Shown: positions 1-64,000 of the stretch, in pieces
How positions within the stretch are numbered: the stretch's first letter is position 1
Layout: each line of letters starts with the position of its first letter
NCBI RefSeq assembly: GCF_024158125.1
Contig: NZ_JAMZFT010000003.1
Location: 1 to 64,000 of the forward strand
DNA length: 64,000 nt
Source: Futiania mangrovi
GTDB lineage: Bacteria > Pseudomonadota > Alphaproteobacteria > Futianiales > Futianiaceae
Direction of reading: 5' to 3'
Made by a program: the position numbers and the translations under genes
Notes under the pieces: generated by a model
Told to the model about the DNA's origin: nothing
Seen by the model: the letters and a program-made list of their open reading frames with translations, nothing else
Database searches by the model: none

Positions 1-325
1 CATATGAGCGACCATATAACAGTGCCCATGCACCGCCGCCCACACGTCTCCTCAATCCTCAAATCTGTCAAAGAGCGCGGGGCCGGAGCCCCGAAATCAG
101 GAGGCCGCTTTCTGACCTCTCCGACCCTCACCGTCAAGCGCTTTTTTTCGGCGTCTCTGCCGTCGCTGCCCCGTCGGTGCGGGCGCGGTGTATAGCCCTG
201 CCTGCCCACCCTGTAAACAGGAAAAATGCACTTTTTTCCTCTACCTGTAATTGACCTGGCGCAAGGCTGCGCAAACCTTTGGGCAGCATCCCCTTGCGCT
301 TCCACCGGGAGGCCCGCAGAGCGCC
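1..325. other. Intergenic region left of the patatin gene
   Basis: I see no convincing gene here. Short open frames on both strands lack a ribosome binding site and any family resemblance. An A/T-rich dyad lies at 220-239, with arms GGAAAAA and TTTTTCC around a 6-nt loop, flanked by ACAGG and CCTGT. It could be an upstream-gene terminator or an operator. The region probably contains the 5' end of something beyond the left edge, but this cannot be shown. Confidence 0.4.
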
Positions 326-1246
326 ATGTCCAAGCAAACCCGGCCCCGCATCGGGCTCGCCCTCGGCGCAGGCATCGCGCGGGGGTGGGCGCACATCGGG
401 ATCCTCGACGCGCTTTCGCAGGCCGGCATCCGGCCGGACGTGATCGCCGGCACCTCGATCGGTGCAGTTGCAGGTGCCGCTTTCGCAGGTAACGCGCTTT
501 CCGCACTGGAGACCTTCGCCCGCAGCCTGACAGCGCGCGGCGTGCTGCGTTATCTCGACGTGCGTCTCGGCAGCGGCGGCCTGATCGCGGGGGAGCGCCT
601 GGCCACCCTGCTGGCCACGGACATCCCCGTGCAAAGGATCGAGGATCTCTCGCCCCGCTTCGTGGCCGTGGCAACCGACCTCGACACGGGCAACGAGGTG
701 TGGCTTGCCGAAGGCGCGCTGGTCCCCGCGATCCGGGCGTCCTACGCCCTGCCCGGGGTTTTCCCGCCGGTCGAGATCGATGGCCGGCACCTGGTAGACG
801 GTGCCCTGGTCAATCCCGTGCCCGTTTCCGTTTGCCGGGCACTGGGCGCAGACATCGTCATAGGCGTGACCTTCGACATCCGGCGCGGGATCGCGCGGCA
901 CGCGGACACATCGGTTGAGGAGCTGGAAGCACGGGCTGAGGCCGCTGACGCCCCGGGCAGCGGCTTGCTAGCCACGACGCGCACACGCATGCTGCGCCAG
1001 ATACTGGGGCGCGGACGTACCGGCCCCGGCCTCTCGACCGTGATGATCAACTCGCTGAGCATCATGCTTGACCGCATCGCACGCGCGCGCCTCGCAGGCG
1101 ACCCGCCCGACCAGATCATCTCGCCGCGGATGGCGCACGTGGGCCTGCTGGACTTCGACAAGGCAGATGACTCCATCCGCGCCGGGCGCGACGCAGTACG
1201 CGAGATCCTGCCAGACCTGAAGGCGTTGATCGCGGCCGCGCGGTAA
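326..1246 (+). CDS. Patatin-like phospholipase family protein (RssA-type)
   Basis: 306 aa. A cytoplasmic or membrane-peripheral serine esterase/lipase of the bacterial patatin family, predicted to hydrolyse acyl esters of lipids. Visible family elements are the glycine-rich oxyanion loop GAGIARGWAHIG (residues 14-25), the nucleophile elbow GTSIG with Ser44, and the second dyad residue in VDGAL (Asp158). Length is typical for RssA-like proteins. I start at the ATG at 326 because GGGAGG lies just upstream and the conserved core begins immediately after it; an upstream in-frame start at 251 adds only non-conserved residues. It converges on the CBS-domain gene with a 22-bp gap. The true substrate is unknown. 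Confidence 0.88.
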   Translation: MSKQTRPRIGLALGAGIARGWAHIGILDALSQAGIRPDVIAGTSIGAVAGAAFAGNALSALETFARSLTARGVLRYLDVRLGSGGLIAGERLATLLATDIPVQRIEDLSPRFVAVATDLDTGNEVWLAEGALVPAIRASYALPGVFPPVEIDGRHLVDGALVNPVPVSVCRALGADIVIGVTFDIRRGIARHADTSVEELEARAEAADAPGSGLLATTRTRMLRQILGRGRTGPGLSTVMINSLSIMLDRIARARLAGDPPDQIISPRMAHVGLLDFDKADDSIRAGRDAVREILPDLKALIAAAR

Positions 1247-1268
1247 ACCCCGCCTCTCGCGCGGCCGG

Positions 1269-1703
1269 TCAGCCCGCGGATATGTAAGTCTTGAGCGCCT
1301 CGGCCTCCGCCGTCGCCTCGGCAATCTTGTACTTGACGACGTCGCCGATCGACACGAGACCGACGAGACGATCCCCCTCCATCACGGGAGCATGGCGGAA
1401 CCGGCCGGATGTCATCACGCCCATCACCTCGTCGACCGTATCCTCGCCCACGCAGGTCACGACCTTGCGGGTCATGAGGCTGCCGACATCCATGTCGAGA
1501 GCGGCTGCCCCATGCTCCGCCAGGGCGCGGACGATATCGCGCTCCGAAATGATCCCGGACAGACGCTTGCGCGCGTCCAGAACGACAAGCGCGCCGATCC
1601 GCTTTTGCGCAAGCAGGTTCACAGCCTCGGCGATGCCGGTATCCGCCAGGACCGTTTCGACCTGCCCGCCCTTTTCCCTAAGGATGGTGGAGATCGCTGT
1701 CAT
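1269..1703 (-). CDS. CBS-domain pair protein
   Basis: 144 aa, soluble. Two CBS motifs fill the protein (about residues 8-65 and 77-135), including the typical ends GIISERDIVRAL and GLVSIGDVVKYK. Stand-alone CBS pairs bind adenosine nucleotides and act as energy or redox sensors, or regulate a partner enzyme. The partner cannot be read from the sequence. The start at 1703 is chosen because GGGAGG lies eight bases upstream on the minus strand. It lies downstream of cysE on the same strand with a 138-bp gap, so co-transcription is possible but not certain. Confidence 0.88.
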   Translation of the reverse strand: MTAISTILREKGGQVETVLADTGIAEAVNLLAQKRIGALVVLDARKRLSGIISERDIVRALAEHGAAALDMDVGSLMTRKVVTCVGEDTVDEVMGVMTSGRFRHAPVMEGDRLVGLVSIGDVVKYKIAEATAEAEALKTYISAG

Positions 1704-1841
1704 GGGCCATTCCTCCCTCTCCGTTCCGGCCCCCCGAACGCAGGCCGGAGAATCTAGATGGTGCGGGAGGATTCGGCCCGGCACAATAAGCGCGGTCCCG
1801 GACCCCCATGGACCGCGCCGCCCCCGGCTGGGGCCTGTCCG

Positions 1842-2702
1842 TCAAATGGAATAGTCGGGCTCGTCCACCGGGATGCTCTGATCCATCGCGCGCGCCGGCT
1901 CGGCACAGCCGGACCGCCCCACGACGCGCGCGGGAACGCCCGCCACCGTGGAGTTGGGCGGCACATCGGCCAGCACGACACTTCCCGACGCGACCCGCGA
2001 GCAATGGCCGACCCGAATGTTGCCGAGCACACTCGCCCCCGCGCCGATGAGGACGCCGCGTTCGATTTTCGGATGGCGGTCGCCCGCCTCCTTGCCGGTA
2101 CCGCCGAGGGTCACACCGTGGAGGAGCGAGCAATCGTCGCCGACGACTGCCGTCTCGCCGATCACCACCCCCGTCGCATGATCGATCATGATGCCGCGGC
2201 CAATACGTGCAGCGGGATGGATGTCGACGCCGAACGTCTCCGAAATCCGGCTCTGCAGGTAGCGGGCGAGCGCGCGGCGCCCCCGCTTCCAGAGCCAGTG
2301 GGCCGCACGATAGCTCTGCAGAGCCTGGAAGCCCTTGAAATAGAGGATCGGGTCGAGATAGGCGGCGCACGCCGGATCCCGGTCGAACACGGCCACCACG
2401 TCGGCCCGAACTGCATGGGCGATCCGCGGATCGTCACCGAACGCCTCGTCGAACACCGCGCGCAAGGCCATGGAGCGCATGTCCTCGTTCGCGAGCTTGT
2501 GGGCAAGCGTGTAGGACAGTGCCGATTCCAGCGATCCGTGCGACAGCACGGTCGCGTGGATCAGGCTGGCGAGCAGTGGTTCGGCCTGAACCTGCCCCTC
2601 CGCCTCCTCGCGGATGCGGAACCAGACGGGGTCCAGCTCCTTCAGCTCGGCACGGCGGCCGACGACGTTGAAGCCCACGTTCGTGCTATTTCCGGCGCTC
2701 AT
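1842..2702 (-). CDS. cysE: Serine O-acetyltransferase CysE
   Basis: 286 aa. Transfers acetyl from acetyl-CoA to L-serine, giving O-acetylserine for cysteine biosynthesis; cytosolic. The N-terminal helical region (about 1-160) is followed by a left-handed beta-helix of hexapeptide repeats (about 165-265) containing HPAARIGRGIMIDHATG, with the catalytic His-Asp region, and HGVTLGGTG, which lines the CoA and serine site. Length and layout match CysE. The start is the ATG at 2702, 57 bp after the DUF1330 gene. No cysteine synthase is adjacent. Confidence 0.95.
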   Translation of the reverse strand: MSAGNSTNVGFNVVGRRAELKELDPVWFRIREEAEGQVQAEPLLASLIHATVLSHGSLESALSYTLAHKLANEDMRSMALRAVFDEAFGDDPRIAHAVRADVVAVFDRDPACAAYLDPILYFKGFQALQSYRAAHWLWKRGRRALARYLQSRISETFGVDIHPAARIGRGIMIDHATGVVIGETAVVGDDCSLLHGVTLGGTGKEAGDRHPKIERGVLIGAGASVLGNIRVGHCSRVASGSVVLADVPPNSTVAGVPARVVGRSGCAEPARAMDQSIPVDEPDYSI

Positions 2703-2759
2703 GGTTCAGATCCCAGACTTGAGACGCGTCTGACAAAGGTGGGGTCGGGCCCGCACCGG

Positions 2760-3050
2760 TCAAGAATACCCCTCGACGATGATCAGGTCGGAGACGGCCG
2801 CCTGCTTCCGGTACTTCGCTGCGTCCTGATAGGTCTTCGACTCGTAGCATGCGCGCGCCGTCTCGACGGAGTCGAACTCGATCACGACATTACGAGCCCT
2901 CCCCTCCCCCTCGCGGACCTCCATCGGGCCACCGCGGATGATGAAGCGGGCACCAAATTCCTTGAAGGCGGGCGCGGCCCCCTCGACGTACTTCTTGTAG
3001 GTCTCCGGATCCTGAACATCGACCCGTGCGATCCAGTAGCCCTTGGGCAT
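2760..3050 (-). CDS. DUF1330 family protein
   Basis: 96 aa. Matches the small DUF1330 family (ferredoxin-like alpha/beta barrel related to ABM/EthD domains): it begins MPKGYWIARVDV, has the YVEGAAPAFKEFGARFIIRGG centre in pieces around residue 25-45, and ends with a DLIIVEGYS-like strand. Biochemical role is unknown. An ATG at 3050 with AGGGAG about 8 nt upstream is preferred over a longer frame beginning at 3116, whose extra residues do not belong to the family. It lies 57 bp upstream of cysE on the same strand and may be co-transcribed with it. Confidence 0.85.
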   Translation of the reverse strand: MPKGYWIARVDVQDPETYKKYVEGAAPAFKEFGARFIIRGGPMEVREGEGRARNVVIEFDSVETARACYESKTYQDAAKYRKQAAVSDLIIVEGYS

Positions 3051-3197
3051 CCGTCCGTCTCCCTTCGCTCCCTCGCCGCTTGAGTGCGGCTTCCGAGGCC
3101 GGAACGATAGCGCCATGATGCCGCAAAAGGCCAGAGAAAGACGGGCATCGGACGCAGTGGGCGCCCCTGCAAGAGACCGCCTGCCTGCCGATGCGGA

Positions 3198-3551
3198 CTA
3201 GGGACCGGCAGGACGGGCAAAGGCCCGGCACACGGCTACGACCCGGCGCAGGCGCCGGTAATCCTCGATCGCCCGCGCGATGGCCGTGCCTTCCGGAAGT
3301 GCCTCGATCTCCGCAGCCAGCAGAACCGCGAACCCCGGCTCGTATGAAACGAGCGGCGGGCAGGCGCTGCCTGCCTCAAAGCCCGGCGCTGCGCAACTCG
3401 CGCACAAGAGCGTCACGGTCAAGGGAAGGAAGAGCCGCCATTTCCGCCAGCCGGCGCTGAAGCCGGAGCGCGCGGTCGGCCGCGTCGGCCTCCGCCTCTG
3501 CCCGGCCCGCCCGGCGGCCGAGCCGCCAGGCGAACCAGAGCGCGAGGCCAT
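3198..3551 (-). CDS. Rz1-like outer-membrane spanin subunit (overlapping frame)
   Basis: About 117 aa from the ATG at 3551. A hydrophobic stretch (FLPLTVTLLCASC) ends at Cys53, resembling a lipoprotein signal. The mature part carries CPPLVSYEPGF and a final RAIEDYRRLRRVVAVC segment, a pattern I associate with Rz1/LysC-like proteins of alphaproteobacterial phages. The frame overlaps the upstream small membrane protein by about 176 nt in another reading frame, the usual Rz/Rz1 arrangement. Such pairs bridge inner and outer membranes and fuse them in the last step of lysis. Oddities are a long n-region before the lipobox and Cys at the -3 position, so the start and lipidation are uncertain. Confidence 0.6.
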   Translation of the reverse strand: MASRSGSPGGSAAGRAGQRRRPTRPTARSGFSAGWRKWRLFLPLTVTLLCASCAAPGFEAGSACPPLVSYEPGFAVLLAAEIEALPEGTAIARAIEDYRRLRRVVAVCRAFARPAGP

Positions 3552-3591
3552 GACTGGCGAGGAGCGCGCCGAGGAGGGAAAGGCCGGACAC
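3376..3591 (-). CDS. Rz-like inner-membrane spanin subunit
   Basis: 71 aa. One N-terminal transmembrane helix (about residues 3-22, LSLLGALLASHGLALWF), then an Arg/Glu/Ala-rich amphipathic coiled-coil-like helix to the end, the minimal layout of an i-spanin. I prefer the GTG at 3591, which begins 5 nt past the stop of the holin-like gene (stop 3598-3596) and has GGAG upstream; a longer frame would overlap that gene. Its 3' two thirds overlap the Rz1-like frame. Position after the hydrolase and holin genes supports a lysis role. The assignment rests on topology and context, not on residue-level homology. Confidence 0.6.
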   Translation of the reverse strand: MSGLSLLGALLASHGLALWFAWRLGRRAGRAEAEADAADRALRLQRRLAEMAALPSLDRDALVRELRSAGL

Positions 3592-3595
3592 GGGC

Positions 3596-3811
3596 TCACT
3601 CCGTCCCCTCGCCGGCCCGGTTGGCCGGCTGGTCCTTGGCACGCCCGATATTGAGGGCGAGCACCTCGAGGACGCGGTAAAGCTTGCCCGCGATCTCGTC
3701 GTCGCGGGGCGTGGGCGTGAGCGCCGTGATGGCGGACGCTGCGCTGACGAGCCCCAGGATGGCGGTCAGCCAGGCCGGCACGGCCTCGAGCAGGGAGAGG
3801 ATCGTATCCAT
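3596..3811 (-). CDS. Holin-like small membrane protein
   Basis: 71 aa. One strongly hydrophobic segment (about 12-33, WLTAILGLVSAASAITAL) is followed by TPTPRDDE and an amphipathic helix containing LYRVLEVLALNIGRAKD. I recognise this organisation from small proteins in alphaproteobacterial phage lysis regions, often labelled holin. A holin would permeabilise the inner membrane so the neighbouring SleB-type hydrolase reaches peptidoglycan. The ATG at 3811 has AAAGGA upstream. It lies 41 bp downstream of the hydrolase gene and 4 bp before the i-spanin start. A class assignment by membrane-span number is not possible here. Confidence 0.6.
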   Translation of the reverse strand: MDTILSLLEAVPAWLTAILGLVSAASAITALTPTPRDDEIAGKLYRVLEVLALNIGRAKDQPANRAGEGTE

Positions 3812-3852
3812 GGCTAAGGTCCTTTCAGATTCAGGCTGCGACGTGTCCGCGC

Positions 3853-4320
3853 TCAGGGCACGTCGGTGTAGAAGACGTGGCGGCCGATCATCGCGGTCGG
3901 GCGCGCGCCGCGGGTCCAGTGCGGCTCGATGCGATGGTTGTGGTAGTGGGTCGCCCCGCCCGTCGGATCGGGCACGGCGGCATGCAGTACCCGGCAGGCG
4001 ACCGCGAAGGCGTCGGCGAAGGCGGCATCGGCGAACCCTACTGCCAGCATCGGCCCGCGGTTCGGGTCGTTCGCGTTCCAGCAGGAGAACTGCCAGCGCG
4101 CCTTGCACGCGCCTGCGAGCGAGCCGTCGCCGAAGAGCGGGTGCGGCGTGGCCTTGCGGGCCATACGCTCCGCCGCGAGGGCGGCACGGTTGCGGATGAC
4201 CCAGGCGACCGCGGTGCGGCCCTCGGGCGCCTCGCCGCGGGCCTCCCCCCAGATGGTGCGGGCGAGGACGTCCATGTCCTCCGGCCGGACGGAGGCGGCG
4301 AGCGGAGAAAGTTCGGTCAT
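3853..4320 (-). CDS. SleB-type cell wall hydrolase (putative GTA endolysin)
   Basis: 155 aa. A cell wall hydrolase of the SleB/Hydrolase_2 family, expected to cleave peptidoglycan glycan strands. Hallmarks are TIWGEARGE near residues 22-30 (the catalytic Glu of this fold), AVAWVIRNR, a CKARWQFSCWN segment and ATHYHNH before the C-terminus. No signal peptide is visible, so export would need the adjacent holin-like protein. The ATG at 4320 is preceded by GGGGAGGGGA. It lies in the GTA operon between the DUF2793 tail gene and the holin and spanin genes, which argues for GTA release rather than housekeeping. Confidence 0.85.
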   Translation of the reverse strand: MTELSPLAASVRPEDMDVLARTIWGEARGEAPEGRTAVAWVIRNRAALAAERMARKATPHPLFGDGSLAGACKARWQFSCWNANDPNRGPMLAVGFADAAFADAFAVACRVLHAAVPDPTGGATHYHNHRIEPHWTRGARPTAMIGRHVFYTDVP

Positions 4321-4334
4321 GGTCCCCTCCCCGC

Positions 4335-4820
4335 TCAGGGCAGATAGAGGGGGATGCGGTAGGCGCTTCCGTCCACCGCGACCGAAACGAAGCCGGCGGG
4401 CTGGGCAGGGAGCGCAGCCGAGCCGGCGCTCGCCGACCCCTCGACCGGGGCATCGAGCGCGAGGGACGACAGCGTCAGCGTGCCGAGGCTGTCGGTCCAG
4501 CCAAGGCCGTCGTGACGAATGAGGCGCCCCTCGTCGGCGACATGGCACAGCCAGCCCGCACGCGCGTCGAGGAAGCGCCACGCGCCGCCCTGCCAAGCGG
4601 AGATGCGGCCCTCGGCACCGGCCCACGCGCCCGTTGCAGGGGATGCGACGAGATAGCGGGCGCCATCGGCGGGCGACGGGACCGGCGCGGTCAGCGACCG
4701 GCTTTCGACAGAGAGGTGAACGGCAAGGTCGAGGGTCTGGAGCGACTCGTTGACCGTGACATGCTTCTGCGCCTGCGCGGGCTGCAGGAGCGCAAGCTGG
4801 AGATTGGTGCTGGACGCCAT
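4335..4820 (-). CDS. DUF2793 phage/GTA tail-associated protein
   Basis: 161 aa. Matches DUF2793: the opening LALLQPAQAQKHVTVNE is characteristic, followed by a domain with WQGGAWRFLDARAGW. These proteins are encoded beside GTA and phage tail-tip genes and are thought to form a tail-fibre or host-contact element. The C-terminal third (SASAGSAALPAQPAGFVSVAVDGSAYRIPLY) looks like a short adhesin tip. It directly follows the megatron gene with a 24-bp gap. In Rhodobacter the DUF2793 gene lies apart from the main GTA cluster, so its position here is notable. Exact function is inferred. Confidence 0.75.
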   Translation of the reverse strand: MASSTNLQLALLQPAQAQKHVTVNESLQTLDLAVHLSVESRSLTAPVPSPADGARYLVASPATGAWAGAEGRISAWQGGAWRFLDARAGWLCHVADEGRLIRHDGLGWTDSLGTLTLSSLALDAPVEGSASAGSAALPAQPAGFVSVAVDGSAYRIPLYLP

Positions 4821-4844
4821 GAGGCGGCCTCCCCTTGGTTCGTG

Positions 4845-7800
4845 TCAGAGGTAAAGCGTCGCGGTGCGCCCAAGTCCCGGCCCGAAGAGGGCGGAGACCT
4901 GCGCCACGCGGACGGTGAGGGCGCCGCCGACGGGCGCGCCGAAATCGGCGGTCTGCGCGGCGGCGGGGTAGCTCCAGGTGGGCGTGGCCGTCTCGACGAT
5001 GCGGACGGGGGTGGCTCCCGACAGGATCTCGAGACGATAGACCTCCCGCTCCTCGGCGAGCGGCACCTCGCCCTCCCAGCTGTCGCCACCGAGACGGGTG
5101 CGGCGAATCCAGCCGAACGCGATGTCGCCGGTCGCCGGATCACGGCGGGCGCGCAGATGCACGGGCGAAAGCGGGCGCAGGCCGAAGGCAGCGAAGGTGC
5201 GCGTCTCCTCCCGGTAGAAGGCATGATCGGGGGCACGGCCCGACGGCCCGTAGCGCCAGGAGATCGGCAGGCCACGCTGGTCGAGCGAGAGCGGAACCTG
5301 CCGCAAGGCCCCGTCGAGCACGACGAAACGCGCACCCGCCGGGACCGGGTTCGCCATCGCATCCTCCGTCCCCCCTTGCGCGCGGAGGAAGCGGGAGAGG
5401 CGGTACTTGCCGGGCGCGACGAGCTCCGCGGCTGCGAACTGCAGCACCTCCCACCGGCCGTCAGGGCCTTCGACCGCGGCAAGGTTCGCGCCCGAGAGTA
5501 CCGCGCCGTCGGGGCGTGCCAGAAGCTCGCCCCCTTGCGGAAACTGCACCCAGAGCTGGTTGCCGCGATCCCAGACGCCGACGGGACCGGCATAGAAGTC
5601 GGTATCGGTCCGGCCCATGAGCGCAGGGCGGTCCAGCCGCAGATCGAGGGCGAGCGCGCCGCCCTCCCCCACCCGCCAGAGTGCGACGCCGCCCGGCCAG
5701 GGTTCGGCGAAGGCCGCCGCCCAGGGCTGGTGCGCGGCATCCTCCCCGTCGAGCAGGGGCAGGTCGAGAAACGCGAGGTCGACCGGCCCCCGAAGGGCAG
5801 GGCTTGCGAGGTTTGGCGTTCCCGCGTCCCCGTCGGCACGAACGCGGACCGCACCGTCGTGGGCGACGGCTTCCACCTCCACCCGGTCGGTCCAGCCGGT
5901 GCGGGTGACGCGGACGAGGCGCGGCCCCTCCGGCAGCGCGAGACGCAGGACGTCGCCTGCCTCCACGTCGAGGAAGGCAGGCGGCAGGGCGAACCGCCAG
6001 ACTGTGCGCGCCGACCAGGCCTCGGCCAGCGCAGCCTCCGCCAGCGCCACGGCGTCGTCGGCGGCGAGGACCACAGCTGCGTCGGCAACCTCCACCCCGC
6101 GCGTCAGGGTGGCGGCGCGGCGCGCTTCGACCGCGCTGCGGGCATAGTCGCCCAGCGCATCGACGAAGGAGAGCTTGACGCTCGCGGGCAGCGGCCCCGG
6201 GTCCGCGCGGGTCTGGCGCAGGGCAGGAAGGCGCGGCGCTTCGTCCTCGCTCGCCAACGCAAGACCGGCAAGGTCCATGTCGCGCGGCACCGCACCGCCG
6301 CGGGTCGCGAAGACAAGGGTTGCGCCCCGCTCCACCACGTCGACGCGCCAGGTGGCGAGCAACGCTTCCAGCGCAGCGCGCGGACTCATCACCCGGTCGA
6401 GCGCATAGCCCGCGACGAGACCCTCGACACGGGTCACGTCGACGTTCGTCACGCCGGCGCGCGCGCACAGCACCGCTATGAGGTCGGCCAGCGGCACGAG
6501 GCCCAGGCGGCCCGTGAGCCAATGCCCGCGCCGCCAGTTCTCGCCATCCCGCCAGACCGACAGGCGGGCCGGGAAGTCCGGAAAGGGGCGCGCGTCCCAC
6601 GCCCACAGATGAATGCGCGCCGGATCGACCATCGGTCCGCCATAGACGGTAGAGACGGGATTGTTTCCGGCTTCCGGCTGCCAGTAGCCAAGCACGGCGT
6701 CGAGCGCGCGGCGCTGCACGAACTCGTCCTTCGCGCCGTCGGAAAAGGCGGGAAGCGCGCTCTCCGACGACTTGGGGTCGAGGAAGAGGTTCGGCTGGTT
6801 CGCGCCCTTGTCGACGGCGGGGACGCCAAGCTCCATGAGCCAGATGGGCCTGGACTGCGGCACCCAGCCGGTGGCTTGCGCCTTGCGGATACCGGAGACG
6901 CGGTCGCGGTGGGCGTTGGTCCACCAGGCGGCGAGGTGCTTGGGCCGGAACACCCACGGCTCCCCATAGGCGCCGTCGGTTATCGGCACGCGGGTCTGCG
7001 CGATGCGGGCAGCCTCGTCCGGATAGTACCAGTCGAACCCCTCCCCACCCGCGACATTGGCCGCGAAATAGGCGGGGTCGTAGGGGCGGAAGCCGGCAAG
7101 CGCGTCGGCGTGCCCCTCTCCGTCCCGCCAGTCGGCAAGCGGGAAATAGGCGTCGATACCGACGAAATCGACGTTGCCATCCGCCCAGAGAGGGTCGAGG
7201 TGGAAGAAGACGTCGCCCGTGCCGTCGGCGGGCTGGTGGCCGAAATACTCCGACCAGTCGGCGGCATAACCGATCTTCACGGAGGGGCCGAGAATGGCGC
7301 GCACGTCGGATGCGAGCGCACGCAAGGCATCGACCGCGGGGTAGACGCCGGGACCGGAACGGACCTGGGTGAGGGCGCGAAGCTCCGACCCCAGCAGGAA
7401 GGCGTCGACGCCGCCGGCCGCTGCGCAGAGATGGGCGTAGTGCAGGACGAAGCGGCGATAGGACCACTCGGGTGGGCCGGAATAGGTGACCGTACTGCCC
7501 GATACCGAGAACTGGGCAGGCGAGGCCGTGCCGAAGAAGGCTGCGACCTGTGCGGCGGCTAGCGGCGTATTGTCCACGGGCCGCTCCGGGGCCTCCCGCA
7601 ACTCCACGCGCCAGATGCCGACGGTGCCGGTCGCGCCGCCCGAATAATTGGGGAACGCCGAGACCAGGCCCACGGCGGGATAGATCTCGACCCGGACGGT
7701 GGACGAGGACGGGTTGCGAAAGCGCATCCAGGGCCGCCAGTGCGTGCCGTGATCCTCGACGCCTGCCTCGAGGATGACGGCGCCGGAGAAGGTCTTGGTC

Positions 7801-9329
7801 GCGAACGCACCCGTCGCGGGGTTCAGCGCGATGTCGGCACGCCTGCCGCCAAGCATGTTCGCCCGCAGCACGGGGAAGGCGGCCGCGCCCGGCTGCTTGG
7901 CGATGAAGGCCGACAGCATGTAGGTGGTCTCGGCCGCGGGGACGGTCAGCGTCTGGCCCGCCTGCGCCCAGCCGTTGCCGGGATCGGCAAGGAGTGCCGC
8001 CGCCTCCCCTCCCGCGGGGTCCGGGGCGGCGCGCGGCGTGACCTGCGCACCGTCGACGAGGCCCCAGGCAGGCCCCGCAAGATCCGGATCGGCGAGAAGG
8101 TTTGCGCCCCCCGGCGCGGGGTCGCAGACGATCCGCCCGCGCCAGGGATAGGCAGGCTGGAAAGGCGCACCCGTCCACGGGTCGGGGAGCGCGTTGCCGG
8201 CAGGCACGTCCATCATCAGGAACGGGTTGAAAACGACGCCGTGGCCGCGCGCCTTCAGTTCGGCGATGGCCTGGAGCACGCTGTCGTCAGAGGGCGTGCC
8301 GCCATAGGCAGGCTGGCCGTCGATCCGGCTGACGAGATGGGCCTCAGCACGCCCTACCCCGCCCGCGCGCCAGGTGAGCGGCGCAGTGGTCTTGGACGCG
8401 ACCTCCACACCGGGACGGACCTCGCAACGTCCGCAGCGCAGGTCGGTGCCGAACCAGCTGACGACGAGCGAGACGGAACCGAGATTGGGCGCGGCGGCGT
8501 CGAGGGCGTCGAGCGAGGCCAGAAGATCGGGCTGGCCCGTCGCGGTGTTCAGGTTCTCGCCCGCACTGGTGCCCGCGCCGTCGGTCTTGACCACGCCATC
8601 GGTCGCGAGCGCGAACTCGCCCGCACCGGGGATGAGGGCGATCGCCTCGATCCGCTCCTCGAAGGAGGGGCCGCCGTCCGCAGCGGGGACAGGACGGACG
8701 ACCTCGAACGACAATTGCGGCACGCGGTTGCCGAAGGGGCCGAGGGGCAGATCCTCGAACACGACATAGGCGAGGTCGCGGTAGGCAGGCGCGTTGCCCG
8801 CACCCTCCACCATCTCGATCAGCGGGTCGGGAAGCTGATCGCCAGCCCCCTTGTGAACGCGGATAGCGAGACCGGTGAGGTCGAGCGGGCGGCCGTCAGC
8901 CCAGATGCGCCCGACGCGCGCGATGGGCCCCTCGCACAAGCCAATCGCGAAGGAGGCGGAATACTCGTACTCGGTGACCGTGGAGGACGCGCCGCCGCCC
9001 AGGCCCTTGCCGCCGCCGGCGCTGCGGGTCGTCGCGGTCTCGCGGAAGCGGGCGGCCCAGATCACCTGCCCCGCGATGCGCGCGCGCCCGAAGACGGCGG
9101 GGATGGCCGCCCCCTCCGCACCGCCCTGAATGTGCAGGTCGGTGAGACGCGGCCCCTCCCGGCGGACGGGCGCGGGCGCAAACAGCGCGGAATCGATGAG
9201 CGTGCCCGCAAGGCCGCCGACGGCCGCGCCGATCTGCGCGCCGGTCAGCGCATAGCCGCCGATGCCGAGGCCGGGCAGCAGCGCGCCGCCGGCCGCGGAA
9301 CCCGCGGCAGTGAGTAACAACGTGGCCAT
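4845..9329 (-). CDS. GTA baseplate multidomain protein (megatron, g15-like)
   Basis: 1494 aa. Forms the distal baseplate tip of RcGTA-type particles. The N-terminus is glycine/alanine-rich and hydrophobic (1-50). The central GTA TIM-barrel-like domain holds YAADWSEYFGHQP (about 688-700), FVGIDAYFPLADW (about 722-734) and PIWLMELGVPAVDKG. A C-terminal phage-tail domain follows. An additional block at about residues 407-583, from ANLLADPDLAGPAWG through GTVGIWRVELREAPE, looks like a beta-sandwich carbohydrate-binding module inserted before the TIM barrel. The Rhodobacter protein is about 1300 aa, so the extra length fits this insertion. The start at 9329 follows g14 by 18 bp. Confidence 0.93.
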   Translation of the reverse strand: MATLLLTAAGSAAGGALLPGLGIGGYALTGAQIGAAVGGLAGTLIDSALFAPAPVRREGPRLTDLHIQGGAEGAAIPAVFGRARIAGQVIWAARFRETATTRSAGGGKGLGGGASSTVTEYEYSASFAIGLCEGPIARVGRIWADGRPLDLTGLAIRVHKGAGDQLPDPLIEMVEGAGNAPAYRDLAYVVFEDLPLGPFGNRVPQLSFEVVRPVPAADGGPSFEERIEAIALIPGAGEFALATDGVVKTDGAGTSAGENLNTATGQPDLLASLDALDAAAPNLGSVSLVVSWFGTDLRCGRCEVRPGVEVASKTTAPLTWRAGGVGRAEAHLVSRIDGQPAYGGTPSDDSVLQAIAELKARGHGVVFNPFLMMDVPAGNALPDPWTGAPFQPAYPWRGRIVCDPAPGGANLLADPDLAGPAWGLVDGAQVTPRAAPDPAGGEAAALLADPGNGWAQAGQTLTVPAAETTYMLSAFIAKQPGAAAFPVLRANMLGGRRADIALNPATGAFATKTFSGAVILEAGVEDHGTHWRPWMRFRNPSSSTVRVEIYPAVGLVSAFPNYSGGATGTVGIWRVELREAPERPVDNTPLAAAQVAAFFGTASPAQFSVSGSTVTYSGPPEWSYRRFVLHYAHLCAAAGGVDAFLLGSELRALTQVRSGPGVYPAVDALRALASDVRAILGPSVKIGYAADWSEYFGHQPADGTGDVFFHLDPLWADGNVDFVGIDAYFPLADWRDGEGHADALAGFRPYDPAYFAANVAGGEGFDWYYPDEAARIAQTRVPITDGAYGEPWVFRPKHLAAWWTNAHRDRVSGIRKAQATGWVPQSRPIWLMELGVPAVDKGANQPNLFLDPKSSESALPAFSDGAKDEFVQRRALDAVLGYWQPEAGNNPVSTVYGGPMVDPARIHLWAWDARPFPDFPARLSVWRDGENWRRGHWLTGRLGLVPLADLIAVLCARAGVTNVDVTRVEGLVAGYALDRVMSPRAALEALLATWRVDVVERGATLVFATRGGAVPRDMDLAGLALASEDEAPRLPALRQTRADPGPLPASVKLSFVDALGDYARSAVEARRAATLTRGVEVADAAVVLAADDAVALAEAALAEAWSARTVWRFALPPAFLDVEAGDVLRLALPEGPRLVRVTRTGWTDRVEVEAVAHDGAVRVRADGDAGTPNLASPALRGPVDLAFLDLPLLDGEDAAHQPWAAAFAEPWPGGVALWRVGEGGALALDLRLDRPALMGRTDTDFYAGPVGVWDRGNQLWVQFPQGGELLARPDGAVLSGANLAAVEGPDGRWEVLQFAAAELVAPGKYRLSRFLRAQGGTEDAMANPVPAGARFVVLDGALRQVPLSLDQRGLPISWRYGPSGRAPDHAFYREETRTFAAFGLRPLSPVHLRARRDPATGDIAFGWIRRTRLGGDSWEGEVPLAEEREVYRLEILSGATPVRIVETATPTWSYPAAAQTADFGAPVGGALTVRVAQVSALFGPGLGRTATLYL

Positions 9330-9347
9330 GGTCAGGCCTCCTGTCCG

Positions 9348-9824
9348 TCAGAAATCGTCCGGAAAGCGGAAGACGTGGGCGAGACGGCGCAGCCAGACGG
9401 GACCGCACGAGGTCTCGGCGACCGCGCGGCCCGACCAGGCGTGCACCATGGTCGCGGGCGAGGCGAGGATGGCGCAGTGGCGCGCGGGCCCGCCGGCCGT
9501 CATCCGGAAGAGCAGCACGTCGCCCGGGCGGCGGGCGGGGGCTGCGATCTCGACGAGGTGACGGCGGGCGGCGTCGCGCATGTCCTCGGCACCCGCCGCG
9601 AGCCCCCAGCCGGGGTCGTAGGGCGGCGGCGTCTCGGGCTCCCGGCCCTTCAGATCGCGCCAGACGCCGCGTACGAGGCCGAGGCAATCGGCGCCCGCGC
9701 CCCGGCATGCGGCCTGGTGGCGGTAGGGCGTGCCAATCCAGGCGCGCGCGGCGCTGACGATCTCGAACGCGCGGCGGTGGCCCGCCGGTACTGCAGCCTC
9801 AGCCGGTACGGCGCGTTCCGTCAT
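9348..9824 (-). CDS. GTA NlpC/P60-family peptidase (g14-like)
   Basis: 158 aa. Phage-type cell-wall peptidase of the NlpC/P60 fold, thought to open the recipient peptidoglycan during DNA delivery. The Cys nucleophile lies in GADCLGLVRG (about residue 47), the His in PARHCAIL, and a further polar motif is in VHAWSGR. Architecture and length match the conserved RcGTA peptidase. Its 5' end overlaps the hub gene by 26 bp, suggesting translational coupling, and it is followed by the megatron gene after 18 bp. Confidence 0.92.
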   Translation of the reverse strand: MTERAVPAEAAVPAGHRRAFEIVSAARAWIGTPYRHQAACRGAGADCLGLVRGVWRDLKGREPETPPPYDPGWGLAAGAEDMRDAARRHLVEIAAPARRPGDVLLFRMTAGGPARHCAILASPATMVHAWSGRAVAETSCGPVWLRRLAHVFRFPDDF

Positions 9825-10680
9825 TGCGGTCTCCCTTCACCGGGTAGGAGGTGATCCAGTCGGTCCCCGGCATGTGCGGGAAACCCCGGAAGTTGAGCAG
9901 GTTGGCGAAACGGTCCCGGCAGGTCGCGAAGGTCTTGTCGCAACCGCCCACGAGGTCGAGCGGATCGCCGGGCGCGAGGCCGCCGGGCGCGCCCTCCCAG
10001 AGGTCGAGCACATGCTCGCCCGCGACGACGCGGTGTGCGCGGATGTGGCGGAGCGCGCCGACCGCTTCGCCCCCCGAGACCACGAGACGGCCGCGCGCGA
10101 ACGCACCGGGCGCGGCGGCGAGGTCTGCGAGTACGATGCGTGCGGCCCCGTCGAGGCGGGCGAGCGTCGCGGTGGCCGAATGGGGCGCGAGATCGACCCC
10201 GCAGCGCGCGTCGCCCAGATCGGCGTCGCAGAGGTGCTGGTAGAGACGGCCGACCGGCACCGAGAGGGCTGCGGCGGGGCCGCGCACCTCCGCCCGGAAG
10301 GTGGCACCGTCGCGCACGACCTCCCCCAGCGTGCCGGACATGAGCAGGTGGCGGGCCTCCGGTTCGGTCCAGTCGACCCGCCACGTCTCAACCGTCGCGC
10401 CGTCGTAGAGACCGGCGGAGAGGTCGGCGGCGTCAAGGCCTGCGGCATCCAGCGCGCCGAGAATCTCGGCGGTCGAGGGCGCAAGCCCCTCGCCCCCCTC
10501 CTGCGCGCCGGTGTCGGCGCCCAGATGCGGCTGGCAGGTCACGCCGTCCAGGAGGATCGGGCGGTCATGAGCGGTGAAGCCGAGGTGGACACCGTCGCGG
10601 CGCGTTACGATCCAGCAGGTGGCGAGTGTCGAGGCTTCCCTCGCGGCGGCGGAGGCAAAGGCGGGGGACAGGGGTCTCAT
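9799..10680 (-). CDS. GTA hub protein, DUF2163 (g13-like)
   Basis: 293 aa. DUF2163/phage BR0599-type protein, the baseplate hub at the tail end. Four cysteines, in LCDADLGDARCGVD (two) and GGCDKTFATC (two), are arranged as in the iron-sulphur-binding hub proteins of RcGTA and related phage tails. The C-terminal NLLNFRGFPHMPGTDW is a strong family signature. It starts at 10680 with a 4-bp ATGA overlap with g12 and overlaps g14 at its end, so the run g12-g13-g14 is translationally coupled. Confidence 0.93.
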   Translation of the reverse strand: MRPLSPAFASAAAREASTLATCWIVTRRDGVHLGFTAHDRPILLDGVTCQPHLGADTGAQEGGEGLAPSTAEILGALDAAGLDAADLSAGLYDGATVETWRVDWTEPEARHLLMSGTLGEVVRDGATFRAEVRGPAAALSVPVGRLYQHLCDADLGDARCGVDLAPHSATATLARLDGAARIVLADLAAAPGAFARGRLVVSGGEAVGALRHIRAHRVVAGEHVLDLWEGAPGGLAPGDPLDLVGGCDKTFATCRDRFANLLNFRGFPHMPGTDWITSYPVKGDRNDGTRRTG

Positions 10681-11318
10681 GCGCGCAGCTCCACGACGGG
10701 AATGGCCGGAATCTCGCCTGCCTCGAAGGCGGCGAGGTTGATCTCCAGCGTGTCGGTGTCGAAACGGACGGGCACGTCGAAGGCGAAGCCGCAGGTGAGG
10801 ACCGCGCCGGACGCGGGCGTCGTGGCGAAGGTCACGAGACCGGTGGCCGTGTCGACGGCGAAGTCGGCACCCTCCGCCAGTTCCACGCCGTCGGCGGCGA
10901 CGCGGACGCTGCCCGCGACGGGGCGCGTGACCGGGCGGATGTATTCGGCGGCGCCGAGCCCGTAGGACCTGGCAAGCTGGAAGACGCTTGCGGTGCCGTC
11001 GCCGGTGCCAAGCCGCTGGTCGGCGGCGCTGATCGCGGCGCTGGGCGGGCAGGACTTCCAGTCGGTCCAGTCCTTCCAGCGGAAGCCGAAGAGACGGCCG
11101 CGGCGGGCCTCGAAGAAGGACAGTACCTCGTGCACGTCGTCGAGGCGGCGCAGGCCGAGCCCGGCGTTGTAGCGGCGGCGGGCGTGCGCCCAGGGCGTGT
11201 TGCGCACTTCATGCCCGCTCGACAGGGTCACGATCTCGGTGCGCCGCTCCGGCCCGCCGGTGGAGCCGAAGGAGATGGCGGCGGGAAAGCGGATGTCGTG
11301 AAAGGCGCCGGTGGTCAT
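10677..11318 (-). CDS. GTA distal tail protein, DUF2460 (g12-like)
   Basis: 213 aa. DUF2460/TIGR02217 family, the distal tail component linking tail tube to hub. Signatures are FHDIRFPAAISFGSTGGPERRTE in the N-terminus (residues 6-28), WAHARRRYNAG, and GFRWKDWTDWKS in the middle. Length matches the family. The ATG at 11318 is 30 bp after the tape-measure stop, and its stop overlaps the hub start by 4 bp. Confidence 0.95.
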   Translation of the reverse strand: MTTGAFHDIRFPAAISFGSTGGPERRTEIVTLSSGHEVRNTPWAHARRRYNAGLGLRRLDDVHEVLSFFEARRGRLFGFRWKDWTDWKSCPPSAAISAADQRLGTGDGTASVFQLARSYGLGAAEYIRPVTRPVAGSVRVAADGVELAEGADFAVDTATGLVTFATTPASGAVLTCGFAFDVPVRFDTDTLEINLAAFEAGEIPAIPVVELRA

Positions 11319-11348
11319 GGGAGCAGGTCTCCGGTCAGGGCGAGAGGG

Positions 11349-11972
11349 TCAGAGGTCGCGGCGGCCGCGGGCCACGGCGCGGGCAAGCGCGGCGGCGACC
11401 TGGCCTTCGGAGCGGCGGAAACCCGCCACGTCCGGGGTCGTGATGTTGACGGTCACCTGCACCCCCGAACCGCCCCCGGCGCGGACGCCGAGGCGGCCCG
11501 AGCCGTCGCGGGCGAGCGGCAGGATGGCCTCGGCCCCCGCCTCCCCCATCAGGCCGGTGCCGCCCGACGCGAGCGGGAACAATTGCGGTCCCTGCACGAC
11601 GCCGGGCGAGAAGGCACCGCCGTCGGCGAACGGCAGGATGCGGCCCGCGAGGCCGGCGAGACCGCCCGCGAGGGGGCCGATCGCGGCGGTGACGAGGCCG
11701 CCCGCCGCCTGCTGCACGGGCCCAAGCGCGGTGCGGAGCGCCGTGCTGGCGAGGTCGCGGCCGATGCCGCGCAGCGTGTCGGAGAGCGAGCGCCCCCGGA
11801 AGATCGCCGCATCGAACGCGCCGACCAGAGCGGAGCGGACCTCCGCGCCGACGCGGGCGGCCTCGGCGGCGGTGTCGCGCAACTCGTCGCGGGTGGCGGC
11901 GAAGGCGGTGCGGGCGGCCTCCCCTACCCCGTCGAGGTTGCGGGCAGCGGTGTCGAACGTCTCATCGGTCAT
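11349..11972 (-). CDS. GTA tail tape measure protein (g11-like)
   Basis: 207 aa. Short tape-measure protein that sets tail length. The N-terminal half is a helical AARNLDGVGEAARTA...RDELRDTAAEAARVG region; the C-terminal half is glycine-rich with FADGGAFSPGVVQGPQLFPL and TGLMGEAGAEAILPL, the conserved end of phage tape measures. RcGTA g11 has nearly the same length, as expected for a short GTA tail. The start at 11972 gives an 11-bp overlap with the chaperone gene. A longer upstream frame is rejected because it lies inside that gene. Confidence 0.92.
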   Translation of the reverse strand: MTDETFDTAARNLDGVGEAARTAFAATRDELRDTAAEAARVGAEVRSALVGAFDAAIFRGRSLSDTLRGIGRDLASTALRTALGPVQQAAGGLVTAAIGPLAGGLAGLAGRILPFADGGAFSPGVVQGPQLFPLASGGTGLMGEAGAEAILPLARDGSGRLGVRAGGGSGVQVTVNITTPDVAGFRRSEGQVAAALARAVARGRRDL

Positions 11973-12174
11973 GGGTCGGGTGCCCCCGTTCGGCTTGGGT
12001 GTCGGGAAAGCGGCGCATGAGGTCGTCGAGCGCGGCGCGGGGCGTGCGGGCGGCAGGGGGCGCGCCCAGGAGGCTCGCAAGCTCCGCCGGCGTCAGGTCC
12101 CAGACCGCTGCGGGCGGGAGACGCAGGGCGTGTACGCCCGCCCGGACGAACGCCGCGAAGGCGAGCCGCCTCAT
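11962..12174 (-). CDS. GTA tail assembly chaperone (g10.1-like, TIGR02216)
   Basis: 70 aa. Small phage tail assembly chaperone recognised by LRLPPAAVWDLTPAELASLLG and RAALDDLMRRFPD. In phages such chaperones coat the tape measure during tube assembly. Start and stop overlap its neighbours by 4 bp (g10) and 11 bp (g11), as usual for this pair. The position between g10 and the tape measure supports the call strongly despite the small size. Confidence 0.88.
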   Translation of the reverse strand: MRRLAFAAFVRAGVHALRLPPAAVWDLTPAELASLLGAPPAARTPRAALDDLMRRFPDTQAERGHPTHDR

Positions 12175-12497
12175 GCCCCCTCCCGCGGCGCCGAGAAGGC
12201 CGCCGCGAAGAGCGCGGCGACGAGGCGGAAGGCCCCGGCGGGTCCGCCCTCGATGTCGGCGGCGGCGAGCGCCTCCTCCGTCACCTCCGGCGCGCCGCCC
12301 GCGCGCGCGGCGGCGGCGAGGATGACGACGGCGGCCCGCGCACCGAGGCGGCCCTCGGCGAGACGGTCGGCGAGCGTGGCGGTATCGAGTGCGAGCGCCT
12401 CCTCGATCTCGGCGAGCGCGCCGAGGGTCAGGCGCAGGCGGACCGGCACGCCGCAGAGCGTGGCCGCGACCTCGCCCCGGTGGGGATTGGCACGCAT
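12171..12497 (-). CDS. GTA gp10-like protein (gene transfer agent family protein)
   Basis: 108 aa. Matches the GTA_gp10 family: it begins MRANPHRGEVAATLCGVPVRLRLT, where the residues describe a beta hairpin, followed by LGALAEIEEAL and an alanine-rich helical C-terminus. Related to phage tail-tube initiator/chaperone genes that overlap their partner; precise role is not established. Start at the ATG 12497, 4 bp after the tail-tube stop. A longer frame to 12653 lies within g9 and is rejected. Confidence 0.87.
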   Translation of the reverse strand: MRANPHRGEVAATLCGVPVRLRLTLGALAEIEEALALDTATLADRLAEGRLGARAAVVILAAAARAGGAPEVTEEALAAADIEGGPAGAFRLVAALFAAAFSAPREGA

Positions 12498-12501
12498 GGC
12501 C

Positions 12502-12912
12502 CTAGACCCCCGTGAAGCTGAGTGCGCCCGCGGATTCGAGCGCGATGGAGAAGCCGACCTCGCCGTCGTGCTGGCCCTCGTAGGAGAGAGAGACGACCTG
12601 GAACGGCCCCTCCACGGTGCCGAAGTCGGGGATGACGACCTGCCAGGTCTCAATGCGCCCCTCGAAGAAGGCGATGCGCACCATCATGTCGGACGGCTGG
12701 TCGCGGAAGATGCCGGAGCCGGCGAGTGCGGCGGACTTCGCGCCCGCGCCGGCCAGAAGCTCCCGCCAGGCGCCGGCGGAATCGGCGTTCGTCACGTCGA
12801 CTGCGCGGGTGTTGAAAGAGAGCGAACGGGCGCGGACGCCGGCGACGGTGGCGAAGCCGCCAGCCCCGTCGGAAATCTTCAGCAGGAGATCCCTGCCGCG
12901 CTGGGCGGTCAT
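12502..12912 (-). CDS. GTA major tail tube protein, TP901-1 family (g9-like)
   Basis: 136 aa. Forms the tail tube. Characteristic elements are the opening AQRGRDLLLKI, FNTRAVDVTNADSAGAWRELL split around residue 35-54, and the terminal EVGFSIALESAGALSFTGV-like strands. The length equals that of RcGTA g9. The ATG at 12912 follows the tail-terminator gene by 42 bp, and it is followed almost immediately by g10. Confidence 0.94.
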   Translation of the reverse strand: MTAQRGRDLLLKISDGAGGFATVAGVRARSLSFNTRAVDVTNADSAGAWRELLAGAGAKSAALAGSGIFRDQPSDMMVRIAFFEGRIETWQVVIPDFGTVEGPFQVVSLSYEGQHDGEVGFSIALESAGALSFTGV

Positions 12913-12954
12913 GGCAATGGTCCTTTCGGGTCTGGAAGGAAGGCGATGGGCGGG

Positions 12955-13365
12955 CTAGAGCCCTTCGGTCACGGCGCGCAGGCGCATCCGGCCAAGCGTG
13001 GTGCGCCCGTCGCGGGCGGTCTCGAACCGGGTTTCGCGCACGAAAAGCGACACGAGGACGTGGCCCTCGGGCGCGAGGGGCTGGGCTTCCAGCGCAACGG
13101 CAACGGCGGCGAGGAGGCGCTTTGCCTCGCCATGGCCCGCAGCGCGGGAGACGGCGGTGACCTGAAGCGTATGCTCCTCGCCCGCGACGGCGGTGCAGGA
13201 ACGGTCTGACGCAGCAGCCTCCCCGATCACCAGGTAGGGGGCGGCCGTGCCGGGTGCGGGCCGCGGAACCCGGTCGAAGACGCGCCCGCCGACGAGCGCG
13301 GACACCTCCGGATCGGCGAGAAGTGCGGCATGCAGCGCGCGCTGCAGCGGCCAGGCGGCGCTCAT
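12955..13365 (-). CDS. GTA tail terminator, DUF3168 (g8-like)
   Basis: 136 aa. DUF3168 tail-completion/terminator protein at the head-proximal end of the tail. Motifs are ALHAALLADPEVSALVGGRVFD, APYLVIGEA, and a repeated strand pattern ending TTLGRMRLRAVTE. I use the ATG at 13365, preceded by CAGGACC; a TTG 18 nt upstream is possible but unlikely. Upstream lies the divergent plus-strand exported-protein gene, so g8 and g7 are separated by about 520 bp instead of the usual tight spacing. Confidence 0.9.
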   Translation of the reverse strand: MSAAWPLQRALHAALLADPEVSALVGGRVFDRVPRPAPGTAAPYLVIGEAAASDRSCTAVAGEEHTLQVTAVSRAAGHGEAKRLLAAVAVALEAQPLAPEGHVLVSLFVRETRFETARDGRTTLGRMRLRAVTEGL

Positions 13366-13454
13366 GGCAGCGGGTCCTGGCAAACGCGGGGAGGCACGGA
13401 AGGCGGGAATCTGGTAAGGAAGGTCATGGAACGTCCCCTTCGTCAGGAAAGGTC

Positions 13455-13889
13455 ATGGGACACATGAAGGCTGCCGCCATCGCCCTCGCCGCTCTCGTCT
13501 GCCTTGGCGGAGGCCAGGTGCAGGCCGCCTGCGTCGACGAGATCGAGGCCACGCAGGTCGAGATCGACGGGATCGAGCTGCGGGCGCGGGAACGCGAGCG
13601 GAGCGAGAGCCAGCTGTCGCGCGGCTCGCTGGCCACGCAGGGCCATACGGCACCCGGCAGCGCGAGCCGGGAGTTCGACGAGACACTGCCGCGCGAACGC
13701 ACGCTGAACCTGCCCCGGCGCGATCTGCCCGGCGGCATCAGCGTGGGCCGCGAGTACGCCGCCGACCAGGAAATCGCCGAGGCGCGCAAGGCGCTGGCGG
13801 AAGCGCGGGCAGCGGCGATGCGGGGCGACGAGGCGGCATGCCTGGAGCATGTGGCAGAAGCGCGCCGGGCGGTGTCGCTCGCGGACTAG
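13455..13889 (+). CDS. Hypothetical exported protein, antisense insertion between g7 and g8
   Basis: 144 aa, or 141 aa if translation begins at the ATG at 13464. A clear signal peptide (MKAAAIALAALVCLGGGQVQA) precedes a mature protein starting ACVDEIEATQ. The rest is charged and helical, with a proline/glycine linker containing LNLPRRDLPGG and a C-terminal helical pair carrying ACLEHVAEARRA. Two mature cysteines could form a disulphide. AGGAAAGG precedes both starts. I do not recognise the family. It runs opposite to all neighbouring GTA genes, and its stop overlaps the g7 stop tail-to-tail by 4 bp. It has no counterpart in the RcGTA cluster as I know it; a moron-like cargo gene is one reading. 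Confidence 0.72.
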   Translation: MGHMKAAAIALAALVCLGGGQVQAACVDEIEATQVEIDGIELRARERERSESQLSRGSLATQGHTAPGSASREFDETLPRERTLNLPRRDLPGGISVGREYAADQEIAEARKALAEARAAAMRGDEAACLEHVAEARRAVSLAD

Positions 13890-14212
13890 CTCTCCCGCTC
13901 GCACAGGCAGTCGAGAAAAGCGCCCCGGCCCAGCAGGACGGTCCCGATCGCCAGCACCTCGCCCCGCCAGGCGAACCGCTCGCCCGCGCGCGGAACCGGG
14001 TCGGCGCCGCGCGGCGCACGGATGCGGACGCGATAGCCGGTGCGGGTGACGAGGCGGCCGTCGCCGGCGGGGCTTTCGGAACCGGAGAGGGCAAGCACCT
14101 CGGCCCAGAGGCTCGCCGTCTCGGTCCAGACGATCTCGTGCCCGCCGCCCCCGTCAGGGGTGTGGACGGGCGTGAGGAGGCGGACGCGCTCCTCCAGCCG
14201 GTTGACGCTCAT
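13886..14212 (-). CDS. GTA stopper / head-closure protein (g7-like)
   Basis: 108 aa. Phage head closure protein of the SPP1 gp16 type. Family pattern: RLEERVRLLTP near the start, DGGGGHEIVWTETASLWAEV, and the RYRV-like strand TGYRVRIRAPRG. It closes the capsid portal after DNA packaging and joins the tail. The ATG at 14212 overlaps the g6 stop by 4 bp. A much longer frame in this phase upstream has no family match and is a chance frame. Confidence 0.9.
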   Translation of the reverse strand: MSVNRLEERVRLLTPVHTPDGGGGHEIVWTETASLWAEVLALSGSESPAGDGRLVTRTGYRVRIRAPRGADPVPRAGERFAWRGEVLAIGTVLLGRGAFLDCLCERES

Positions 14213-14787
14213 GCGAACACCCGCGGCAGGCGGAAAGGCGCGATGAGGGCGGCGACGATCTCCCCCACCGGGCCGGAGATGGGCGCATCGACGAGGCGCT
14301 GCTCGAAGAACCACGCGGCCAGCAGGCGCACGGCCTGGCGCAAGGGCGCGGGAACGTCGTCGGGTTCGGGTCCGTAGCCCGCGACGAACGTCACCTCTAT
14401 GCCGGAAAAGCGCTGGCCGGGCCTGGGCCAGACCTTGCCGGGCGCGGACCAGAGGCGGGCGGGATGGGCGCGCGCCTCGAGCATCCAGTCGGCGGGCGCG
14501 AGCGGCTGCGCGGTGCCCTCCGCATCGCGCACGGCAACCGCCGTGACGGAGGAGACGGGCCCGCGCGGCAGGCGCAGCACGCCGTCGTCGGGCCAGGCGT
14601 CGAGCGTGAGGCGAAAGACCTGGTCGATCAGCGCACGTGAGGTGCGGGCCTCGACAAAGGCGCGGGCCGCGACGATGGCGTCCGCAAGGGGGGCGTCCTC
14701 CTCCAGCGTGTCGAGGCGGAGGTGGGCGCGCATGCCCGAGAGCGAGACGGGCTCGACGGCGGGCGCGGTCAAAGGTTCGAGCATCAT
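14209..14787 (-). CDS. GTA head-tail adaptor (g6-like)
   Basis: 192 aa. Head-tail connector of the HK97 gp6 / DUF3199-like type: MRAHLRLDTLEEDAPLADAIVAARAFVE in the helical N-terminus (residues 19-46), a central beta insert (RLPRGPVSSVTAVAVRD), then EVTFVAGYGPEPDDVPAPLRQAVRLLAAWFFEQR split across the C-terminal helices. This matches RcGTA g6 in order and size. Two ATG codons (14787 and 14784) are possible starts. A dinucleotide repeat lies 28-48 nt upstream of the start on the minus strand. Confidence 0.92.
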   Translation of the reverse strand: MMLEPLTAPAVEPVSLSGMRAHLRLDTLEEDAPLADAIVAARAFVEARTSRALIDQVFRLTLDAWPDDGVLRLPRGPVSSVTAVAVRDAEGTAQPLAPADWMLEARAHPARLWSAPGKVWPRPGQRFSGIEVTFVAGYGPEPDDVPAPLRQAVRLLAAWFFEQRLVDAPISGPVGEIVAALIAPFRLPRVFA

Positions 14788-14814
14788 GGAGCGGACCTCC
14801 GCAACACGGGTGGA

Positions 14815-14835
14815 AGAGAGAGAGAGAGAGAGAGA
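14815..14835. repeat. (AG)n microsatellite in the g5-g6 gap
   Basis: About ten AG units on the plus strand (CT on the transcribed minus strand) lie within the 117-bp gap between capsid and adaptor genes. Dinucleotide tracts are prone to slippage and can alter spacing in a leader. No gene crosses it. Confidence 0.9.
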
Positions 14836-14904
14836 AAGGAAGGCCCGCGCGCGCTCCGCCCGGGAGGGAGGGGACAGGCAGGACGCGCGCGGGGGAACGC
14901 CGGA

Positions 14905-16068
14905 TCAGGCCGCGGAGAAGCGCAGCACCTTGATCGCGGCGAAGTCGGTCACGTCGCCGCCCACGCGCTTCGTCGTGTAGAAGAGCACGTGCGGCTTGGC
15001 CGAGAACGGATCGCGCAGCGTGCGCACGTCCCGGTGGTCGACGACCGTGTAGCCCGCCTGGAAATTGCCGAAGGCAATGGCGGGCGCGTCGGCGGCGATG
15101 TCCGGCATCTCCTCGACGATGCGGACCGGGTGGCCCAGGAGCTGGGCCGGCTGGCCCGCCGTCAGCCCCTCGGTCCAGAGGTAATGGCCGTCGGCGTCCT
15201 TCATGCGCCGGACCTGGGCGGCGGTGCGCGAGTTCATCAGGAACGCGGCACCCGACCGGTAGGCCGCAGGCAGCGCATAGACGAGGTCGATGAGGGCATC
15301 CGCCGGGTCGGTGGCGGCGAAGGCGCCCGCGGCACCCGTCGGGACATAGCCGAGGCTGCCCCACGCCCAGGTGTCATTGGCCACGAGCGGATGGTTGAGG
15401 AAGCCGCGCGGCTGGCCCGAGCCGGTGCCGGTGACGAAGGCCGCGTTCTCCGTACGCGAGAAGGCTTCCGCGACGCGGCCCGAGATCCAGCCCTCGACGT
15501 CGAAGGCGGCGTCGTCGAGCAGCTTCTGCGTGGCCTTGGGCATCGCGGAAATCTCGTGCGCCGGGATCGCGATCTTGACGAGCTGGCCGGTCGCGGTCTC
15601 GGGCCGGGCGGCGGTCTCCGCCACCCAGTCGGCGCCGAACGTGCCGACGTCGAACACGAACTCGACGCCCGAGCCCTGCGTCTCGACGACCGAGGCGATG
15701 GAACGGATCGGCGAGGTGGCGGTGAGCTGGGCGCGGATCGTGTCGGAGACGGACGGAGAGACGAGATAGCCCCCCTCTCCGTCCACGCTGGCCGACAGCG
15801 CCTTCAGGTCGAGCGTGCGCAGGTGGCTGTCGTCGCCGCGCCGCAGGTAGTCGGTGAAGGCACGGGCATGGAGCGAGGGCGCGGACTTGGTCTCGGCCGC
15901 GAGCGCCGGACGCTCCATCCGGGCAGCGAGACCGTCGAGGCGGCGCTCCTGGTCCTGGAGGCGCGCGTCGAGCCTGTCGCGGAAGGACTTGAAGCCGTCG
16001 GCGAACTCGCCGAGCGCGGCCTTGACGTCGGACGTGCGCGCGGCACGGGTCTCGTGAGAAGCGGTCAT
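14905..16068 (-). CDS. GTA major capsid protein, HK97 family (g5-like)
   Basis: 387 aa. HK97-fold capsid protein. The N-terminal about 110 residues are a charged helical scaffold (delta) domain (ALGEFADGFKSFRDRLDARLQ), expected to be removed by the g4 protease. The folded part has SVDGEGGYLVSPSVSDTI (about residue 95), then ENAAFVTGTGSGQPRGFL, and ends FYTTKRVGGDVTDFAAIKVLRFSA. The ATG at 16068 with AGGAG upstream is chosen; an in-frame codon at 16107 would overlap g4. No cross-linking chemistry can be asserted from sequence. Confidence 0.95.
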   Translation of the reverse strand: MTASHETRAARTSDVKAALGEFADGFKSFRDRLDARLQDQERRLDGLAARMERPALAAETKSAPSLHARAFTDYLRRGDDSHLRTLDLKALSASVDGEGGYLVSPSVSDTIRAQLTATSPIRSIASVVETQGSGVEFVFDVGTFGADWVAETAARPETATGQLVKIAIPAHEISAMPKATQKLLDDAAFDVEGWISGRVAEAFSRTENAAFVTGTGSGQPRGFLNHPLVANDTWAWGSLGYVPTGAAGAFAATDPADALIDLVYALPAAYRSGAAFLMNSRTAAQVRRMKDADGHYLWTEGLTAGQPAQLLGHPVRIVEEMPDIAADAPAIAFGNFQAGYTVVDHRDVRTLRDPFSAKPHVLFYTTKRVGGDVTDFAAIKVLRFSAA

Positions 16069-16099
16069 GGGTCGGGTCACTCCTTGCAAGGGGGTCAGG

Positions 16100-16648
16100 T
16101 CAGGCAAAGCGGGAGGCGGCGCCGCGCAGTGCGTCGGCGAGGCCGTCGGAATCGTCCGCGGCCGGGACGGCCGGTGGCGGCGCAGGCGGGAACGGCGGCC
16201 AGAGCGGCTGGGCCCTGGCGCCGGGAAGCATCGGGAAGGTCACGAGCGAGATCTCCCACAGGTCGATTTCGAGAAGCCGGCGGCCGCCGCCGGGCAGGCG
16301 TGCGGATTGCGCGGTGCGGAAGCCGATGGACAGACCGTCGAGTGCGCCCGCAGACAGCAGCGCAGCGGCGGAGGCCGCGCGCGGAACCCCGCCGACCAGA
16401 CGGCCGCGGACGCGCAGGCCCCGGCCATCCTCGACAAGCTCTTCCCAGACGCCGATGGGCTCGCCCGGGTCGTGCTGCCAGAGAAAGCGGATGGCCTGGG
16501 CGGGCCGGCGGGCAAGCGAAGCCGCGAACGCGCCCGGCGCGACGACGTCGCCGGAGTCGTCGGCAACGTCGAACAGGGAGGCGTGCCCCGAGATGACGCC
16601 GTCGGCGAGGCAGCCTGCGTCGATACGGGTGAACTTGGTTTCCAGCAT
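16100..16648 (-). CDS. GTA prohead protease, HK97 family (g4-like)
   Basis: 182 aa. Serine protease that matures the capsid. Motifs are ISGHASLFDVADDSGDVV, GAFAASL, IRFLWQHDPGEPIGVWEEL (His of the catalytic pair in the WQHD segment) and ALDGLSIGF (Ser in LSIG). The C-terminal tail is proline/alanine-rich, as in RcGTA. I start at the ATG 16648, which has GGAG eight bases upstream. The ATG at 16666, which overlaps the g3.5 stop as ATGA, would add six residues and is a real alternative. Confidence 0.92.
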   Translation of the reverse strand: MLETKFTRIDAGCLADGVISGHASLFDVADDSGDVVAPGAFAASLARRPAQAIRFLWQHDPGEPIGVWEELVEDGRGLRVRGRLVGGVPRAASAAALLSAGALDGLSIGFRTAQSARLPGGGRRLLEIDLWEISLVTFPMLPGARAQPLWPPFPPAPPPAVPAADDSDGLADALRGAASRFA

Positions 16649-16662
16649 TGCGGAAGCTCCGG

Positions 16663-16863
16663 TCATGGAAGCCGGTCGAGCAGAAGGGCGCCCGCCGCGC
16701 TGATCGCCGAACCGGCGACCGCGACGGTGAGCCACCACCATTGCTCTCCCAGGCGGGTGATCTGGCGGTCGAGGCGGGTCAGCGCGTCGTCGACGCGCAC
16801 CCAGCGCTCGGCAACGACCGCCTCGTGCGCGGCGAGCCGCGCTTCGAGGGACGTGGTTGTCAT
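16663..16863 (-). CDS. GTA head-formation protein (g3.5-like)
   Basis: 66 aa. Small protein with a helical N-terminus (LEARLAAHEAVVAERWVRVDDALTRLD in pieces, residues 6-32) and a single C-terminal membrane helix (about 43-62, WWLTVAVAGSAISAAGALLL). Matches in size, topology and position the GTA protein between portal and protease required for head formation in Rhodobacter. The ATG at 16863 lies 118 bp from the divergent plus-strand gene. Its stop overlaps a possible protease start. Confidence 0.78.
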   Translation of the reverse strand: MTTTSLEARLAAHEAVVAERWVRVDDALTRLDRQITRLGEQWWWLTVAVAGSAISAAGALLLDRLP

Positions 16864-16980
16864 GGAAGAACGCTCCGGCAGGTCCGGGAGTGGTGCGCCG
16901 CAGCGCAACCGACGGTAGTGGCAATTAACCGTCTGCTTACCAGCCCCGTTTACGATGGATTTCAATCGAGAGGTGAAGCC

Positions 16981-17364
16981 ATGAAACAGCTTTCGCGTCA
17001 GATGCCGATCCGGATCGCAGCCGCCAGCCTGGCGGCAGCCATCCCCCTCCCCGCTGCAGCCAGCCTTTACGAGGGCCGCGGCCTTCCGATCGCGCCAGGG
17101 GTGATGGCGCTGCATGGATGGATGCTGCCGGCGATGACATTCGCGGCGGTCTTCGCCTTCATCCTCGGTATCGGATGGGGCGTCCTCTACGTGCGCACGC
17201 GCAGGCAGATGCGGAACGCCGCAACGCAGGCGCACCGCCTCGTTCCGCGCGCAGGCAGGCCCATGCCGTCTGCCGCCGAGGGGCGCGTGAAACAGCGGCT
17301 CGTCCAGGTCCGTCAGGACCGCCCCAGAGCGGGTAGCCCCAGCATGCACGACATGCTCGGCTGA
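16981..17364 (+). CDS. Hypothetical membrane protein, antisense insertion between g3 and g3.5
   Basis: 127 aa. The N-terminus carries a signal-like segment (RIAAASLAAAIPLPAAASL), then a second hydrophobic helix (about 41-62, LHGWMLPAMTFAAVFAFILGIGW, spanning fewer than 25 residues), and a basic cytoplasmic tail of about 60 residues rich in Arg and Gln. GAGAGGTGA precedes the ATG. I do not recognise a family. It is encoded against the GTA direction between portal and g3.5, which are normally adjacent, and ends 11 bp before the portal stop. Function is unknown. Confidence 0.7.
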   Translation: MKQLSRQMPIRIAAASLAAAIPLPAAASLYEGRGLPIAPGVMALHGWMLPAMTFAAVFAFILGIGWGVLYVRTRRQMRNAATQAHRLVPRAGRPMPSAAEGRVKQRLVQVRQDRPRAGSPSMHDMLG

Positions 17365-17375
17365 CGCGGAGCGGC

Positions 17376-18602
17376 TCAGCCCGGAGGGGCGTCGCCGCCC
17401 TCGACCGGCGGATAACCGAGGGCTGCACGCTTCTCGTTCACCGTCAGCACGTCCGCCGCGTGCACCCGCGACCAGAGGGCGTCGCGCTCGGGCAGGAGCG
17501 CCGGGATCGCATCGCGGTCGACGGCGAGACGCACGTCCGCCCCGAATCGCGGCGCGAGCCAGCGGCTGAGCGCGGCGGCGGTCTTCTCCATCAGCGGCAG
17601 GACGGTCTGGCGCGCGAAGGCGCGGTTCGCCTCCTGATAGTTCGCGTAGGTGTTGTCGCCCGGAAGCCCCAACAGCATCGGCGGCACGCCGAAAGCCAGC
17701 GCGATATCGCGGGCGGCGGCGTTGCGCGCCTCGATGAATTCCATGTCCGAGGGCGAGAAGCCCATCGGCTTCCAGTCGAGACCGCCCTCGAGCAGCATCG
17801 GCCGCCCGGCGTTGGCCGCACCGGTGTAGTGGTCCGCAAGCTCGGTCTTCAGGCGATCGAACTGCTCCGGCGTGAGGTTGGGCGCGCCGCCCGTGCCCTC
17901 GTAGACGAGCGCGCCGGACGGCCGGGCCGCATTGTCGAGCAACGCCTTCACCCAGTTCGACGTCGCGTTGTGGATGTCGACGGCACGGGCCGCGGCCTCC
18001 AGCGGGGAAAGCCCGTAGTGGTCATCCGTCGGGTGATGCAGGCGCAGGTGCAGGACCGCGCCCTCGGGCCCGCCCGGAAACCGGTGCGTGCGCCCGCCCA
18101 CCGTGTAGTCGTAGGCGGCAGGCCAGCCGTCCGGCCCGGGGACGACCTTCACCCGGTCGGCGCGGAGCACGTGAAGCTCCGCCACGCGGGGGCCGTCGCG
18201 GCCCGGCACGCTCACGGCCTCGAGCCATCCATTGCCCGAGAGCATCAGCGAGACGTGCAGGGCGGCCAGCATCTCCGACCCGCCCTGCGCCGGGTTCGGG
18301 CGGCGAAGAAGGTCGAGAAGCGGGTGCGTATCGAGGCGCTGGCCATCCGCGAGGACGACCCAGGGCAACATCGACACGGCGTCGGAAAGAAGCCGCACGC
18401 AGCGGTGCACTACCGGGTTCGCGGCGTAGCCTTCGCGCGCAAGGACAGCGTAGTCGCGCGGGCTCCAGACAGCGCGCCCCCCGCCCGAGAAGGCGATGAG
18501 CGGGCCGGCGGCGGACGCCTTGACCTGCGGCGGGGAGAGCGTGGCCGGCACAGCCGGGAGGGAGGCCGGCGCGGCACGCCGGCGGCGGAACAGGGACAAC
18601 AT
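17376..18602 (-). CDS. GTA portal protein, HK97 family (g3-like)
   Basis: 408 aa. Forms the dodecameric DNA portal at one capsid vertex. Motifs are NPVVHRCVRLLSDAVSMLPW near residue 60, HPLLDLLRRPNPAQGG, SGNGWLEAV, YGLSPLEAA and the C-terminal AFGVPPMLLGLPGDNTYANYQEANR region (written here in part), all standard for HK97 portals. The ATG at 18602 is used because GGAGG lies about 11 nt upstream; a frame open to 18944 has no conserved residues. In RcGTA the portal follows terL directly. Here terL lies about 4 kb away, across the polyamine and toxin-antitoxin genes. Confidence 0.95.
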   Translation of the reverse strand: MLSLFRRRRAAPASLPAVPATLSPPQVKASAAGPLIAFSGGGRAVWSPRDYAVLAREGYAANPVVHRCVRLLSDAVSMLPWVVLADGQRLDTHPLLDLLRRPNPAQGGSEMLAALHVSLMLSGNGWLEAVSVPGRDGPRVAELHVLRADRVKVVPGPDGWPAAYDYTVGGRTHRFPGGPEGAVLHLRLHHPTDDHYGLSPLEAAARAVDIHNATSNWVKALLDNAARPSGALVYEGTGGAPNLTPEQFDRLKTELADHYTGAANAGRPMLLEGGLDWKPMGFSPSDMEFIEARNAAARDIALAFGVPPMLLGLPGDNTYANYQEANRAFARQTVLPLMEKTAAALSRWLAPRFGADVRLAVDRDAIPALLPERDALWSRVHAADVLTVNEKRAALGYPPVEGGDAPPG

Positions 18603-18986
18603 CGGATGGGAACCTCCGGAAGGCAGCCGCCGCCAGGCCCCCGCGCGCGGCGGGAGACAAGGCGGCGGCGCCGCGGGCGGATGGAAACGGAGAGAGGTGT
18701 GCGTCGCGGCCGCCTTCTTGCGACCGTTCCCGACTCTACCCCGGCCAGAGCGCGCGGGGATAAGTTTTTGCACCCCACCGGCGCAGACGCCGCCCAAGGG
18801 TCTGAAATCGCGCAGAAACTGTCTTCGGAAACGTCTGTTAAGCCCTTGGAAGGTCAAAGATTTGTCATAATCAGAAATAATCAGGCAAAACCGCAAAAAG
18901 GGTTTGCATCGCACCCCCCCAACCATTATATCCGCGCGTCTCAATCCGGTACGTCCGGGTCACATCTACTGGTTGGGGAGGACGAG
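18603..18986. promoter_or_regulatory. Divergent control region between portal and speD
   Basis: 384 bp without a gene, with a strikingly A/T-richer core at about 18830-18935. The direct repeat ATAATCAG occurs at 18867-18874 and 18877-18884, exactly one helical turn apart, as in tandem operator half-sites. A sigma70-like promoter for speD is possible, with TTGCAT at 18904-18909 and TTATAT at 18926-18931 (16-bp spacer). The portal half of the GTA must have its promoter here too, because terL no longer reads into it; I could not assign that promoter. Confidence 0.5.
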
Positions 18987-19490
18987 ATGTCTGAAGCTCA
19001 CGCCCTCTTCCAATTGGGGATGGACTTGGGGGCTCAGCATCGCGACCAGAGGCCAAGCACCGCCCAAACGGAAGACAACATCGAGATCAACACCGGCGTC
19101 ACGTCGTCGGACACGAGATACGACCATTTCATCGTCAAGAACGGTGTCCGCTGCGCCGGGACCCATCTCATCATCGACCTGCTCGATGGAGAGGGGCTCG
19201 ACAATCTCGAACTGATGGAGTCGGTGCTGCGCGATTGCGTCACCGAGGCCGGCGCCACGCTGTTGCATATCCACCTGCATCACTTCACGCCGAACGGCGG
19301 CATCTCCGGTGTCGCGGTGCTGGCGGAAAGCCACATCTCGGTCCACTCGTGGCCGGAGAACGGCTTTGCTGCCTTCGACGTGTTCATGTGCGGCGAGGCA
19401 AAGCCCGAAGTGTGCGTGGAGATCCTGCGCAAGGCGTTCAACGCCAAGCGGGTCGTGGTGAGCGAGCACCTGCGGGGCCGCGGGGCATGA
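18987..19490 (+). CDS. speD: S-adenosylmethionine decarboxylase proenzyme
   Basis: 167 aa. Decarboxylates S-adenosylmethionine, providing the aminopropyl donor for spermidine; pyruvoyl enzyme, cytosolic. The self-cleavage site is Glu114-Ser115 in AESHISVHSWPE, where Ser becomes the pyruvoyl group. His120 and Cys135 (FDVFMCGEA) fit the processing and catalytic residues of the small prokaryotic class. The ATG at 18987 has a strong GGGGAGGA. About 40 N-terminal residues precede the conserved core. The stop overlaps the speE start (ATGA), so the two are coupled. Confidence 0.95.
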   Translation: MSEAHALFQLGMDLGAQHRDQRPSTAQTEDNIEINTGVTSSDTRYDHFIVKNGVRCAGTHLIIDLLDGEGLDNLELMESVLRDCVTEAGATLLHIHLHHFTPNGGISGVAVLAESHISVHSWPENGFAAFDVFMCGEAKPEVCVEILRKAFNAKRVVVSEHLRGRGA

Positions 19491-20374
19491 GCGCCCGGGG
19501 GCGCGTGCCGCGGCCCGGGGACTGGAGATCGGAAACGCTCTACGACGACGTCGAGGTCTCCTTCCGCGCGGACCGCGTTCTCTTCGAGGACAAGACCGAG
19601 CATCAGGATCTCGTCCTCTTCGAGAACGCGCGGTTCGGCCGGGTGCTGATGCTCGACGGCGTGACCCAGGTCACGACGGCGGACGAGTTCGTCTATCACG
19701 AGATGATGGCGCACACGCCGATCCTCGCGCACGGGAACGCGAAACGCGTGCTCGTGATCGGGGGCGGCGACGGCGGCACAATCCGCGAGGTGCTGCGGCA
19801 CGAGAGCGTGGAACACTGCACCCTGGTCGAGATCGACGAGGGCGTGGTCACCTTCTCGAAGAAGTACCTGGCGGAGATCTCGGACGGTGCGTTCGACGAT
19901 CCGCGGCTGACGCTGGCGATCGCCGACGGGGCAAGGTTCGTGGCCGAGACGGAGGAGCGGTTCGACGTCATAATCGTCGATTCGACCGATCCGCATGGTC
20001 CCGGCGCGGTCTTGTTCTCCAAGGCGTTCTACCGGAACTGCCAGCGGACGCTGACGCCCGGCGGCGTGATGGTGACGCAGAACGGCGTGCCGTTCACGCA
20101 GGCTGCGGAACTGAAGGACTCCGTCCGGCACTTCCGCGATCTGTTCGGGGATGGCACCTGTTTCATCTGCACCGTGCCCACCTATGTCTGGGGCCAGATG
20201 GCGCTGGGCTGGGCGAGCGACAATGCCGCGTTGCGCGAGGTGCCCGTCGAGACGCTGAAGGCACGGTTCGAGGCGGCGGGCCTGAACGGCCGGACGCGCT
20301 ACTACACGCCCGAGGTGCACAAGGGCGCATTTGCCCTGCCGCCCTACATCGGGACGCTGCTCGACGACCTCTGA
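19487..20374 (+). CDS. speE: Spermidine synthase (polyamine aminopropyltransferase)
   Basis: 295 aa. Transfers the aminopropyl group of decarboxylated SAM to putrescine. The Rossmann-like core has LVIGGGDGGTIREVL (about 88-102), VEIDEGVV and the active-site region IIVDSTDPHGPG; an N-terminal beta domain contains KTEHQDLVLFEN and LDGVTQVTTADEFVYHEM. This matches SpeE in length. The start is fixed by the 4-bp overlap with speD. Together with the downstream decarboxylase it completes ornithine to spermidine. Confidence 0.96.
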   Translation: MSARGRVPRPGDWRSETLYDDVEVSFRADRVLFEDKTEHQDLVLFENARFGRVLMLDGVTQVTTADEFVYHEMMAHTPILAHGNAKRVLVIGGGDGGTIREVLRHESVEHCTLVEIDEGVVTFSKKYLAEISDGAFDDPRLTLAIADGARFVAETEERFDVIIVDSTDPHGPGAVLFSKAFYRNCQRTLTPGGVMVTQNGVPFTQAAELKDSVRHFRDLFGDGTCFICTVPTYVWGQMALGWASDNAALREVPVETLKARFEAAGLNGRTRYYTPEVHKGAFALPPYIGTLLDDL

Positions 20375-20496
20375 CAGCGCCGCCAGGGCCCTGAAAGGAC
20401 GTCACACCCGCGTGCGAGGGTGTGGCGCAGTTTCGCATCCACCAAAGCCGGCCTTGTCCGGCACCTGGGTTTTCCGTTCTCCCGGAGGAGACGCCG
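20375..20496 (+). promoter_or_regulatory. Structured leader of the ornithine decarboxylase gene
   Basis: The 122-nt gap before the decarboxylase contains a hairpin with arms CACACCC (20403-20409) and GGGTGTG (20418-20424) and a second GCCGG/CCGGC stem near 20448-20461. Alphaproteobacterial ornithine decarboxylase genes are known to carry the speF leader RNA at this position. I infer, but cannot prove without a covariance search, that this is a member. Confidence 0.45.
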
Positions 20497-21678
20497 ATGG
20501 ACCGTTACGCCACCACCGACGACGCGATCGCCGACCTGCAACCGGCAGCCCCCGTCTATTGCTTCCGCCCGCAGGAAGCGGCCAAGGCCGCGCGGACGTT
20601 CCTCGCCCAGTTTCCGGGAACGGTTGCCTATGCGGTGAAGACGAACCCCGACCCGATCGTGCTGACCGCCGTTGCGCACGCAGGGCTGGAGGCGTTCGAC
20701 GTCGCCTCCATCGCCGAGATGCGGGCAGTCCGCGCCATCTCGCCGAAGGCGGAGCTGTTCTACATGCATCCGGTCAAGAGCCGGCCGGAGGTCGTTGCGG
20801 CGCTGCAGTCCTATGGCGTGCGGTCGCTGTCGCTCGACCACCGGGCGGAACTGGAGAAGATCCTCGACGTGGCGAAGGCCGCCGAGATCGACCCGAGCGA
20901 ACTGACGCTGTTCGTACGGCTGGCGACGCAGTCGAGCGCGGCCTACGAGCTGTCGAAGAAGTTCGGCGCCGACACGCGGGAGGCCGCGGCACTACTGAAG
21001 GCGATCGCGAAGGCCGGCGCGAAGGCGGCGCTGTGCTTCCACGTCGGCTCGCAGTCCGAAGGCGGCGCGGCGTTCGAGGCGGCGGTGGCGCGCGCCGCCG
21101 CCGTGCGGGACGCGGCTGGCGTGCCGCTGGCGGCGCTGTCGGTCGGCGGCGGCTTCCCCGCCCCTTACGCCGACGGTCTGCCGGAGCCCCTGGAGCGCAT
21201 CCTCGACCGCGTCGTGGCGGCGGTGCGCACCCACGGGTTCGGCGGCGTGCGCCTGATCGCGGAGCCGGGCCGGGCCATCGCCGCGGCGGCCCTGTCGGTC
21301 GTCGTGCAGGTGACGCTGCGCAAGGGAAAGCGCCTGCACATCAACGATGGCGTCTGGGGCACGCTGAGCGATGCGTGGACCGGCAAGCTCTCCCTGCCCG
21401 TCCGCCTGATCCGGGGCGCGCACCTGCCGCGCCGCAAGCTGGCGGAAGACATGGCGCCTGAGGCCTTCCGGATCATGGGCGCGACGTGCGATTCCGTCGA
21501 CATCCTGCCCAAGCCCTTCCTGCTGCCCCCCGATGTGGACGAGGGCGACTGGATCGAGGTTGGCCAGGTCGGCGCCTACTCGCTGTCGCTGCGCACCTGG
21601 TTCAACGGCTTCTACCCGAACGACTTCGTCGAGATCGAGGGCGCGTTCGGCGCAGAGGCAGCACGCAAGGCGGCGTGA
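20497..21678 (+). CDS. Type III PLP-dependent decarboxylase (ornithine decarboxylase type)
   Basis: 393 aa. Fold-III (alanine-racemase-like) basic amino-acid decarboxylase, most likely ornithine to putrescine. The PLP lysine is Lys48 in AYAVKTNPD; FHVGSQ (about 181), the phosphate-binding SVGGGFP (about 215) and EPGRA (256) bind PLP; CDSVD (331-335) carries the catalytic Cys. The ATG at 20497 follows CGGAGGAG. Substrate (ornithine, lysine or carboxynorspermidine) is not certain from sequence, but linkage to speD and speE favours ornithine. It converges with the antitoxin gene, and a palindrome covers both stops. Confidence 0.9.
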   Translation: MDRYATTDDAIADLQPAAPVYCFRPQEAAKAARTFLAQFPGTVAYAVKTNPDPIVLTAVAHAGLEAFDVASIAEMRAVRAISPKAELFYMHPVKSRPEVVAALQSYGVRSLSLDHRAELEKILDVAKAAEIDPSELTLFVRLATQSSAAYELSKKFGADTREAAALLKAIAKAGAKAALCFHVGSQSEGGAAFEAAVARAAAVRDAAGVPLAALSVGGGFPAPYADGLPEPLERILDRVVAAVRTHGFGGVRLIAEPGRAIAAAALSVVVQVTLRKGKRLHINDGVWGTLSDAWTGKLSLPVRLIRGAHLPRRKLAEDMAPEAFRIMGATCDSVDILPKPFLLPPDVDEGDWIEVGQVGAYSLSLRTWFNGFYPNDFVEIEGAFGAEAARKAA

Positions 21679-21691
21679 GGCCGCCTCACGC
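21673..21691. terminator. Palindrome spanning the convergent stop codons
   Basis: Nine-base arms GCGTGAGGC and GCCTCACGC around a single central base. The plus-strand decarboxylase stop and the minus-strand antitoxin stop both lie inside it. It may act as a bidirectional transcript end, although no T-run follows. Confidence 0.4.
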
Positions 21692-22159
21692 AGCCAGCGG
21701 CCGGTAATCATCCGGGTTCGAGCCGTCGATCCGGATCGGATGTTCGACCGCCGATTTCACGACGCGCGCGGACATCTGCGGCACGGTATCCACGCGCAGA
21801 AGCTCCAGCTTCTCGACCGCGAGGAAGCGCAGCACCACCTCCGCGTTGTCGTCGATGTCGGTTTCCGCCCGCTCCCACCGGCTGATCTCGAGCGGCTGGC
21901 GGTGGACGATCCGCGCAAGCTCGGCCTGCGTCATGCCCATCTCGGTCCGTAGGAAACGCAGCTCGGACCCGCTCATCTTCTGCGGCAGTGCGACGATGGC
22001 CTCGGCAATCGCCCGGTGAAGCTGGTTGATGTTCGGGATCGCGTAACAGGCTTCACCGGAATCGTCGGTGCATGGGCTCAGCCCTTCGATGAACACGTTC
22101 TCCAGTCCTGACTCCAGGTATTGGTAAACGGGAGACTTGCTGTCAGTTTCGCGGTTCAT
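21686..22159 (-). CDS. XRE/MqsA-type helix-turn-helix antitoxin-like protein
   Basis: 157 aa. The C-terminal half is an XRE helix-turn-helix: LRFLRTEMGMTQAELARIVH then QPLEISRWERAETDI (about 65-105), a layout also seen in the DNA-binding domain of MqsA-type antitoxins. The N-terminal 60 residues contain CTDDSGEACYAIPNINQLH and may bind the partner; a full zinc site is not evident. It overlaps the 3' end of the DUF4258 gene by 17 bp, toxin-first as in MqsRA. It likely represses the operon through the palindromes at 22507-22540. The call as antitoxin is an inference from architecture and pairing. Confidence 0.75.
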   Translation of the reverse strand: MNRETDSKSPVYQYLESGLENVFIEGLSPCTDDSGEACYAIPNINQLHRAIAEAIVALPQKMSGSELRFLRTEMGMTQAELARIVHRQPLEISRWERAETDIDDNAEVVLRFLAVEKLELLRVDTVPQMSARVVKSAVEHPIRIDGSNPDDYRPLAA

Positions 22160-22472
22160 CTTTCCACATCACCGTTACGATCTTGAGCCCGACCGTCCCA
22201 ACGTCCGGGACGACGACGACGCGCACAGTACGTGCGCCGGAATTCGGAGTCGGGGATTCCATCGCATACTTGAAAAGCCCATGGCGGGTGGATGGCTCCG
22301 CCTCCTCGTACACAAAGCCGCGCTTCAGGACATGAAGCACGTCGCTCATGATCAGGTTGCGCTCCAGCAAACGGTCGCGGGCATGCCCGGTCCAATAGAG
22401 CGTCATCTCCCGGCGAACCGCGATCTGACGGATGTGCCGAGTAGCATCAGCAGGCGTCCAGGGGACCGGCAT
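22143..22472 (-). CDS. DUF4258 family protein (putative toxin)
   Basis: 109 aa from the ATG at 22472. DUF4258 proteins are small, often RelE/MqsR-like partners of HTH antitoxins. Visible family traits are YWTGHARDRLLERNLIMSDV (about 24-43), FVYEEAEPSTRHGLFKYAM and a C-terminal strand pair ending TVGLKIVTVMWKDE. The arrangement, a basic small protein followed by an overlapping HTH gene with an upstream operator palindrome, is that of a type II toxin-antitoxin operon. Toxicity and target (probably mRNA) are not shown by the sequence. Confidence 0.75.
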   Translation of the reverse strand: MPVPWTPADATRHIRQIAVRREMTLYWTGHARDRLLERNLIMSDVLHVLKRGFVYEEAEPSTRHGLFKYAMESPTPNSGARTVRVVVVPDVGTVGLKIVTVMWKDEPRN

Positions 22473-22506
22473 ACGCAACCATCATCCGTTCCTACATCCC
22501 AGGAAC

Positions 22507-22540
22507 AACTTATCACCATGATAAGTTCATAACAAGTTAT
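22507..22540. promoter_or_regulatory. Operator-like palindromes upstream of the toxin-antitoxin pair
   Basis: Two dyads in an A/T-rich island. The first (22507-22527) has nine-base arms AACTTATCA and TGATAAGTT with a 3-bp centre. The second (22529-22540) has arms ATAAC and GTTAT with a 2-bp centre. Their position 35-68 bp upstream of the toxin start fits autoregulation by the XRE protein. Confidence 0.75.
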
Positions 22541-22573
22541 CTTCCCGCACCTCCCTGCATCGGGGACGCCCCC

Positions 22574-23944
22574 TCACACCCGGCGGACGCGGGGCTCTGC
22601 CTGCGGTGCGGAGAGCATCAGCTCGGTTAGCGCCCAGACGAGCGCGTCGACACGGTCGGGGCTGCGCGTGCCGAGGCCGTGCAGCGCGTCGAGGGTGAAG
22701 GCGCACATCTGGTCCTCCAGCGCCTCGAAGCAGCCGACATGGTGGACGCGGCCCTGCTCGTACAGGGCGGCCACGGGCTCGGCGCGGGTGATCTTTCCGC
22801 GCCGGGCATAGACCGGGCGGTAGGCGACGCGGCTGTCGACCTGCGAGACGATGGCGCGGACCATGTCACCGCCCTGGTTCACCTCCGCGATGAGCCGGTC
22901 GGCACGGAACTCGTGATAGGCGGCAACCGCGCGCTCCGCCCATTGCCGGGGACTCAAGCCGCGCGCCGAGCGATCGGCGAGGACGAAGCCGTGCCAGCCG
23001 GTCTCCAGCCCCTCCCCCTCCCCGCGTGCGAGACCGGCGACGACCAGGCCGCACTCGTCGGAGCCTTCGTGGCTCGAGACGGGCGGATCGACGGCAACGA
23101 CGACGCGGTCGAGTTGCGGCGGGCGCGGCAGGCGCGTCTCGTCTAGGATGGCGCGGGACCAGAGCGCGCCGGGATGATCCTCGAGCAGGCGGCCGTCCAG
23201 CTCCTGCCGGCCGAGGCGCGTGCCCTCATAGCGGCGGATCACGGCGTCGAAGAAGGCGGGCGCGAGGTTCGCGCGGTTCGCGTAGGTCGGCGCGGAGGTC
23301 GCGACCGTGCCCGGATCGTCGAGGATCTCGCGCAGCAGCTTCAGCGGGCGCGGCGTGGTCGTGACCACCTGGCGAGGCCGCGCGCCGAGACGCAGGCCGA
23401 ACTGCAACATGTCCCAAGCGTCGCGGGCGCGCGCCCACTTGGCAAGCTCGTCGGCCCAGGCGAGGTCGAACTGGGGTCCGCGCAAGCCCTCCGGATCCTT
23501 GGCGGAGAAGAGAAAGGCCTGCGCCCCGTTAGGCCAGGTCAGGCGGCGCTCCCCGCGCTGCAGGCGGGGCCGGAAATCGGCAGGCGCGATCGACAGGAGG
23601 CCGGAGGGACCGTCCACCATGACGTCGACGGCATCGTGGATCGTCTCCCCCACGAGCGCGACGCGGCGCGCGGCACCGGCGCGGACGGCGGTCTGCACCC
23701 ATTCGGCCCCGGCGCGCGTCTTGCCCGCCCCGCGCCCGCCGAGCAGCACCCAGGTCGTCCAGTCGCCCTGCGGCGGCAACTGGTCGGCGCGCGCCCAGAG
23801 CGGCCAGACATGCTCAAGCGCCCTCCGCTCGCTCGCGCTCAAGGAGGCGAGCGCGAATCTCAAGCTCTCCCGCGGCGCGAAGGCGATCGAACTTGCAAAG
23901 GAGGTCATCGACGCCGGGAGCGGGCTCGGCGGAGGAAGTGTCAT
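22574..23944 (-). CDS. terL: GTA terminase large subunit (g2-like)
   Basis: 456 aa. ATP-driven packaging motor and headful nuclease. Walker A is LLGGRGAGKTRAG (about 59-71), the Walker B region is FDLAWADELAKW, and the RNase-H-like nuclease begins VVVAVDPPVSS with further acidic residues in LIAEVNQGGDMV and DRVDALVWAL. I use the ATG at 23944 with AGGA upstream, overlapping g1 by 131 bp; the ATG at 23908 is an alternative lacking a ribosome binding site. Downstream is not the portal but the toxin-antitoxin pair, 35 bp beyond the palindromes. Confidence 0.95.
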   Translation of the reverse strand: MTLPPPSPLPASMTSFASSIAFAPRESLRFALASLSASERRALEHVWPLWARADQLPPQGDWTTWVLLGGRGAGKTRAGAEWVQTAVRAGAARRVALVGETIHDAVDVMVDGPSGLLSIAPADFRPRLQRGERRLTWPNGAQAFLFSAKDPEGLRGPQFDLAWADELAKWARARDAWDMLQFGLRLGARPRQVVTTTPRPLKLLREILDDPGTVATSAPTYANRANLAPAFFDAVIRRYEGTRLGRQELDGRLLEDHPGALWSRAILDETRLPRPPQLDRVVVAVDPPVSSHEGSDECGLVVAGLARGEGEGLETGWHGFVLADRSARGLSPRQWAERAVAAYHEFRADRLIAEVNQGGDMVRAIVSQVDSRVAYRPVYARRGKITRAEPVAALYEQGRVHHVGCFEALEDQMCAFTLDALHGLGTRSPDRVDALVWALTELMLSAPQAEPRVRRV

Positions 23945-24386
23945 GGGGGGCGGTCCTGTCCTGATCGGCGCCGGACGCGGGGTCGCGGCGGGCGGCCTCG
24001 CGCAGGCGGGGATAGAGCTTGAGGATAGCGTCGAGGCGCGACAGCGTGCGGGGCTCGGCGAGCGCGTCGGGTCCCGCCTCGGCCAGCGTGCCCTCGATCC
24101 GCTCGAGCGCGGCGTCGAGCACGCGGGCAAGCCGCACCTCCAGCGGCGCCCGCCGGCGGGCCGTGCGCGGGTGCGCGCGGGGTGCGGCGGCCGGGGCGGT
24201 CTCAGGATGCGGCTGCCGGGCGGGAGCGGCCCACCCTTCGCCCCGTGCGCGGTTCAAAATGGCAAAGTGGTGTATGCCAAACTGACGCGCGAGGAGTCCG
24301 ACACGCTCTCCGGCGGCGAAACCGGCGCGGATCCGGTCCCAGTCGGGCGCAGCGCCGCGCGCCCTGCGGACGGGGGTCTTGGACAC
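23814..24386 (-). CDS. GTA small terminase / g1-like DNA-binding protein
   Basis: 190 aa. The N-terminal helix-turn-helix (DWDRIRAGFAAGERVGLLA then RQFGIHHFAILNRARGEGW, about 15-53) is typical of RcGTA g1, the small terminase. The linker is Ala/Pro-rich, and a helical oligomerisation region follows (LARVLDAALERIEGTLAEAG). A GTG at 24386 is the start because AGGAG lies eight bases upstream and no ATG fits. The 3' end overlaps terL by 131 bp. It is the first gene of the GTA cluster, divergent from the PAS protein gene. Confidence 0.85.
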   Translation of the reverse strand: MSKTPVRRARGAAPDWDRIRAGFAAGERVGLLARQFGIHHFAILNRARGEGWAAPARQPHPETAPAAAPRAHPRTARRRAPLEVRLARVLDAALERIEGTLAEAGPDALAEPRTLSRLDAILKLYPRLREAARRDPASGADQDRTAPHDTSSAEPAPGVDDLLCKFDRLRAAGELEIRARLLERERAEGA

Positions 24387-24635
24387 GGGTTTTTCTCCTG
24401 TTTGCAGAGACTTCGCGGGTCGTTCCGGGAAGCCTGCAGAAGTTTACCCCGGCTTTGCAGGGCGGGGATTAGTTTTGCCGTCGGGTCCAAGGGTGACGGG
24501 CGCGCCATCTGGCATGTGCGTTGCTTCTACAGCCCGCGTTGGAGGATTTCCTTGCCTTCCTGTCCGAAACCGGGACGCGCTGCAGGCGCAGAACATCCGG
24601 CGGCCAGGGAGGCGGCGCAGCGGAGCACGGCAAGC
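24387..24635. promoter_or_regulatory. Divergent region between terS and the PAS gene
   Basis: 249 bp with no gene. It must hold the promoter of the terminase part of the GTA (minus strand) and that of the PAS gene (plus strand). A short A/T-richer patch lies near 24440-24480. I see no convincing CtrA box (TTAA-N7-TTAA) or other named operator. Confidence 0.4.
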
Positions 24636-25292
24636 ATGCATGTCCATCTGAAGCAGCTGTTCGACTACTGGGCCACGATCCGTGCCGGGCGCCCCGCACC
24701 GAACCGCGCGGAGGTCGACCCGACCAAGTTCCGCGACCTGCTGGACCGCGTCTTCATCCTGGATCATCGCGGCCCGCGCGAGGCACGCTTCCGCCTGGCC
24801 GGAACGCGGCTGTGCAATGCGTTCGGCATGGAACTGCGCGGCATGAACATGCTGACCCTCTGGCAGGGCGAAAGCCGGGAGCGGCTCGCCCTGACGCTCG
24901 ACCGGGTGGCGACCGAACCGGCCTATGCCCTGGTCTGCGGCATGATGGAGAACGACCTCGGCGCGACGGCGGAGTACGAGACGCTCTACCTGCCGCTTGC
25001 CGACGATACCGGCCGGATGAGCCGCATCCTCGGCGCGACGGTTGCGCTCAACGCCACGACCGCGTTCTCCGCCGCGCCGGTAAGCGAACAATGGGTCGAT
25101 GCGGCGACGGTCTACGGCATCACGGTCTCGCGCCCCGCGGTATCTCCGAAGCCCGTGCTGGTCGCGATGCAGGGGCAAGGCGCCGCCGCACGCGCGGCCG
25201 CCCCCCAGCCCATCGCCGTCGGCGAACGCGCGCTTCCGCCCGCAATGCACAAGGCGCCGGCGCTGTCGGTCATCCGCGGCGGCCGGTACTGA
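24636..25292 (+). CDS. PAS_5-type domain protein
   Basis: 218 aa. The first about 150 residues match the alphaproteobacterial PAS_5 family: LFDYWATIRAGRPAPNRAEVDP opens the domain in pieces (8-29), then LLDRVFILDHRG, FRLAGTRLCNAFGMELRGMN, and a YLPLADDTGRMSRILGA strand. The C-terminal about 65 residues are low-complexity and end SVIRGGRY. No output domain is present, so it likely acts through a partner; MopJ of Caulobacter is a family example affecting cell-cycle kinases. The ATG has GGAG ten bases upstream. It is divergent from terS, which raises the question of GTA control. Confidence 0.8.
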   Translation: MHVHLKQLFDYWATIRAGRPAPNRAEVDPTKFRDLLDRVFILDHRGPREARFRLAGTRLCNAFGMELRGMNMLTLWQGESRERLALTLDRVATEPAYALVCGMMENDLGATAEYETLYLPLADDTGRMSRILGATVALNATTAFSAAPVSEQWVDAATVYGITVSRPAVSPKPVLVAMQGQGAAARAAAPQPIAVGERALPPAMHKAPALSVIRGGRY

Positions 25293-25314
25293 GACCCCCG
25301 CCGCGCCCGGCGGC

Positions 25315-26145
25315 CTAATCCGGCAGGCCGGCCTTCCGCTCCGCCGGATGGGCAAGCGCCGGATCGTCGGCGTGGCCGAGCGCACGGTATGCGTGGACAA
25401 CCGCCGACGCGATCAGGATCGTGGAGAGCGCCCGGCAGGCACCACGGAACAGGAAGAAGGCAACGGCCTCCGCCTCGCTCAACTGCAAGCCGCCTTGCCG
25501 GTTAAGCCACTGCGCCACGATGAAGGCGAGCACCATCGGCCACAGGCCGATCAGGATCGCACCCGCAAGGCGCAGACCGCGTCCCCGCGTCTGCCGCCAG
25601 GAGAGAACGAAGCCGCCCCGCCGCTCGATCGCGGCGGCGGGCAGCACGAAACTCATCCGTGCGAAGAGCCAGACAAGGACAACGAGGCCGGCGAGAGCAA
25701 CTGCGACGCTGAGCGATTGGCCCGCCGCGCGGCTCAGCACGTCGGCCTGGATGAGCAGGCTGCCCCCGAACCCGGCCACGAGAAGCGCGAGGTTGCCCGC
25801 GACGGCGAGGACGAGGAGGATCGCCATGCAGAAGGTGCCGAACCGGACCGCCCGGCGCACCTGCGGCCCCTGGCGTCCGCGCGGCGCCAGTTGCGCCCGC
25901 ATCCACAGGTAGGCCACGGACAGGTGCACCGCGATCAGCCCCGCGACGAGGAGCCCGAACACCTCGACCGCTACTGCCTGGCCGGAGGGCATGAGACCGT
26001 AAAGCGAGATCGCCGCCTCGATGAGGGCGAGACCGGCGGCGCTGAGTGCAAGCAACGCCGGCTGCCGCAGCACGGCCCGCACGGCGGCCAGGGCCGTTTC
26101 CAGCGCGTGGACAGGCGGCTTTTCCCTCTCGCCGGTCACGGTCAT
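25315..26145 (-). CDS. Polytopic membrane protein of unknown function
   Basis: 276 aa. About six transmembrane helices are visible: near 29-47, 58-78, 101-125, 145-163, 190-210 and a shorter one near 225-250. The distribution (N-terminal cytoplasmic, loop with WMRAQLAPRGRQG, positively charged WRQTRGRGLR before a late helix) resembles glycerophosphodiesterase-type membrane domains of unknown function, but I cannot name a family. It lies between the PAS protein (convergent, 22-bp gap) and the hybrid kinase (upstream, same strand, separated by a hairpin), so it is probably a single-gene unit. Confidence 0.7.
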   Translation of the reverse strand: MTVTGEREKPPVHALETALAAVRAVLRQPALLALSAAGLALIEAAISLYGLMPSGQAVAVEVFGLLVAGLIAVHLSVAYLWMRAQLAPRGRQGPQVRRAVRFGTFCMAILLVLAVAGNLALLVAGFGGSLLIQADVLSRAAGQSLSVAVALAGLVVLVWLFARMSFVLPAAAIERRGGFVLSWRQTRGRGLRLAGAILIGLWPMVLAFIVAQWLNRQGGLQLSEAEAVAFFLFRGACRALSTILIASAVVHAYRALGHADDPALAHPAERKAGLPD

Positions 26146-26186
26146 GGCGCACGCCCCCTCTCAAGGCACAAGCTGCGAATGAACGA

Positions 26187-26217
26187 ACGGGCGGCCGGCA
26201 AGACGCCGGCCGCCCGT
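26187..26217 (-). terminator. Hairpin terminator downstream of the first hybrid kinase
   Basis: 13-bp perfect stem ACGGGCGGCCGGC / GCCGGCCGCCCGT with a 5-nt loop, about 60 bp after the kinase stop. On the minus strand it is followed by a weak T-rich stretch (TCGTTCATTC). It separates the kinase from the downstream membrane-protein gene. Confidence 0.55.
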
Positions 26218-26277
26218 CGCGCACACTAGCCGCGTGACCCCAAGCGGTCCAGACCCGGACCGACGCGGGCCGCGGGG

Positions 26278-29010
<2,733 letters not shown>

Positions 29011-29065
29011 ATCCTATGCGCCTCCATTTCCCCGAACTGAAGTCGCATGGCGCACGCAACTTCAC

Positions 29066-29100
29066 ATTGTTTCACTCTACTTTCCTCCCTGTGAAACAAT
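29066..29100. promoter_or_regulatory. Inverted repeat upstream of the first hybrid kinase
   Basis: Perfect ten-base arms ATTGTTTCAC and GTGAAACAAT separated by 15 bp, 56 bp upstream of the kinase start in the 196-bp gap between the two kinases. The spacing suits a dimeric regulator. The half-site TTGTTTCAC recurs near 39249-39257 after mscL. Confidence 0.5.
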
Positions 29101-29144
29101 GGTTAAGGGCGGAAGGGCCCCGCTGGCCCGTTCCGCCACGCGGA

Positions 29145-29173
29145 AAAGGCCCGCCTCGGGGAGGCGGGCCTTT
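29145..29173 (-). terminator. Rho-independent terminator after the second hybrid kinase
   Basis: Perfect 13-bp stem (arms AAAGGCCCGCCTC and GAGGCGGGCCTTT) with a 3-nt loop, 34 bp beyond the kinase stop. On the minus strand the stem ends in TTTT. Confidence 0.85.
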
Positions 29174-29206
29174 CACTGGCAGAGCGGAGAGTGCTGCGCC
29201 GGACGG

Positions 29207-31462
29207 TCAGGCGATATCGCGGCGCGCCTCGTCCCGCGCCCATTTCTCGAGCATCCGCCCGAGTTCCTCCTGGCGTACCGGCTTGGACAGGTAGTCGTCC
29301 ATGCCCGCGTCGATGCAGCGTTCGCGGTCGCCCTTCATCGCGTGGGCCGTCAGGCCGACGATCGGCGTGTGGACGCCGGTGCGCGCCTCGATGTCACGGA
29401 TACGGGCGGTTGCCTCGTAGCCGTCCATCTGCGGCATCGACACGTCCATCAGGATCAGATCCACCTCGTATTCCTGGTAGAGACGCACGGCGGCCTCGCC
29501 GTTGGGGGCCATGATCGGCTGGAACGGCGTGCGCTCCAGCATCTGCTCGACCACGATCTGGTTCACCTCGTTGTCCTCGGCGACGAGGATCGTGTAGCGC
29601 TTCTCCACCGGCTGCAGGGGTTCGGCATGCTGGACCGCCTGCTCCTCGGCGATGGTGTGGCGGGTCACGAGGCGGGATTCGCCCACTTCCTCGTCGCGCA
29701 GCACCGTCACGATCGTGTCGAGCAGCAGGGACGAGCGCGCCGGCTTCACCAGGTAGCCCGCCACGCCGATCTCGCGCATGGTGCGGCCGTCGCCCTTCTG
29801 GCCGACCGAGGTCAGCATGATGAGGGTGGTGTCGGTGATGATCGGATCGGCCTTGATCTTCTCGGCCAGCATCTTGCCGTCCATCTCCGGCATGTGGAAG
29901 TCGAGGATGGCCACGCGGCACGGGTCTCCCTCGGCCTTCGCCTGGCGCAGGGCGCGCAGCGCGTCCATCGGCGAAACCGACACGAGCGCCCGCATGCCCC
30001 AGCTTTCCACCTGCTCGCGCAGGATGTCGCGGTTGACCGCGTTGTCGTCGACGATCAGCGCGCGCACTCCGGTGAGGTCGGGCACATGCACCGGCACCTC
30101 GACGTTGCGGGTGTCGAGCGGCAACGAGCAGGTGAACCAGAACGCCGAGCCCTTGCCGTACTGCGAACGCACGCCCATCTGCCCGCCCATCGCCTCGACG
30201 ATGCGCTTGGAAATGGTGAGGCCGAGGCCCGTGCCGGTGTAGCGGCGCGTCGAGGAGGTGTCTGCCTGCTCGAACTTCTCGAAGATCCGGAGCAGCTTGT
30301 CCTTCTTGATCCCGATGCCTGTATCGGCCACGGAGATCTTGAGATCGAGCCGGTCGCCGTTCACCTTGCCGTCGACATTGACGAGGACGAAGCCCTGATG
30401 CGTGAACTTCACGGCGTTGCCGACGAGGTTGGTCAGCACCTGCCGAACCCGGCCAGCGTCACCCACGACGTTCTCCGGCAGCCCCGGCTTCACGCGGACC
30501 AGCACCTCGAGGTTCTTCTCCTTCACGCGGGAGGAGACGAGCGTCACCACGTCCTCGACCGCGACCTTGACGTTGAAGGGCATCGGGTCGAACTCGAGCT
30601 TGCCGGCGTCGATCCGGCTGAAGTCGAGAATGTCGTTGATGACGGTGAGCAGCGCATTCCCGGAGTTCGAGATCACCTCGGCGTAGGAGCGCTGCTTCTG
30701 GTCGAGCGGAGTCTTGAGGAGAAGTTCGGTCATCCCCAGCACGCCGTTCATCGGCGTGCGGATCTCGTGGCTCATGTTGGCGAGGAATTCCGACTTCGCC
30801 CGGTCCGCCGATTCGGCCTTGAGCTGCGCGGTCTTGAGGTGCGTATAGGTCTCGCCGATCGCGTTTTCCATCGGCCGGAAGATCGTGAGGCCCACCCCCG
30901 CAAGGCCGAGCAGGATGATACCTGCCGAGCTGAGCGCCAGCCAGTTCACGGTCGAGGACGCGGCCGCGACATGTTGGCGGACGGCGCCCGCGACGGACAG
31001 AAGGCGCGGCTGGAGTTCAGCCTCGAAAAGGACGGCGAGCGGCACCCCGGCCGCCACGGTGGCCCCACCGTCGAGCCGGGCCTCCGCCTCGTCGAGGAAC
31101 CTGTCAAGCCCTGCCCCCACGCCTTCCTCGCCGAACCAGAGCCCGTGCATCTCGCCCGGAAGCCCGCCCGCGGTCAGGGCCGCGCTGTCCGCGCGCAGGC
31201 CCTCCAGCGCCGCGCGCGCCTGGATGCGGATATCCGCGCTGTACTGGCCAACCTCCGCCATCCCCGAGAGATCGGAGAAGACGGACAGGCGGGCAGCACC
31301 ATATCGGACGTTGGAAACCGTCTGGTAGGCCGCCTGCATCTCGGCGTGCCGGCCATGCTGCCAGACCGTCGCCAGCGTCCCTCCGACCGCCATGAAGGCG
31401 ATGATCACAAGGGCGGCGACATACCGGCGGCGGATGAAGGCAGTGTCGAACATACGCGGCAT
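29207..31462 (-). CDS. Membrane hybrid sensor histidine kinase (two receivers)
   Basis: 751 aa. TM1 about 14-33, periplasmic region about 34-172, TM2 about 174-195, then directly HisKA with His232 ([13 protein letters not shown]), HATPase ([29 protein letters not shown]) and two receivers with phospho-Asp in [12 protein letters not shown] and [13 protein letters not shown]. Compared with its downstream paralogue it lacks the PAS domain. The periplasmic parts differ, so the two probably sense different signals and may feed the same unknown HPt protein. The ATG at 31462 or MFDTA nine nt inside are both possible starts. A clear terminator follows. Confidence 0.95.
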
Positions 31463-31636
31463 GGAGCGAAATTCCCTATATTGGCGGGCGCGGCAGGCGA
31501 CGGACCTGAAGCCGCTGCCCGGCCCGCCGCGACGCTGCCGAGACTAGGCGCAGGACATGAAGGGAAAGTTAAAGTTAACCATGGAACAGTGCAGCCAAGT
31601 GTGCAGCGCCGCGAAAACTGCCGGAGAAGCGCCTGA

Positions 31637-32851
31637 ATGAGCGATGTCGAAGCGCAATACGAGAACTATCCTTACCCGGCCCGGGACCCGGCCGAGGAAA
31701 GGCGCCGCCTGGTGGAGGGCTCACCCTCCGCGCTCGCAGAGATTCGCCATTACGTGTTCGCAGGCCGCCCCCTGCCCGCCCCCTTCCGCGCCCTGATCGC
31801 GGGCGGCGGCACCGGCGACGCGGCCATCCAGCTTGCCCAGCACATGGCCGACGCCGGGCTCGAGGGGGAGGTTCTCTATCTCGACCTGTCCCGCGCCTCG
31901 CGGACGGTTGCGGAGAAACGGGCGGAGGCACGCGGCCTCGCCAATCTCCGGTTCGAGACGGGCAGCCTCCTCGATGCCGCCAGCCACGGCACCTTTGACT
32001 ACATCGACTGCTGCGGCGTGCTGCATCACCTGGAGGATCCGGCCGCGGGGCTGTCCGCCCTGGCGCAGGCGCTGGTCCCGGGCGGCGGGATCGGGCTGAT
32101 GCTCTACGGACGGATCGGACGGCGCGGCGTCTATGACGCACAGGCGGTGCTGCGGGCGCTGTCCGGCGCGGACGAACCGCTGGCCGGCCGGGTCGCGCTC
32201 GCCCGCGCCTATCTCGCCAACCTGCCCGCGACCAACTGGCTCGCCCTCAATCCGGCGGTCGGCGACCATCGGACCGGCGGCGACGCGGGGCTGGTCGACC
32301 TGCTGCTGCACGGGCGCGACAGGGCCTATGGCGTGGAGGAAATGTGGGACCTGATCGAGGGGGCGGGCCTGACGCTCTCCCGCTTCATTCCCGCCGCCCG
32401 CTACGATCCCGCATTCTATCTCGACGATCCGGAACTTGTCCGGCGCGCCGGACGCCTCGGCGCGCGCGAAGCCCATGCCACCGCGGAACAGATCGCGGGC
32501 AACCTGAAGGTCCACGTCGCCTATGCCGTCAAGCCGGGCGGCAAGGGGCCGCGCGGCCCGGCACGTCTCGCGCCGGATGCGGTGCCGGTGCCGCACCGGC
32601 TCGACATGGCTGCGCTCGCCCGGGTACTCGGCACGGGCCGCACGCCGCCGGTCGGATTCGACGGCCTGACCCGCCCGCTCCGCCTGCCGCCCGGCGCGGA
32701 CGAGGTCGTCCGGTTGATCGACGGCCGCCAGACCCTCGGCGAGATCGCCAAGGGCCTGCAGGGCGGCAGCCGGGCCGATCGCACGCGCCAGGCCGCAGCC
32801 GTGACCGATGCATTGATCGCCCTCGGCCTGTGCCTTCTCCGGTCCGGCTGA
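31637..32851 (+). CDS. Class I SAM-dependent methyltransferase
   Basis: 404 aa. The N-terminal part (about 1-160) is a Rossmann methyltransferase: motif I LIAGGGTGDAAIQLA (about 53-67), the acidic ribose-binding YLDLSRAS, and the post-motif DYIDCCGVLHHLEDP. It opens DVEAQYENYPYPARDP, as in methyltransferases of tetratricopeptide/O-antigen type found in Alphaproteobacteria. The C-terminal about 240 residues are less conserved and end in a winged-helix-like segment (DEVVRLIDGRQTLGEIA). Substrate is unknown. It is divergent from the second hybrid kinase, with a 174-bp shared upstream region. Confidence 0.82.
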   Translation: MSDVEAQYENYPYPARDPAEERRRLVEGSPSALAEIRHYVFAGRPLPAPFRALIAGGGTGDAAIQLAQHMADAGLEGEVLYLDLSRASRTVAEKRAEARGLANLRFETGSLLDAASHGTFDYIDCCGVLHHLEDPAAGLSALAQALVPGGGIGLMLYGRIGRRGVYDAQAVLRALSGADEPLAGRVALARAYLANLPATNWLALNPAVGDHRTGGDAGLVDLLLHGRDRAYGVEEMWDLIEGAGLTLSRFIPAARYDPAFYLDDPELVRRAGRLGAREAHATAEQIAGNLKVHVAYAVKPGGKGPRGPARLAPDAVPVPHRLDMAALARVLGTGRTPPVGFDGLTRPLRLPPGADEVVRLIDGRQTLGEIAKGLQGGSRADRTRQAAAVTDALIALGLCLLRSG

Positions 32852-33035
32852 TCGCGGCCGCGCCCGTCGATGTCGCTCACGGATCATTAGGGAAGCTTGA
32901 GTTAACCTTGAAACCGTGCCGCCCGAGAAACCGGGCAGGGACCGCGGCCCCCTGGCCAGCCTGCGCCGGTCTTTCGTGGCGGGGGACTGGGCTGCTAGCA
33001 TGATTGCGGACAGACAACTGGCGCTCGGAAGGACG

Positions 33036-34148
33036 ATGGAGAACGGGACCGGGGCAAACCTGGCGGCGGAGGAGGCCGGAACGGACCGGGCTGGCAGCTG
33101 CGCGCGCCTGCCCGCCGGCGCGACCCGTGTGCAGCCGCACCTGTCGCCGGAGCCGTCGCAGGCCGTGCGGCTGCCCGAAAGCCTTGCCCCCCATCTCGTC
33201 GTCGTCGTCGACACCGAGGAGGAGTTCGACTGGAACCAGCCCTTTTCCCGCGCGGAAACGGGGGTCGGCAACCTCTCCCACCAGGACCCGGCGATGCAAC
33301 TGCTCGCACGCTATGGCGCGGTGCCGACCTATGTGATCGACCATCCGGTGGCGGAGAACCCGGACAGCGTCGCCGCGCTCAGGGAGTATGTCGCGGATGG
33401 GACCGCGATCCTCGGCGCCCACCTGCACCCGTGGGTGAACCCGCCGCACGAGGAGGAGGTGTCGGAGCGCAATTCCTACGCGGGCAACCTGCCGAAGGCG
33501 CTGGAACGCGCAAAGCTCGAGACCCTGACGCGGCGGATCGAGGATTCCTTCGGCCTGCGCCCGACGATCTACAAGGCCGGGCGTTACGGCATCGGGCCGA
33601 ACACGGCGGAAATCCTGTGGGACCTGGGCTACGAGATCGACGTGAGTGTCTATCCCGCGCGCTCCTACGCCCCGCGCTACGGGCCAGACTTCTGGTCAGC
33701 GCCGGTGCGCCCCTACTGGTTCGGGCCTGGCGGCGCGCTGCTCGAGATCCCGCTTACGGGCGGCTTCACCGGCCTTCTGCGGCGCCACGGCCACCGCATC
33801 TACCCGTCCCTGTCGCACGGGCTGGGGCATAGGCTGCACCTGCCGGGCATCCTGTCGCGCCTCGGCCTGCTCAACAATGCGAACCTGTCGCCCGAGGGCG
33901 TGCCCCTGCGCGAAGCGACGGACCTGACCCGCGCACTGGCGGGCGACGGGGTGCGGGTCTTCACGCTCGCCTATCACTCGCCGTCGATGGTGCCGGGCCT
34001 CACGCCCTATGTGCGGACGATGGCCGACCGGGACCGGTTGCTCGCCTGGCTCGACGGCTTTCTCGCGTTCTTCACGGAGGAACTGGGCGGCGTCATGGCA
34101 ACGCCGCTCGACATCCTCGACCTCGCGCGCAGCCACGACGCGCGCTGA
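33036..34148 (+). CDS. Polysaccharide deacetylase-like protein (NodB fold)
   Basis: 370 aa from the ATG at 33036 (AAGGA close upstream); the ATG at 33000 is an alternative. The core begins HLVVVVDTEEEFDWNQPF, containing the NodB motif 1 Asp pair, then ILGAHLHPWVNPP (the His pair binding metal), YKAGRYGIG and VFTLAYHSPSMVPG near the end. This variant, with DTEEEFDW, belongs to the WalW-like polysaccharide-deacetylase group often found beside glycosyltransferases. No signal peptide is visible. The N-terminal about 45 residues are low-complexity. Substrate is unknown; a surface-glycan role is inferred from the family only. Confidence 0.78.
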   Translation: MENGTGANLAAEEAGTDRAGSCARLPAGATRVQPHLSPEPSQAVRLPESLAPHLVVVVDTEEEFDWNQPFSRAETGVGNLSHQDPAMQLLARYGAVPTYVIDHPVAENPDSVAALREYVADGTAILGAHLHPWVNPPHEEEVSERNSYAGNLPKALERAKLETLTRRIEDSFGLRPTIYKAGRYGIGPNTAEILWDLGYEIDVSVYPARSYAPRYGPDFWSAPVRPYWFGPGGALLEIPLTGGFTGLLRRHGHRIYPSLSHGLGHRLHLPGILSRLGLLNNANLSPEGVPLREATDLTRALAGDGVRVFTLAYHSPSMVPGLTPYVRTMADRDRLLAWLDGFLAFFTEELGGVMATPLDILDLARSHDAR

Positions 34149-34152
34149 GCGG

Positions 34153-34515
34153 TCAGGCGTCCCCGTCGCCCTCCACCGGCTCCAGCATGTGGCGGCCCTG
34201 CGCGTCCTCGACCTCGATCACCCATGCGTCGGGATCGTAGCGCACCGTCCGATCGATGTAGGCGTCGGCTTCGGCCTCGGTCACCTCGCCCGGCCCGGTG
34301 CCTGCACGCCAGACCCTCCCGCCGCCGGCATCGTAGCTCTGCACGAAGACCCGACAACCGGGCTCTCCCCGGTGGACGAGGCGGTTGATCTTCACCAGCA
34401 CCTGCCCCGCCGTCTCGTCGCCCTTTCGGACGACGAAGGCGGGGATGTCGTACGCGGCGAGCGTGCGGATGTGCGCCGCCACCCGGAAGCCGGAGGTGAG
34501 CCTTGGCTCCGTCAT
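34153..34515 (-). CDS. DUF1491 family protein
   Basis: 120 aa. Alphaproteobacterial DUF1491: RLTSGFRVAAHIRTLAAYDIPA at the N-terminus (pieces, residues 5-26), GQVLVKINRL, CRVFVQSYD, and ADAYIDRTVRYDPDAWVIEVED toward the end. Function is uncharacterised. It shares strand and orientation with the VOC gene upstream (18-bp gap), so the two likely form an operon. Its stop is 4 bp from the end of the convergent deacetylase-like gene. Confidence 0.9.
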   Translation of the reverse strand: MTEPRLTSGFRVAAHIRTLAAYDIPAFVVRKGDETAGQVLVKINRLVHRGEPGCRVFVQSYDAGGGRVWRAGTGPGEVTEAEADAYIDRTVRYDPDAWVIEVEDAQGRHMLEPVEGDGDA

Positions 34516-34533
34516 GGCGTCGCACCCATCCTG

Positions 34534-34956
34534 TCAGGCCGTTGCGAACAGCTGGCCGATGTCGCGGAACGCCTTGAACTCCAGCGCGTTTCCCGACGGG
34601 TCCAGCAGGAAGAAGGTCGCCTGCTCCCCCGGCTTGCCCTTGAAGCGGACGCGCGGCCGGATCACCCAGTTGATGTCGTCGCGCGCTTCCAGCTTCGCCG
34701 CGAGCACCTCCCACTCATCCATCGAAAGCACGACGCCGAAGTGAGGCACCGGCACGTCGTCGCCGTCGACGGGGTTATGCACGGCCACGCCCTTGTCCAT
34801 TCCCGCCTTGTAGTGCGCGACGACCTGGTGGCCGAACAGGTCGAAATCGATCCAGGTCGTATCCTCGCGGCCCAGCCCGCAGCCGAGGATATCAAGATAG
34901 AAGGTGCGCGCTTCCTCCAGATCGCGGACGGGGAAGGCAAGGTGGAACGGCTTCAT
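34534..34956 (-). CDS. VOC superfamily (glyoxalase/dioxygenase fold) protein
   Basis: 140 aa. Vicinal-oxygen-chelate fold: starts [27 protein letters not shown] (pieces, 4-30), a metal-ligand-type HFGVVL in the middle, and [18 protein letters not shown] at the end with the conserved Glu. The pattern of His near the start, His in the middle and Glu at the end fits a metalloenzyme. Substrate cannot be assigned. Transcribed with the DUF1491 gene downstream. Confidence 0.88.
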
Positions 34957-35113
34957 GTGCGACAGGCTCCCGATGGCGTGGGGACGCGCTATACGGCCCC
35001 GGATTTACGGGCGCGGAAGCTAGCCGATCGGCATGCGGCTTAGAAGCCCCTCGAACCGCGCGGCGCACGCTGGACAGGTTTCCCACAGATGCAGGGGTCG
35101 CGCGGGGTGCCGG

Positions 35114-35455
35114 TCAGGCCGCCTCGCCGCCATCCGGCCCCCAGAACACGACCCAGACGGCGAGATCGTCGCTGAAGTCCTCGAACCGGTGGACGACGCC
35201 CGCGCGCACGAACAGCGCGTCGCCGGGACCGAAGCCGAACCGCTCCTCCCCGCGCAGGAAGACGCCGCTGCCCTGCTGGACGATGTAAAGCTCGTCCTGG
35301 GCATGCGGCTGCTGCCGGTCAACGCCGTCCGGGGCGTAGAACTCCAGCTTCATCGTGCCGTGCGCGAAGATCTCCGCGGCGGGCACGGGCGCGCCCTGCG
35401 GCACGGCGGCCACCGCCTTGGCGAGAGCGAAGTGTGCGGGAGGGGTGCCGGTCAT
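35114..35455 (-). CDS. Small cupin-domain protein
   Basis: 113 aa. A single beta-barrel cupin: motif 1 HAQDELYIVQQGSG with the His/Glu metal ligands (about 51-64) and motif 2 GDALFVRAGVVHRFEDF (about 78-94) with the second His. The start overlaps the stop of the nitrile-hydratase-like gene (ATGA), showing translational coupling and implying a shared pathway or metal-related role. Enzymatic activity is not predictable. Confidence 0.87.
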   Translation of the reverse strand: MTGTPPAHFALAKAVAAVPQGAPVPAAEIFAHGTMKLEFYAPDGVDRQQPHAQDELYIVQQGSGVFLRGEERFGFGPGDALFVRAGVVHRFEDFSDDLAVWVVFWGPDGGEAA

Positions 35456-36126
35456 TGCGCTGCCTCGCCCGGCTGGAGGGCCTCCGGCGCCAGCGCCTCC
35501 GCCACGCCGACCATCGAATCGCGGGTGACGAGGCGGGCAAGGTCCTCCTCGCCCCACCCCTCCGTCCCAGCGGGCCGCATGGGGACCACGATGTAGCGCA
35601 GCTCGGCGGTGGAATCGTGGACCCGCAGCTCGCGGTCGTGCGGGATGTGCGTCCCCCACTCCGCCAGCACCTTGCGCGGTTCGCGGACCACGCGGGCACG
35701 GTATTCCGCGGACTTGTACCAGGCGGGCGGGCGGCCGAGCAGCGTGCGCGGATAGCAGGAGCAGAGCGTGCACACCACGACATTGTGGACCGCCGGCGTG
35801 TTCTCGAGCGCCGTCATCTGCACGTAGCCCGCCTCGATCCCAAGCTCCTCCGCGGCCTTGAAGGCATCGGCCAGCAGCCGCGCGCGGTAGCCGGGATCGA
35901 CCCAGGCCCGCGCAACCATCCGCGCGCCGAGCGCAGGCGTGATCGCGTCGATCTCCTCGACCTTGCGGCGCTCGTCCTCCGCCGTCCAGTAGCCCTTCTC
36001 GATCAGCAGGTCGCAGAGTGCGACGCCCAGCAGGGCCGCATCGCTCATCGGTTCGGGGTGGTCGGGCTGCACGCCGGGGTGGGCGTGCCCGTCTCCATGC
36101 TCGTGCTCATGCTCGCCGCCGTTCAT
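35452..36126 (-). CDS. Nitrile hydratase / thiocyanate hydrolase alpha-type subunit (cobalt type)
   Basis: 224 aa. The metal claw VVCTLCSCYPR places Cys119, Cys122 and Cys124 as ligands; Thr between the first cysteines indicates the cobalt rather than iron form. RPPAWYKSAEYRARVV and PAGTEGWGEEDLARLVTRDSMVGV are hallmarks of the alpha family. Nitrile hydratases convert nitriles to amides. The N-terminus is His-rich (HEHEHGDGHAH, residues 6-16), a possible cobalt-handling stretch. No beta subunit lies nearby, which is unusual since alpha and beta are normally adjacent; a coupled cupin gene follows instead. The start at 36126 is chosen to include the His tract; Met27 is possible. Confidence 0.88.
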   Translation of the reverse strand: MNGGEHEHEHGDGHAHPGVQPDHPEPMSDAALLGVALCDLLIEKGYWTAEDERRKVEEIDAITPALGARMVARAWVDPGYRARLLADAFKAAEELGIEAGYVQMTALENTPAVHNVVVCTLCSCYPRTLLGRPPAWYKSAEYRARVVREPRKVLAEWGTHIPHDRELRVHDSTAELRYIVVPMRPAGTEGWGEEDLARLVTRDSMVGVAEALAPEALQPGEAAQ

Positions 36127-36207
36127 CGCCGCGCTCCCTGCCTGTGTCCGCCGAAAGCTTGGCGCAATGCGCCGGGACACCGCAAGCCTCCAACCGGGCC
36201 TCGGCCT

Positions 36208-36510
36208 TCAGCCGATCAAGGCTCTCGTGGACGCAGCCGCGGCGACGGCCAACGGCACGGACAGCCACTCCCGCCGGGTCAGCAGCGTGAAGGCAACGGC
36301 GAGCACGATGGTCAGGCCGGCGATCCCGTCGCGCAGCGCCATCGGCGCCAGGATGGACACCAGCACCGCGCCCGGCAGGGCCTCCAGCCCCCGGCGGACC
36401 GGATCGGTCAGCGTGAAAAAGCCCAGCAGGAAATAGCCGGCCGCCCGCGTGACATAGCTGACCACCGCCATCATCGCGATCACCAGGAGGGTCTGCGGAT
36501 CGACGCTCAT
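36208..36510 (-). CDS. azlD: AzlD family branched-chain amino acid exporter subunit
   Basis: 100 aa. The small membrane subunit of AzlCD exporters, with about four hydrophobic segments (9-25, 47-60, 64-78, 84-97). It contains VSYVTRAAGYFLLG and VRRGLEALPGAVLVSILAP, typical of AzlD. The start overlaps the azlC stop by 4 bp. Confidence 0.92.
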   Translation of the reverse strand: MSVDPQTLLVIAMMAVVSYVTRAAGYFLLGFFTLTDPVRRGLEALPGAVLVSILAPMALRDGIAGLTIVLAVAFTLLTRREWLSVPLAVAAAASTRALIG

Positions 36511-37193
36511 CGCTTCAGCCCCGCGACCAGCGCGCCGGCAAGCGCACCGGTGATGATGTGCCAGTAGCCGCCCGCGACCCAGGCTGTCGCCAGCGCGACG
36601 GCCGCCGCCGCCGCCCAGGGCGCGATCTGCGCCGGGCCCTTCCAGATCGGCACCAGCAGGGAGGCGAAGAAGGCCCCCAGAACCAGATCGAGGCCGAATG
36701 TCTCCGGGTCCGCGATCAGCGAGCCGACCGCGCCGCCCAGCGCGGTGCCAAGCAGCCACAGCACCATCATCAGCAGCGAACTGCCGAGATATATGCCCGC
36801 GTCCGTCCCGCCCTCCGCGCGGTAGCGCATGGAGGTCAGCCAGGACATGTCGACGAGCAGGGCCAGCAGGCCATAGGCGACAGGCGGCGGCATCCGCTGC
36901 AGCCAGGGCCGCATCGACGCGCCCATCAGCAGGAAGCGCATGTTGACCGCGAACGTCCCGATCGCGATCGCCAGGTAAGGCATCGGATCCTGCCAGAGTT
37001 CCAGCGCGACGTACTGGCTCGCCCCCGCGAAGACGAACGCCGACATCAGCACCGCTTCGAGCGCGCTGAGCCCCTCTGTCTGCGCCACGACGCCGAAGAC
37101 CGCGCCGAAACCGATCACCGCCGGCAGCGCGGGCAGCGACAGGTGCACGCCGTGCAGGATCCCGGCGCGGGTGATGCGGACAGCCTCGGTCAT
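36507..37193 (-). CDS. azlC: AzlC family branched-chain amino acid exporter subunit
   Basis: 228 aa. Large subunit of the AzlCD export system, inner membrane. FGAVFGVVAQTEGLSALEA, FVFAGASQYVALELW and NMRFLLMGASMRPWL match the family signatures. About six or seven helices are present. The ATG at 37193 follows a weak ribosome binding site; a longer frame to 37262 is rejected, since it has no conserved residues. The pair azlC-azlD is probably a two-gene operon exporting branched-chain or other amino acids; substrate is not shown. Confidence 0.92.
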   Translation of the reverse strand: MTEAVRITRAGILHGVHLSLPALPAVIGFGAVFGVVAQTEGLSALEAVLMSAFVFAGASQYVALELWQDPMPYLAIAIGTFAVNMRFLLMGASMRPWLQRMPPPVAYGLLALLVDMSWLTSMRYRAEGGTDAGIYLGSSLLMMVLWLLGTALGGAVGSLIADPETFGLDLVLGAFFASLLVPIWKGPAQIAPWAAAAAVALATAWVAGGYWHIITGALAGALVAGLKR

Positions 37194-37295
37194 GCTGGCG
37201 AGTAAGCCGCGATCCGGCTCCCGCCGGAAGCCCCCGCGCGCGCATTCCTGCCCTTCGCGCACGGCGGCAGGGCGCGGGGCAGGTTTCGCCGCGCG

Positions 37296-37871
37296 CTAGC
37301 CGCCGGTCGCAGCGGGATCCGGCAGTCGCGGCAGCAGCGCGGCCTCCGACGCCGCCATCTCGACCGCGAAATTCCCGTCCGGGAGTGCGTAGAGCCTGTC
37401 AACTGGCACGAGAACGCGGGTCTCGTCGGTGCGTTCGGCGGCACCGGCCGCGATGGCGACATGCGTTGCCTTGCCCCCGGGACCGATCATGATGTCGCGC
37501 ACCGTCAGCCAGCCTTCGACGCCCGCGACCCGGACCTTGCGCCCGATCACGTCGCCCGCGAAGGAGGCCCCCTCCGGCACCGCGGCCAGAGGGCGGACGG
37601 GCGACGTATCGAGCGCGCCGGGCGCCGCTTCGTCCTCTGGCGTGTAAAGGTCGGCCAGTGCCTCCCGCGTCGCCTCATAGGCGCGCAGCGTCTCTTCCTT
37701 CACCTTCGGATAGGCGTCCTTGGCCGCCTCCATCGCCCGGTCCAGGGCGCGGCCGGCCTGCGAGAACCAGCTTTCCGCGGCACCTCCGCTCCCGGAGGCG
37801 GCATCGGCAGCAGCAGCAGGTCCGGCGGTCAGAACGACCGCCGTCACGGCAGCAAGAAGTTGGGCGCGCAT
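37296..37871 (-). CDS. Exported PRC-barrel domain protein
   Basis: 191 aa. Signal peptide (RAQLLAAVTAVVLTAGPAAAADA) followed by a helical segment (SWFSQAGRALDRAMEAAKDAYPKVKEE in pieces) and a C-terminal PRC-barrel (about 95-165), recognisable in FAGDVIGRKVRVAG, LTVRDIMIGPGGKATHVAIAAG and RVLVPVDRLYAL. Exported PRC proteins are common in Alphaproteobacteria; their role is not well defined. The ATG at 37871 has AGGGAGGG upstream. Confidence 0.85.
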   Translation of the reverse strand: MRAQLLAAVTAVVLTAGPAAAADAASGSGGAAESWFSQAGRALDRAMEAAKDAYPKVKEETLRAYEATREALADLYTPEDEAAPGALDTSPVRPLAAVPEGASFAGDVIGRKVRVAGVEGWLTVRDIMIGPGGKATHVAIAAGAAERTDETRVLVPVDRLYALPDGNFAVEMAASEAALLPRLPDPAATGG

Positions 37872-37909
37872 CGGATAACCCTCCCTTACCCGCACAGGAA
37901 ACGATGCCC

Positions 37910-38569
37910 TCAATATAGGCCGCGCCGCGCCATTTCGCGCCCCTGGCGGTCGCTTTCCTCCGGCGTGAGCCCCGCGCAATGGTCGAGCAGCATCTCCGCA
38001 TAAGGCGGAAGTTCCGCCCGGTCGATATGGTGCGCAGGGTTCCAGAGATCGGACCGCACGAAGGCCTTGGCGCAATGCACGAAGGCTTCTTCGACGGTCA
38101 CCAGAAGCCCGATCTTGGGCGCGCGCGCCTGCACGGCGAGAGGGGTCAGCAGGCGGGGATCGTCGGTCAACCGTGCGCGCCCGTTGACCCGCAGCGTCTC
38201 GTTCATGCCCGGCACGATGAACAGCAAACCCACCCGACCGTCGGCCAGCACGTTGCGGAAATTGTCGAAGCGGTTGTTGCCGACCCGGTCGGGAAGCAGC
38301 AGGTGCCGGTCGTCGAGCACGGCGACGAAGCCCGGCGGATCGCCGCGCGGGCTGACGTCCACCCCATCCGGCCCTGCCGTCGACAACACGACGAAGGGGC
38401 TGCGCGCGATCATCGCGCGGCAGTGCCTGTCGAGATGGCCGATCACCTTGTCCGTCGCCCGGCTCATCGGCGGATGGTGCATCGCCTCCAGCGCCCCGGT
38501 GCTGTCGATCAGCGAGACGTCGTCAGGCACGCCGGGGTCGGCGGGGCGGCCTGTCGCGGTCGTCGGCAT
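37910..38569 (-). CDS. FMN-binding pyridoxamine 5'-phosphate oxidase-like protein (MSMEG_1061 type)
   Basis: 219 aa. Split-barrel flavin protein: [27 protein letters not shown] (pieces, about 55-80), [32 protein letters not shown] (about 90-120) and [10 protein letters not shown] are diagnostic of this PPOX subgroup. Predicted FMN- or F420-dependent reductase; substrate is unknown. The ATG at 38569 with TAGGAGAG upstream is preferred over a longer frame. A long leading segment of about 45 residues, including MHHPP, precedes the core. Confidence 0.88.
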
Positions 38570-38754
38570 GGGCACTCTCCTACCGTGGGGCGGCTCATGC
38601 GGCGATGGTGCGGTCCGGGGGCGGCGTGCGCAAGCGTTTCGCCGCGCACTCTCCGCCCGCGTGTATCTTGCTGACGAATCTCGCATCCAGGTGTATAGGG
38701 GCCGGTAACCATGCACGGGCGCGGTGTACCGGCATGTACGCAAGGGGGACATCC

Positions 38755-39174
38755 ATGCTCAAGGAATTCAAGGAATTCGCCCTTAAGGGCAACATGCTCG
38801 ACATGGCGGTCGGCATCATCATCGGCGCCGCCTTCGGCACCATCGTCTCGTCGCTGGTCGACGACATCATCATGCCGCCGATCGGCCTGCTCATCGGCGG
38901 TCTGGACTTCTCGCAGTTCTTCCTCGTGCTGAAGGAAGGCGCCACCGCTGCGCCCTACGCCTCGCTCGATGCGGCGAAGGAAGCCGGCGCGGTGACGCTC
39001 AACCTGGGTCTGTTCATCAACGCGCTGATCAAGTTCCTGATCGTGGCGTTCGCGCTCTTCATCGTCGTGAAGGGCATGAACAACATGCGCAAGAAGGAAG
39101 AGGCGGCCCCCGCCGCCCCGCCGAAGCAGGAAGTGCTGCTGGAGGAGATCCGGGACCTCCTGGCGAAGCGCTGA
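38755..39174 (+). CDS. mscL: Large-conductance mechanosensitive channel MscL
   Basis: 139 aa. Inner-membrane homopentamer opening under hypo-osmotic shock. The N-terminal amphipathic helix and TM1 ([27 protein letters not shown] in pieces) with the pore-lining glycine/alanine pattern, a periplasmic loop, TM2 ([23 protein letters not shown] in pieces) and the C-terminal bundle ending [10 protein letters not shown] are all visible. AGGGGGA precedes the ATG at 38755. A terminator-like stem follows the stop. Confidence 0.97.
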
Positions 39175-39197
39175 TCCGACAGGACGTCTGCGTAAGG

Positions 39198-39245
39198 CAG
39201 GGCGGCCACGCTGATCCAATTTGGAACAGAGTGACCGCCCTGTTT
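39198..39245 (+). terminator. Terminator-like stem after mscL
   Basis: Arms CAGGGCGG (39198-39205) and CCGCCCTG (39235-39242), extendable by a CAC/GTG pairing across one mismatch, followed by TTTC and T-rich sequence. The loop is long (about 23 nt), so efficiency is uncertain. Confidence 0.5.
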
Positions 39246-39587
39246 CATTTTGTTTCACTTTGGCACATCGTGTAAAATCATCGTGACAGGCGCCGGTGCC
39301 GCCGCACCCGCAGCCCCGGACAGCGGCCTGTGCTGCCGCTGGCACGCCTCCTGCAATACATCTGACGTTCCCACCCCTCGGGAACAGCCGGAATCGGAAC
39401 CCCGCCGGTGCGTATCATCCGGTCCGGTTTCGGCAGCTTGTCGATCCCACCTTGCCCGCCGGTCGCAGCGTATCGCGGCCGGCGGGTTCGATTCTGCCCC
39501 CTGGCATCCGGCAACGCCGCGTTAAGGCGCGCGCCCTAGCCTTGCGCCTTCGTCCCGGGAAACATCCCCCGCATGCGGAGGTGGCTG
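39246..39587 (+). promoter_or_regulatory. Intergenic region upstream of the papain-like gene, with a sigma54-like site
   Basis: No gene is seen in this about 340-bp stretch. At 39340-39355 it reads TGGCACG, four bases, CTGCA, one mismatch from the sigma54 -24/-12 consensus (TGGCACG-N4-TTGCA) with correct spacing and direction for the next gene. A TTTTGTTTCAC half-site occurs near 39248. No activator gene is adjacent, so this is tentative. Confidence 0.4.
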
Positions 39588-40448
39588 ATGTCTGGCAGAC
39601 CCTTGCTCCGGTCCCGCATCCTCCTGGCGGCAGCCGTCACGGCCCTGCTTGCCATGAGCTACCTGATGAGCGCGCGGCCCGCGGGCGCGGCGGGCTGGGG
39701 CATCGACCGGGCCGCCGAGATGCCGGACCTCACCCAGACCGACCGTCGCCTCGGCCTGGAGAACGGAGGGGAGGCGCATTGCGTGCCTGTCTCCGCGACC
39801 AACGCGATCCTCTGGCTGGGCCGCACCGGCTATCGTCACCTGCTGCCGGTGCGCGGCGACGAGATGGAGCAGGCCGCAGAGATCGCAGCCCGGCTCGCCA
39901 GCCCCGGATACATGAACACCGACCCGCGCAGGGGCACGAGCCACATCGGCTTCGCGCAGGGCCTCTCCCGGTATCTCGCGGACCACGGGGTGCGCGGCCG
40001 CGTGATCTACCAGGGCCGCTGGCCGATGCCCGCCCGCTATGGCGGCGCAGCGGGCGCGGTTCCGACATTCGACTTTGTCACTGACAGCTTCAAGGGCGAC
40101 AGCGCCGTCTGGCTCTCCGTCGGCTTCTACGCCTACGACCGCGCGCACAACGAACTGACGCGGCTGTCTGGCCATTTCCTCACGCTTGTCGGCTACGGTC
40201 TCGACGCGCACGGCAACCCGGACCGGGATGTGCTGATCGTCCACAATTCCTGGCCGAACCGGAACGGGCGCGCCGCCCAGCAGGAATATCTCCGCGTCGA
40301 GCGGATGCTGAGCGGCTGGTTCCTTGCCGGCGAGGACGGCGCCCGCGCAGGCGAGGCACGCGACCACATGCGCATCGTCGGCGGCCTGCCGTTGCCGCGC
40401 GGGGCCGACGTGGCGATCATCGACGCGGCGCTGGCCCTGAGGCTCTAG
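39588..40448 (+). CDS. Exported papain-like cysteine peptidase-fold protein
   Basis: 286 aa from the ATG at 39588, preceded by GGAGG; an ATG 15 nt upstream is less likely. An N-terminal signal anchor (ILLAAAVTALLAMSYLM) ends in AGAAG. A Cys-His-Asn triad of papain-like order is apparent: Cys65 in GEAHCVPVSATNAILW, His196 in SGHFLTLVGYG and Asn220 in IVHNSWPN. This pattern is typical of C1/C39-like peptidase folds. I do not know a named family. It is an isolated gene between mscL and the convergent ppk2. Substrate and true activity are unknown. Confidence 0.75.
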   Translation: MSGRPLLRSRILLAAAVTALLAMSYLMSARPAGAAGWGIDRAAEMPDLTQTDRRLGLENGGEAHCVPVSATNAILWLGRTGYRHLLPVRGDEMEQAAEIAARLASPGYMNTDPRRGTSHIGFAQGLSRYLADHGVRGRVIYQGRWPMPARYGGAAGAVPTFDFVTDSFKGDSAVWLSVGFYAYDRAHNELTRLSGHFLTLVGYGLDAHGNPDRDVLIVHNSWPNRNGRAAQQEYLRVERMLSGWFLAGEDGARAGEARDHMRIVGGLPLPRGADVAIIDAALALRL

Positions 40449-40458
40449 GCCGCCCCTT

Positions 40459-41316
40459 TCAGATCAGCGCGCGCCCGCCCAGCACGATCTTCGGATCGGG
40501 TGTCCCCACCGCCCTGGCGTCCTTGTCCTCGTAGTCGAGGTGCGACAGGAAGTGCCTCAGCGCGTTCACCCGCGCACGGCGCTTGTCGTTCGCCATGATC
40601 ACGGTCCACGGCGCTCGCGCGGTGTCCGTGCGCTCCATCATCTCCGAGATGGCGTTCGTGTAGGCGTCCCACTTCTTGAGCGCGGCGATGTCGATGGTCG
40701 AGAGCTTCCAGCGCTTCAGGGGATCGGTCGCGCGCTTGTGGAACCGCTCGATCTGCGTCTCCCGGCCGATGGTCAGCCAGAACTTGAACAGGATCACGCC
40801 GTCGCGGGCGAGCATCGCCTCGAAGTCCGGCACCTCGTCGAAAAAGCGTTCGGTATCCGCTTCGCTGCAGAAGCCGAAGACCCGCTCGACGCCCGCGCGG
40901 TTGTACCAGGAGCGGTCGAACAGGCAGATCTCGCCTCGCGTCGGCAGGTGACGGACATAGCGCTGGAAATACCACTCCCCCTGTTCCCGCTCGGTCGGCT
41001 TCGGCAGGGCGACGGTGCGCGCGTAACGCGGGTTCAGATACTCCATGAACCGCTTGATGGTACCGCCCTTGCCGGCGGCGTCGCGCCCCTCGAACACGGC
41101 GACGATGCGCTGTCCGGTCTGCTGCACGTGATCCTGCAGCTTGGCGAGCTCGACCTGCAACTTGTAGAGTGCCTTGTCGTAGTCCTTCCGGCTCATCTCG
41201 TCGTCGTAGGGGTAGCCGCCGGCGCTGAGCGCCTTGGCCTCCACCTCCTTCGGCAGAGGGGCTTTCAGCTCCTCCAGCGTGTCGATGTCCTCAGCCGTCA
41301 ATCCCGGACGCGCCAT
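40459..41316 (-). CDS. ppk2: Polyphosphate kinase 2
   Basis: 285 aa. Uses polyphosphate to phosphorylate nucleoside diphosphates, or the reverse. The P-loop is [17 protein letters not shown] (about 74-90); the lid and second Walker region are [20 protein letters not shown] (about 129-148), and [16 protein letters not shown] marks the PPK2 family. One-domain, class I-like length. An upstream helical region ([18 protein letters not shown]) precedes the P-loop. The end lies 10 bp from the end of the convergent peptidase-like gene. Confidence 0.95.
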
Positions 41317-41358
41317 GCCCGCACCTCCTCCGCAACAGGTTGCGCCGCCGCCCCGGCC

Positions 41359-42294
41359 CTAGTTCTGGAAGAGCGCCAGCGTACCCGCCACCGTAACCGC
41401 GGCAAGCGCCGTCGTGAACAGGATCGCGCTCGAGACGCGGCGGGAAAAGATCGCGTAGTTCTCCGCGATCACGAAGACATTGCCGGCGATGGGTAACGCG
41501 GCCACCAGCACGCCCACCGCGACCCATTCGTCGGGCACGCCCGGCGCGTTCGACAGCGCGACATAGACGAGCGCGGGATGTGCGAAGAGCTTCAGCACAG
41601 TGACCACGGTGACCGGGACGAGCCCCTCCGCCATCGGCCGGCCATAGAGGGAGGCGCCGAGCGCGAAGAGCGCCGCCGGCCCCGCCGCGCCCGCAAGGAA
41701 CGACACGAACCGCTCCGTCACACCGGTGAAGCCCAGCCCGCTCGCCGAAATGCCAAGGCCGATCACGATGGAGATCACGAAGGGGTTCAGCGCGAGGCCC
41801 TTCAGCGCCCTCAGGATACCGCGCCCAGCCGAGGACGCTCCGCCGCGAGAGGCCTCCAGCACCGCGAGCGTCAGGGGCGCAATGACGATGAAATCGCCGA
41901 TCATGGCCAGCGCTACGGGCGCGACAGCCCAGTCGCCGAACGCCGCGATGGCGAGCGGCACGCCAAGATAGCCGGAATTGGAAATCACCGACGCCTGCCC
42001 CATTACCGTCGCCTCGCCGGGCGTCAGCCGGAACAGCAAGCGCCCCAGCACAGCCGCAACGACGAAGAGGAACAGCCCCGACCCCGTGTAGCCTGCGAAA
42101 AACGCGGGCTCGATCAGCTCATCGAACGGCTTGCGCGCGATCGCGCCGACCATCAGCGCCGGCATCGCGAAATAGAATACGAAGACGTTGAGGGAGCGGA
42201 CCGCGTTACCGCCCATCATGCCCGCCGCAGACGCGGCATAGCCGAGTCCGGCGACGGCAAAGAACGGAATCGTCAGGGCGAGTACCTGCTCCAT
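41359..42294 (-). CDS. AEC (auxin efflux carrier) family transporter
   Basis: 311 aa. Ten-helix permease of the AEC family. NVFVFYFAMPALMVGAIAR, ISNSGYLGVPLAIAAFGD (the conserved Asn-Ser/Gly break) and ALFALGASLYGRPM are recognisable. Exports organic anions or similar substrates; exact substrate unknown. I start at the ATG 42294 with AGGTCGG upstream. The frame remains open far upstream but without conserved residues. Divergent from the MerR-type regulator, which might control it, though CueR-like regulators normally act on copper genes. Confidence 0.92.
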   Translation of the reverse strand: MEQVLALTIPFFAVAGLGYAASAAGMMGGNAVRSLNVFVFYFAMPALMVGAIARKPFDELIEPAFFAGYTGSGLFLFVVAAVLGRLLFRLTPGEATVMGQASVISNSGYLGVPLAIAAFGDWAVAPVALAMIGDFIVIAPLTLAVLEASRGGASSAGRGILRALKGLALNPFVISIVIGLGISASGLGFTGVTERFVSFLAGAAGPAALFALGASLYGRPMAEGLVPVTVVTVLKLFAHPALVYVALSNAPGVPDEWVAVGVLVAALPIAGNVFVIAENYAIFSRRVSSAILFTTALAAVTVAGTLALFQN

Positions 42295-42461
42295 GTCCGA
42301 CCTATAGCGGGCCGCGGCCCCCGAGGCGAGGCCCGCGAGGCGCGCAGCGGCCCTGCTCGTCCCGAGGGACGTGCCCGGTCCGACAGGGCTTGGCGCGGCG
42401 GATGCGCTGCCCACATGATGCAGGATCGGCCCGGCACCGCGGAAAGAGAGAGAGAGGCCCC

Positions 42462-42848
42462 ATGAACATCGGCGAGGCGGCGCAGGCCAGCGGCCTTCCG
42501 GCAAAGACCATCCGCTATTACGAGGACATCGGCCTGGTTCGCCCGATGCGGGAGGCCAATGGCTATCGCCGCTTCGGGCGCGGGGACGTTGCGCGGCTGG
42601 TGCTCCTGCGCCGGGCACGCGCGCTCGGTTTCAGCGTCGAGGAATGCCGCGAGCTGCTCTCGCTCTACGAGGACGAACAGCGGCACGCCGGCGAGGTGCG
42701 CGCCATCGCGCGCGAACGCCTTGCCGCCGTCGATTCCCGCATCGCGGAGCTGAAAGCCCTGCGCCGCCAGCTGGCGCACCTCGTCGAAGCCTGCTCGGGC
42801 GGTGCGGGGTCGCGCTGCGCCATCCTCGAGGAGCTATCCCACGATTGA
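42462..42848 (+). CDS. MerR-family regulator, CueR-like (Cu(I)-responsive)
   Basis: 128 aa. The MerR helix-turn-helix MNIGEAAQASGLPAKTIRYYEDIGLV is split in two helices, followed by RREANGYRRFG-like wing residues and the coiled coil containing LGFSVEECRELLSLYED. The C-terminus has Cys at CSGGAGSRCAILEEL (two Cys, eight apart), the metal-loop arrangement of CueR-type sensors. No copper ATPase or multicopper oxidase is in the window, so its target is unseen. The ribosome-binding region is an AG-repeat (AGAGAGAGAGAGG) that might vary in length. Confidence 0.88.
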   Translation: MNIGEAAQASGLPAKTIRYYEDIGLVRPMREANGYRRFGRGDVARLVLLRRARALGFSVEECRELLSLYEDEQRHAGEVRAIARERLAAVDSRIAELKALRRQLAHLVEACSGGAGSRCAILEELSHD

Positions 42849-42874
42849 GGCTGCGCGCCTCTCAGAGCCGGGAC

Positions 42875-44206
42875 TCAGAACTGCCGCGTGACGCCGAACA
42901 TCAGTTCGGTCCGGTCGTAGTCGTAGAAATTGATATCGGAATCGTTGATCGTGTGGCGCACGCCGACGAGTGGCGCGAAGCCGCCGATGCTCCAGTCCCG
43001 CTTGGTCAGATAGAGCGAGCCGGAATAGCGCCAGTCCTTGCGCGTCGAGGCGAACAGCGGGTCGGGCCCGTCGAAATCGCGATATCCCGCGAAGCCCCCC
43101 ACTTCCGCCGTGATGCCCCAGGGAAACTCCTGCAGCCACGCTACGCTGAGACCGGGGAAGTCATAGGAAAAGCGCGCCTCTTCGGTCTCGTTGCGCAGGA
43201 ACGTCAGATCGGCGCGGACCATCGCGCTCGACGAGATGCCGTAGCGCGCCCCGATGCTGCCCGTTGCGACCCAGCCATCCTGGCGCCGATCGTCGTCATA
43301 ATTCTGCGCGATGACCTCCAGGCGCGTGCTGAGCCCCAGCCGCGGGGTCGCCTGCATGCTGGCAGCGATCTCGCCACCCGCGCCCCAATTATAGGCATCG
43401 TTGCCGAACCAGCGCCGCCGCACCACGCCGCGCAGCGCCACCTCGCCACCCGGCGGCAGCCAGGTCGGCCCCAGGCCGAGACGCAGGAAGCTGTCGTTGA
43501 AGTCGTCGTTGTCGTACTGGCGGTGGCTCGCGTAAAGCTCCGCCTCGGCGCGCCAGTCCTTCGCCAGCGGCAGCCGGTAGCCTGCCTGCGCCGCCGTCAG
43601 CATGCCAAGACCGCTCGTCTTGCGCGCGTTTGGGTCGAGCAGGAAGGGAAACCCGCCGATCTCCACGAGGCGCGCGTCTGTCGCAGCATTGACGTTGGTG
43701 TCGGGGGCAAGCGCGAAGGTGACCGACAGGCTCCACTTCCGCCGCGCGCGGATCGCATCGAGAAACGCCTCGATGTTCGCCGTCACCGCAGGCGGGAGAT
43801 TGGCGGCGAGCACAAGCTCGAACTGCCTGCGCGCGTTCTCGTCGTCCTCCACCTCGAAATAGGCGCGCGCAAGCTCCAGCCGCACCCGCACGAGACCGGG
43901 CTGATCGACGAGGATGCGCCTGAACCGGACGATCGCCTCCTCGGGATGCCCGAGCTCCAGCGCGGTCAGACCGTCGAGGAAAACGAACTCCGTCCGCTGC
44001 ACCGGATCCTGGGGCTCCGGCACCTGGGCGAGAAGGCGGCGCGCCTCGGCAGCCTTTCCGGCATCAACGAGCGCGCGGACCTCGGCCAGCGTCTGCGCGC
44101 CGGCCGCACCCGCCCCAAGCGCGAGGAAAACGGCCAGTGCGCCCGCGGTTACGGCGCGGACGGCGCGGAAGATCACGGGGGACACACGACTCGGCAAACC
44201 CATCAT
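42875..44206 (-). CDS. Slam-like outer membrane protein (surface lipoprotein assembly modifier, DUF560)
   Basis: 443 aa. A signal peptide (about 1-37, ending GAGAAGAQ) is followed by an N-terminal TPR-type periplasmic part with LDGLTALELGHPEEAIVRFRRILVDQP in pieces and RVRLELARAYFEVEDDENARRQFELVL in pieces, a KWSLSVTFALAPDTNVN entry to the barrel, and about 14 beta-strands to the final Phe of RTELMFGVTRQF. These are the hallmarks of Slam/porin-like DUF560, which move lipoproteins to the cell surface. No lipoprotein substrate gene is beside it. The ATG at 44206 or 44203 is the start. Confidence 0.85.
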   Translation of the reverse strand: MMGLPSRVSPVIFRAVRAVTAGALAVFLALGAGAAGAQTLAEVRALVDAGKAAEARRLLAQVPEPQDPVQRTEFVFLDGLTALELGHPEEAIVRFRRILVDQPGLVRVRLELARAYFEVEDDENARRQFELVLAANLPPAVTANIEAFLDAIRARRKWSLSVTFALAPDTNVNAATDARLVEIGGFPFLLDPNARKTSGLGMLTAAQAGYRLPLAKDWRAEAELYASHRQYDNDDFNDSFLRLGLGPTWLPPGGEVALRGVVRRRWFGNDAYNWGAGGEIAASMQATPRLGLSTRLEVIAQNYDDDRRQDGWVATGSIGARYGISSSAMVRADLTFLRNETEEARFSYDFPGLSVAWLQEFPWGITAEVGGFAGYRDFDGPDPLFASTRKDWRYSGSLYLTKRDWSIGGFAPLVGVRHTINDSDINFYDYDRTELMFGVTRQF

Positions 44207-44254
44207 GCCCCCTGCATATCCGAAAGGAGCGGCGACCGAAACGGGCTCTCCGCG

Positions 44255-46558
44255 TCAGGCGGCGCGCACCCTCGCGATGAACCCCGCGACCTCGGTACGC
44301 AGTTCCTCCGACGACCGGCCCAGTTCGCCCGCGGCCTGCAGGAGCTGGGCCGCGGCATCGCGCGTCTCGCGCGCGGCCTCGGTCACGCCGGAGATATTGA
44401 CGGTCACCTCCTCGGTGCCGCGGGCGGCCTCGTGGACGTTGCGGGCAATCTCCTGCGTGGCGATGCCTTGCTCCTCGACCGCGGCCGCGATCGAGGCAGC
44501 GATCTCGTTCACCTCGCCGATGGTGCGCGCGATAAGCGTGATGGCGTCGACCGCGCCACCTGTCGCGCTCTGGATCGCCGCGATCTGGGCGCCGATCTCC
44601 TCGGTGGCCTTCGCGGTCTGGCTGGCGAGCGTCTTGACCTCCGATGCGACCACGGCGAACCCCCTGCCCGCCTCGCCCGCGCGCGCCGCCTCGATGGTCG
44701 CGTTGAGGGCGAGCAGATTGGTCTGACGCGCGATCTCGGTGATCAGGTCCACGACCTCGCCGATCTTCTCGGCTGCCTGGTTCAGGCCGAGGACGGTCGC
44801 ATTCGTGTCGGTCGCCTGCGCGGTTGCGCGCGTGGCGACGGAGTTCGACTGCGTGACCTGGCGGCTGATCTCGCCCAGCGAACTGGCCAGCTGCTCCGCC
44901 GCCGCGGCCACCGTCTGGACGTTGGCCGACGCTTGCTCGGACGCGGTGGCGACATTTGTCGCGCGCCCGTTCGTCCGCTCGACATTGTGGGCGAGCGCGC
45001 CCGCCAGCGCCTGGAACTGCGCGGCCGCCGCCGCGACCGTCTCCACGACCCCCGACACGGTCTGGTCGAGCTGGTCGGCAAGCGCACCCAGCTCCTCCTT
45101 CCGGGCCGCCTCTGCGCGCCGCTTCATGTCCTCGCGCTCCGCCGCCAGCCGCTGCACCTCCCGGGCGTTGTCGCGGAAAACGGCCACGGCGCGGGCCATG
45201 GCGCCGATCTCGTCGGTCCGCTCGAGGCCGGGGATCGCACGGTCGAGGTCACCCCCCGCCAGGCGTCCCATCGCCCGCGTGATCTGGGCCAGCGGCCCGA
45301 TTACCCGGCGGGATACGAACCAGACCGACAGTATCGCGGCCACGATGCCGATGAGCACGATGCTCGCATCGCGCACGAGCGACCAGGTCGCGCTGTCGGC
45401 CAGGGCCTGGGCGTAGGCGAGCGTCCGCGCGGTCACCGCAGCCTGCACCCCTTCGAGCGTGGCAAGCGCTTGCGACGACTCCGTCAGCCATGTCTCGATG
45501 CCGACCGGATAGGCCACGCTGCTGCCGCCGTCCGCCGGGGCGGTGCGCGCGGCCTCGTACACCTGCTGGCGCAAGCGGTCGTAGCGGTCGAAATAACGTC
45601 CGTCCGCAGTCCCGATCGCATCCGCCAGGCCGCTTTCGCCCTGAATCCGGGCCCCCTGCATGCGCGCGATGCCGAGCATTCCGTCCCAGGCCGCGGAAAT
45701 CCTGCCGCGCAGCTCGCCCAGTTCCCGCGCATCCGCGGTGTCGACCGGTGCGCCGGCAGCGATACGGGCCCCGAGACGGCCGCGCTCGCGCCCCGCGAGA
45801 TTGGCGAGGTCGGACACAGCCGACTTGAGCGCGAAGAGATCCGCCGCCCGCGGATCGCCGGCAGCCCGGGCCGCGACCGCGCCTTTCAGCGTACCGACCG
45901 CGGAAACCAGCCGGTTCGCACCGGAAAGCCAGTCCGAAACGAGATCGGCGCCTGCCCCACCGCCGCGTGCCATCATGTCGTCGACCGGTCCGCGCAGCCG
46001 GCGCACCTCGTCGGCAGCCGTCTCGAGTTCCCCCAGCAACCTGGTACCGTCCCCCGGCAGGTCGAGTGCGGCGACAGCGGTCCGGGACTGCTGAAGCGCC
46101 GCGGCGGCGGCCGTCCGCGCATCGCCGATGGCGGCGCGGACATGCTGCGGCATGGCGCGTGGCCGGGCGAGCGCGATCTCGGTCAGGTCCCTCTCGCGCG
46201 CCAGCGCTGCGGCGGCGCCGGTGAGCGCATCGAACGCGGCGTTGGTCCGGGCGATCCCGATGGCAGTGGAGCGGTCGGCCACGGCCTCGCGCAGATTGAG
46301 CCAGGCCATGACGATCATCGGCAGGGCAAGCAGCGCGATCACCAGGTAAAGCGTCCGCTGTACGGAGTGCGCGGTGCCCGAGAGGCGCGCCAGGTCGCGG
46401 AGGGAGACCTCGGCGGCCCCCTCCTCGGCGGCGGCGCGTGCAGCCTCGCGTCCGGGCGCGGCGGCCTCTGCCTCGTCGCCGCCCAGCGCTTCCCGCATCC
46501 GGTGCACGGCGGAGCGGATCCGCTCCTCCCCTTCTGGGCTGGTGTCGGCGGTGGTCAT
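44255..46558 (-). CDS. Methyl-accepting chemotaxis protein
   Basis: 767 aa. An unusually long cytoplasmic N-terminus of about 68 residues precedes TM1 (70-88); then a helical periplasmic sensor (about 89-394), TM2 (396-415), HAMP (417-468) and the signalling hairpin, whose tip is [22 protein letters not shown], followed by [15 protein letters not shown]. It lacks a CheB/CheR-binding pentapeptide at the C-terminus. The start is the ATG at 46558 with AAGGAA upstream. A CtrA-box-like site lies upstream at 46622-46638. No other chemotaxis gene is in the window; ligand unknown. Confidence 0.95.
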
Positions 46559-46621
46559 CTGCGCATTCCTTCTCGGCGAGCGCCCGGCACAAGTCTGCAT
46601 CGGGCACTCTGCGGCAGGCGT

Positions 46622-46638
46622 GGTTAACACCTCGTCAA
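46622..46638 (-). promoter_or_regulatory. CtrA-box-like motif upstream of the chemoreceptor gene
   Basis: On the minus strand the sequence reads TTGA, seven bases, TTAACC, one mismatch from the CtrA consensus TTAA-N7-TTAAC, 64-80 bp upstream of the chemoreceptor start. CtrA commonly controls chemotaxis and motility genes in Alphaproteobacteria. Confidence 0.4.
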
Positions 46639-46731
46639 GCGTTTGCCGGCGGGGCACCGGGCCCGCGCAACGCGGGCAGCCGGTGGAATTCGCCCTTTCC
46701 CCCGCCGCCGCACCTGCCTATGTGTGGAGCG

Positions 46732-47445
46732 ATGCAGAGCCCCTTTCCCGCCCCACCCCATGGCCGGCCGCGCGAACCGGTGTTCAATGTCCCCTTCGCG
46801 CTGCTCGCGCTGATCGGTACGCTGGCGGCGTTTCACGCGGCGCGCATGCTGCTGCCGCTGCGCGTCGAGGTCGAGGCGATCTACATGCTGGGGTTCGTAC
46901 CGGCGCGCTATGGCCTCAGCGCCCCGGAGATCGGCATCGGATCGCTGCTCGATGCGGGGCCGGTCACGGCGGCGGCAAACTTCGTCAGCTACACCTTCCT
47001 GCACGGCGACCTGAGCCACCTGGGGCTCAACTGCCTCTGGCTGGCCGCCTTCGGGGCGCCGGTCATCCGGCGGCTGGGCACCGACAGGTTCCTGGTGCTC
47101 TATTTTCTGTGCGGGGCGGCCGGCGCGGCGCTGCACCTGCTGCTGCATCCGGCGTCGGTCGCGCCCCTGATCGGGGCGTCGGCGGCGATCTCGGGTATGA
47201 TGGGGTCGGCGGCGCGATTCGCGCTTGCGCCCGCCCCGCTTGGCTACCCGCGCGAACGGCTGCCGCTCCGGCGGCTGACGGACAGCCGGGTACTGGTGTT
47301 CGTCGGCCTGTGGTTCGGCCTCAACTGGCTTTTCGGGACAGGTGCGGCGAGCGTCGTCGGCGGGGCCACGATCGCGTGGGAGGCGCACGTCGGCGGCTTC
47401 GTCGCGGGACTGTTGTTGATGCCCCTTTTCGATCGCAGGCGTTAA
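46732..47445 (+). CDS. Rhomboid family intramembrane serine protease
   Basis: 237 aa. Six-helix rhomboid fold. The catalytic Ser is Ser150 in LIGASAAISGMMG and the catalytic His is His219 in WEAHVGGFVAG; the conserved HGDLSHLGLNCLWL region (His96, Asn100) stabilises the active site. Cleaves membrane-anchored substrates; none is predicted here. The ATG at 46732 is used; an ATG at 46720 would add four residues. It is divergent from the chemoreceptor gene and followed by the TPR gene 58 bp later. Confidence 0.9.
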   Translation: MQSPFPAPPHGRPREPVFNVPFALLALIGTLAAFHAARMLLPLRVEVEAIYMLGFVPARYGLSAPEIGIGSLLDAGPVTAAANFVSYTFLHGDLSHLGLNCLWLAAFGAPVIRRLGTDRFLVLYFLCGAAGAALHLLLHPASVAPLIGASAAISGMMGSAARFALAPAPLGYPRERLPLRRLTDSRVLVFVGLWFGLNWLFGTGAASVVGGATIAWEAHVGGFVAGLLLMPLFDRRR

Positions 47446-47503
47446 GAGTTAATATACCCTAGGTAGATCGTTGCGTGCCGCTCGTACCCCGGAAGATGAT
47501 CGC

Positions 47504-48739
47504 ATGACCAAGCACCCCGCCCGCAAGGACCCCAAGGCCCGGCGCACGCGCCGCGAGGGGCTGCGCACCGCGGGCATCGTGGCGCTGGCCGGTGCCGCTG
47601 GCATCGTCGGCACGGCGGCCGGGGTGAAGTATCTGCGCACCCACGACATTCCGCAGGTCGTCCAGCTTTCGGCTCTGGTCGTGCCCCCGCGCGAACCGGT
47701 GCAGGCCGTGGAGCGGACGCCTTCTGTCCGGCCGGGTCCGGATGCTGCCGACCTCATGGAGCGTGGGCGCACGGCGGAGTCGCGGGCCGAACACGACGTC
47801 GCCTTCGCCGCTTACGAGGCCGCGGCACGGCGCCCGGCAGACGAACCGCCGCCGCTGCCCGACCGGCTGGAGGCACTGGCCCGCGCGGCAGGCGCCGTCG
47901 ACCGGCCCGGCATCGCCGTCGATTCCCTGCGCACCGCCCTCTTCCGGCTCGAGGAGGCGCGCGACACCTCGACCGACCTTGCAGCACATCATGCGCACCG
48001 CGCCCGCCTGCTCGCTGCCTTGGCGGAGGCGGCGCTGGCCAATGGCGACGTCGGCCTTGCCGTGCGCACCGCCGCGGAAGCGGGGGAAGCGGCCGATGCT
48101 GCCACGTCAGCGGGGGCCGCGCTCACCAGCCTGCTGCCTGCCCAGGCCCGCGCTCTCGCCGTGCAGCAGCAGGCCGAGGGTGTGCGGGGCGACACGGCTG
48201 CCGCGATCCGCGCGGGCGAGCGTGCGCTCGACATCGTGAAGCGCCAGTCGGGCGCACGCAGTCCGGATGCCGCACGCCGGATGGAGGATCTGGCCCGCCT
48301 CTATGCGCGGGCCGGGCGGGTTGAGGATGCGCTCGCCCTCAATGCCGAGGCGCTGTCGATCGCGGAGGAGGATCCGAACGTCGACCGCAGCACCCTCGTC
48401 ACGGGTCACAACAACCTGGCCGAGGCATGGCGTGCGGCGCAGAAGCCCGACATGGCCCGCCCCCATTACCGCCGCGCGATCGAGATTGCGCAGGAGGGCC
48501 CGGCGACCGCCGCCGACGCCGCTGTCCCGATGAACAACCTGGCGCTGCTGGAACTTGCCGCGGGCAACCGGCTGGCGGCGGAGAAGCTGTTCGTGGATGC
48601 ACTGGCGCTTGCCCGGGATACCCTCGGACCGGAGCACGAAACCACGGCCCGCCTGCGCGAGAACGCGATCAATTTCTACAAGCGTATCGGGCGCTGGGAT
48701 ATGGCGCGCACGCTGGAGACCCCGGAAACGGGCGGCTGA
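47504..48739 (+). CDS. Membrane-anchored TPR protein (kinesin light chain-like repeats)
   Basis: 411 aa. A basic start (KHPARKDPKARRTRR) and one hydrophobic helix (about 22-42, TAGIVALAGAAGIVGTAAGV), then tetratricopeptide repeats. The C-terminal repeats are of the TPR_10/12 type: ARRMEDLARLYARAGRVEDALALNAEAL, then LVTGHNNLAEAWRAAQKPDMARPHYRRAIEI and PMNNLALLELAAGNRLAAEKLF (each in pieces). Function unknown; probably a periplasmic scaffold. Transcribed behind the rhomboid gene, possibly with it. Confidence 0.85.
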   Translation: MTKHPARKDPKARRTRREGLRTAGIVALAGAAGIVGTAAGVKYLRTHDIPQVVQLSALVVPPREPVQAVERTPSVRPGPDAADLMERGRTAESRAEHDVAFAAYEAAARRPADEPPPLPDRLEALARAAGAVDRPGIAVDSLRTALFRLEEARDTSTDLAAHHAHRARLLAALAEAALANGDVGLAVRTAAEAGEAADAATSAGAALTSLLPAQARALAVQQQAEGVRGDTAAAIRAGERALDIVKRQSGARSPDAARRMEDLARLYARAGRVEDALALNAEALSIAEEDPNVDRSTLVTGHNNLAEAWRAAQKPDMARPHYRRAIEIAQEGPATAADAAVPMNNLALLELAAGNRLAAEKLFVDALALARDTLGPEHETTARLRENAINFYKRIGRWDMARTLETPETGG

Positions 48740-49101
48740 CACGACGGCCCGCGGCCATTCCGGAAAGCGAATTCGCCCACGGGAAAAGGATCCACAGCGC
48801 CGCTGTGGATAACGTGCATAAGGTGCTGGCGCCATTGCACCAGCGTGCCCTTGCCAGCCGTGATCGGAGGCCCCCCCGACCCGGGCGCACCCTAGCCCGT
48901 TGCCGTCGCGGCGGGCAAGCGGGAACATTCGGCGATCTTCGGTGCCTTCATCCGGCCCGGCCCGATCCCACTACATCTGACAACAGCCGGGGACTTACCC
49001 ACAAGATATCGCGCATGGGGCGGGAATGACGGGACGCCTTGCCCTTGGCGCGCAGGACGGAAGCGCATAGCATCCCCAGGCCAGAGACGTTTCGCCCGGG
49101 G
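48740..49101. promoter_or_regulatory. Intergenic region upstream of dcd with DnaA-box-like dyad
   Basis: No gene is seen in these 362 bp. At 48790-48810 there is a palindrome with ten-base arms ATCCACAGCG and CGCTGTGGAT around one base. Its right half is within a perfect DnaA box, TGTGGATAA (48804-48812). A second box with one mismatch, TTACCCACA, is at 48995-49003. The region may couple transcription of the deoxynucleotide gene to DnaA. It is too GC-rich to look like an origin. Confidence 0.5.
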
Positions 49102-50298
49102 ATGAGACACGTGACCGTGACGACGACCGGCCCCGACCAGGGCCTCGCCGCAGCGATGGAGATGCAGGGGATCCTCCCCTCGCAGGCCTTGCGCGCGTTC
49201 ATCGCTGCCGGTCACATCACGGCGTTCGGCGACCGCCGGGTCGAGCCCTCGCAGGTGCAGCCGGCGTCCCTCGACCTGCGTCTCGGACGGCTGGCCTACC
49301 GTGTACCGGCGTCCTTCCTCCCTGGCGCCCGCTTCCGGGTGGAGGAGCGGCTGGACGATCTGCAGATGCACGCCCTCGACCTGACCGACGGTGCCGTGCT
49401 GGAGCGCGGCTGCGTCTATATCGTTCCGCTGGTGGAGGGCCTGCGCCTGCCCGCCGGCGTCAGCGCGCGCGCCAACCCGAAGTCCTCGACCGGCCGCCTC
49501 GACGTCTTTGCCCGCGTCATCACCGATGGCGCGCAAGCGTTCGACGACGTGCCGGATGGCTACACCGGGCCGCTCTATGCGGAGATCAGCCCGCGCACCT
49601 TCTCCATCCGGGTGCGCACGGGCACGCGGCTGGTCCAGATCCGGCTGCGCAGGGGTGCCGCCCGCGACACCGACGAAGCGGTGCGCGCGCTCAACGCCGC
49701 CGACCCGCTGCTCGGCGGTGCCGGGGCGGAGCAGTTGGCAGACGACATCCGCGGCGGCCTTCCCTTCACTGTCGACGTGCAGGGAGAGGCGTCCGGCTCC
49801 GGCGCCCTGGCTGCGCGTGCCGGCATGCCGCCGATCGTCGGATGGCGCGCGCGCAAGCACGCCGGCCTCGTCGATATCGAGCGGGTCAATCATTACGAAC
49901 CGCTCGACTTCTGGGAACCGGTGTTCGCCCGCAAGGGCGGGGGCGTCGTGCTCGACCCGGACGATTTCTACATCCTGGCAACCCGCGAGTCGGTGGCCGT
50001 GCCGCCGACCCACGCCGCGGAGATGCTCGCCTACGATACGAGCGTGGGGGAGTTTCGCGTGCATTACGCCGGTTTCTTCGACCCCGGCTTCGGATATGCC
50101 TCGGCGGGCGGATCGGGAAGCCGCGCGGTACTGGAGGTGCGCACCCACGAGGTGCCCTTCCTGATCGACGACGGCCAGATCGTGGGCCGCCTGGTGTTCG
50201 AGCGGATGGCCGCCCTGCCCGATCTGCTTTACGGCCGCGACATCCAGTCCAACTACCAGGGACAAGCGTTGGCCCTTTCCAAGCAATTCCGGCGCTAG
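49102..50298 (+). CDS. 2'-deoxycytidine 5'-triphosphate deaminase (long DCD type)
   Basis: 398 aa. Deaminates dCTP to dUTP for dTTP synthesis, cytosolic. This family is a fused, roughly doubled dUTPase-like fold: GILPSQALRAFIAAGHI, QVQPASLDLRLGRLAYRV, ANPKSSTGRLDVFARVITDGA and a second-half GFFDPGFGY match it strongly. Start is uncertain: the ATG at 49102 lacks a good ribosome binding site, and ATG codons at 49156 and 49162 (MEMQGIL) would also give a plausible protein. DnaA-box-like sites lie upstream. Confidence 0.9.
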   Translation: MRHVTVTTTGPDQGLAAAMEMQGILPSQALRAFIAAGHITAFGDRRVEPSQVQPASLDLRLGRLAYRVPASFLPGARFRVEERLDDLQMHALDLTDGAVLERGCVYIVPLVEGLRLPAGVSARANPKSSTGRLDVFARVITDGAQAFDDVPDGYTGPLYAEISPRTFSIRVRTGTRLVQIRLRRGAARDTDEAVRALNAADPLLGGAGAEQLADDIRGGLPFTVDVQGEASGSGALAARAGMPPIVGWRARKHAGLVDIERVNHYEPLDFWEPVFARKGGGVVLDPDDFYILATRESVAVPPTHAAEMLAYDTSVGEFRVHYAGFFDPGFGYASAGGSGSRAVLEVRTHEVPFLIDDGQIVGRLVFERMAALPDLLYGRDIQSNYQGQALALSKQFRR

Positions 50299-50500
50299 GC
50301 CCCGAACGCTGCTGCCGTTCACCTACTTTTAATCCGAATTCGCCCGAATAGTTTCGCAGGCACGGCATCGAACGTGCCACCTGTTTGCGTCGTCACCTGT
50401 TCCTTTTCTGACGTCCGGCGGTCTTCCGCGCGGAGAGTACCCTGCCCGAACGGCCGGCAGGTCGAAGCCTTGTTTCGGATGGCATCGGAGAAGACGCACG

Positions 50501-50977
50501 ATGTTCGAGCAAAACCGGATGAAGCGGTACAAGCAGCGGCTGCGGGTGAGCGTCGAACGCGGCGCCAAGGGAACGCTCGAAGCCTATCTGTTCCTCGGTC
50601 AGAACGAACGCCTGATCGAGCTGATGAACGACTATCGCGAGTTTCTTCCGTTCGAGACCCTGCTGGGGAAGTTCCTGCTGATCCCCAAACGGGAGATCAC
50701 CGAGATCACGCCGGTCGACAGCACCGGCGCACCTGTCGGGCTGAAGACCAATCCCTACAAGGTCCTGAACGTGACGCGAAATGCGAGTCCCGAGGAAGTG
50801 CACGACGCCTACCGGACGCTCATGAAGGCCCTGCATCCCGACCGGGTGCGCGCGGCGGGCCTCGGCGATGAGCTGATCCAGTACGCCACGGAGCGCACGC
50901 AGATCGTTGCCGCTGCGTACCAGGAAATCGTCGAGCAGCGCGAGAGGCTCAACCGGATCGACGTACCGGCGGCCTGA
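50501..50977 (+). CDS. Small J-domain protein with beta-rich N-domain (first of three paralogues)
   Basis: 158 aa. The N-terminal about 75 residues form a beta-rich domain: KQRLRVSVERGAKGTLEAYLFLGQNERL then LMNDYREFLPFETLLGKFLLIPKREITEITPVD (each in pieces). The C-terminal J-domain (about 84-145) has YKVLNVTRNASPEEVHDAYRTLMKALHPDRV with the intact HPD at 112-114. J-domains stimulate Hsp70/DnaK; what the N-domain presents to it is unknown. ATG at 50501. Two relatives follow in tandem. I do not know a named family with this combination. Confidence 0.82.
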   Translation: MFEQNRMKRYKQRLRVSVERGAKGTLEAYLFLGQNERLIELMNDYREFLPFETLLGKFLLIPKREITEITPVDSTGAPVGLKTNPYKVLNVTRNASPEEVHDAYRTLMKALHPDRVRAAGLGDELIQYATERTQIVAAAYQEIVEQRERLNRIDVPAA

Positions 50978-51063
50978 GCCACCCTCCCCGGCACGGGCGA
51001 AATCCGCCTCACGCCGGACCGGCCATCTGCGCAATACACTCTCTGGTTGCGCCAAATCTGTTT

Positions 51064-51080
51064 TGCAATTCTTTATTGCA
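51064..51080. promoter_or_regulatory. A/T-rich dyad between the first two J-domain genes
   Basis: Arms TGCAAT and ATTGCA around a five-base centre, in a locally very A/T-rich segment (51050-51125) upstream of the structured RNA candidate. It may be an operator or promoter element. Confidence 0.45.
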
Positions 51081-51149
51081 TACATGATTCTATCAGAGAC
51101 GTTCATTATCTCTTAAGTTTTCTACCGGAAGATGAGTTCTGCCGGCACG

Positions 51150-51256
51150 CACCCTGACGCGTCGGACTGTTGCGTCACTCACCGTATCTCAGGGTGACCC
51201 GAGTGTGCTTCGTGTCTCGGCGCTCCTGCTTGCGTATCCGGCAGGGGCGCCTTTTT
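51150..51256 (+). ncRNA. Candidate structured RNA with terminator upstream of the second J-domain gene
   Basis: The stretch folds into a helix with eight-base arms CACCCTGA (51150-51157) and TCAGGGTG (51189-51196), with an inner CGC/GCG pair. It ends in a strong Rho-independent terminator: arms GGCGCTCCTGC (51219-51229) and GCAGGGGCGCC (51241-51251), one G-T wobble, then TTTTT. The terminator precedes the gene by about 110 bp, so it is either a free small RNA or an attenuating leader. No known RNA family is recognised. Confidence 0.5.
51219..51256 (+). terminator. Rho-independent terminator in the J-domain cluster
   Basis: 11-bp stem (one wobble) with an 11-nt loop followed by five T residues on the plus strand. 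It may end the first gene or the RNA candidate, 112 bp before the second gene. Confidence 0.85.
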
Positions 51257-51368
51257 CGTTCCGGCTCCGGGAAAATACCCAGGCGGCGGCGCGGCTTGGC
51301 AAACATCTTGCTTCCCGCTGTCGTGACGGGGATAGGTACCCGGTCCAGTACAGCGGAGTATGTTGCAT

Positions 51369-51845
51369 ATGTTCGATCATGACCGGATGAAGCGTTCGAA
51401 GCGGCGCGTTCGCGTGCTGGTTGAGCGCGGCGCCAAGGGTGCGATGGAGGCGAGCCTTTTCCTCGCCCATGACGAGCGCCTGATCGACGCGCTCAACGAC
51501 GACCGGAAGTTCCTTCCCCTCGAGACGGTACTGGGCAAGCTCCTGCTCCTACCAAAGAGCGAGATCACCGAGATCACGCCCGTCGACCGCGCGGGCAAGC
51601 CGGTCGGCCTCAACGCCGATCCCTGCAAGATCCTCGGCGTCACGCCGGATGCGACCGCGGAGGATTTGCGTACCGCCTACCTGACCCTCGTGAAGGCGCT
51701 GCATCCCGACCGGGTGCGGGCAGCCGGCCTCGCCGAGGAGTTCATTCAGTACGCCACCGAACGAACACAACTCGTCACGGCGGCCTACCACGAGATCACG
51801 GCCGAGCGCGAAAGACGCGCCAAGGCCGAAGCGCCACCCGCCTGA
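51369..51845 (+). CDS. Small J-domain protein with beta-rich N-domain (second of three paralogues)
   Basis: 158 aa, the same length as the first paralogue and clearly duplicated from it: RMKRSKRRVRVLVERGAKG, EITEITPVD, and KALHPDRVRAAGLAEEF all align. HPD is intact at 112-114, and ATERTQLVTAAYHEI continues the J-domain end. GGAG lies 11 bases upstream of the ATG at 51369, which aligns with the first paralogue's start; an in-frame ATG at 51360 is less likely. Between the copies lies the A/T-rich region with the RNA candidate. Confidence 0.82.
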   Translation: MFDHDRMKRSKRRVRVLVERGAKGAMEASLFLAHDERLIDALNDDRKFLPLETVLGKLLLLPKSEITEITPVDRAGKPVGLNADPCKILGVTPDATAEDLRTAYLTLVKALHPDRVRAAGLAEEFIQYATERTQLVTAAYHEITAERERRAKAEAPPA

Positions 51846-51867
51846 CGGGCCGGAGGGGGCAAGCCGG

Positions 51868-52332
51868 ATGCGCACCGAACCCGCAAGCCCGCAGCTGCGA
51901 CCGCGTACCCGCGTGCGGGTGGCGATGGCGCTGACAGAAGGGCACATGCTCGACGGCTTTCTGTTCATCGCAGAGCGCGAACGTCTCGTCGACCTCGTGA
52001 ACGATGCGCGCCGCTTCCTGCCCTTCGAGACGATCACGGGCGAATTCGTCCTGATCGCCAAGGACGAGATCCGCGCGGTTCGCCCCTTCGAGGGGCGCGG
52101 CCCTGCACACGCGATCTTCACCGGCGACCCCTACACGGTCCTGGGCGTGCACAGCGACGATAGCGACGAGGCGATCAAGCAGGCCTATTACGCGCTGCTG
52201 CGGCAATTGCACCCGCAACAGGCCGAGGCCTCGGGCCTGCACCCGGCGCTCGTCGACTGCGCAGGCGCGCTGACCCGCCGGGTGATCGAGGCCTACGATC
52301 ACATCCTGCGCAACCGGAAACGCGGGCGCTGA
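51868..52332 (+). CDS. J-like protein with degenerate HPD (third paralogue)
   Basis: 154 aa. The same two-domain layout: a beta-rich N-domain with RTRVRVAMALTEGHMLDGFLFIAERERLVDLVNDARRFLPFETITGEF (in pieces, 13-60), then a J-like domain with DPYTVLGVHSDDSDEAIKQAYYALLRQLHPQQ in pieces. The key HPD motif is HPQ at 115-117, so DnaK stimulation is unlikely; it may be a regulator or partner of the two active copies. It begins 23 bp after the second copy and is probably co-transcribed with it. Confidence 0.8.
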   Translation: MRTEPASPQLRPRTRVRVAMALTEGHMLDGFLFIAERERLVDLVNDARRFLPFETITGEFVLIAKDEIRAVRPFEGRGPAHAIFTGDPYTVLGVHSDDSDEAIKQAYYALLRQLHPQQAEASGLHPALVDCAGALTRRVIEAYDHILRNRKRGR

Positions 52333-52335
52333 GCC

Positions 52336-53274
52336 CTAGCGCCGCCCTGCCCGCGCCAGCCGCGCCTCCCGCTGCGCGATGTAGAGGGTGGCGGCGACGA
52401 TCATCGCCGCACCGGCATAGGTCCAGGCGCCGGGAACCTCGCCGAACAGCGCCCAGCCGAGCGCGATCGCGAGCAGCAGCTTGGTGTAGTCGAAGGGCGC
52501 AAGGAAACTTGCCTCGGCCGTACGGAAGGCCTTGATGATCATCCACTGGAACACGATCGCCGACACGCCGACGCCAGCCAGCATCAGCCACTGCGCGGGC
52601 GTGAACGGCTGCCAGAGCGGGATCGCCCAGGGCGACGCGATCACCACGGAGCCTGCCATGAACCATGTCAGCATGCTGAGTTGGCTCTCCCCTTCCGGAA
52701 AGAACTTCAGCAGCGTCACCGCGCAGGCGATCGCAAACGCCATGGCAAGCATGCCCAGCACCGGAAGAAGCGGCAGCACCGTCACGTCCGCACCCGGCCG
52801 CAGGATGACGAGAACGCCAAGAAAGCCCACGACCGTCGCAAGCCACCGCCGCCAACCGACCTTCTCGCGCAGGATCGTGGCCGCCAGGATGACCGTGAAC
52901 AGCGGGGCGGTGAAGGAAATCGCCGTCACGTCCGCGAGCGGCAGCTTGGTGATCGCGTAATAGCCGAGCAACATGCCCGTGGCCCCGATCCCGACCCTGA
53001 GCGCATGGATGTGGGCGTGGCGCGTGCGCAATTGGCGCAAGCCGCCGAACCTGACAAGCAGGGGGAGAATGACCACGAGACCGATCGCACCGCGCATGAA
53101 CCCGGTGAGTACAGCAGGAACCCCGCTATCCCCCAACATGCGGACAAGAACGGAGATCAGCGTGAACCCCATCACCGCGGCGATCATCCACAGTGCGCCC
53201 CGCAGATTTGCCGGCAGCGCCGCCAGCCGGCGGCGCGTTCGATAGGCCACCGTTCCTGGATCTGCGTGCCTCAT
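52336..53274 (-). CDS. EamA/DMT family transporter
   Basis: 312 aa. Ten hydrophobic segments in two EamA repeats: LRGALWMIAAVMGFTLISVLVR opens the first (about 24-45) and MLLGYYAITKLPLADVTAISFTAPLFTVILA closes it in pieces; the second runs through FQWMIIKAFRTAEASFLAPFDYTKLL to LFGEVPGAWTYAGAAMIVAATLYI. Exporter of metabolites or amino acids; substrate unknown. The start is taken at the ATG 53274, with a weak ribosome binding site. Convergent to the J-domain genes with a 3-bp gap. Confidence 0.9.
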   Translation of the reverse strand: MRHADPGTVAYRTRRRLAALPANLRGALWMIAAVMGFTLISVLVRMLGDSGVPAVLTGFMRGAIGLVVILPLLVRFGGLRQLRTRHAHIHALRVGIGATGMLLGYYAITKLPLADVTAISFTAPLFTVILAATILREKVGWRRWLATVVGFLGVLVILRPGADVTVLPLLPVLGMLAMAFAIACAVTLLKFFPEGESQLSMLTWFMAGSVVIASPWAIPLWQPFTPAQWLMLAGVGVSAIVFQWMIIKAFRTAEASFLAPFDYTKLLLAIALGWALFGEVPGAWTYAGAAMIVAATLYIAQREARLARAGRR

Positions 53275-53469
53275 GAAGGTTTTCTTACAGGAGCCCGCCG
53301 AGGATTGGCATAGGCAAAGCGCATATGGCCTGTTTCGGGCGCAGCCTTGCTCCGCGGTTCGCCCATTGCCACATGGAGGGCCTTTCGTGCTAGACGGTCC
53401 CGGACGCGCGGCACGGCTCTTGTATCCACTGTCCGGATACCGTGCCTCTGGTCCCAAAACGGAACTTGG

Positions 53470-55248
53470 ATGAAACGCACCGACCGCCCGGAAACGCCCG
53501 AAAAGGCCCGCGAAAGCGTGCGCGACAGCGCGCGTGCGGCCCGTGCGCTTCTGAAGGAGGCGCTGGCCCATCGCGAGGCAGGCCGGCGGCTCGAGGCCGA
53601 ACGGACGTTCCGCCGTGCCGTGGAGACCGCACCGAAGGACGAATGGGCCTGGGCGCTCTACGGCGCCTTCCTCCAGGAGGTGGCCGGCCGTCTCGACGAT
53701 GCGCACGCCGCCTACAGCCGCGCGCTTGCCATCGATCCGGACTTCGACTGGGTCCGCGACCGGCTGGAGGCGCTGATCGCGGGCGACCGCGGCAGCGAGG
53801 ACGCCGAGGGTCCTGCCGGGCAGCACGGAACGCGCGGCCTGACCGATCCCGCAGGTGCCCCGCGCCGGCCGGCGGGCGGCGATACGGGGCTCGACACCGC
53901 GGACTTCGCCACTCATCCCGCGGCGGAACGGGCAGCAGACGCACGGCGTCTCGAGCAGGCCGGGCGCCACGAGGACGCGCGCGAGGCGTGGAGCGAGGTC
54001 GTCGAGCTGGAGCCGGACAACGTGACCGCGCTGTGCGACCTGGCCAATCTCTGCCTCTATCCGCTGGACCATCCTGACGAGGCGCTCGACGCGGCGGAGC
54101 GCGCGCTCGAACTCGACGACACCTGCGCGGAGGCGCATGGGCTCTACGGCCGCGCACTGTGGCGCGTTGGCGGCGATGCCCACGCCGCACTTGCGGCCAT
54201 CGAACGCGCCATCGCCCTCGATGGAACCGATTGCAACGCGCACGCCTGGCGCGGCCAGATCCTGCACGAATCCCTGGACGAGGCGCAGGCTGCCGAAAGC
54301 GCCTATCTGCGCGCGCTGGAGCTTGCGCCGGACTTCTCCTGGGTGCGCGAACAGCTGGCCCTGCTCTACAAGAGCCAGCTCGACAGGCCGCAGGACGCCG
54401 CGCGCCTGTTCCGGGCCCTGCTGAAGGAGCACCCCGACGACACCTGGGCGGCGTTCGAGCTGGCGGAACTGCTGCACGATCCGCTCGGCGCATCGGCGGA
54501 GGCGGAACGTCTCTACCGCCGCGTCGCCGCCGCCAATCCGAACACGGCGCTGCCGCTGATCCGGCTGGCGGAACTTCTGATGGACGGCGAAGGCCAGGCA
54601 GCCGAGGCCGAGGCGCTTCTCTCGCGCGCCATCGCGCTGGAGCCGCGCAACCGCGAGGCCGTGCTGCAACTCGCCGAACTGCTCGCCGCATCCGAGGGCC
54701 GCGCGTCAGATGCCGAGCGCCTGCTTCGCCGTCACCTTGCGCACACCCCGCGCGATGCCGACGCACGGCTGCTGCTTGCAGACCTGATCGGGGCGCGGGG
54801 CGGACGCCTGGCGGAGGCAGAGGCGCTCTACCGCGAGGTCCTGAAGCGGGAGCCGCGCAACGCCCACGCCTGGCGCCGGTTCGGCCGGTTCTGGCTCGAC
54901 CGCGCCGGCGATACCGATGCTGCCGAGGCCGCCTTCCTGACGGCCCGCTCGCTCGACCCGGACGAGGCGGCCGAGGAGGCGCCGGCAGGCCTCCAGCGCG
55001 TGGATGAACCCGTGGCTACTGCATCGGGCGGCACGCCCCCGGTACATGGCGGCCAGACCGGGCGCCTGGAGCGCTCCGCGAGCGCGGAAGCGCCCGGCGT
55101 GCAGCGCGTGCGGACGCAAGCCGCACGAGAGCCCGTGAGCGGCACCGCCGTTGTCCGCTTCCTCGACCGTCACGCGATCTCGCTGCTTCTGCTCGGCGTC
55201 ATCATCCTTGTCGTCGCGGTCAATGCCGCGCGTGTCCTGGGGAATTGA
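53470..55248 (+). CDS. Large TPR protein with C-terminal membrane anchor
   Basis: 592 aa. At least eight tetratricopeptide-like repeats fill about residues 25-500, with runs such as ALLKEALAHREAGRRLEAERTFRRAVETAP, AERALELDDTCAEAHGLYGRALW and AEALLSRAIALEPRNREAVLQLAELLA (in pieces), several spaced about 34-38 residues apart. A Gln/Gly/Pro-rich linker precedes a single C-terminal helix (about 566-588, AISLLLLGVIILVVAVNA). N-in topology with a cytoplasmic repeat region is most likely. Function unknown. Followed by the oxidase gene after 10 bp, so co-transcription is likely. Confidence 0.85.
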   Translation: MKRTDRPETPEKARESVRDSARAARALLKEALAHREAGRRLEAERTFRRAVETAPKDEWAWALYGAFLQEVAGRLDDAHAAYSRALAIDPDFDWVRDRLEALIAGDRGSEDAEGPAGQHGTRGLTDPAGAPRRPAGGDTGLDTADFATHPAAERAADARRLEQAGRHEDAREAWSEVVELEPDNVTALCDLANLCLYPLDHPDEALDAAERALELDDTCAEAHGLYGRALWRVGGDAHAALAAIERAIALDGTDCNAHAWRGQILHESLDEAQAAESAYLRALELAPDFSWVREQLALLYKSQLDRPQDAARLFRALLKEHPDDTWAAFELAELLHDPLGASAEAERLYRRVAAANPNTALPLIRLAELLMDGEGQAAEAEALLSRAIALEPRNREAVLQLAELLAASEGRASDAERLLRRHLAHTPRDADARLLLADLIGARGGRLAEAEALYREVLKREPRNAHAWRRFGRFWLDRAGDTDAAEAAFLTARSLDPDEAAEEAPAGLQRVDEPVATASGGTPPVHGGQTGRLERSASAEAPGVQRVRTQAAREPVSGTAVVRFLDRHAISLLLLGVIILVVAVNAARVLGN

Positions 55249-55258
55249 GGCAGGCCGC

Positions 55259-56389
55259 ATGACCGGTCACCTGATCGTCGGCGGCGGGGTGGCCGGCCTC
55301 GGTCTTGCGCTCAGGCTGCTGCAGAAGGGCGTGCCCGTCCGCGTGCTCGAACGCGACCGGACAGGACGGGCAGCAAGCTGGGCCGCGGCGGGATACCTGC
55401 CACCGACCGTCGGCACCGATCCCCTTGCCCGTCTGCACGGCGATTGCGTCGCGGCCTGGCCCGCGTTCGCGCGCGAACTCGAAGGGCTTTCCGGCCTGCC
55501 GCTCGACTTCCACGACGCGGGGGCGCTGACCGTCGCCGTGCCGGAAACGCTTGCCGCCGCGCGTGCCCTCTACGAGGCGCAGGCGGCGCTGGGCTGGCCG
55601 GTGGTCTGGCTCGACGGGGACGGGGCGCGCGCGCTCGAACCCGCGTTGGGACCGGACGTGGTGGGCGCCATTCACAATCCCGCTGTCTGCTGGGTCGATC
55701 CGCGAAAGGTGTCCGCGGCGCTGGATACCGCCGTGCGGAAGCTTGGCGGCGAGATCGTGGAGGGCGCCGAGGTTGCCCGCGTAACCGTCGAGGCGGGACG
55801 TGCCACAGGCGTCATCCTGGGCGACGGCACGGCGATCCGCGCGGAGGCCGTCACCGTCGCGGCAGGGGCATGGGCCGGCACGCTGGGCGGGCTCGAAGGC
55901 GCCAACGTGCCGCCCATGCGCCCCGTGCGCGGCCAGATGGCGGCGGTCGCAGACGATGCCGCGTCTCCCCTCACCCGCCGCCTGATCCGGCGCATCGGGC
56001 GCGGTGCAGTCACGCCGCGCGGCGACGGGCGCCTCGTCATCGGCACCACGGTCGAGGACGCGGGTTTCGCGGTCGAGACGCACGAGCACGACATCGCCGC
56101 CTTCATGGCGGAGGCGGTGCGCATCCTGCCCGCGCTGAAGGATCGCCCGCTGATCGAGACATGGGCGGGCCTGCGCCCCTACACGCAAGACGGGCTGCCC
56201 GTGCTCGGTCCCGATGGGCGCGTTGCGAGGCTTTCCTGGTGCACGGGCTATGCCGCGGACGGCATCATCTGCACGTCGCGCGTGCCCTCCCTGGTCGCAG
56301 ATGCATTGACCGGCGGCGAGGCCATCGACCCCGCGTTCCGGCCGGGCCGCACCTACACGGGCCGCCTGCACGCACCCGAGTTCGAGTAG
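55259..56389 (+). CDS. thiO: Glycine oxidase ThiO-like FAD-dependent oxidoreductase
   Basis: 376 aa. FAD-dependent amine oxidase of the ThiO/DAO family. The dinucleotide-binding motif LIVGGGVAGLGLALRL opens the protein, GYLPPTVGTDPLARLHGDC binds FAD in the standard second region, GLRPYTQDGLPVLGPDGRV and CTGYAADGIICTSRV close the active site. Glycine oxidase makes iminoacetate for the thiamine thiazole, but no other thiamine genes are here, so D-amino-acid oxidase activity is possible. It starts 10 bp after the TPR protein gene. Confidence 0.88.
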   Translation: MTGHLIVGGGVAGLGLALRLLQKGVPVRVLERDRTGRAASWAAAGYLPPTVGTDPLARLHGDCVAAWPAFARELEGLSGLPLDFHDAGALTVAVPETLAAARALYEAQAALGWPVVWLDGDGARALEPALGPDVVGAIHNPAVCWVDPRKVSAALDTAVRKLGGEIVEGAEVARVTVEAGRATGVILGDGTAIRAEAVTVAAGAWAGTLGGLEGANVPPMRPVRGQMAAVADDAASPLTRRLIRRIGRGAVTPRGDGRLVIGTTVEDAGFAVETHEHDIAAFMAEAVRILPALKDRPLIETWAGLRPYTQDGLPVLGPDGRVARLSWCTGYAADGIICTSRVPSLVADALTGGEAIDPAFRPGRTYTGRLHAPEFE

Positions 56390-56391
56390 CC

Positions 56392-57507
56392 TCAGCCGCC
56401 GAGCGCCGTGTCCGCGGGCACGTAGTCGTAACCGAGCGCCTCGGCGACCGCCTCATAGGTCACCATGCCCTTGTGGACGTTGAGACCCGCCTTGAGGTGC
56501 GGATTGCCGCGCAGCGCGTCGAGGCCCTTCGCCGCCAGCGACAGGCCGAACGGCAGCGTCGCGTTGCCGAGTGCATAGCTCGACGTCAGCGGCACCGCCC
56601 CCGGCATGTTCGCCACGCAATAATGCACGACGCCGTCGATGATGAAGGTGGGCTGATGGTGCGTCGTGGGCTTCGAGGTCTCGAAGCAGCCGCCCTGGTC
56701 GATCGCCACGTCAACGAGCACCGCGCCGTTCTTCATGCCCGGCAGCATGTCGCGGGTGACGAGTTTCGGCGCGCTCGCCCCCGGAATAAGCACCGCGCCG
56801 ATCACGGCGTCGGCGGCCATCACCTCTTCCTCGATCGACTCCGCGGTCGAGAACCGGGTCCGCACGAGGCTGGAGAACATCTCGTCGAGCACGCGCAGCC
56901 GCGGGAGCGAACGGTCGAGGATCGTCACCTCCGCGCCGAGGCCGACCGCCATGCGCGCGGCATGGGTGCCGACGACGCCCCCGCCGATCACCACGACGCG
57001 CGCGGGCGACACGCCCGGCACGCCGCCCAGCAGGAATCCGCGCCCGCCGGCGTGCTTCTCCAGGCAATGCGCGGCAGCCTGGATCGAGAGACGCCCCGCG
57101 ACCTCGCTCATGGGCTGCAGCAGCGGCAGACCGCCCGCGGAATCCGTCACCGTCTCGTAGGCGATGGCCGTACAGCCGGACTTCACCAGCCCCTCGGTCT
57201 GCTTGGGGTCCGGCGCGAGGTGGAGATAGGTGAAGAGGATCTGCCCCTCGCGCAGTTGTGCCCATTCGGCCGGTTGGGGCTCCTTCACCTTGACGATCAT
57301 CTCGGCCTTCTCGAACACCTCCTCCGCGCTCGCGGCGATGGTCGCACCCGCCTGTTCATAGGCCGCGTCGTCCTTGCCGATGCCGGCACCCGCGCCGGTC
57401 TCCACGATCACCTCGTGCCCGCGCGCGACGTATTCCCGCACGGCGGACGGGGTGAGCCCCACGCGATGCTCGTCGGCCTTGATCTCCTTCAGGGTTCCTA
57501 CGCGCAT
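56392..57507 (-). CDS. ald: Alanine dehydrogenase
   Basis: 371 aa. NAD-dependent oxidative deamination of L-alanine to pyruvate and ammonia. [32 protein letters not shown] (substrate Lys), the His of [26 protein letters not shown] (Rossmann fingerprint) and [18 protein letters not shown] are all diagnostic. The ATG at 57507 has GGAGG upstream. Its divergent neighbour is an Lrp/AsnC regulator, the standard partner (AldR type). A nested dyad lies in the 145-bp shared region. Confidence 0.97.
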
Positions 57508-57557
57508 GACGCCTCCGGCGGCTGGATGTCGATATAGAGGGGGAATTATACGCGAAA

Positions 57558-57586
57558 AGCCGCCGCACGTCCGTGCAAAGGCGGCT
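57558..57586. promoter_or_regulatory. Nested dyad between ald and the Lrp/AsnC gene
   Basis: Outer arms AGCCGCC and GGCGGCT enclose inner arms GCACG and CGTGC with a two-base centre. It lies in the middle of the divergent control region, in an otherwise A/T-rich context, and could be the operator of the Lrp-type regulator. Confidence 0.5.
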
Positions 57587-57652
57587 CGACACGAGGGTAA
57601 AAACGCCTGAAAATTGCAGAAATTTCCCGAAATCCGGAGAAACCTTGTGTCA

Positions 57653-58114
57653 ATGCACCTGGACAAGATCGATCGTGCCATCCTGAGGGCGCTGCAGGAC
57701 GATGCCCGCCTTGCCAATGTGGATCTCGCCGGGAAGGTGGGGCTGTCGCCTTCGGCATGCTCGCGCCGGGTCCATGCGCTGGAACGCGAGGGCGTGATCC
57801 GCGGCTACCATGCCGCCCTCGACGAGGCACGGCTGGGCGGCGCCGTGCAGGTGATCGTGATGATCACGCTGTCGGGCCAGTCGGCGGAGAAGATCGCGGA
57901 GTTCGAGGCCGCGGTCGCCCGCGTCCCGGAGGTGCTGGTCTGCTACCTGATGACCGGCGTGCACGACTATTTGCTGCGGGTCGCGGCCCGCGACCTCGCC
58001 GATTTCGAGCGCATCCACAAGGAACGCCTTTCCCCCCTGCCCCACGTCGTGAAGATGGAGTCGAGCTTCACGCTGCGGGCGGTCGTGAACCAGCCGCTCT
58101 CCGTGCCGGCGTAA
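57653..58114 (+). CDS. Lrp/AsnC family transcriptional regulator (AldR-like)
   Basis: 153 aa. The N-terminal winged helix-turn-helix (LDKIDRAILRALQDDARLANVDLAGKVGLSPSACSRRV in pieces) joins a C-terminal RAM ligand domain (about 65-145) with GVHDYLLRVAARDLADFERI. By family and by divergent position it most likely activates or represses ald in response to L-alanine. The ATG at 57653 is chosen; a frame continuing upstream to 57614 adds no conserved residue. Confidence 0.92.
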   Translation: MHLDKIDRAILRALQDDARLANVDLAGKVGLSPSACSRRVHALEREGVIRGYHAALDEARLGGAVQVIVMITLSGQSAEKIAEFEAAVARVPEVLVCYLMTGVHDYLLRVAARDLADFERIHKERLSPLPHVVKMESSFTLRAVVNQPLSVPA

Positions 58115-58236
58115 GCGGAGCGCGCGTCACCGCACTGTCACGCAAGCCCGTTATTCGCGGCATCGGGGGCCGCGAAGAAACCGCGCAAGGCGCGCAGCGG
58201 CGGCCCGCACGAGACGTGGGAAAAGGGATCGACACG

Positions 58237-60261
58237 ATGGACAGGCAGATCGAGGGTTACGCCAACCGCATGGAGGCCTATGAGGCGTCGGAAGACGCTG
58301 GCCGCAACCCGACTGTCGCGGAGGGACGCGCGACCGTAGGCGACGTGATCGCCAGCCGCTTCTCGCGCCGTGGGGTGCTGAAGGGGATGCTCGGCAGCGC
58401 CGCCATCGCCGCCGTGGCGGGTGCGGGCATGGAGGCGCTGCTCGCCCGCTCCGCGCGCGCCGCAACCGCCGCCTTCGGCTTTACCGAGATCGCGCACGGC
58501 GTCGACGAGACGCACCATGTCGCGCCGGGCTATTCCGCCGACATCCTGATCCGATGGGGCGACCCGGTCGTGAAGGGCGCGCCAGCCTTCGACCCGATGA
58601 ACCAGACCGCCGACGCGCAGGAGATGCAGTTCGGCTACAACAACGACTTCCTGGGCCTTGTGCCGCTGCCGCTGGGATCGGCCGGCACGGACCGGGCGCT
58701 TCTGGTGGTGAACCACGAGTATACCTCCGAGGAGGTGATGCACCCGACCGCGAAACTGCCGGCCGAGCCCGTCACCATGGGCAAGGCGAGCCACCGCGTC
58801 ACCCGGGAGCTTGCCGAGATCGAAATGGCCGCGCACGGCGGCAGCGTGATCGAGGTGGTGCGCGAGGGCGGCAAGTGGCGTGTGGTGGCCGACAGCCCCT
58901 ACAACCGCCGCATCACGCCGCGCTCGACCGAGATGGTCCTGACGGGTCCGGCCGCGGGGCACGACCGCCTCAAGACCGAGGCCGACCCCGCAGGCACGCG
59001 CTGCATCGGGATGCTGAACAATTGCGCGGGCGGCATGACGCCCTGGGGCACCTGGCTGTCGGCGGAGGAGAACTTCCACGGCTATTTCTGGGGCCAGCTC
59101 GACGAAAGCCACGCCGAGCACGCGAACTACAAGCGCTACGGCGTCCCCGGGAACTGGTACGGCTGGGGCGCGTTCTTCGACCGGTTCGACATCGCGAAGG
59201 AGCCGAACGAGGCCAACCGCTATGGCTGGATGGTCGAGATCGACCCCTACGACCCGGTCTCCACGCCGAAGAAGCGCACCGCGCTCGGCCGATTCAAGCA
59301 CGAGGGCGGCGGCGTCATCGTCAACAAGGACGGACGCGCGGTCGTCTACATGGGCGATGACGAGCGGTTCGACTATCTCTACCGCTTCGTGAGCGCGGGC
59401 ACCTACAACCCGAACGACCGGGCGGCCAACATGGACCTGCTCGACGAGGGTACGCTGTCGGTTGCGCGCTTCGACGCAGACGGCACCGTCACCTGGCTGC
59501 CGATGGTTCAGGGCGAAGGCCCGCTGACGGCGGAGAACGGGTTCGCAAGCCAGGCCGACGTGGTGATCGAGGCGCGCCGGGCGGGCGACCTTCTGGGCGG
59601 GACCCCGATGGACCGGCCGGAGGACGTGGACGTCCAGCCGCAAACGGGCCGCATCTATGTGATGCTGACCAACAACACCCGCCGCAAGGCCGAGCAGGTC
59701 AATGCCGCCAACCCGCGCGCGGAAAACGCCTTCGGCCACATCGTCGAGATCACGGCCCCGGACATGGACCATGCCGCCGACCGGATGCCGTGGGAAATCC
59801 TCGTGAAGTGCGGCGATCCGTCCAAGCCGGAACTGGGCGCCATGTGGAATCCGGCCACCACCGGCAACGGCTGGTTCGCCGCCCCGGACAATTGCGCGGT
59901 CGACCACCAGGGCAGGCTGTGGGTGACGACCGACCAGGGATCCGGCTGGGCCAGGACCGGTACCGCCGACGGCGTCTGGGCGATGGAGACGGATGGCGCG
60001 CTGCGCGGCACCGGCCGCATGTTCTTCCGTGTGCCGGTGGGTGCGGAGATGTGCGGCCCCTGCTTCACGCCGGACGACACCGCGCTGTTCGTCGCGGTCC
60101 AGCACCCGGCGACCGACGGCGTGGATAAGTACGCGCCCTTCGGCCGCAAATCGACGTTTGAGGACCCGGCTACCCGCTGGCCGGACTTCAAGGACGGCAT
60201 GCCGCCGCGCCCGTCGGTCGTCGTCATCACAAAAAACAATGCAGGAGTGATCGGAAGCTGA
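58237..60261 (+). CDS. phoX: PhoX family alkaline phosphatase (DUF839), Tat-exported
   Basis: 674 aa. The Tat signal is SRRGVLKGMLGSAAIAA (43-59), so the protein folds before export. The PhoX core includes NHEYTSEEVMHP, CAGGMTPWGTWLSAEENF (two Glu metal ligands), RFKHEGG and CFTPDDTALFVAVQHP. Uses calcium and iron in characterised members to release phosphate from organic esters. The ATG at 58237 has AAAAGGGA upstream. It follows the Lrp/AsnC gene after 122 bp. No Pho box is recognised. Confidence 0.93.
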   Translation: MDRQIEGYANRMEAYEASEDAGRNPTVAEGRATVGDVIASRFSRRGVLKGMLGSAAIAAVAGAGMEALLARSARAATAAFGFTEIAHGVDETHHVAPGYSADILIRWGDPVVKGAPAFDPMNQTADAQEMQFGYNNDFLGLVPLPLGSAGTDRALLVVNHEYTSEEVMHPTAKLPAEPVTMGKASHRVTRELAEIEMAAHGGSVIEVVREGGKWRVVADSPYNRRITPRSTEMVLTGPAAGHDRLKTEADPAGTRCIGMLNNCAGGMTPWGTWLSAEENFHGYFWGQLDESHAEHANYKRYGVPGNWYGWGAFFDRFDIAKEPNEANRYGWMVEIDPYDPVSTPKKRTALGRFKHEGGGVIVNKDGRAVVYMGDDERFDYLYRFVSAGTYNPNDRAANMDLLDEGTLSVARFDADGTVTWLPMVQGEGPLTAENGFASQADVVIEARRAGDLLGGTPMDRPEDVDVQPQTGRIYVMLTNNTRRKAEQVNAANPRAENAFGHIVEITAPDMDHAADRMPWEILVKCGDPSKPELGAMWNPATTGNGWFAAPDNCAVDHQGRLWVTTDQGSGWARTGTADGVWAMETDGALRGTGRMFFRVPVGAEMCGPCFTPDDTALFVAVQHPATDGVDKYAPFGRKSTFEDPATRWPDFKDGMPPRPSVVVITKNNAGVIGS

Positions 60262-60368
60262 TTAACTCTCGTACAAGGAGAGTGTTGCGTTCGAGGGGTT
60301 GTGTAAGCAGATCGGCGACCGGTTGCGTAACGGGCGGAAATCTCTTGCAGATTTCCGCCCTGTTCCGT

Positions 60369-61085
60369 TCAGGCCCCGCCTCGGGCGAGGAACGCGCCAA
60401 TCCATTGGGCGACCGCCGAACGATCGTTGCCATGCTCCAGACTGTGCAGGCCGACGTCGGCCACCGGATGCGGAATCCGCGTCCCTGCCCGGATGCGGAT
60501 GAGGTCGGAGGCGTAGTCCGTCTCGAACTCAGGATGCACCTGGAAGGACATGGCCCGCGCGCGCGGGTAGGCGAGTATGCCGAACGGGCAGAAATTGCTG
60601 CCGCCCACAACCTCGGCAGCATCGGGAACCTCCACCACCTGGTCCTGGTGCATGGCCGCGATGCGAACCCGCGACAGGCCAGGTGTCATCCAGGATTGCG
60701 GGCGCAGAACCTCATAGCTGTGAAGGCCGCAGCCCCACCCCTTCTCCGACTTCACGACGCGCCCGCCGAAGGCCTCCGCCATGATCTGGTGGCCGAAGCA
60801 GATGCCGACCTGCGGAACGCCCGCCTCGCCCGCGCGGCGGATGAAGTCCTTGAACGGTCCGATCCACGGCACGGGATCGTAGACGCCATGGGCCGACCCG
60901 GTGATGACCCAACCGTCGGCCGCTTGCGGATCGGGCGGGCCTGAACCGTCCAGCAGCGAATGGACGAAGGTGTCGGCCCCCGGCAATGCTTCGCCGACGA
61001 GGCGGCGGAACATGGCCCGATAGGTGCCGTGCCGCGCCTGCAGGTCCGCAGGCACCTCGCCGGTTTCGATGATACCGATCTTCAT
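60369..61085 (-). CDS. Class I glutamine amidotransferase (GMP synthase-like)
   Basis: 238 aa. Stand-alone GATase1 domain: Cys96 in VGICFGHQI, His184 and Glu186 in FQVHPEFE form the triad, and SAHGVYDPVPWI is the usual N-terminal part. Similar proteins are annotated GMP synthase-like or gamma-glutamyl hydrolase-type amidotransferases; no synthase domain is present. The ATG at 61085 is used; a frame to 61142 adds 19 residues outside the domain. Partner or substrate is unknown. Confidence 0.88.
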   Translation of the reverse strand: MKIGIIETGEVPADLQARHGTYRAMFRRLVGEALPGADTFVHSLLDGSGPPDPQAADGWVITGSAHGVYDPVPWIGPFKDFIRRAGEAGVPQVGICFGHQIMAEAFGGRVVKSEKGWGCGLHSYEVLRPQSWMTPGLSRVRIAAMHQDQVVEVPDAAEVVGGSNFCPFGILAYPRARAMSFQVHPEFETDYASDLIRIRAGTRIPHPVADVGLHSLEHGNDRSAVAQWIGAFLARGGA

Positions 61086-61171
61086 GGAAAGACGCTCGTA
61101 CAGGAGGAACCAGAACCGTTGCGCCAGATGTAATCGACGCACAGCCGCCGCGCCAGACCGTCAGACCGGGA

Positions 61172-61726
61172 TCATTGCAGGTCGTCCGGCTCCCGGAACA
61201 CGAAGCCGTGCACGATGGCCATGCGCTCCATGTGCCGCTTCAGGGGCGCGGTGTCCCCGTCGAGATCGCGCAGGTCGAGCCGCAACAGGCGCCGGCGGCC
61301 GCCTTCGGGCGTCGACCACCGGACCAGAAGGGTCACCTCCCGCGCGACCGCATCCCAGTTCACATAGCCGAGCGAGCGCCAGTTGATCCGCTCCGACAAG
61401 GGCGGCAAGTCGAGAACGAGATGGTCGTTTCCGGCCCGGAGCGCCGGCCCGCGCTGCCCCAGCCGCAGCACGTGGGACGCCGCGCGCCAACCTGCCAGCG
61501 CCCCGAGGAACAGAAGAACCAGCGCGACGGCACGCTCCAGCCCCGGCAAGGGATGATCCGGCAACGACAGCACTCCGGTCCCGACCGCACCGGCCAGTGC
61601 CCACAGGCCGAACATCGCCACGAGCCAGCGGCCCGCGCGCACCCCGAGCCGGTCCCGTGAGCGTTCATAAGTCAGATGTTCGCCCCCTGCCACGTGTCCT
61701 CGTGGCGGCGGCGTGTCGTCGCGCAT
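61172..61726 (-). CDS. Small membrane protein, hypothetical
   Basis: 184 aa. Two adjacent hydrophobic helices (about 33-55 and 64-83) sit between a polar N-terminus and a C-terminal soluble region (about 95-184) with the pattern LPPLSERINWRSLGYVNW and ARREVTLLVRW-like strands, resembling PH/DUF-type domains of small membrane proteins. I do not recognise the family. It lies 86 bp upstream of the amidotransferase gene on the same strand. Function unknown. Confidence 0.6.
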   Translation of the reverse strand: MRDDTPPPRGHVAGGEHLTYERSRDRLGVRAGRWLVAMFGLWALAGAVGTGVLSLPDHPLPGLERAVALVLLFLGALAGWRAASHVLRLGQRGPALRAGNDHLVLDLPPLSERINWRSLGYVNWDAVAREVTLLVRWSTPEGGRRRLLRLDLRDLDGDTAPLKRHMERMAIVHGFVFREPDDLQ

Positions 61727-62130
61727 GCCCCCCGGCCCTCGCGTAAACCCTGCCCCGGCGCGCAAGGTTACGCGCCTTTGCGCAAGGTTCAAGCTCTGCG
61801 CACGCCGGAGGCGTCGGCAATCTGCAGTTTTGAATGAAATGAATGTGCGGACACCCACCCGGGCAGGGGTCCGGGCGAGTGCCGCCATGCCTTTTTTCTG
61901 GCCGGGGTGGGCGCCCCGACGGGTTCCCCTGGAACCTGCCCGATCTCGAAACCGGGCTTTCTCTCACCGAAGGCCTGAGATGTCTCTGCCTGGTCGGGCG
62001 GAGTCAGCTTGTCGCCTCCTTGTCTGTCGGGCCCCGGAATGGACCCGATGGAAGAAGCGTACGCCTCCGCCCCCGGCACATCCATCGGGACCCTTGCGTA
62101 CGTGTTGTGCCGCGCCGAACGCCGTGCCGC
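61727..62130. other. Intergenic region with possible RNA structure
   Basis: 404 bp with no supported gene; the open frames here lack ribosome binding sites or family traits. Two copies of GCGTACG (62057-62063 and 62096-62102) stand 39 bp apart. A TCTCA/TGAGA stem with an inner CCGAAGG occurs near 61960-61980, and a run of six T ends a GC-rich stretch near 61891-61897. It may contain a leader for the minus-strand membrane gene or the 3' end of maeB. No named RNA family could be matched. Confidence 0.35.
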
Positions 62131-64000
62131 TCAGCCTGCTGCATCCGCGAGGGCGGTTTCCGCCTCCACCGCGGCGATGGCCGTCATGTTCACCACCCCG
62201 CGCGAGGTCACCGACGGCGTGAGGATATGCGCAGGCCGCGCCGCGCCGACGAGGATCGGCCCCACGGGCAGCGCGTCGCCCATCACCTTGATGAGGTTCA
62301 TGGCGATGTTGGCGGCATCGAGGTTCGGGAAGACGAGCAGGTTCGCCTCCCCCCTCAGCGTCGACGCGGGCATCACCCGGTCGCGCAGGATCTGCGACAG
62401 CGCCGCGTCGCCGTGCATCTCGCCATCCACCTCGAGGCCGGGCGCGGTGTCCCGGATACGGCCCAGCGCGTCGCGCATCTTCCGCGCCGAGGAGGAATCG
62501 CCCGACCCGAAATTGGAATGGGACAGGAGCGCCACCTTGGGCTCGATCCCGAAACGGCGGATGTGGCGCGCGGACATCAGCGTCATTTCCGCGATCTCCT
62601 CCACCGACGGGTCGTGCGTGACATAGGTGTCGGTGAAGAAATAGGCCCCGCGGTTCAGGATCAGCAGCGACAGCGCCGAGAAATCGTGCGTGCCGGGAGC
62701 AAGCCCGATCACCATGCGGATCTGCCGCAGGTGCCGGTCGAACCGCCCGTCGAGGCCGCAGATCATCGCGTCCGCATCGCCGCGCAGCACCGCCGTCGCG
62801 GCGATCGCCGTGGTGTTCGTACGGATGATGGTACGCGCGGCGTCCGGCGTCACGCCCATGCGGCCCGCTCGGGAGAGATAGCTGTCCACATAGTCGCGGT
62901 AGCGGGGATCGTCCTCGGGGTTCACAAGCTCGAAGTCCGTACCCGGCTTCAGGCTGAGGCCGAAGCGCGCCAGACGCCGGGCGACGACCGACGGACGCCC
63001 GATCAGGATCGGATCGGCCAGCCCCTCCTCCAGCACCACCTGGGTCGCGCGCAGCACCCGCTCGTCCTCGCCGTCGGCGTAGATGACGCGCCGCTTCGCC
63101 TGCCTCGCGGCGGCGAAGATCGGCTTCATGATGAGGCCCGAGCGGAAGACGAAGCGCTCCAGCCGGTCGCGGTAGGCCTTGAAGTCCTCGATGGGCTTCT
63201 GCGCCACGCCCGTCTCCATCGCGGCCTTCGCCACCGCCGGCGCGATGCGCAGGATGAGGCGCGGATCGAACGGCGTCGGGATCAGGTAGTCGGGGCCGAA
63301 GACCTTGCCCTCGCCGCCATAGGCGCGCGCGGCCACGTCCGACATCGGCTCGCGCGCCAGCCGGGCGATGGCGTGCACCGCGGCGGCCTTCATCTCCTCG
63401 TTGATCGTGGTCGCCGCGACGTCGAGCGCGCCGCGGAAGATGTAGGGAAAGCAGAGGACGTTGTTGACCTGGTTGGGAAAGTCCGACCGCCCCGTGCACA
63501 CGATGGCGTCGGGCCGGGCGGCGCGCGCCACGTCGGGCATGATCTCCGGCACCGGGTTCGCCAGCGCCATGATCAGCGGCCGCTCGGCCATCTTCTCCAG
63601 GTACTCGGGCTTCAGCACGCGCGGCGCGGAGAGGCCGAGGAAGATGTCCGCCCCCTCGATCACGTCGGCGAGCGTGCGCGCCTCGCTCGCTTGCGCGAAA
63701 GCGCCATTGTACGGGTTGAGACCCGGCCGCCCCTCCCAGACGAGCCCGTCGATATCGGTGACCCAGATGTTCTCGCGCCGGGCGCCGAGGCTCATCAGAA
63801 GATTGAGGCAGGCGAGCGCCGCCGCGCCCGCGCCTGAGGTGACGATCTTCACGTCCTCGATCTTCTTGCCCGAGAGCGAGAGCGCGTTGACGACCGCCGC
63901 GCCGACGATGATCGCGGTGCCGTGCTGGTCGTCGTGGAAGACCGGGATGCCCATGCGTTCGCGCAGGCGTGTCTCGATCTCGAAGCATTCGGGCGCCTTG
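62131..64000 (-). CDS. maeB: NADP-dependent malic enzyme MaeB (5' end beyond window)
   Basis: At least 622 aa visible; the gene continues past the right edge, so the N-terminus is missing. The upstream part reads [30 protein letters not shown], in the window as pieces up to the edge, the malic-enzyme substrate and metal region. [16 protein letters not shown] is the NAD(P)-binding fingerprint and [23 protein letters not shown] completes the catalytic domain. The C-terminal about 330 residues are a phosphotransacetylase-like regulatory domain, as in MaeB enzymes that respond to acetyl-CoA. Decarboxylates malate to pyruvate. No start codon should be inferred inside the window. Confidence 0.95.

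Follow-up and report, generated by a model that had tools for sequence, protein, structure and literature searches.

Three consecutive genes for J-domain proteins

The window, i.e., the whole stretch of 64,000 nucleotides of Futiania mangrovi DNA that was analysed, contains three consecutive genes which encode small proteins composed of an N-terminal domain and a C-terminal J-domain. The first-pass annotation had described them as a tandem trio and this turned out to be real: all three open reading frames lie on the forward strand and in each of them the J-domain scores above the cut-off of its profile. The genes and the features discussed below are:

50501 to 50977, forward strand: copy 1, 158 amino acids, DUF6812-type and putatively Sm-like N-terminal domain plus J-domain, HPD at residue 112
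50525 to 50740, forward strand: predicted N-terminal barrel domain of copy 1, the construct that was modelled alone
50750 to 50947, forward strand: J-domain of copy 1
51219 to 51256, forward strand: terminator-like hairpin between copies 1 and 2, 12-bp stem and 9-nt loop, followed by TTTTT
51369 to 51845, forward strand: copy 2, 158 amino acids, architecture as in copy 1, HPD at residue 112
51868 to 52332, forward strand: copy 3, 154 amino acids, architecture as in copies 1 and 2, HPQ at residue 115

A gene caller based on codon preference, with the compared loci as its training set, picked all three frames as coding; in copy 3 it chose an internal GTG (51913) as the start. For copy 2 an alternative ATG is located upstream at 51360; the ATG at 51369 was preferred because it is preceded by GGAG at a distance of about 11 nt and because the proteins of this family start with MF[DE]. 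The amino acid identity amounts to 63% between copies 1 and 2, to 37% between copies 1 and 3 and to 34% between copies 2 and 3. The DnaJ profile (PF00226; cut-off 27.8 bits) matches copies 1, 2 and 3 with 40.1, 33.9 and 34.2 bits, respectively, the J-domain of copy 1 gives structural matches to J-domains with Z values of up to 9.4, and the best NCBIfam match of the J-domain is the DjlA J-domain. A domain profile scan of the three copies (154–158 amino acids) revealed no other domain over its cut-off.

It was shown that the HPD motif of J-domains contacts the interdomain region of DnaK and that replacement of D by N or of H by Q abolishes the stimulation of Hsp70 in every system tested (PMC8215388). 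As noticed in the first reading of the sequence, the alignment places HPD at the same residue in copies 1 and 2 and HPQ in copy 3. The motif is encoded by the codons CAT CCC GAC CGG (HPDR) in copies 1 and 2 and by CAC CCG CAA CAG (HPQQ) in copy 3, i.e., the exchange of D for Q (GAC to CAA) is joined by an exchange of R for Q at the next residue. As the exchange of D for Q requires two base changes and is accompanied by this second replacement, a single sequencing error is excluded. Basic positions of helix II of the J-domain are also lost in copy 3. All homologues outside the window (28 of 28) keep HPD, and the HPQ of copy 3 is unique among at least 29 family members.

Copies 1 and 2 have the characteristics of class C J proteins, i.e., they contain a J-domain with HPD and neither a G/F region, nor a zinc finger, nor a C-terminal beta-sandwich. 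Copy 3 differs in its HPQ and is not claimed here as a functional member of this class. J proteins with a replaced HPD are referred to as type IV, a definition that applies to copy 3, which possesses a clear J-domain with a non-conservative replacement of the motif (HPQQ for HPDR; PMC13254874). By analogy with the D to N exchange and comparable replacements, the D to Q exchange is predicted to be inactivating.

The terminator-like hairpin with the subsequent TTTTT suggests that copy 1 forms a separate transcription unit; it is absent from the consensus terminator scan, the loop limit of which is 8 nt. Copy 3 starts 22 nt past the stop codon of copy 2 and has a GGAGG-type ribosome-binding site, from which we infer that copies 2 and 3 are probably co-transcribed. 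The intergenic stretch upstream of copy 2 (51120–51262) is a strongly folding, RNA-like sequence (z -2.22) with the hairpin at its end. An Rfam search over the surrounding 12 kb resulted in nothing credible, the three sub-threshold matches belonging to families implausible in this place, and the rest of the genome contains no second copy of the stretch between copies 1 and 2.

Fold of the N-terminal domain

The N-terminal domain had been regarded as unrecognised. This holds for the window insofar as the copies mostly score just under the gathering cut-off of the Pfam family DUF6812 (PF20660), i.e., 16.1, 23.4 and 25.6 bits for copies 1, 2 and 3 searched singly at a cut-off of 27.1 bits, copy 3 exceeding it with 27.8 bits in a six-frame search. 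It does not hold for the family, as each of the 22 members scanned matches DUF6812 (22/22; E ≤0.1, best 3.6e-8), and likewise DnaJ (22/22). The domain thereby belongs to a named family, but to one without a settled role, and a literature search returned no paper mentioning DUF6812.

The N-terminal domain of copy 1 modelled alone with AlphaFold2 resulted in a confident model (pLDDT 92.4, pTM 0.77), predicting a small five-stranded barrel with the order strand-strand-helix-strand-strand-strand (E-E-H-E-E-E). The Foldseek search with this model, which the first-pass annotation had proposed together with the structure prediction, gave however no significant match in the PDB (best E 0.3); its list includes Synechocystis Hfq with a probability of 0.98 and a TM of 0.56–0.57 at E-values that are not significant. 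In a second look at the PDB with VIA-align, Hfq/Sm proteins dominate with Z values of 5.2–6.1, which taken alone can mean merely a common barrel, among them Hfq from Caulobacter (6gwk; Z 5.7, 2.1 Å over 51 residues) and from E. coli (4jrk; Z 5.6, 1.5 Å over 47 residues). Searching the PDB sequences with the N-domain profile yielded no match, and a viral-protein fold search resulted in many small barrels, none of them significant or informatively named.

A profile of 60 DUF6812-type domains matches a profile of 20 Hfq proteins with a probability of 82.5% and a score of 29.8 (E 9.8e-6 for a single comparison). The controls stayed at maximally 16.7 for 200 column shuffles of Hfq, at 9.7 for reversed Hfq and at maximally 17.5 for 18 unrelated families. 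In this alignment the invariant lysine of the family and the following isoleucine fall on the Sm2 sequence YKHAIS, and the glycine pair of strands 1–2 falls on LVNGVKLQG of Hfq. The tyrosine and histidine of YKH and the Sm1 motif FDxF are not kept, and the family carries an insert of 12 residues with ERLxDLLND after strand 2. As the E-values of Foldseek are not significant, the assignment rests on the profile comparison and the topology, which point, with moderate confidence, to a divergent barrel of the Sm-like type as the most likely fold of the N-terminal domain.

Distribution of the fusion and Hsp70 complement of the genome

The fusion of DUF6812 and a J-domain is present in 19 of 385 evenly sampled genomes of Alphaproteobacteria, the window genome included, and one further fusion (G227) is interrupted by a stop. 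The named carriers are Parvularculaceae. Three copies were found in the window genome only; elsewhere the protein is single or occurs in two unlinked copies, as in G166 with its two copies on different contigs. Of the 17 genomes in the small order of G147, 4 have a match to the N-terminal domain, which in three of them is part of a full-length fusion, showing that the occurrence of the gene is scattered even between closely related genomes. It had been suggested that the trio represents a chaperone-recruiting module, in which copy 3 could modulate the other two copies. The sequence gives good support to an Hsp70 recruiter with an adaptor N-terminal domain and an inactive member, but not to a conserved module: as the fusions elsewhere are single or unlinked, the trio is a lineage-specific amplification among the genomes surveyed, in which the window genome is the sole representative of its order.

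Among the 28 fusion loci compared there is no shared gene neighbourhood. Histidine kinases up to 8 kb away appeared as the sole recurrent neighbours; these are of different kinds, are linked solely by their shared kinase domains and were judged as background. Other neighbour repeats stay within one genus. Plasmid records contain J-domain matches only. In some of the Parvularculaceae proteins (L009, L010, L012 and L013) DUF6812 and the J-domain are separated by an acidic low-complexity linker of about 100 residues, and at L009, L010 and L012 the fusion gene adjoins a small conserved membrane protein, which by eye we take to be DUF2842.

Standalone DUF6812-type proteins, starting from a size of about 70–100 amino acids, are commoner than the fusions and reach other Pseudomonadota. 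Their genes show a repeated neighbourhood in several alphaproteobacterial families (L118, L121–L124, L127, L129, L131 and L132; around position 8000), the neighbours of which, assigned by eye from conserved open reading frames, are presumably ribF-, ileS- and lspA-like genes and an M16 peptidase gene. As a separate observation, two tandem Hfq domains are encoded within a single open frame of 194 amino acids at L156/L161 (G012:C1:601226-601657).

In one protein (L084:1501-2013, genome G693) DUF6812, scoring above the cut-off with 31.4 bits, is joined to a J-domain that is Pam18-like (HPDQGGS) and not of the DjlA type. That a second kind of J-domain is found on the same barrel speaks for a functional link of the barrel to Hsp70 and suggests that this link originated, or was retained, on more than one occasion.

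The genome encodes one true DnaK, which is located on another contig beside dnaJ, confirming the earlier observation that no DnaK gene is adjacent to the trio. A second match to PF00012 is partial, lies in a frame of 373 amino acids and is probably MreB-like. There are seven J-domain proteins in the genome, trio included. A Pam18-like J protein, KLHPDQGGSDWLAARINAAKDFLL, is encoded at G000:C1:467839-467934 (L050), and the genome also encodes DnaJ and a DjlA-like protein.

Possible role of copy 3 and relation to known systems

The explanation we favour, with an about even chance of being correct, is that two active class C co-chaperones share their docking barrel with a pseudo-J ("type IV") copy 3, which would be firing-incompetent and compete with or dilute them. 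The Sm/Hfq-like barrel (DUF6812) would dock on a specific partner, either a protein or perhaps RNA, and the DjlA-type J-domain would recruit DnaK and trigger its ATPase at the docking site. The three genes arose by tandem duplication in the window lineage, the family being otherwise mostly single-copy and patchy in the alphaproteobacteria. Copies 1 and 2 are predicted to be active on DnaK. Copy 3, which is without the catalytic aspartate and the following basic residue, is expected to give no stimulation of DnaK, but its well-conserved barrel should allow it to dock on the partner of the active copies or to combine with copy 2.

Alternatively, copy 3 could be a duplicate drifting towards loss, its J-domain being free of selection and regulating nothing. 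This is rather unlikely, although the long branch and the high dN of copy 3 speak in its favour. According to an IQ-TREE phylogeny with 29 homologues, copy 1 is the sister of copy 2 (100/97), and the clade comprising the whole trio is moderately supported (94/75), the branch of copy 3 being long (1.56 compared to 0.19 and 0.39 for copies 1 and 2). The dN/dS value of about 0.25 for copies 1 and 2 shows purifying selection; in pairs with copy 3, the dN of which is high relative to copies 1 and 2, it is 0.6–0.7 (about 0.7 for copy 3 and copy 1), values that are unreliable due to the high synonymous divergence and do not establish a strong constraint on copy 3. Drift would also account for an HPQ that no other family member shares, and single copies suffice in other genomes. 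However, copy 3 has an open and codon-typical reading frame and a good ribosome-binding site, its distance from copy 2 is short, and the two base changes from D to Q together with the exchange of R for Q do not look like a fresh single error. Moreover, the score of its N-terminal domain is at least equal to those of its paralogues: against family profiles built without the window sequences, it reaches 76.9 bits (copy 1, 70.1; copy 2, 72.1), and the J-domain 60.3 (copy 1, 80.7; copy 2, 72.0), indicating that the J-domain is the part that was loosened. Weak J-domain scores also occur in the HPD-keeping homologues L029 (51.2) and L030 (60.6), so that copy 3 does not stand alone in this respect.

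It is improbable that the family has primarily an RNA-binding or scaffold role, in which the Hfq-like barrel would bind RNA or a nucleotide and DnaK would secondarily remodel ribonucleoprotein complexes. Such a role would fit to the profile match to Hfq with its Sm2-like lysine and to a basic stretch before strand 1, but the Y and H of YKH are missing, the FDxF of Sm1 is replaced by the helix-bearing insert with ERLxDLLND and no RNA-related neighbours are present at the fusion loci. Furthermore, Sm/SH3-like barrels bind peptides too, which counts against RNA being primary. Decidedly improbable is a mixed ring or oligomer formed by the three copies via their Sm-like barrels, in which the dead J-domain of copy 3 would set the number of DnaK molecules fired at the target, possibly RNA. 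If true, tandem duplication would have given rise to a bacterial co-chaperone that carries its own governor. Finally, it is very improbable that copy 3 works with DnaK or a divergent Hsp70 via a tolerated replacement, comparable to the HPE of E. coli DjlB/DjlC with HscC, as, although HPE is tolerated and a designed J-analogue without HPD is active (PMC13254874), the genome has one true Hsp70 besides the partial, probably MreB-like match, and copy 3 lacks the D, the following R and basic positions of helix II.

Returning to the favoured reading of two active copies and one pseudo-J copy, the trio is similar to class C proteins such as DjlA in having a C-terminal DjlA-type J-domain and a putative specialised N-terminal targeting domain and in lacking a G/F region or client-binding beta-domains. 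DjlA differs by its membrane segment and its TerB-like domain; in the trio the N-terminal domain is a small soluble DUF6812 barrel. With Pfam DUF6812 it agrees in a match across the whole family, the L084 protein and, in the six-frame search, copy 3 being above the cut-off; it deviates in that copies 1 and 2 are below it and in that most non-fusion DUF6812 proteins found here are standalone. With Hfq/Sm proteins it shares the predicted small five-stranded barrel, a profile alignment over the whole domain and the Lys and Ile of YKHAIS, and it is distinguished from them by the 12-residue insert and the missing Y and H. Three points are new: the probable placement of DUF6812 among the Sm/Hfq-like domains, the retention of HPD throughout the family with copy 3 as the one clear exception, and the occurrence of a second type of J-domain on this barrel. 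For DUF6812 this provides a probable fold and superfamily (Sm/Hfq-like), along with a link to Hsp70 in the cell, two types of J-domain being attached to it.

The best-studied type IV case is Pam16, which forms a stable complex with the active Pam18 (PMC13254874). None of the three copies matches the Pam16 profile up to an E of 10, and there is no membrane-anchored Pam18-type partner within the tandem. Similar to Pam18-Pam16 (Tim14-Tim16) and to the HPD-less type IV protein DnaJB13, an active J protein stands beside an HPD-less J-like paralogue; unlike Pam18-Pam16, the active and the HPD-less copies share their N-terminal domain and are bacterial tandem duplicates. In a 2026 review it is described as enigmatic whether HPD-less J proteins are evolutionary accidents or selected regulators (PMC13254874). 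The trio, with a copy predicted to be inactive beside two paralogues that are predicted to be active and carry the same putative docking domain, offers a compact bacterial setting for this question.
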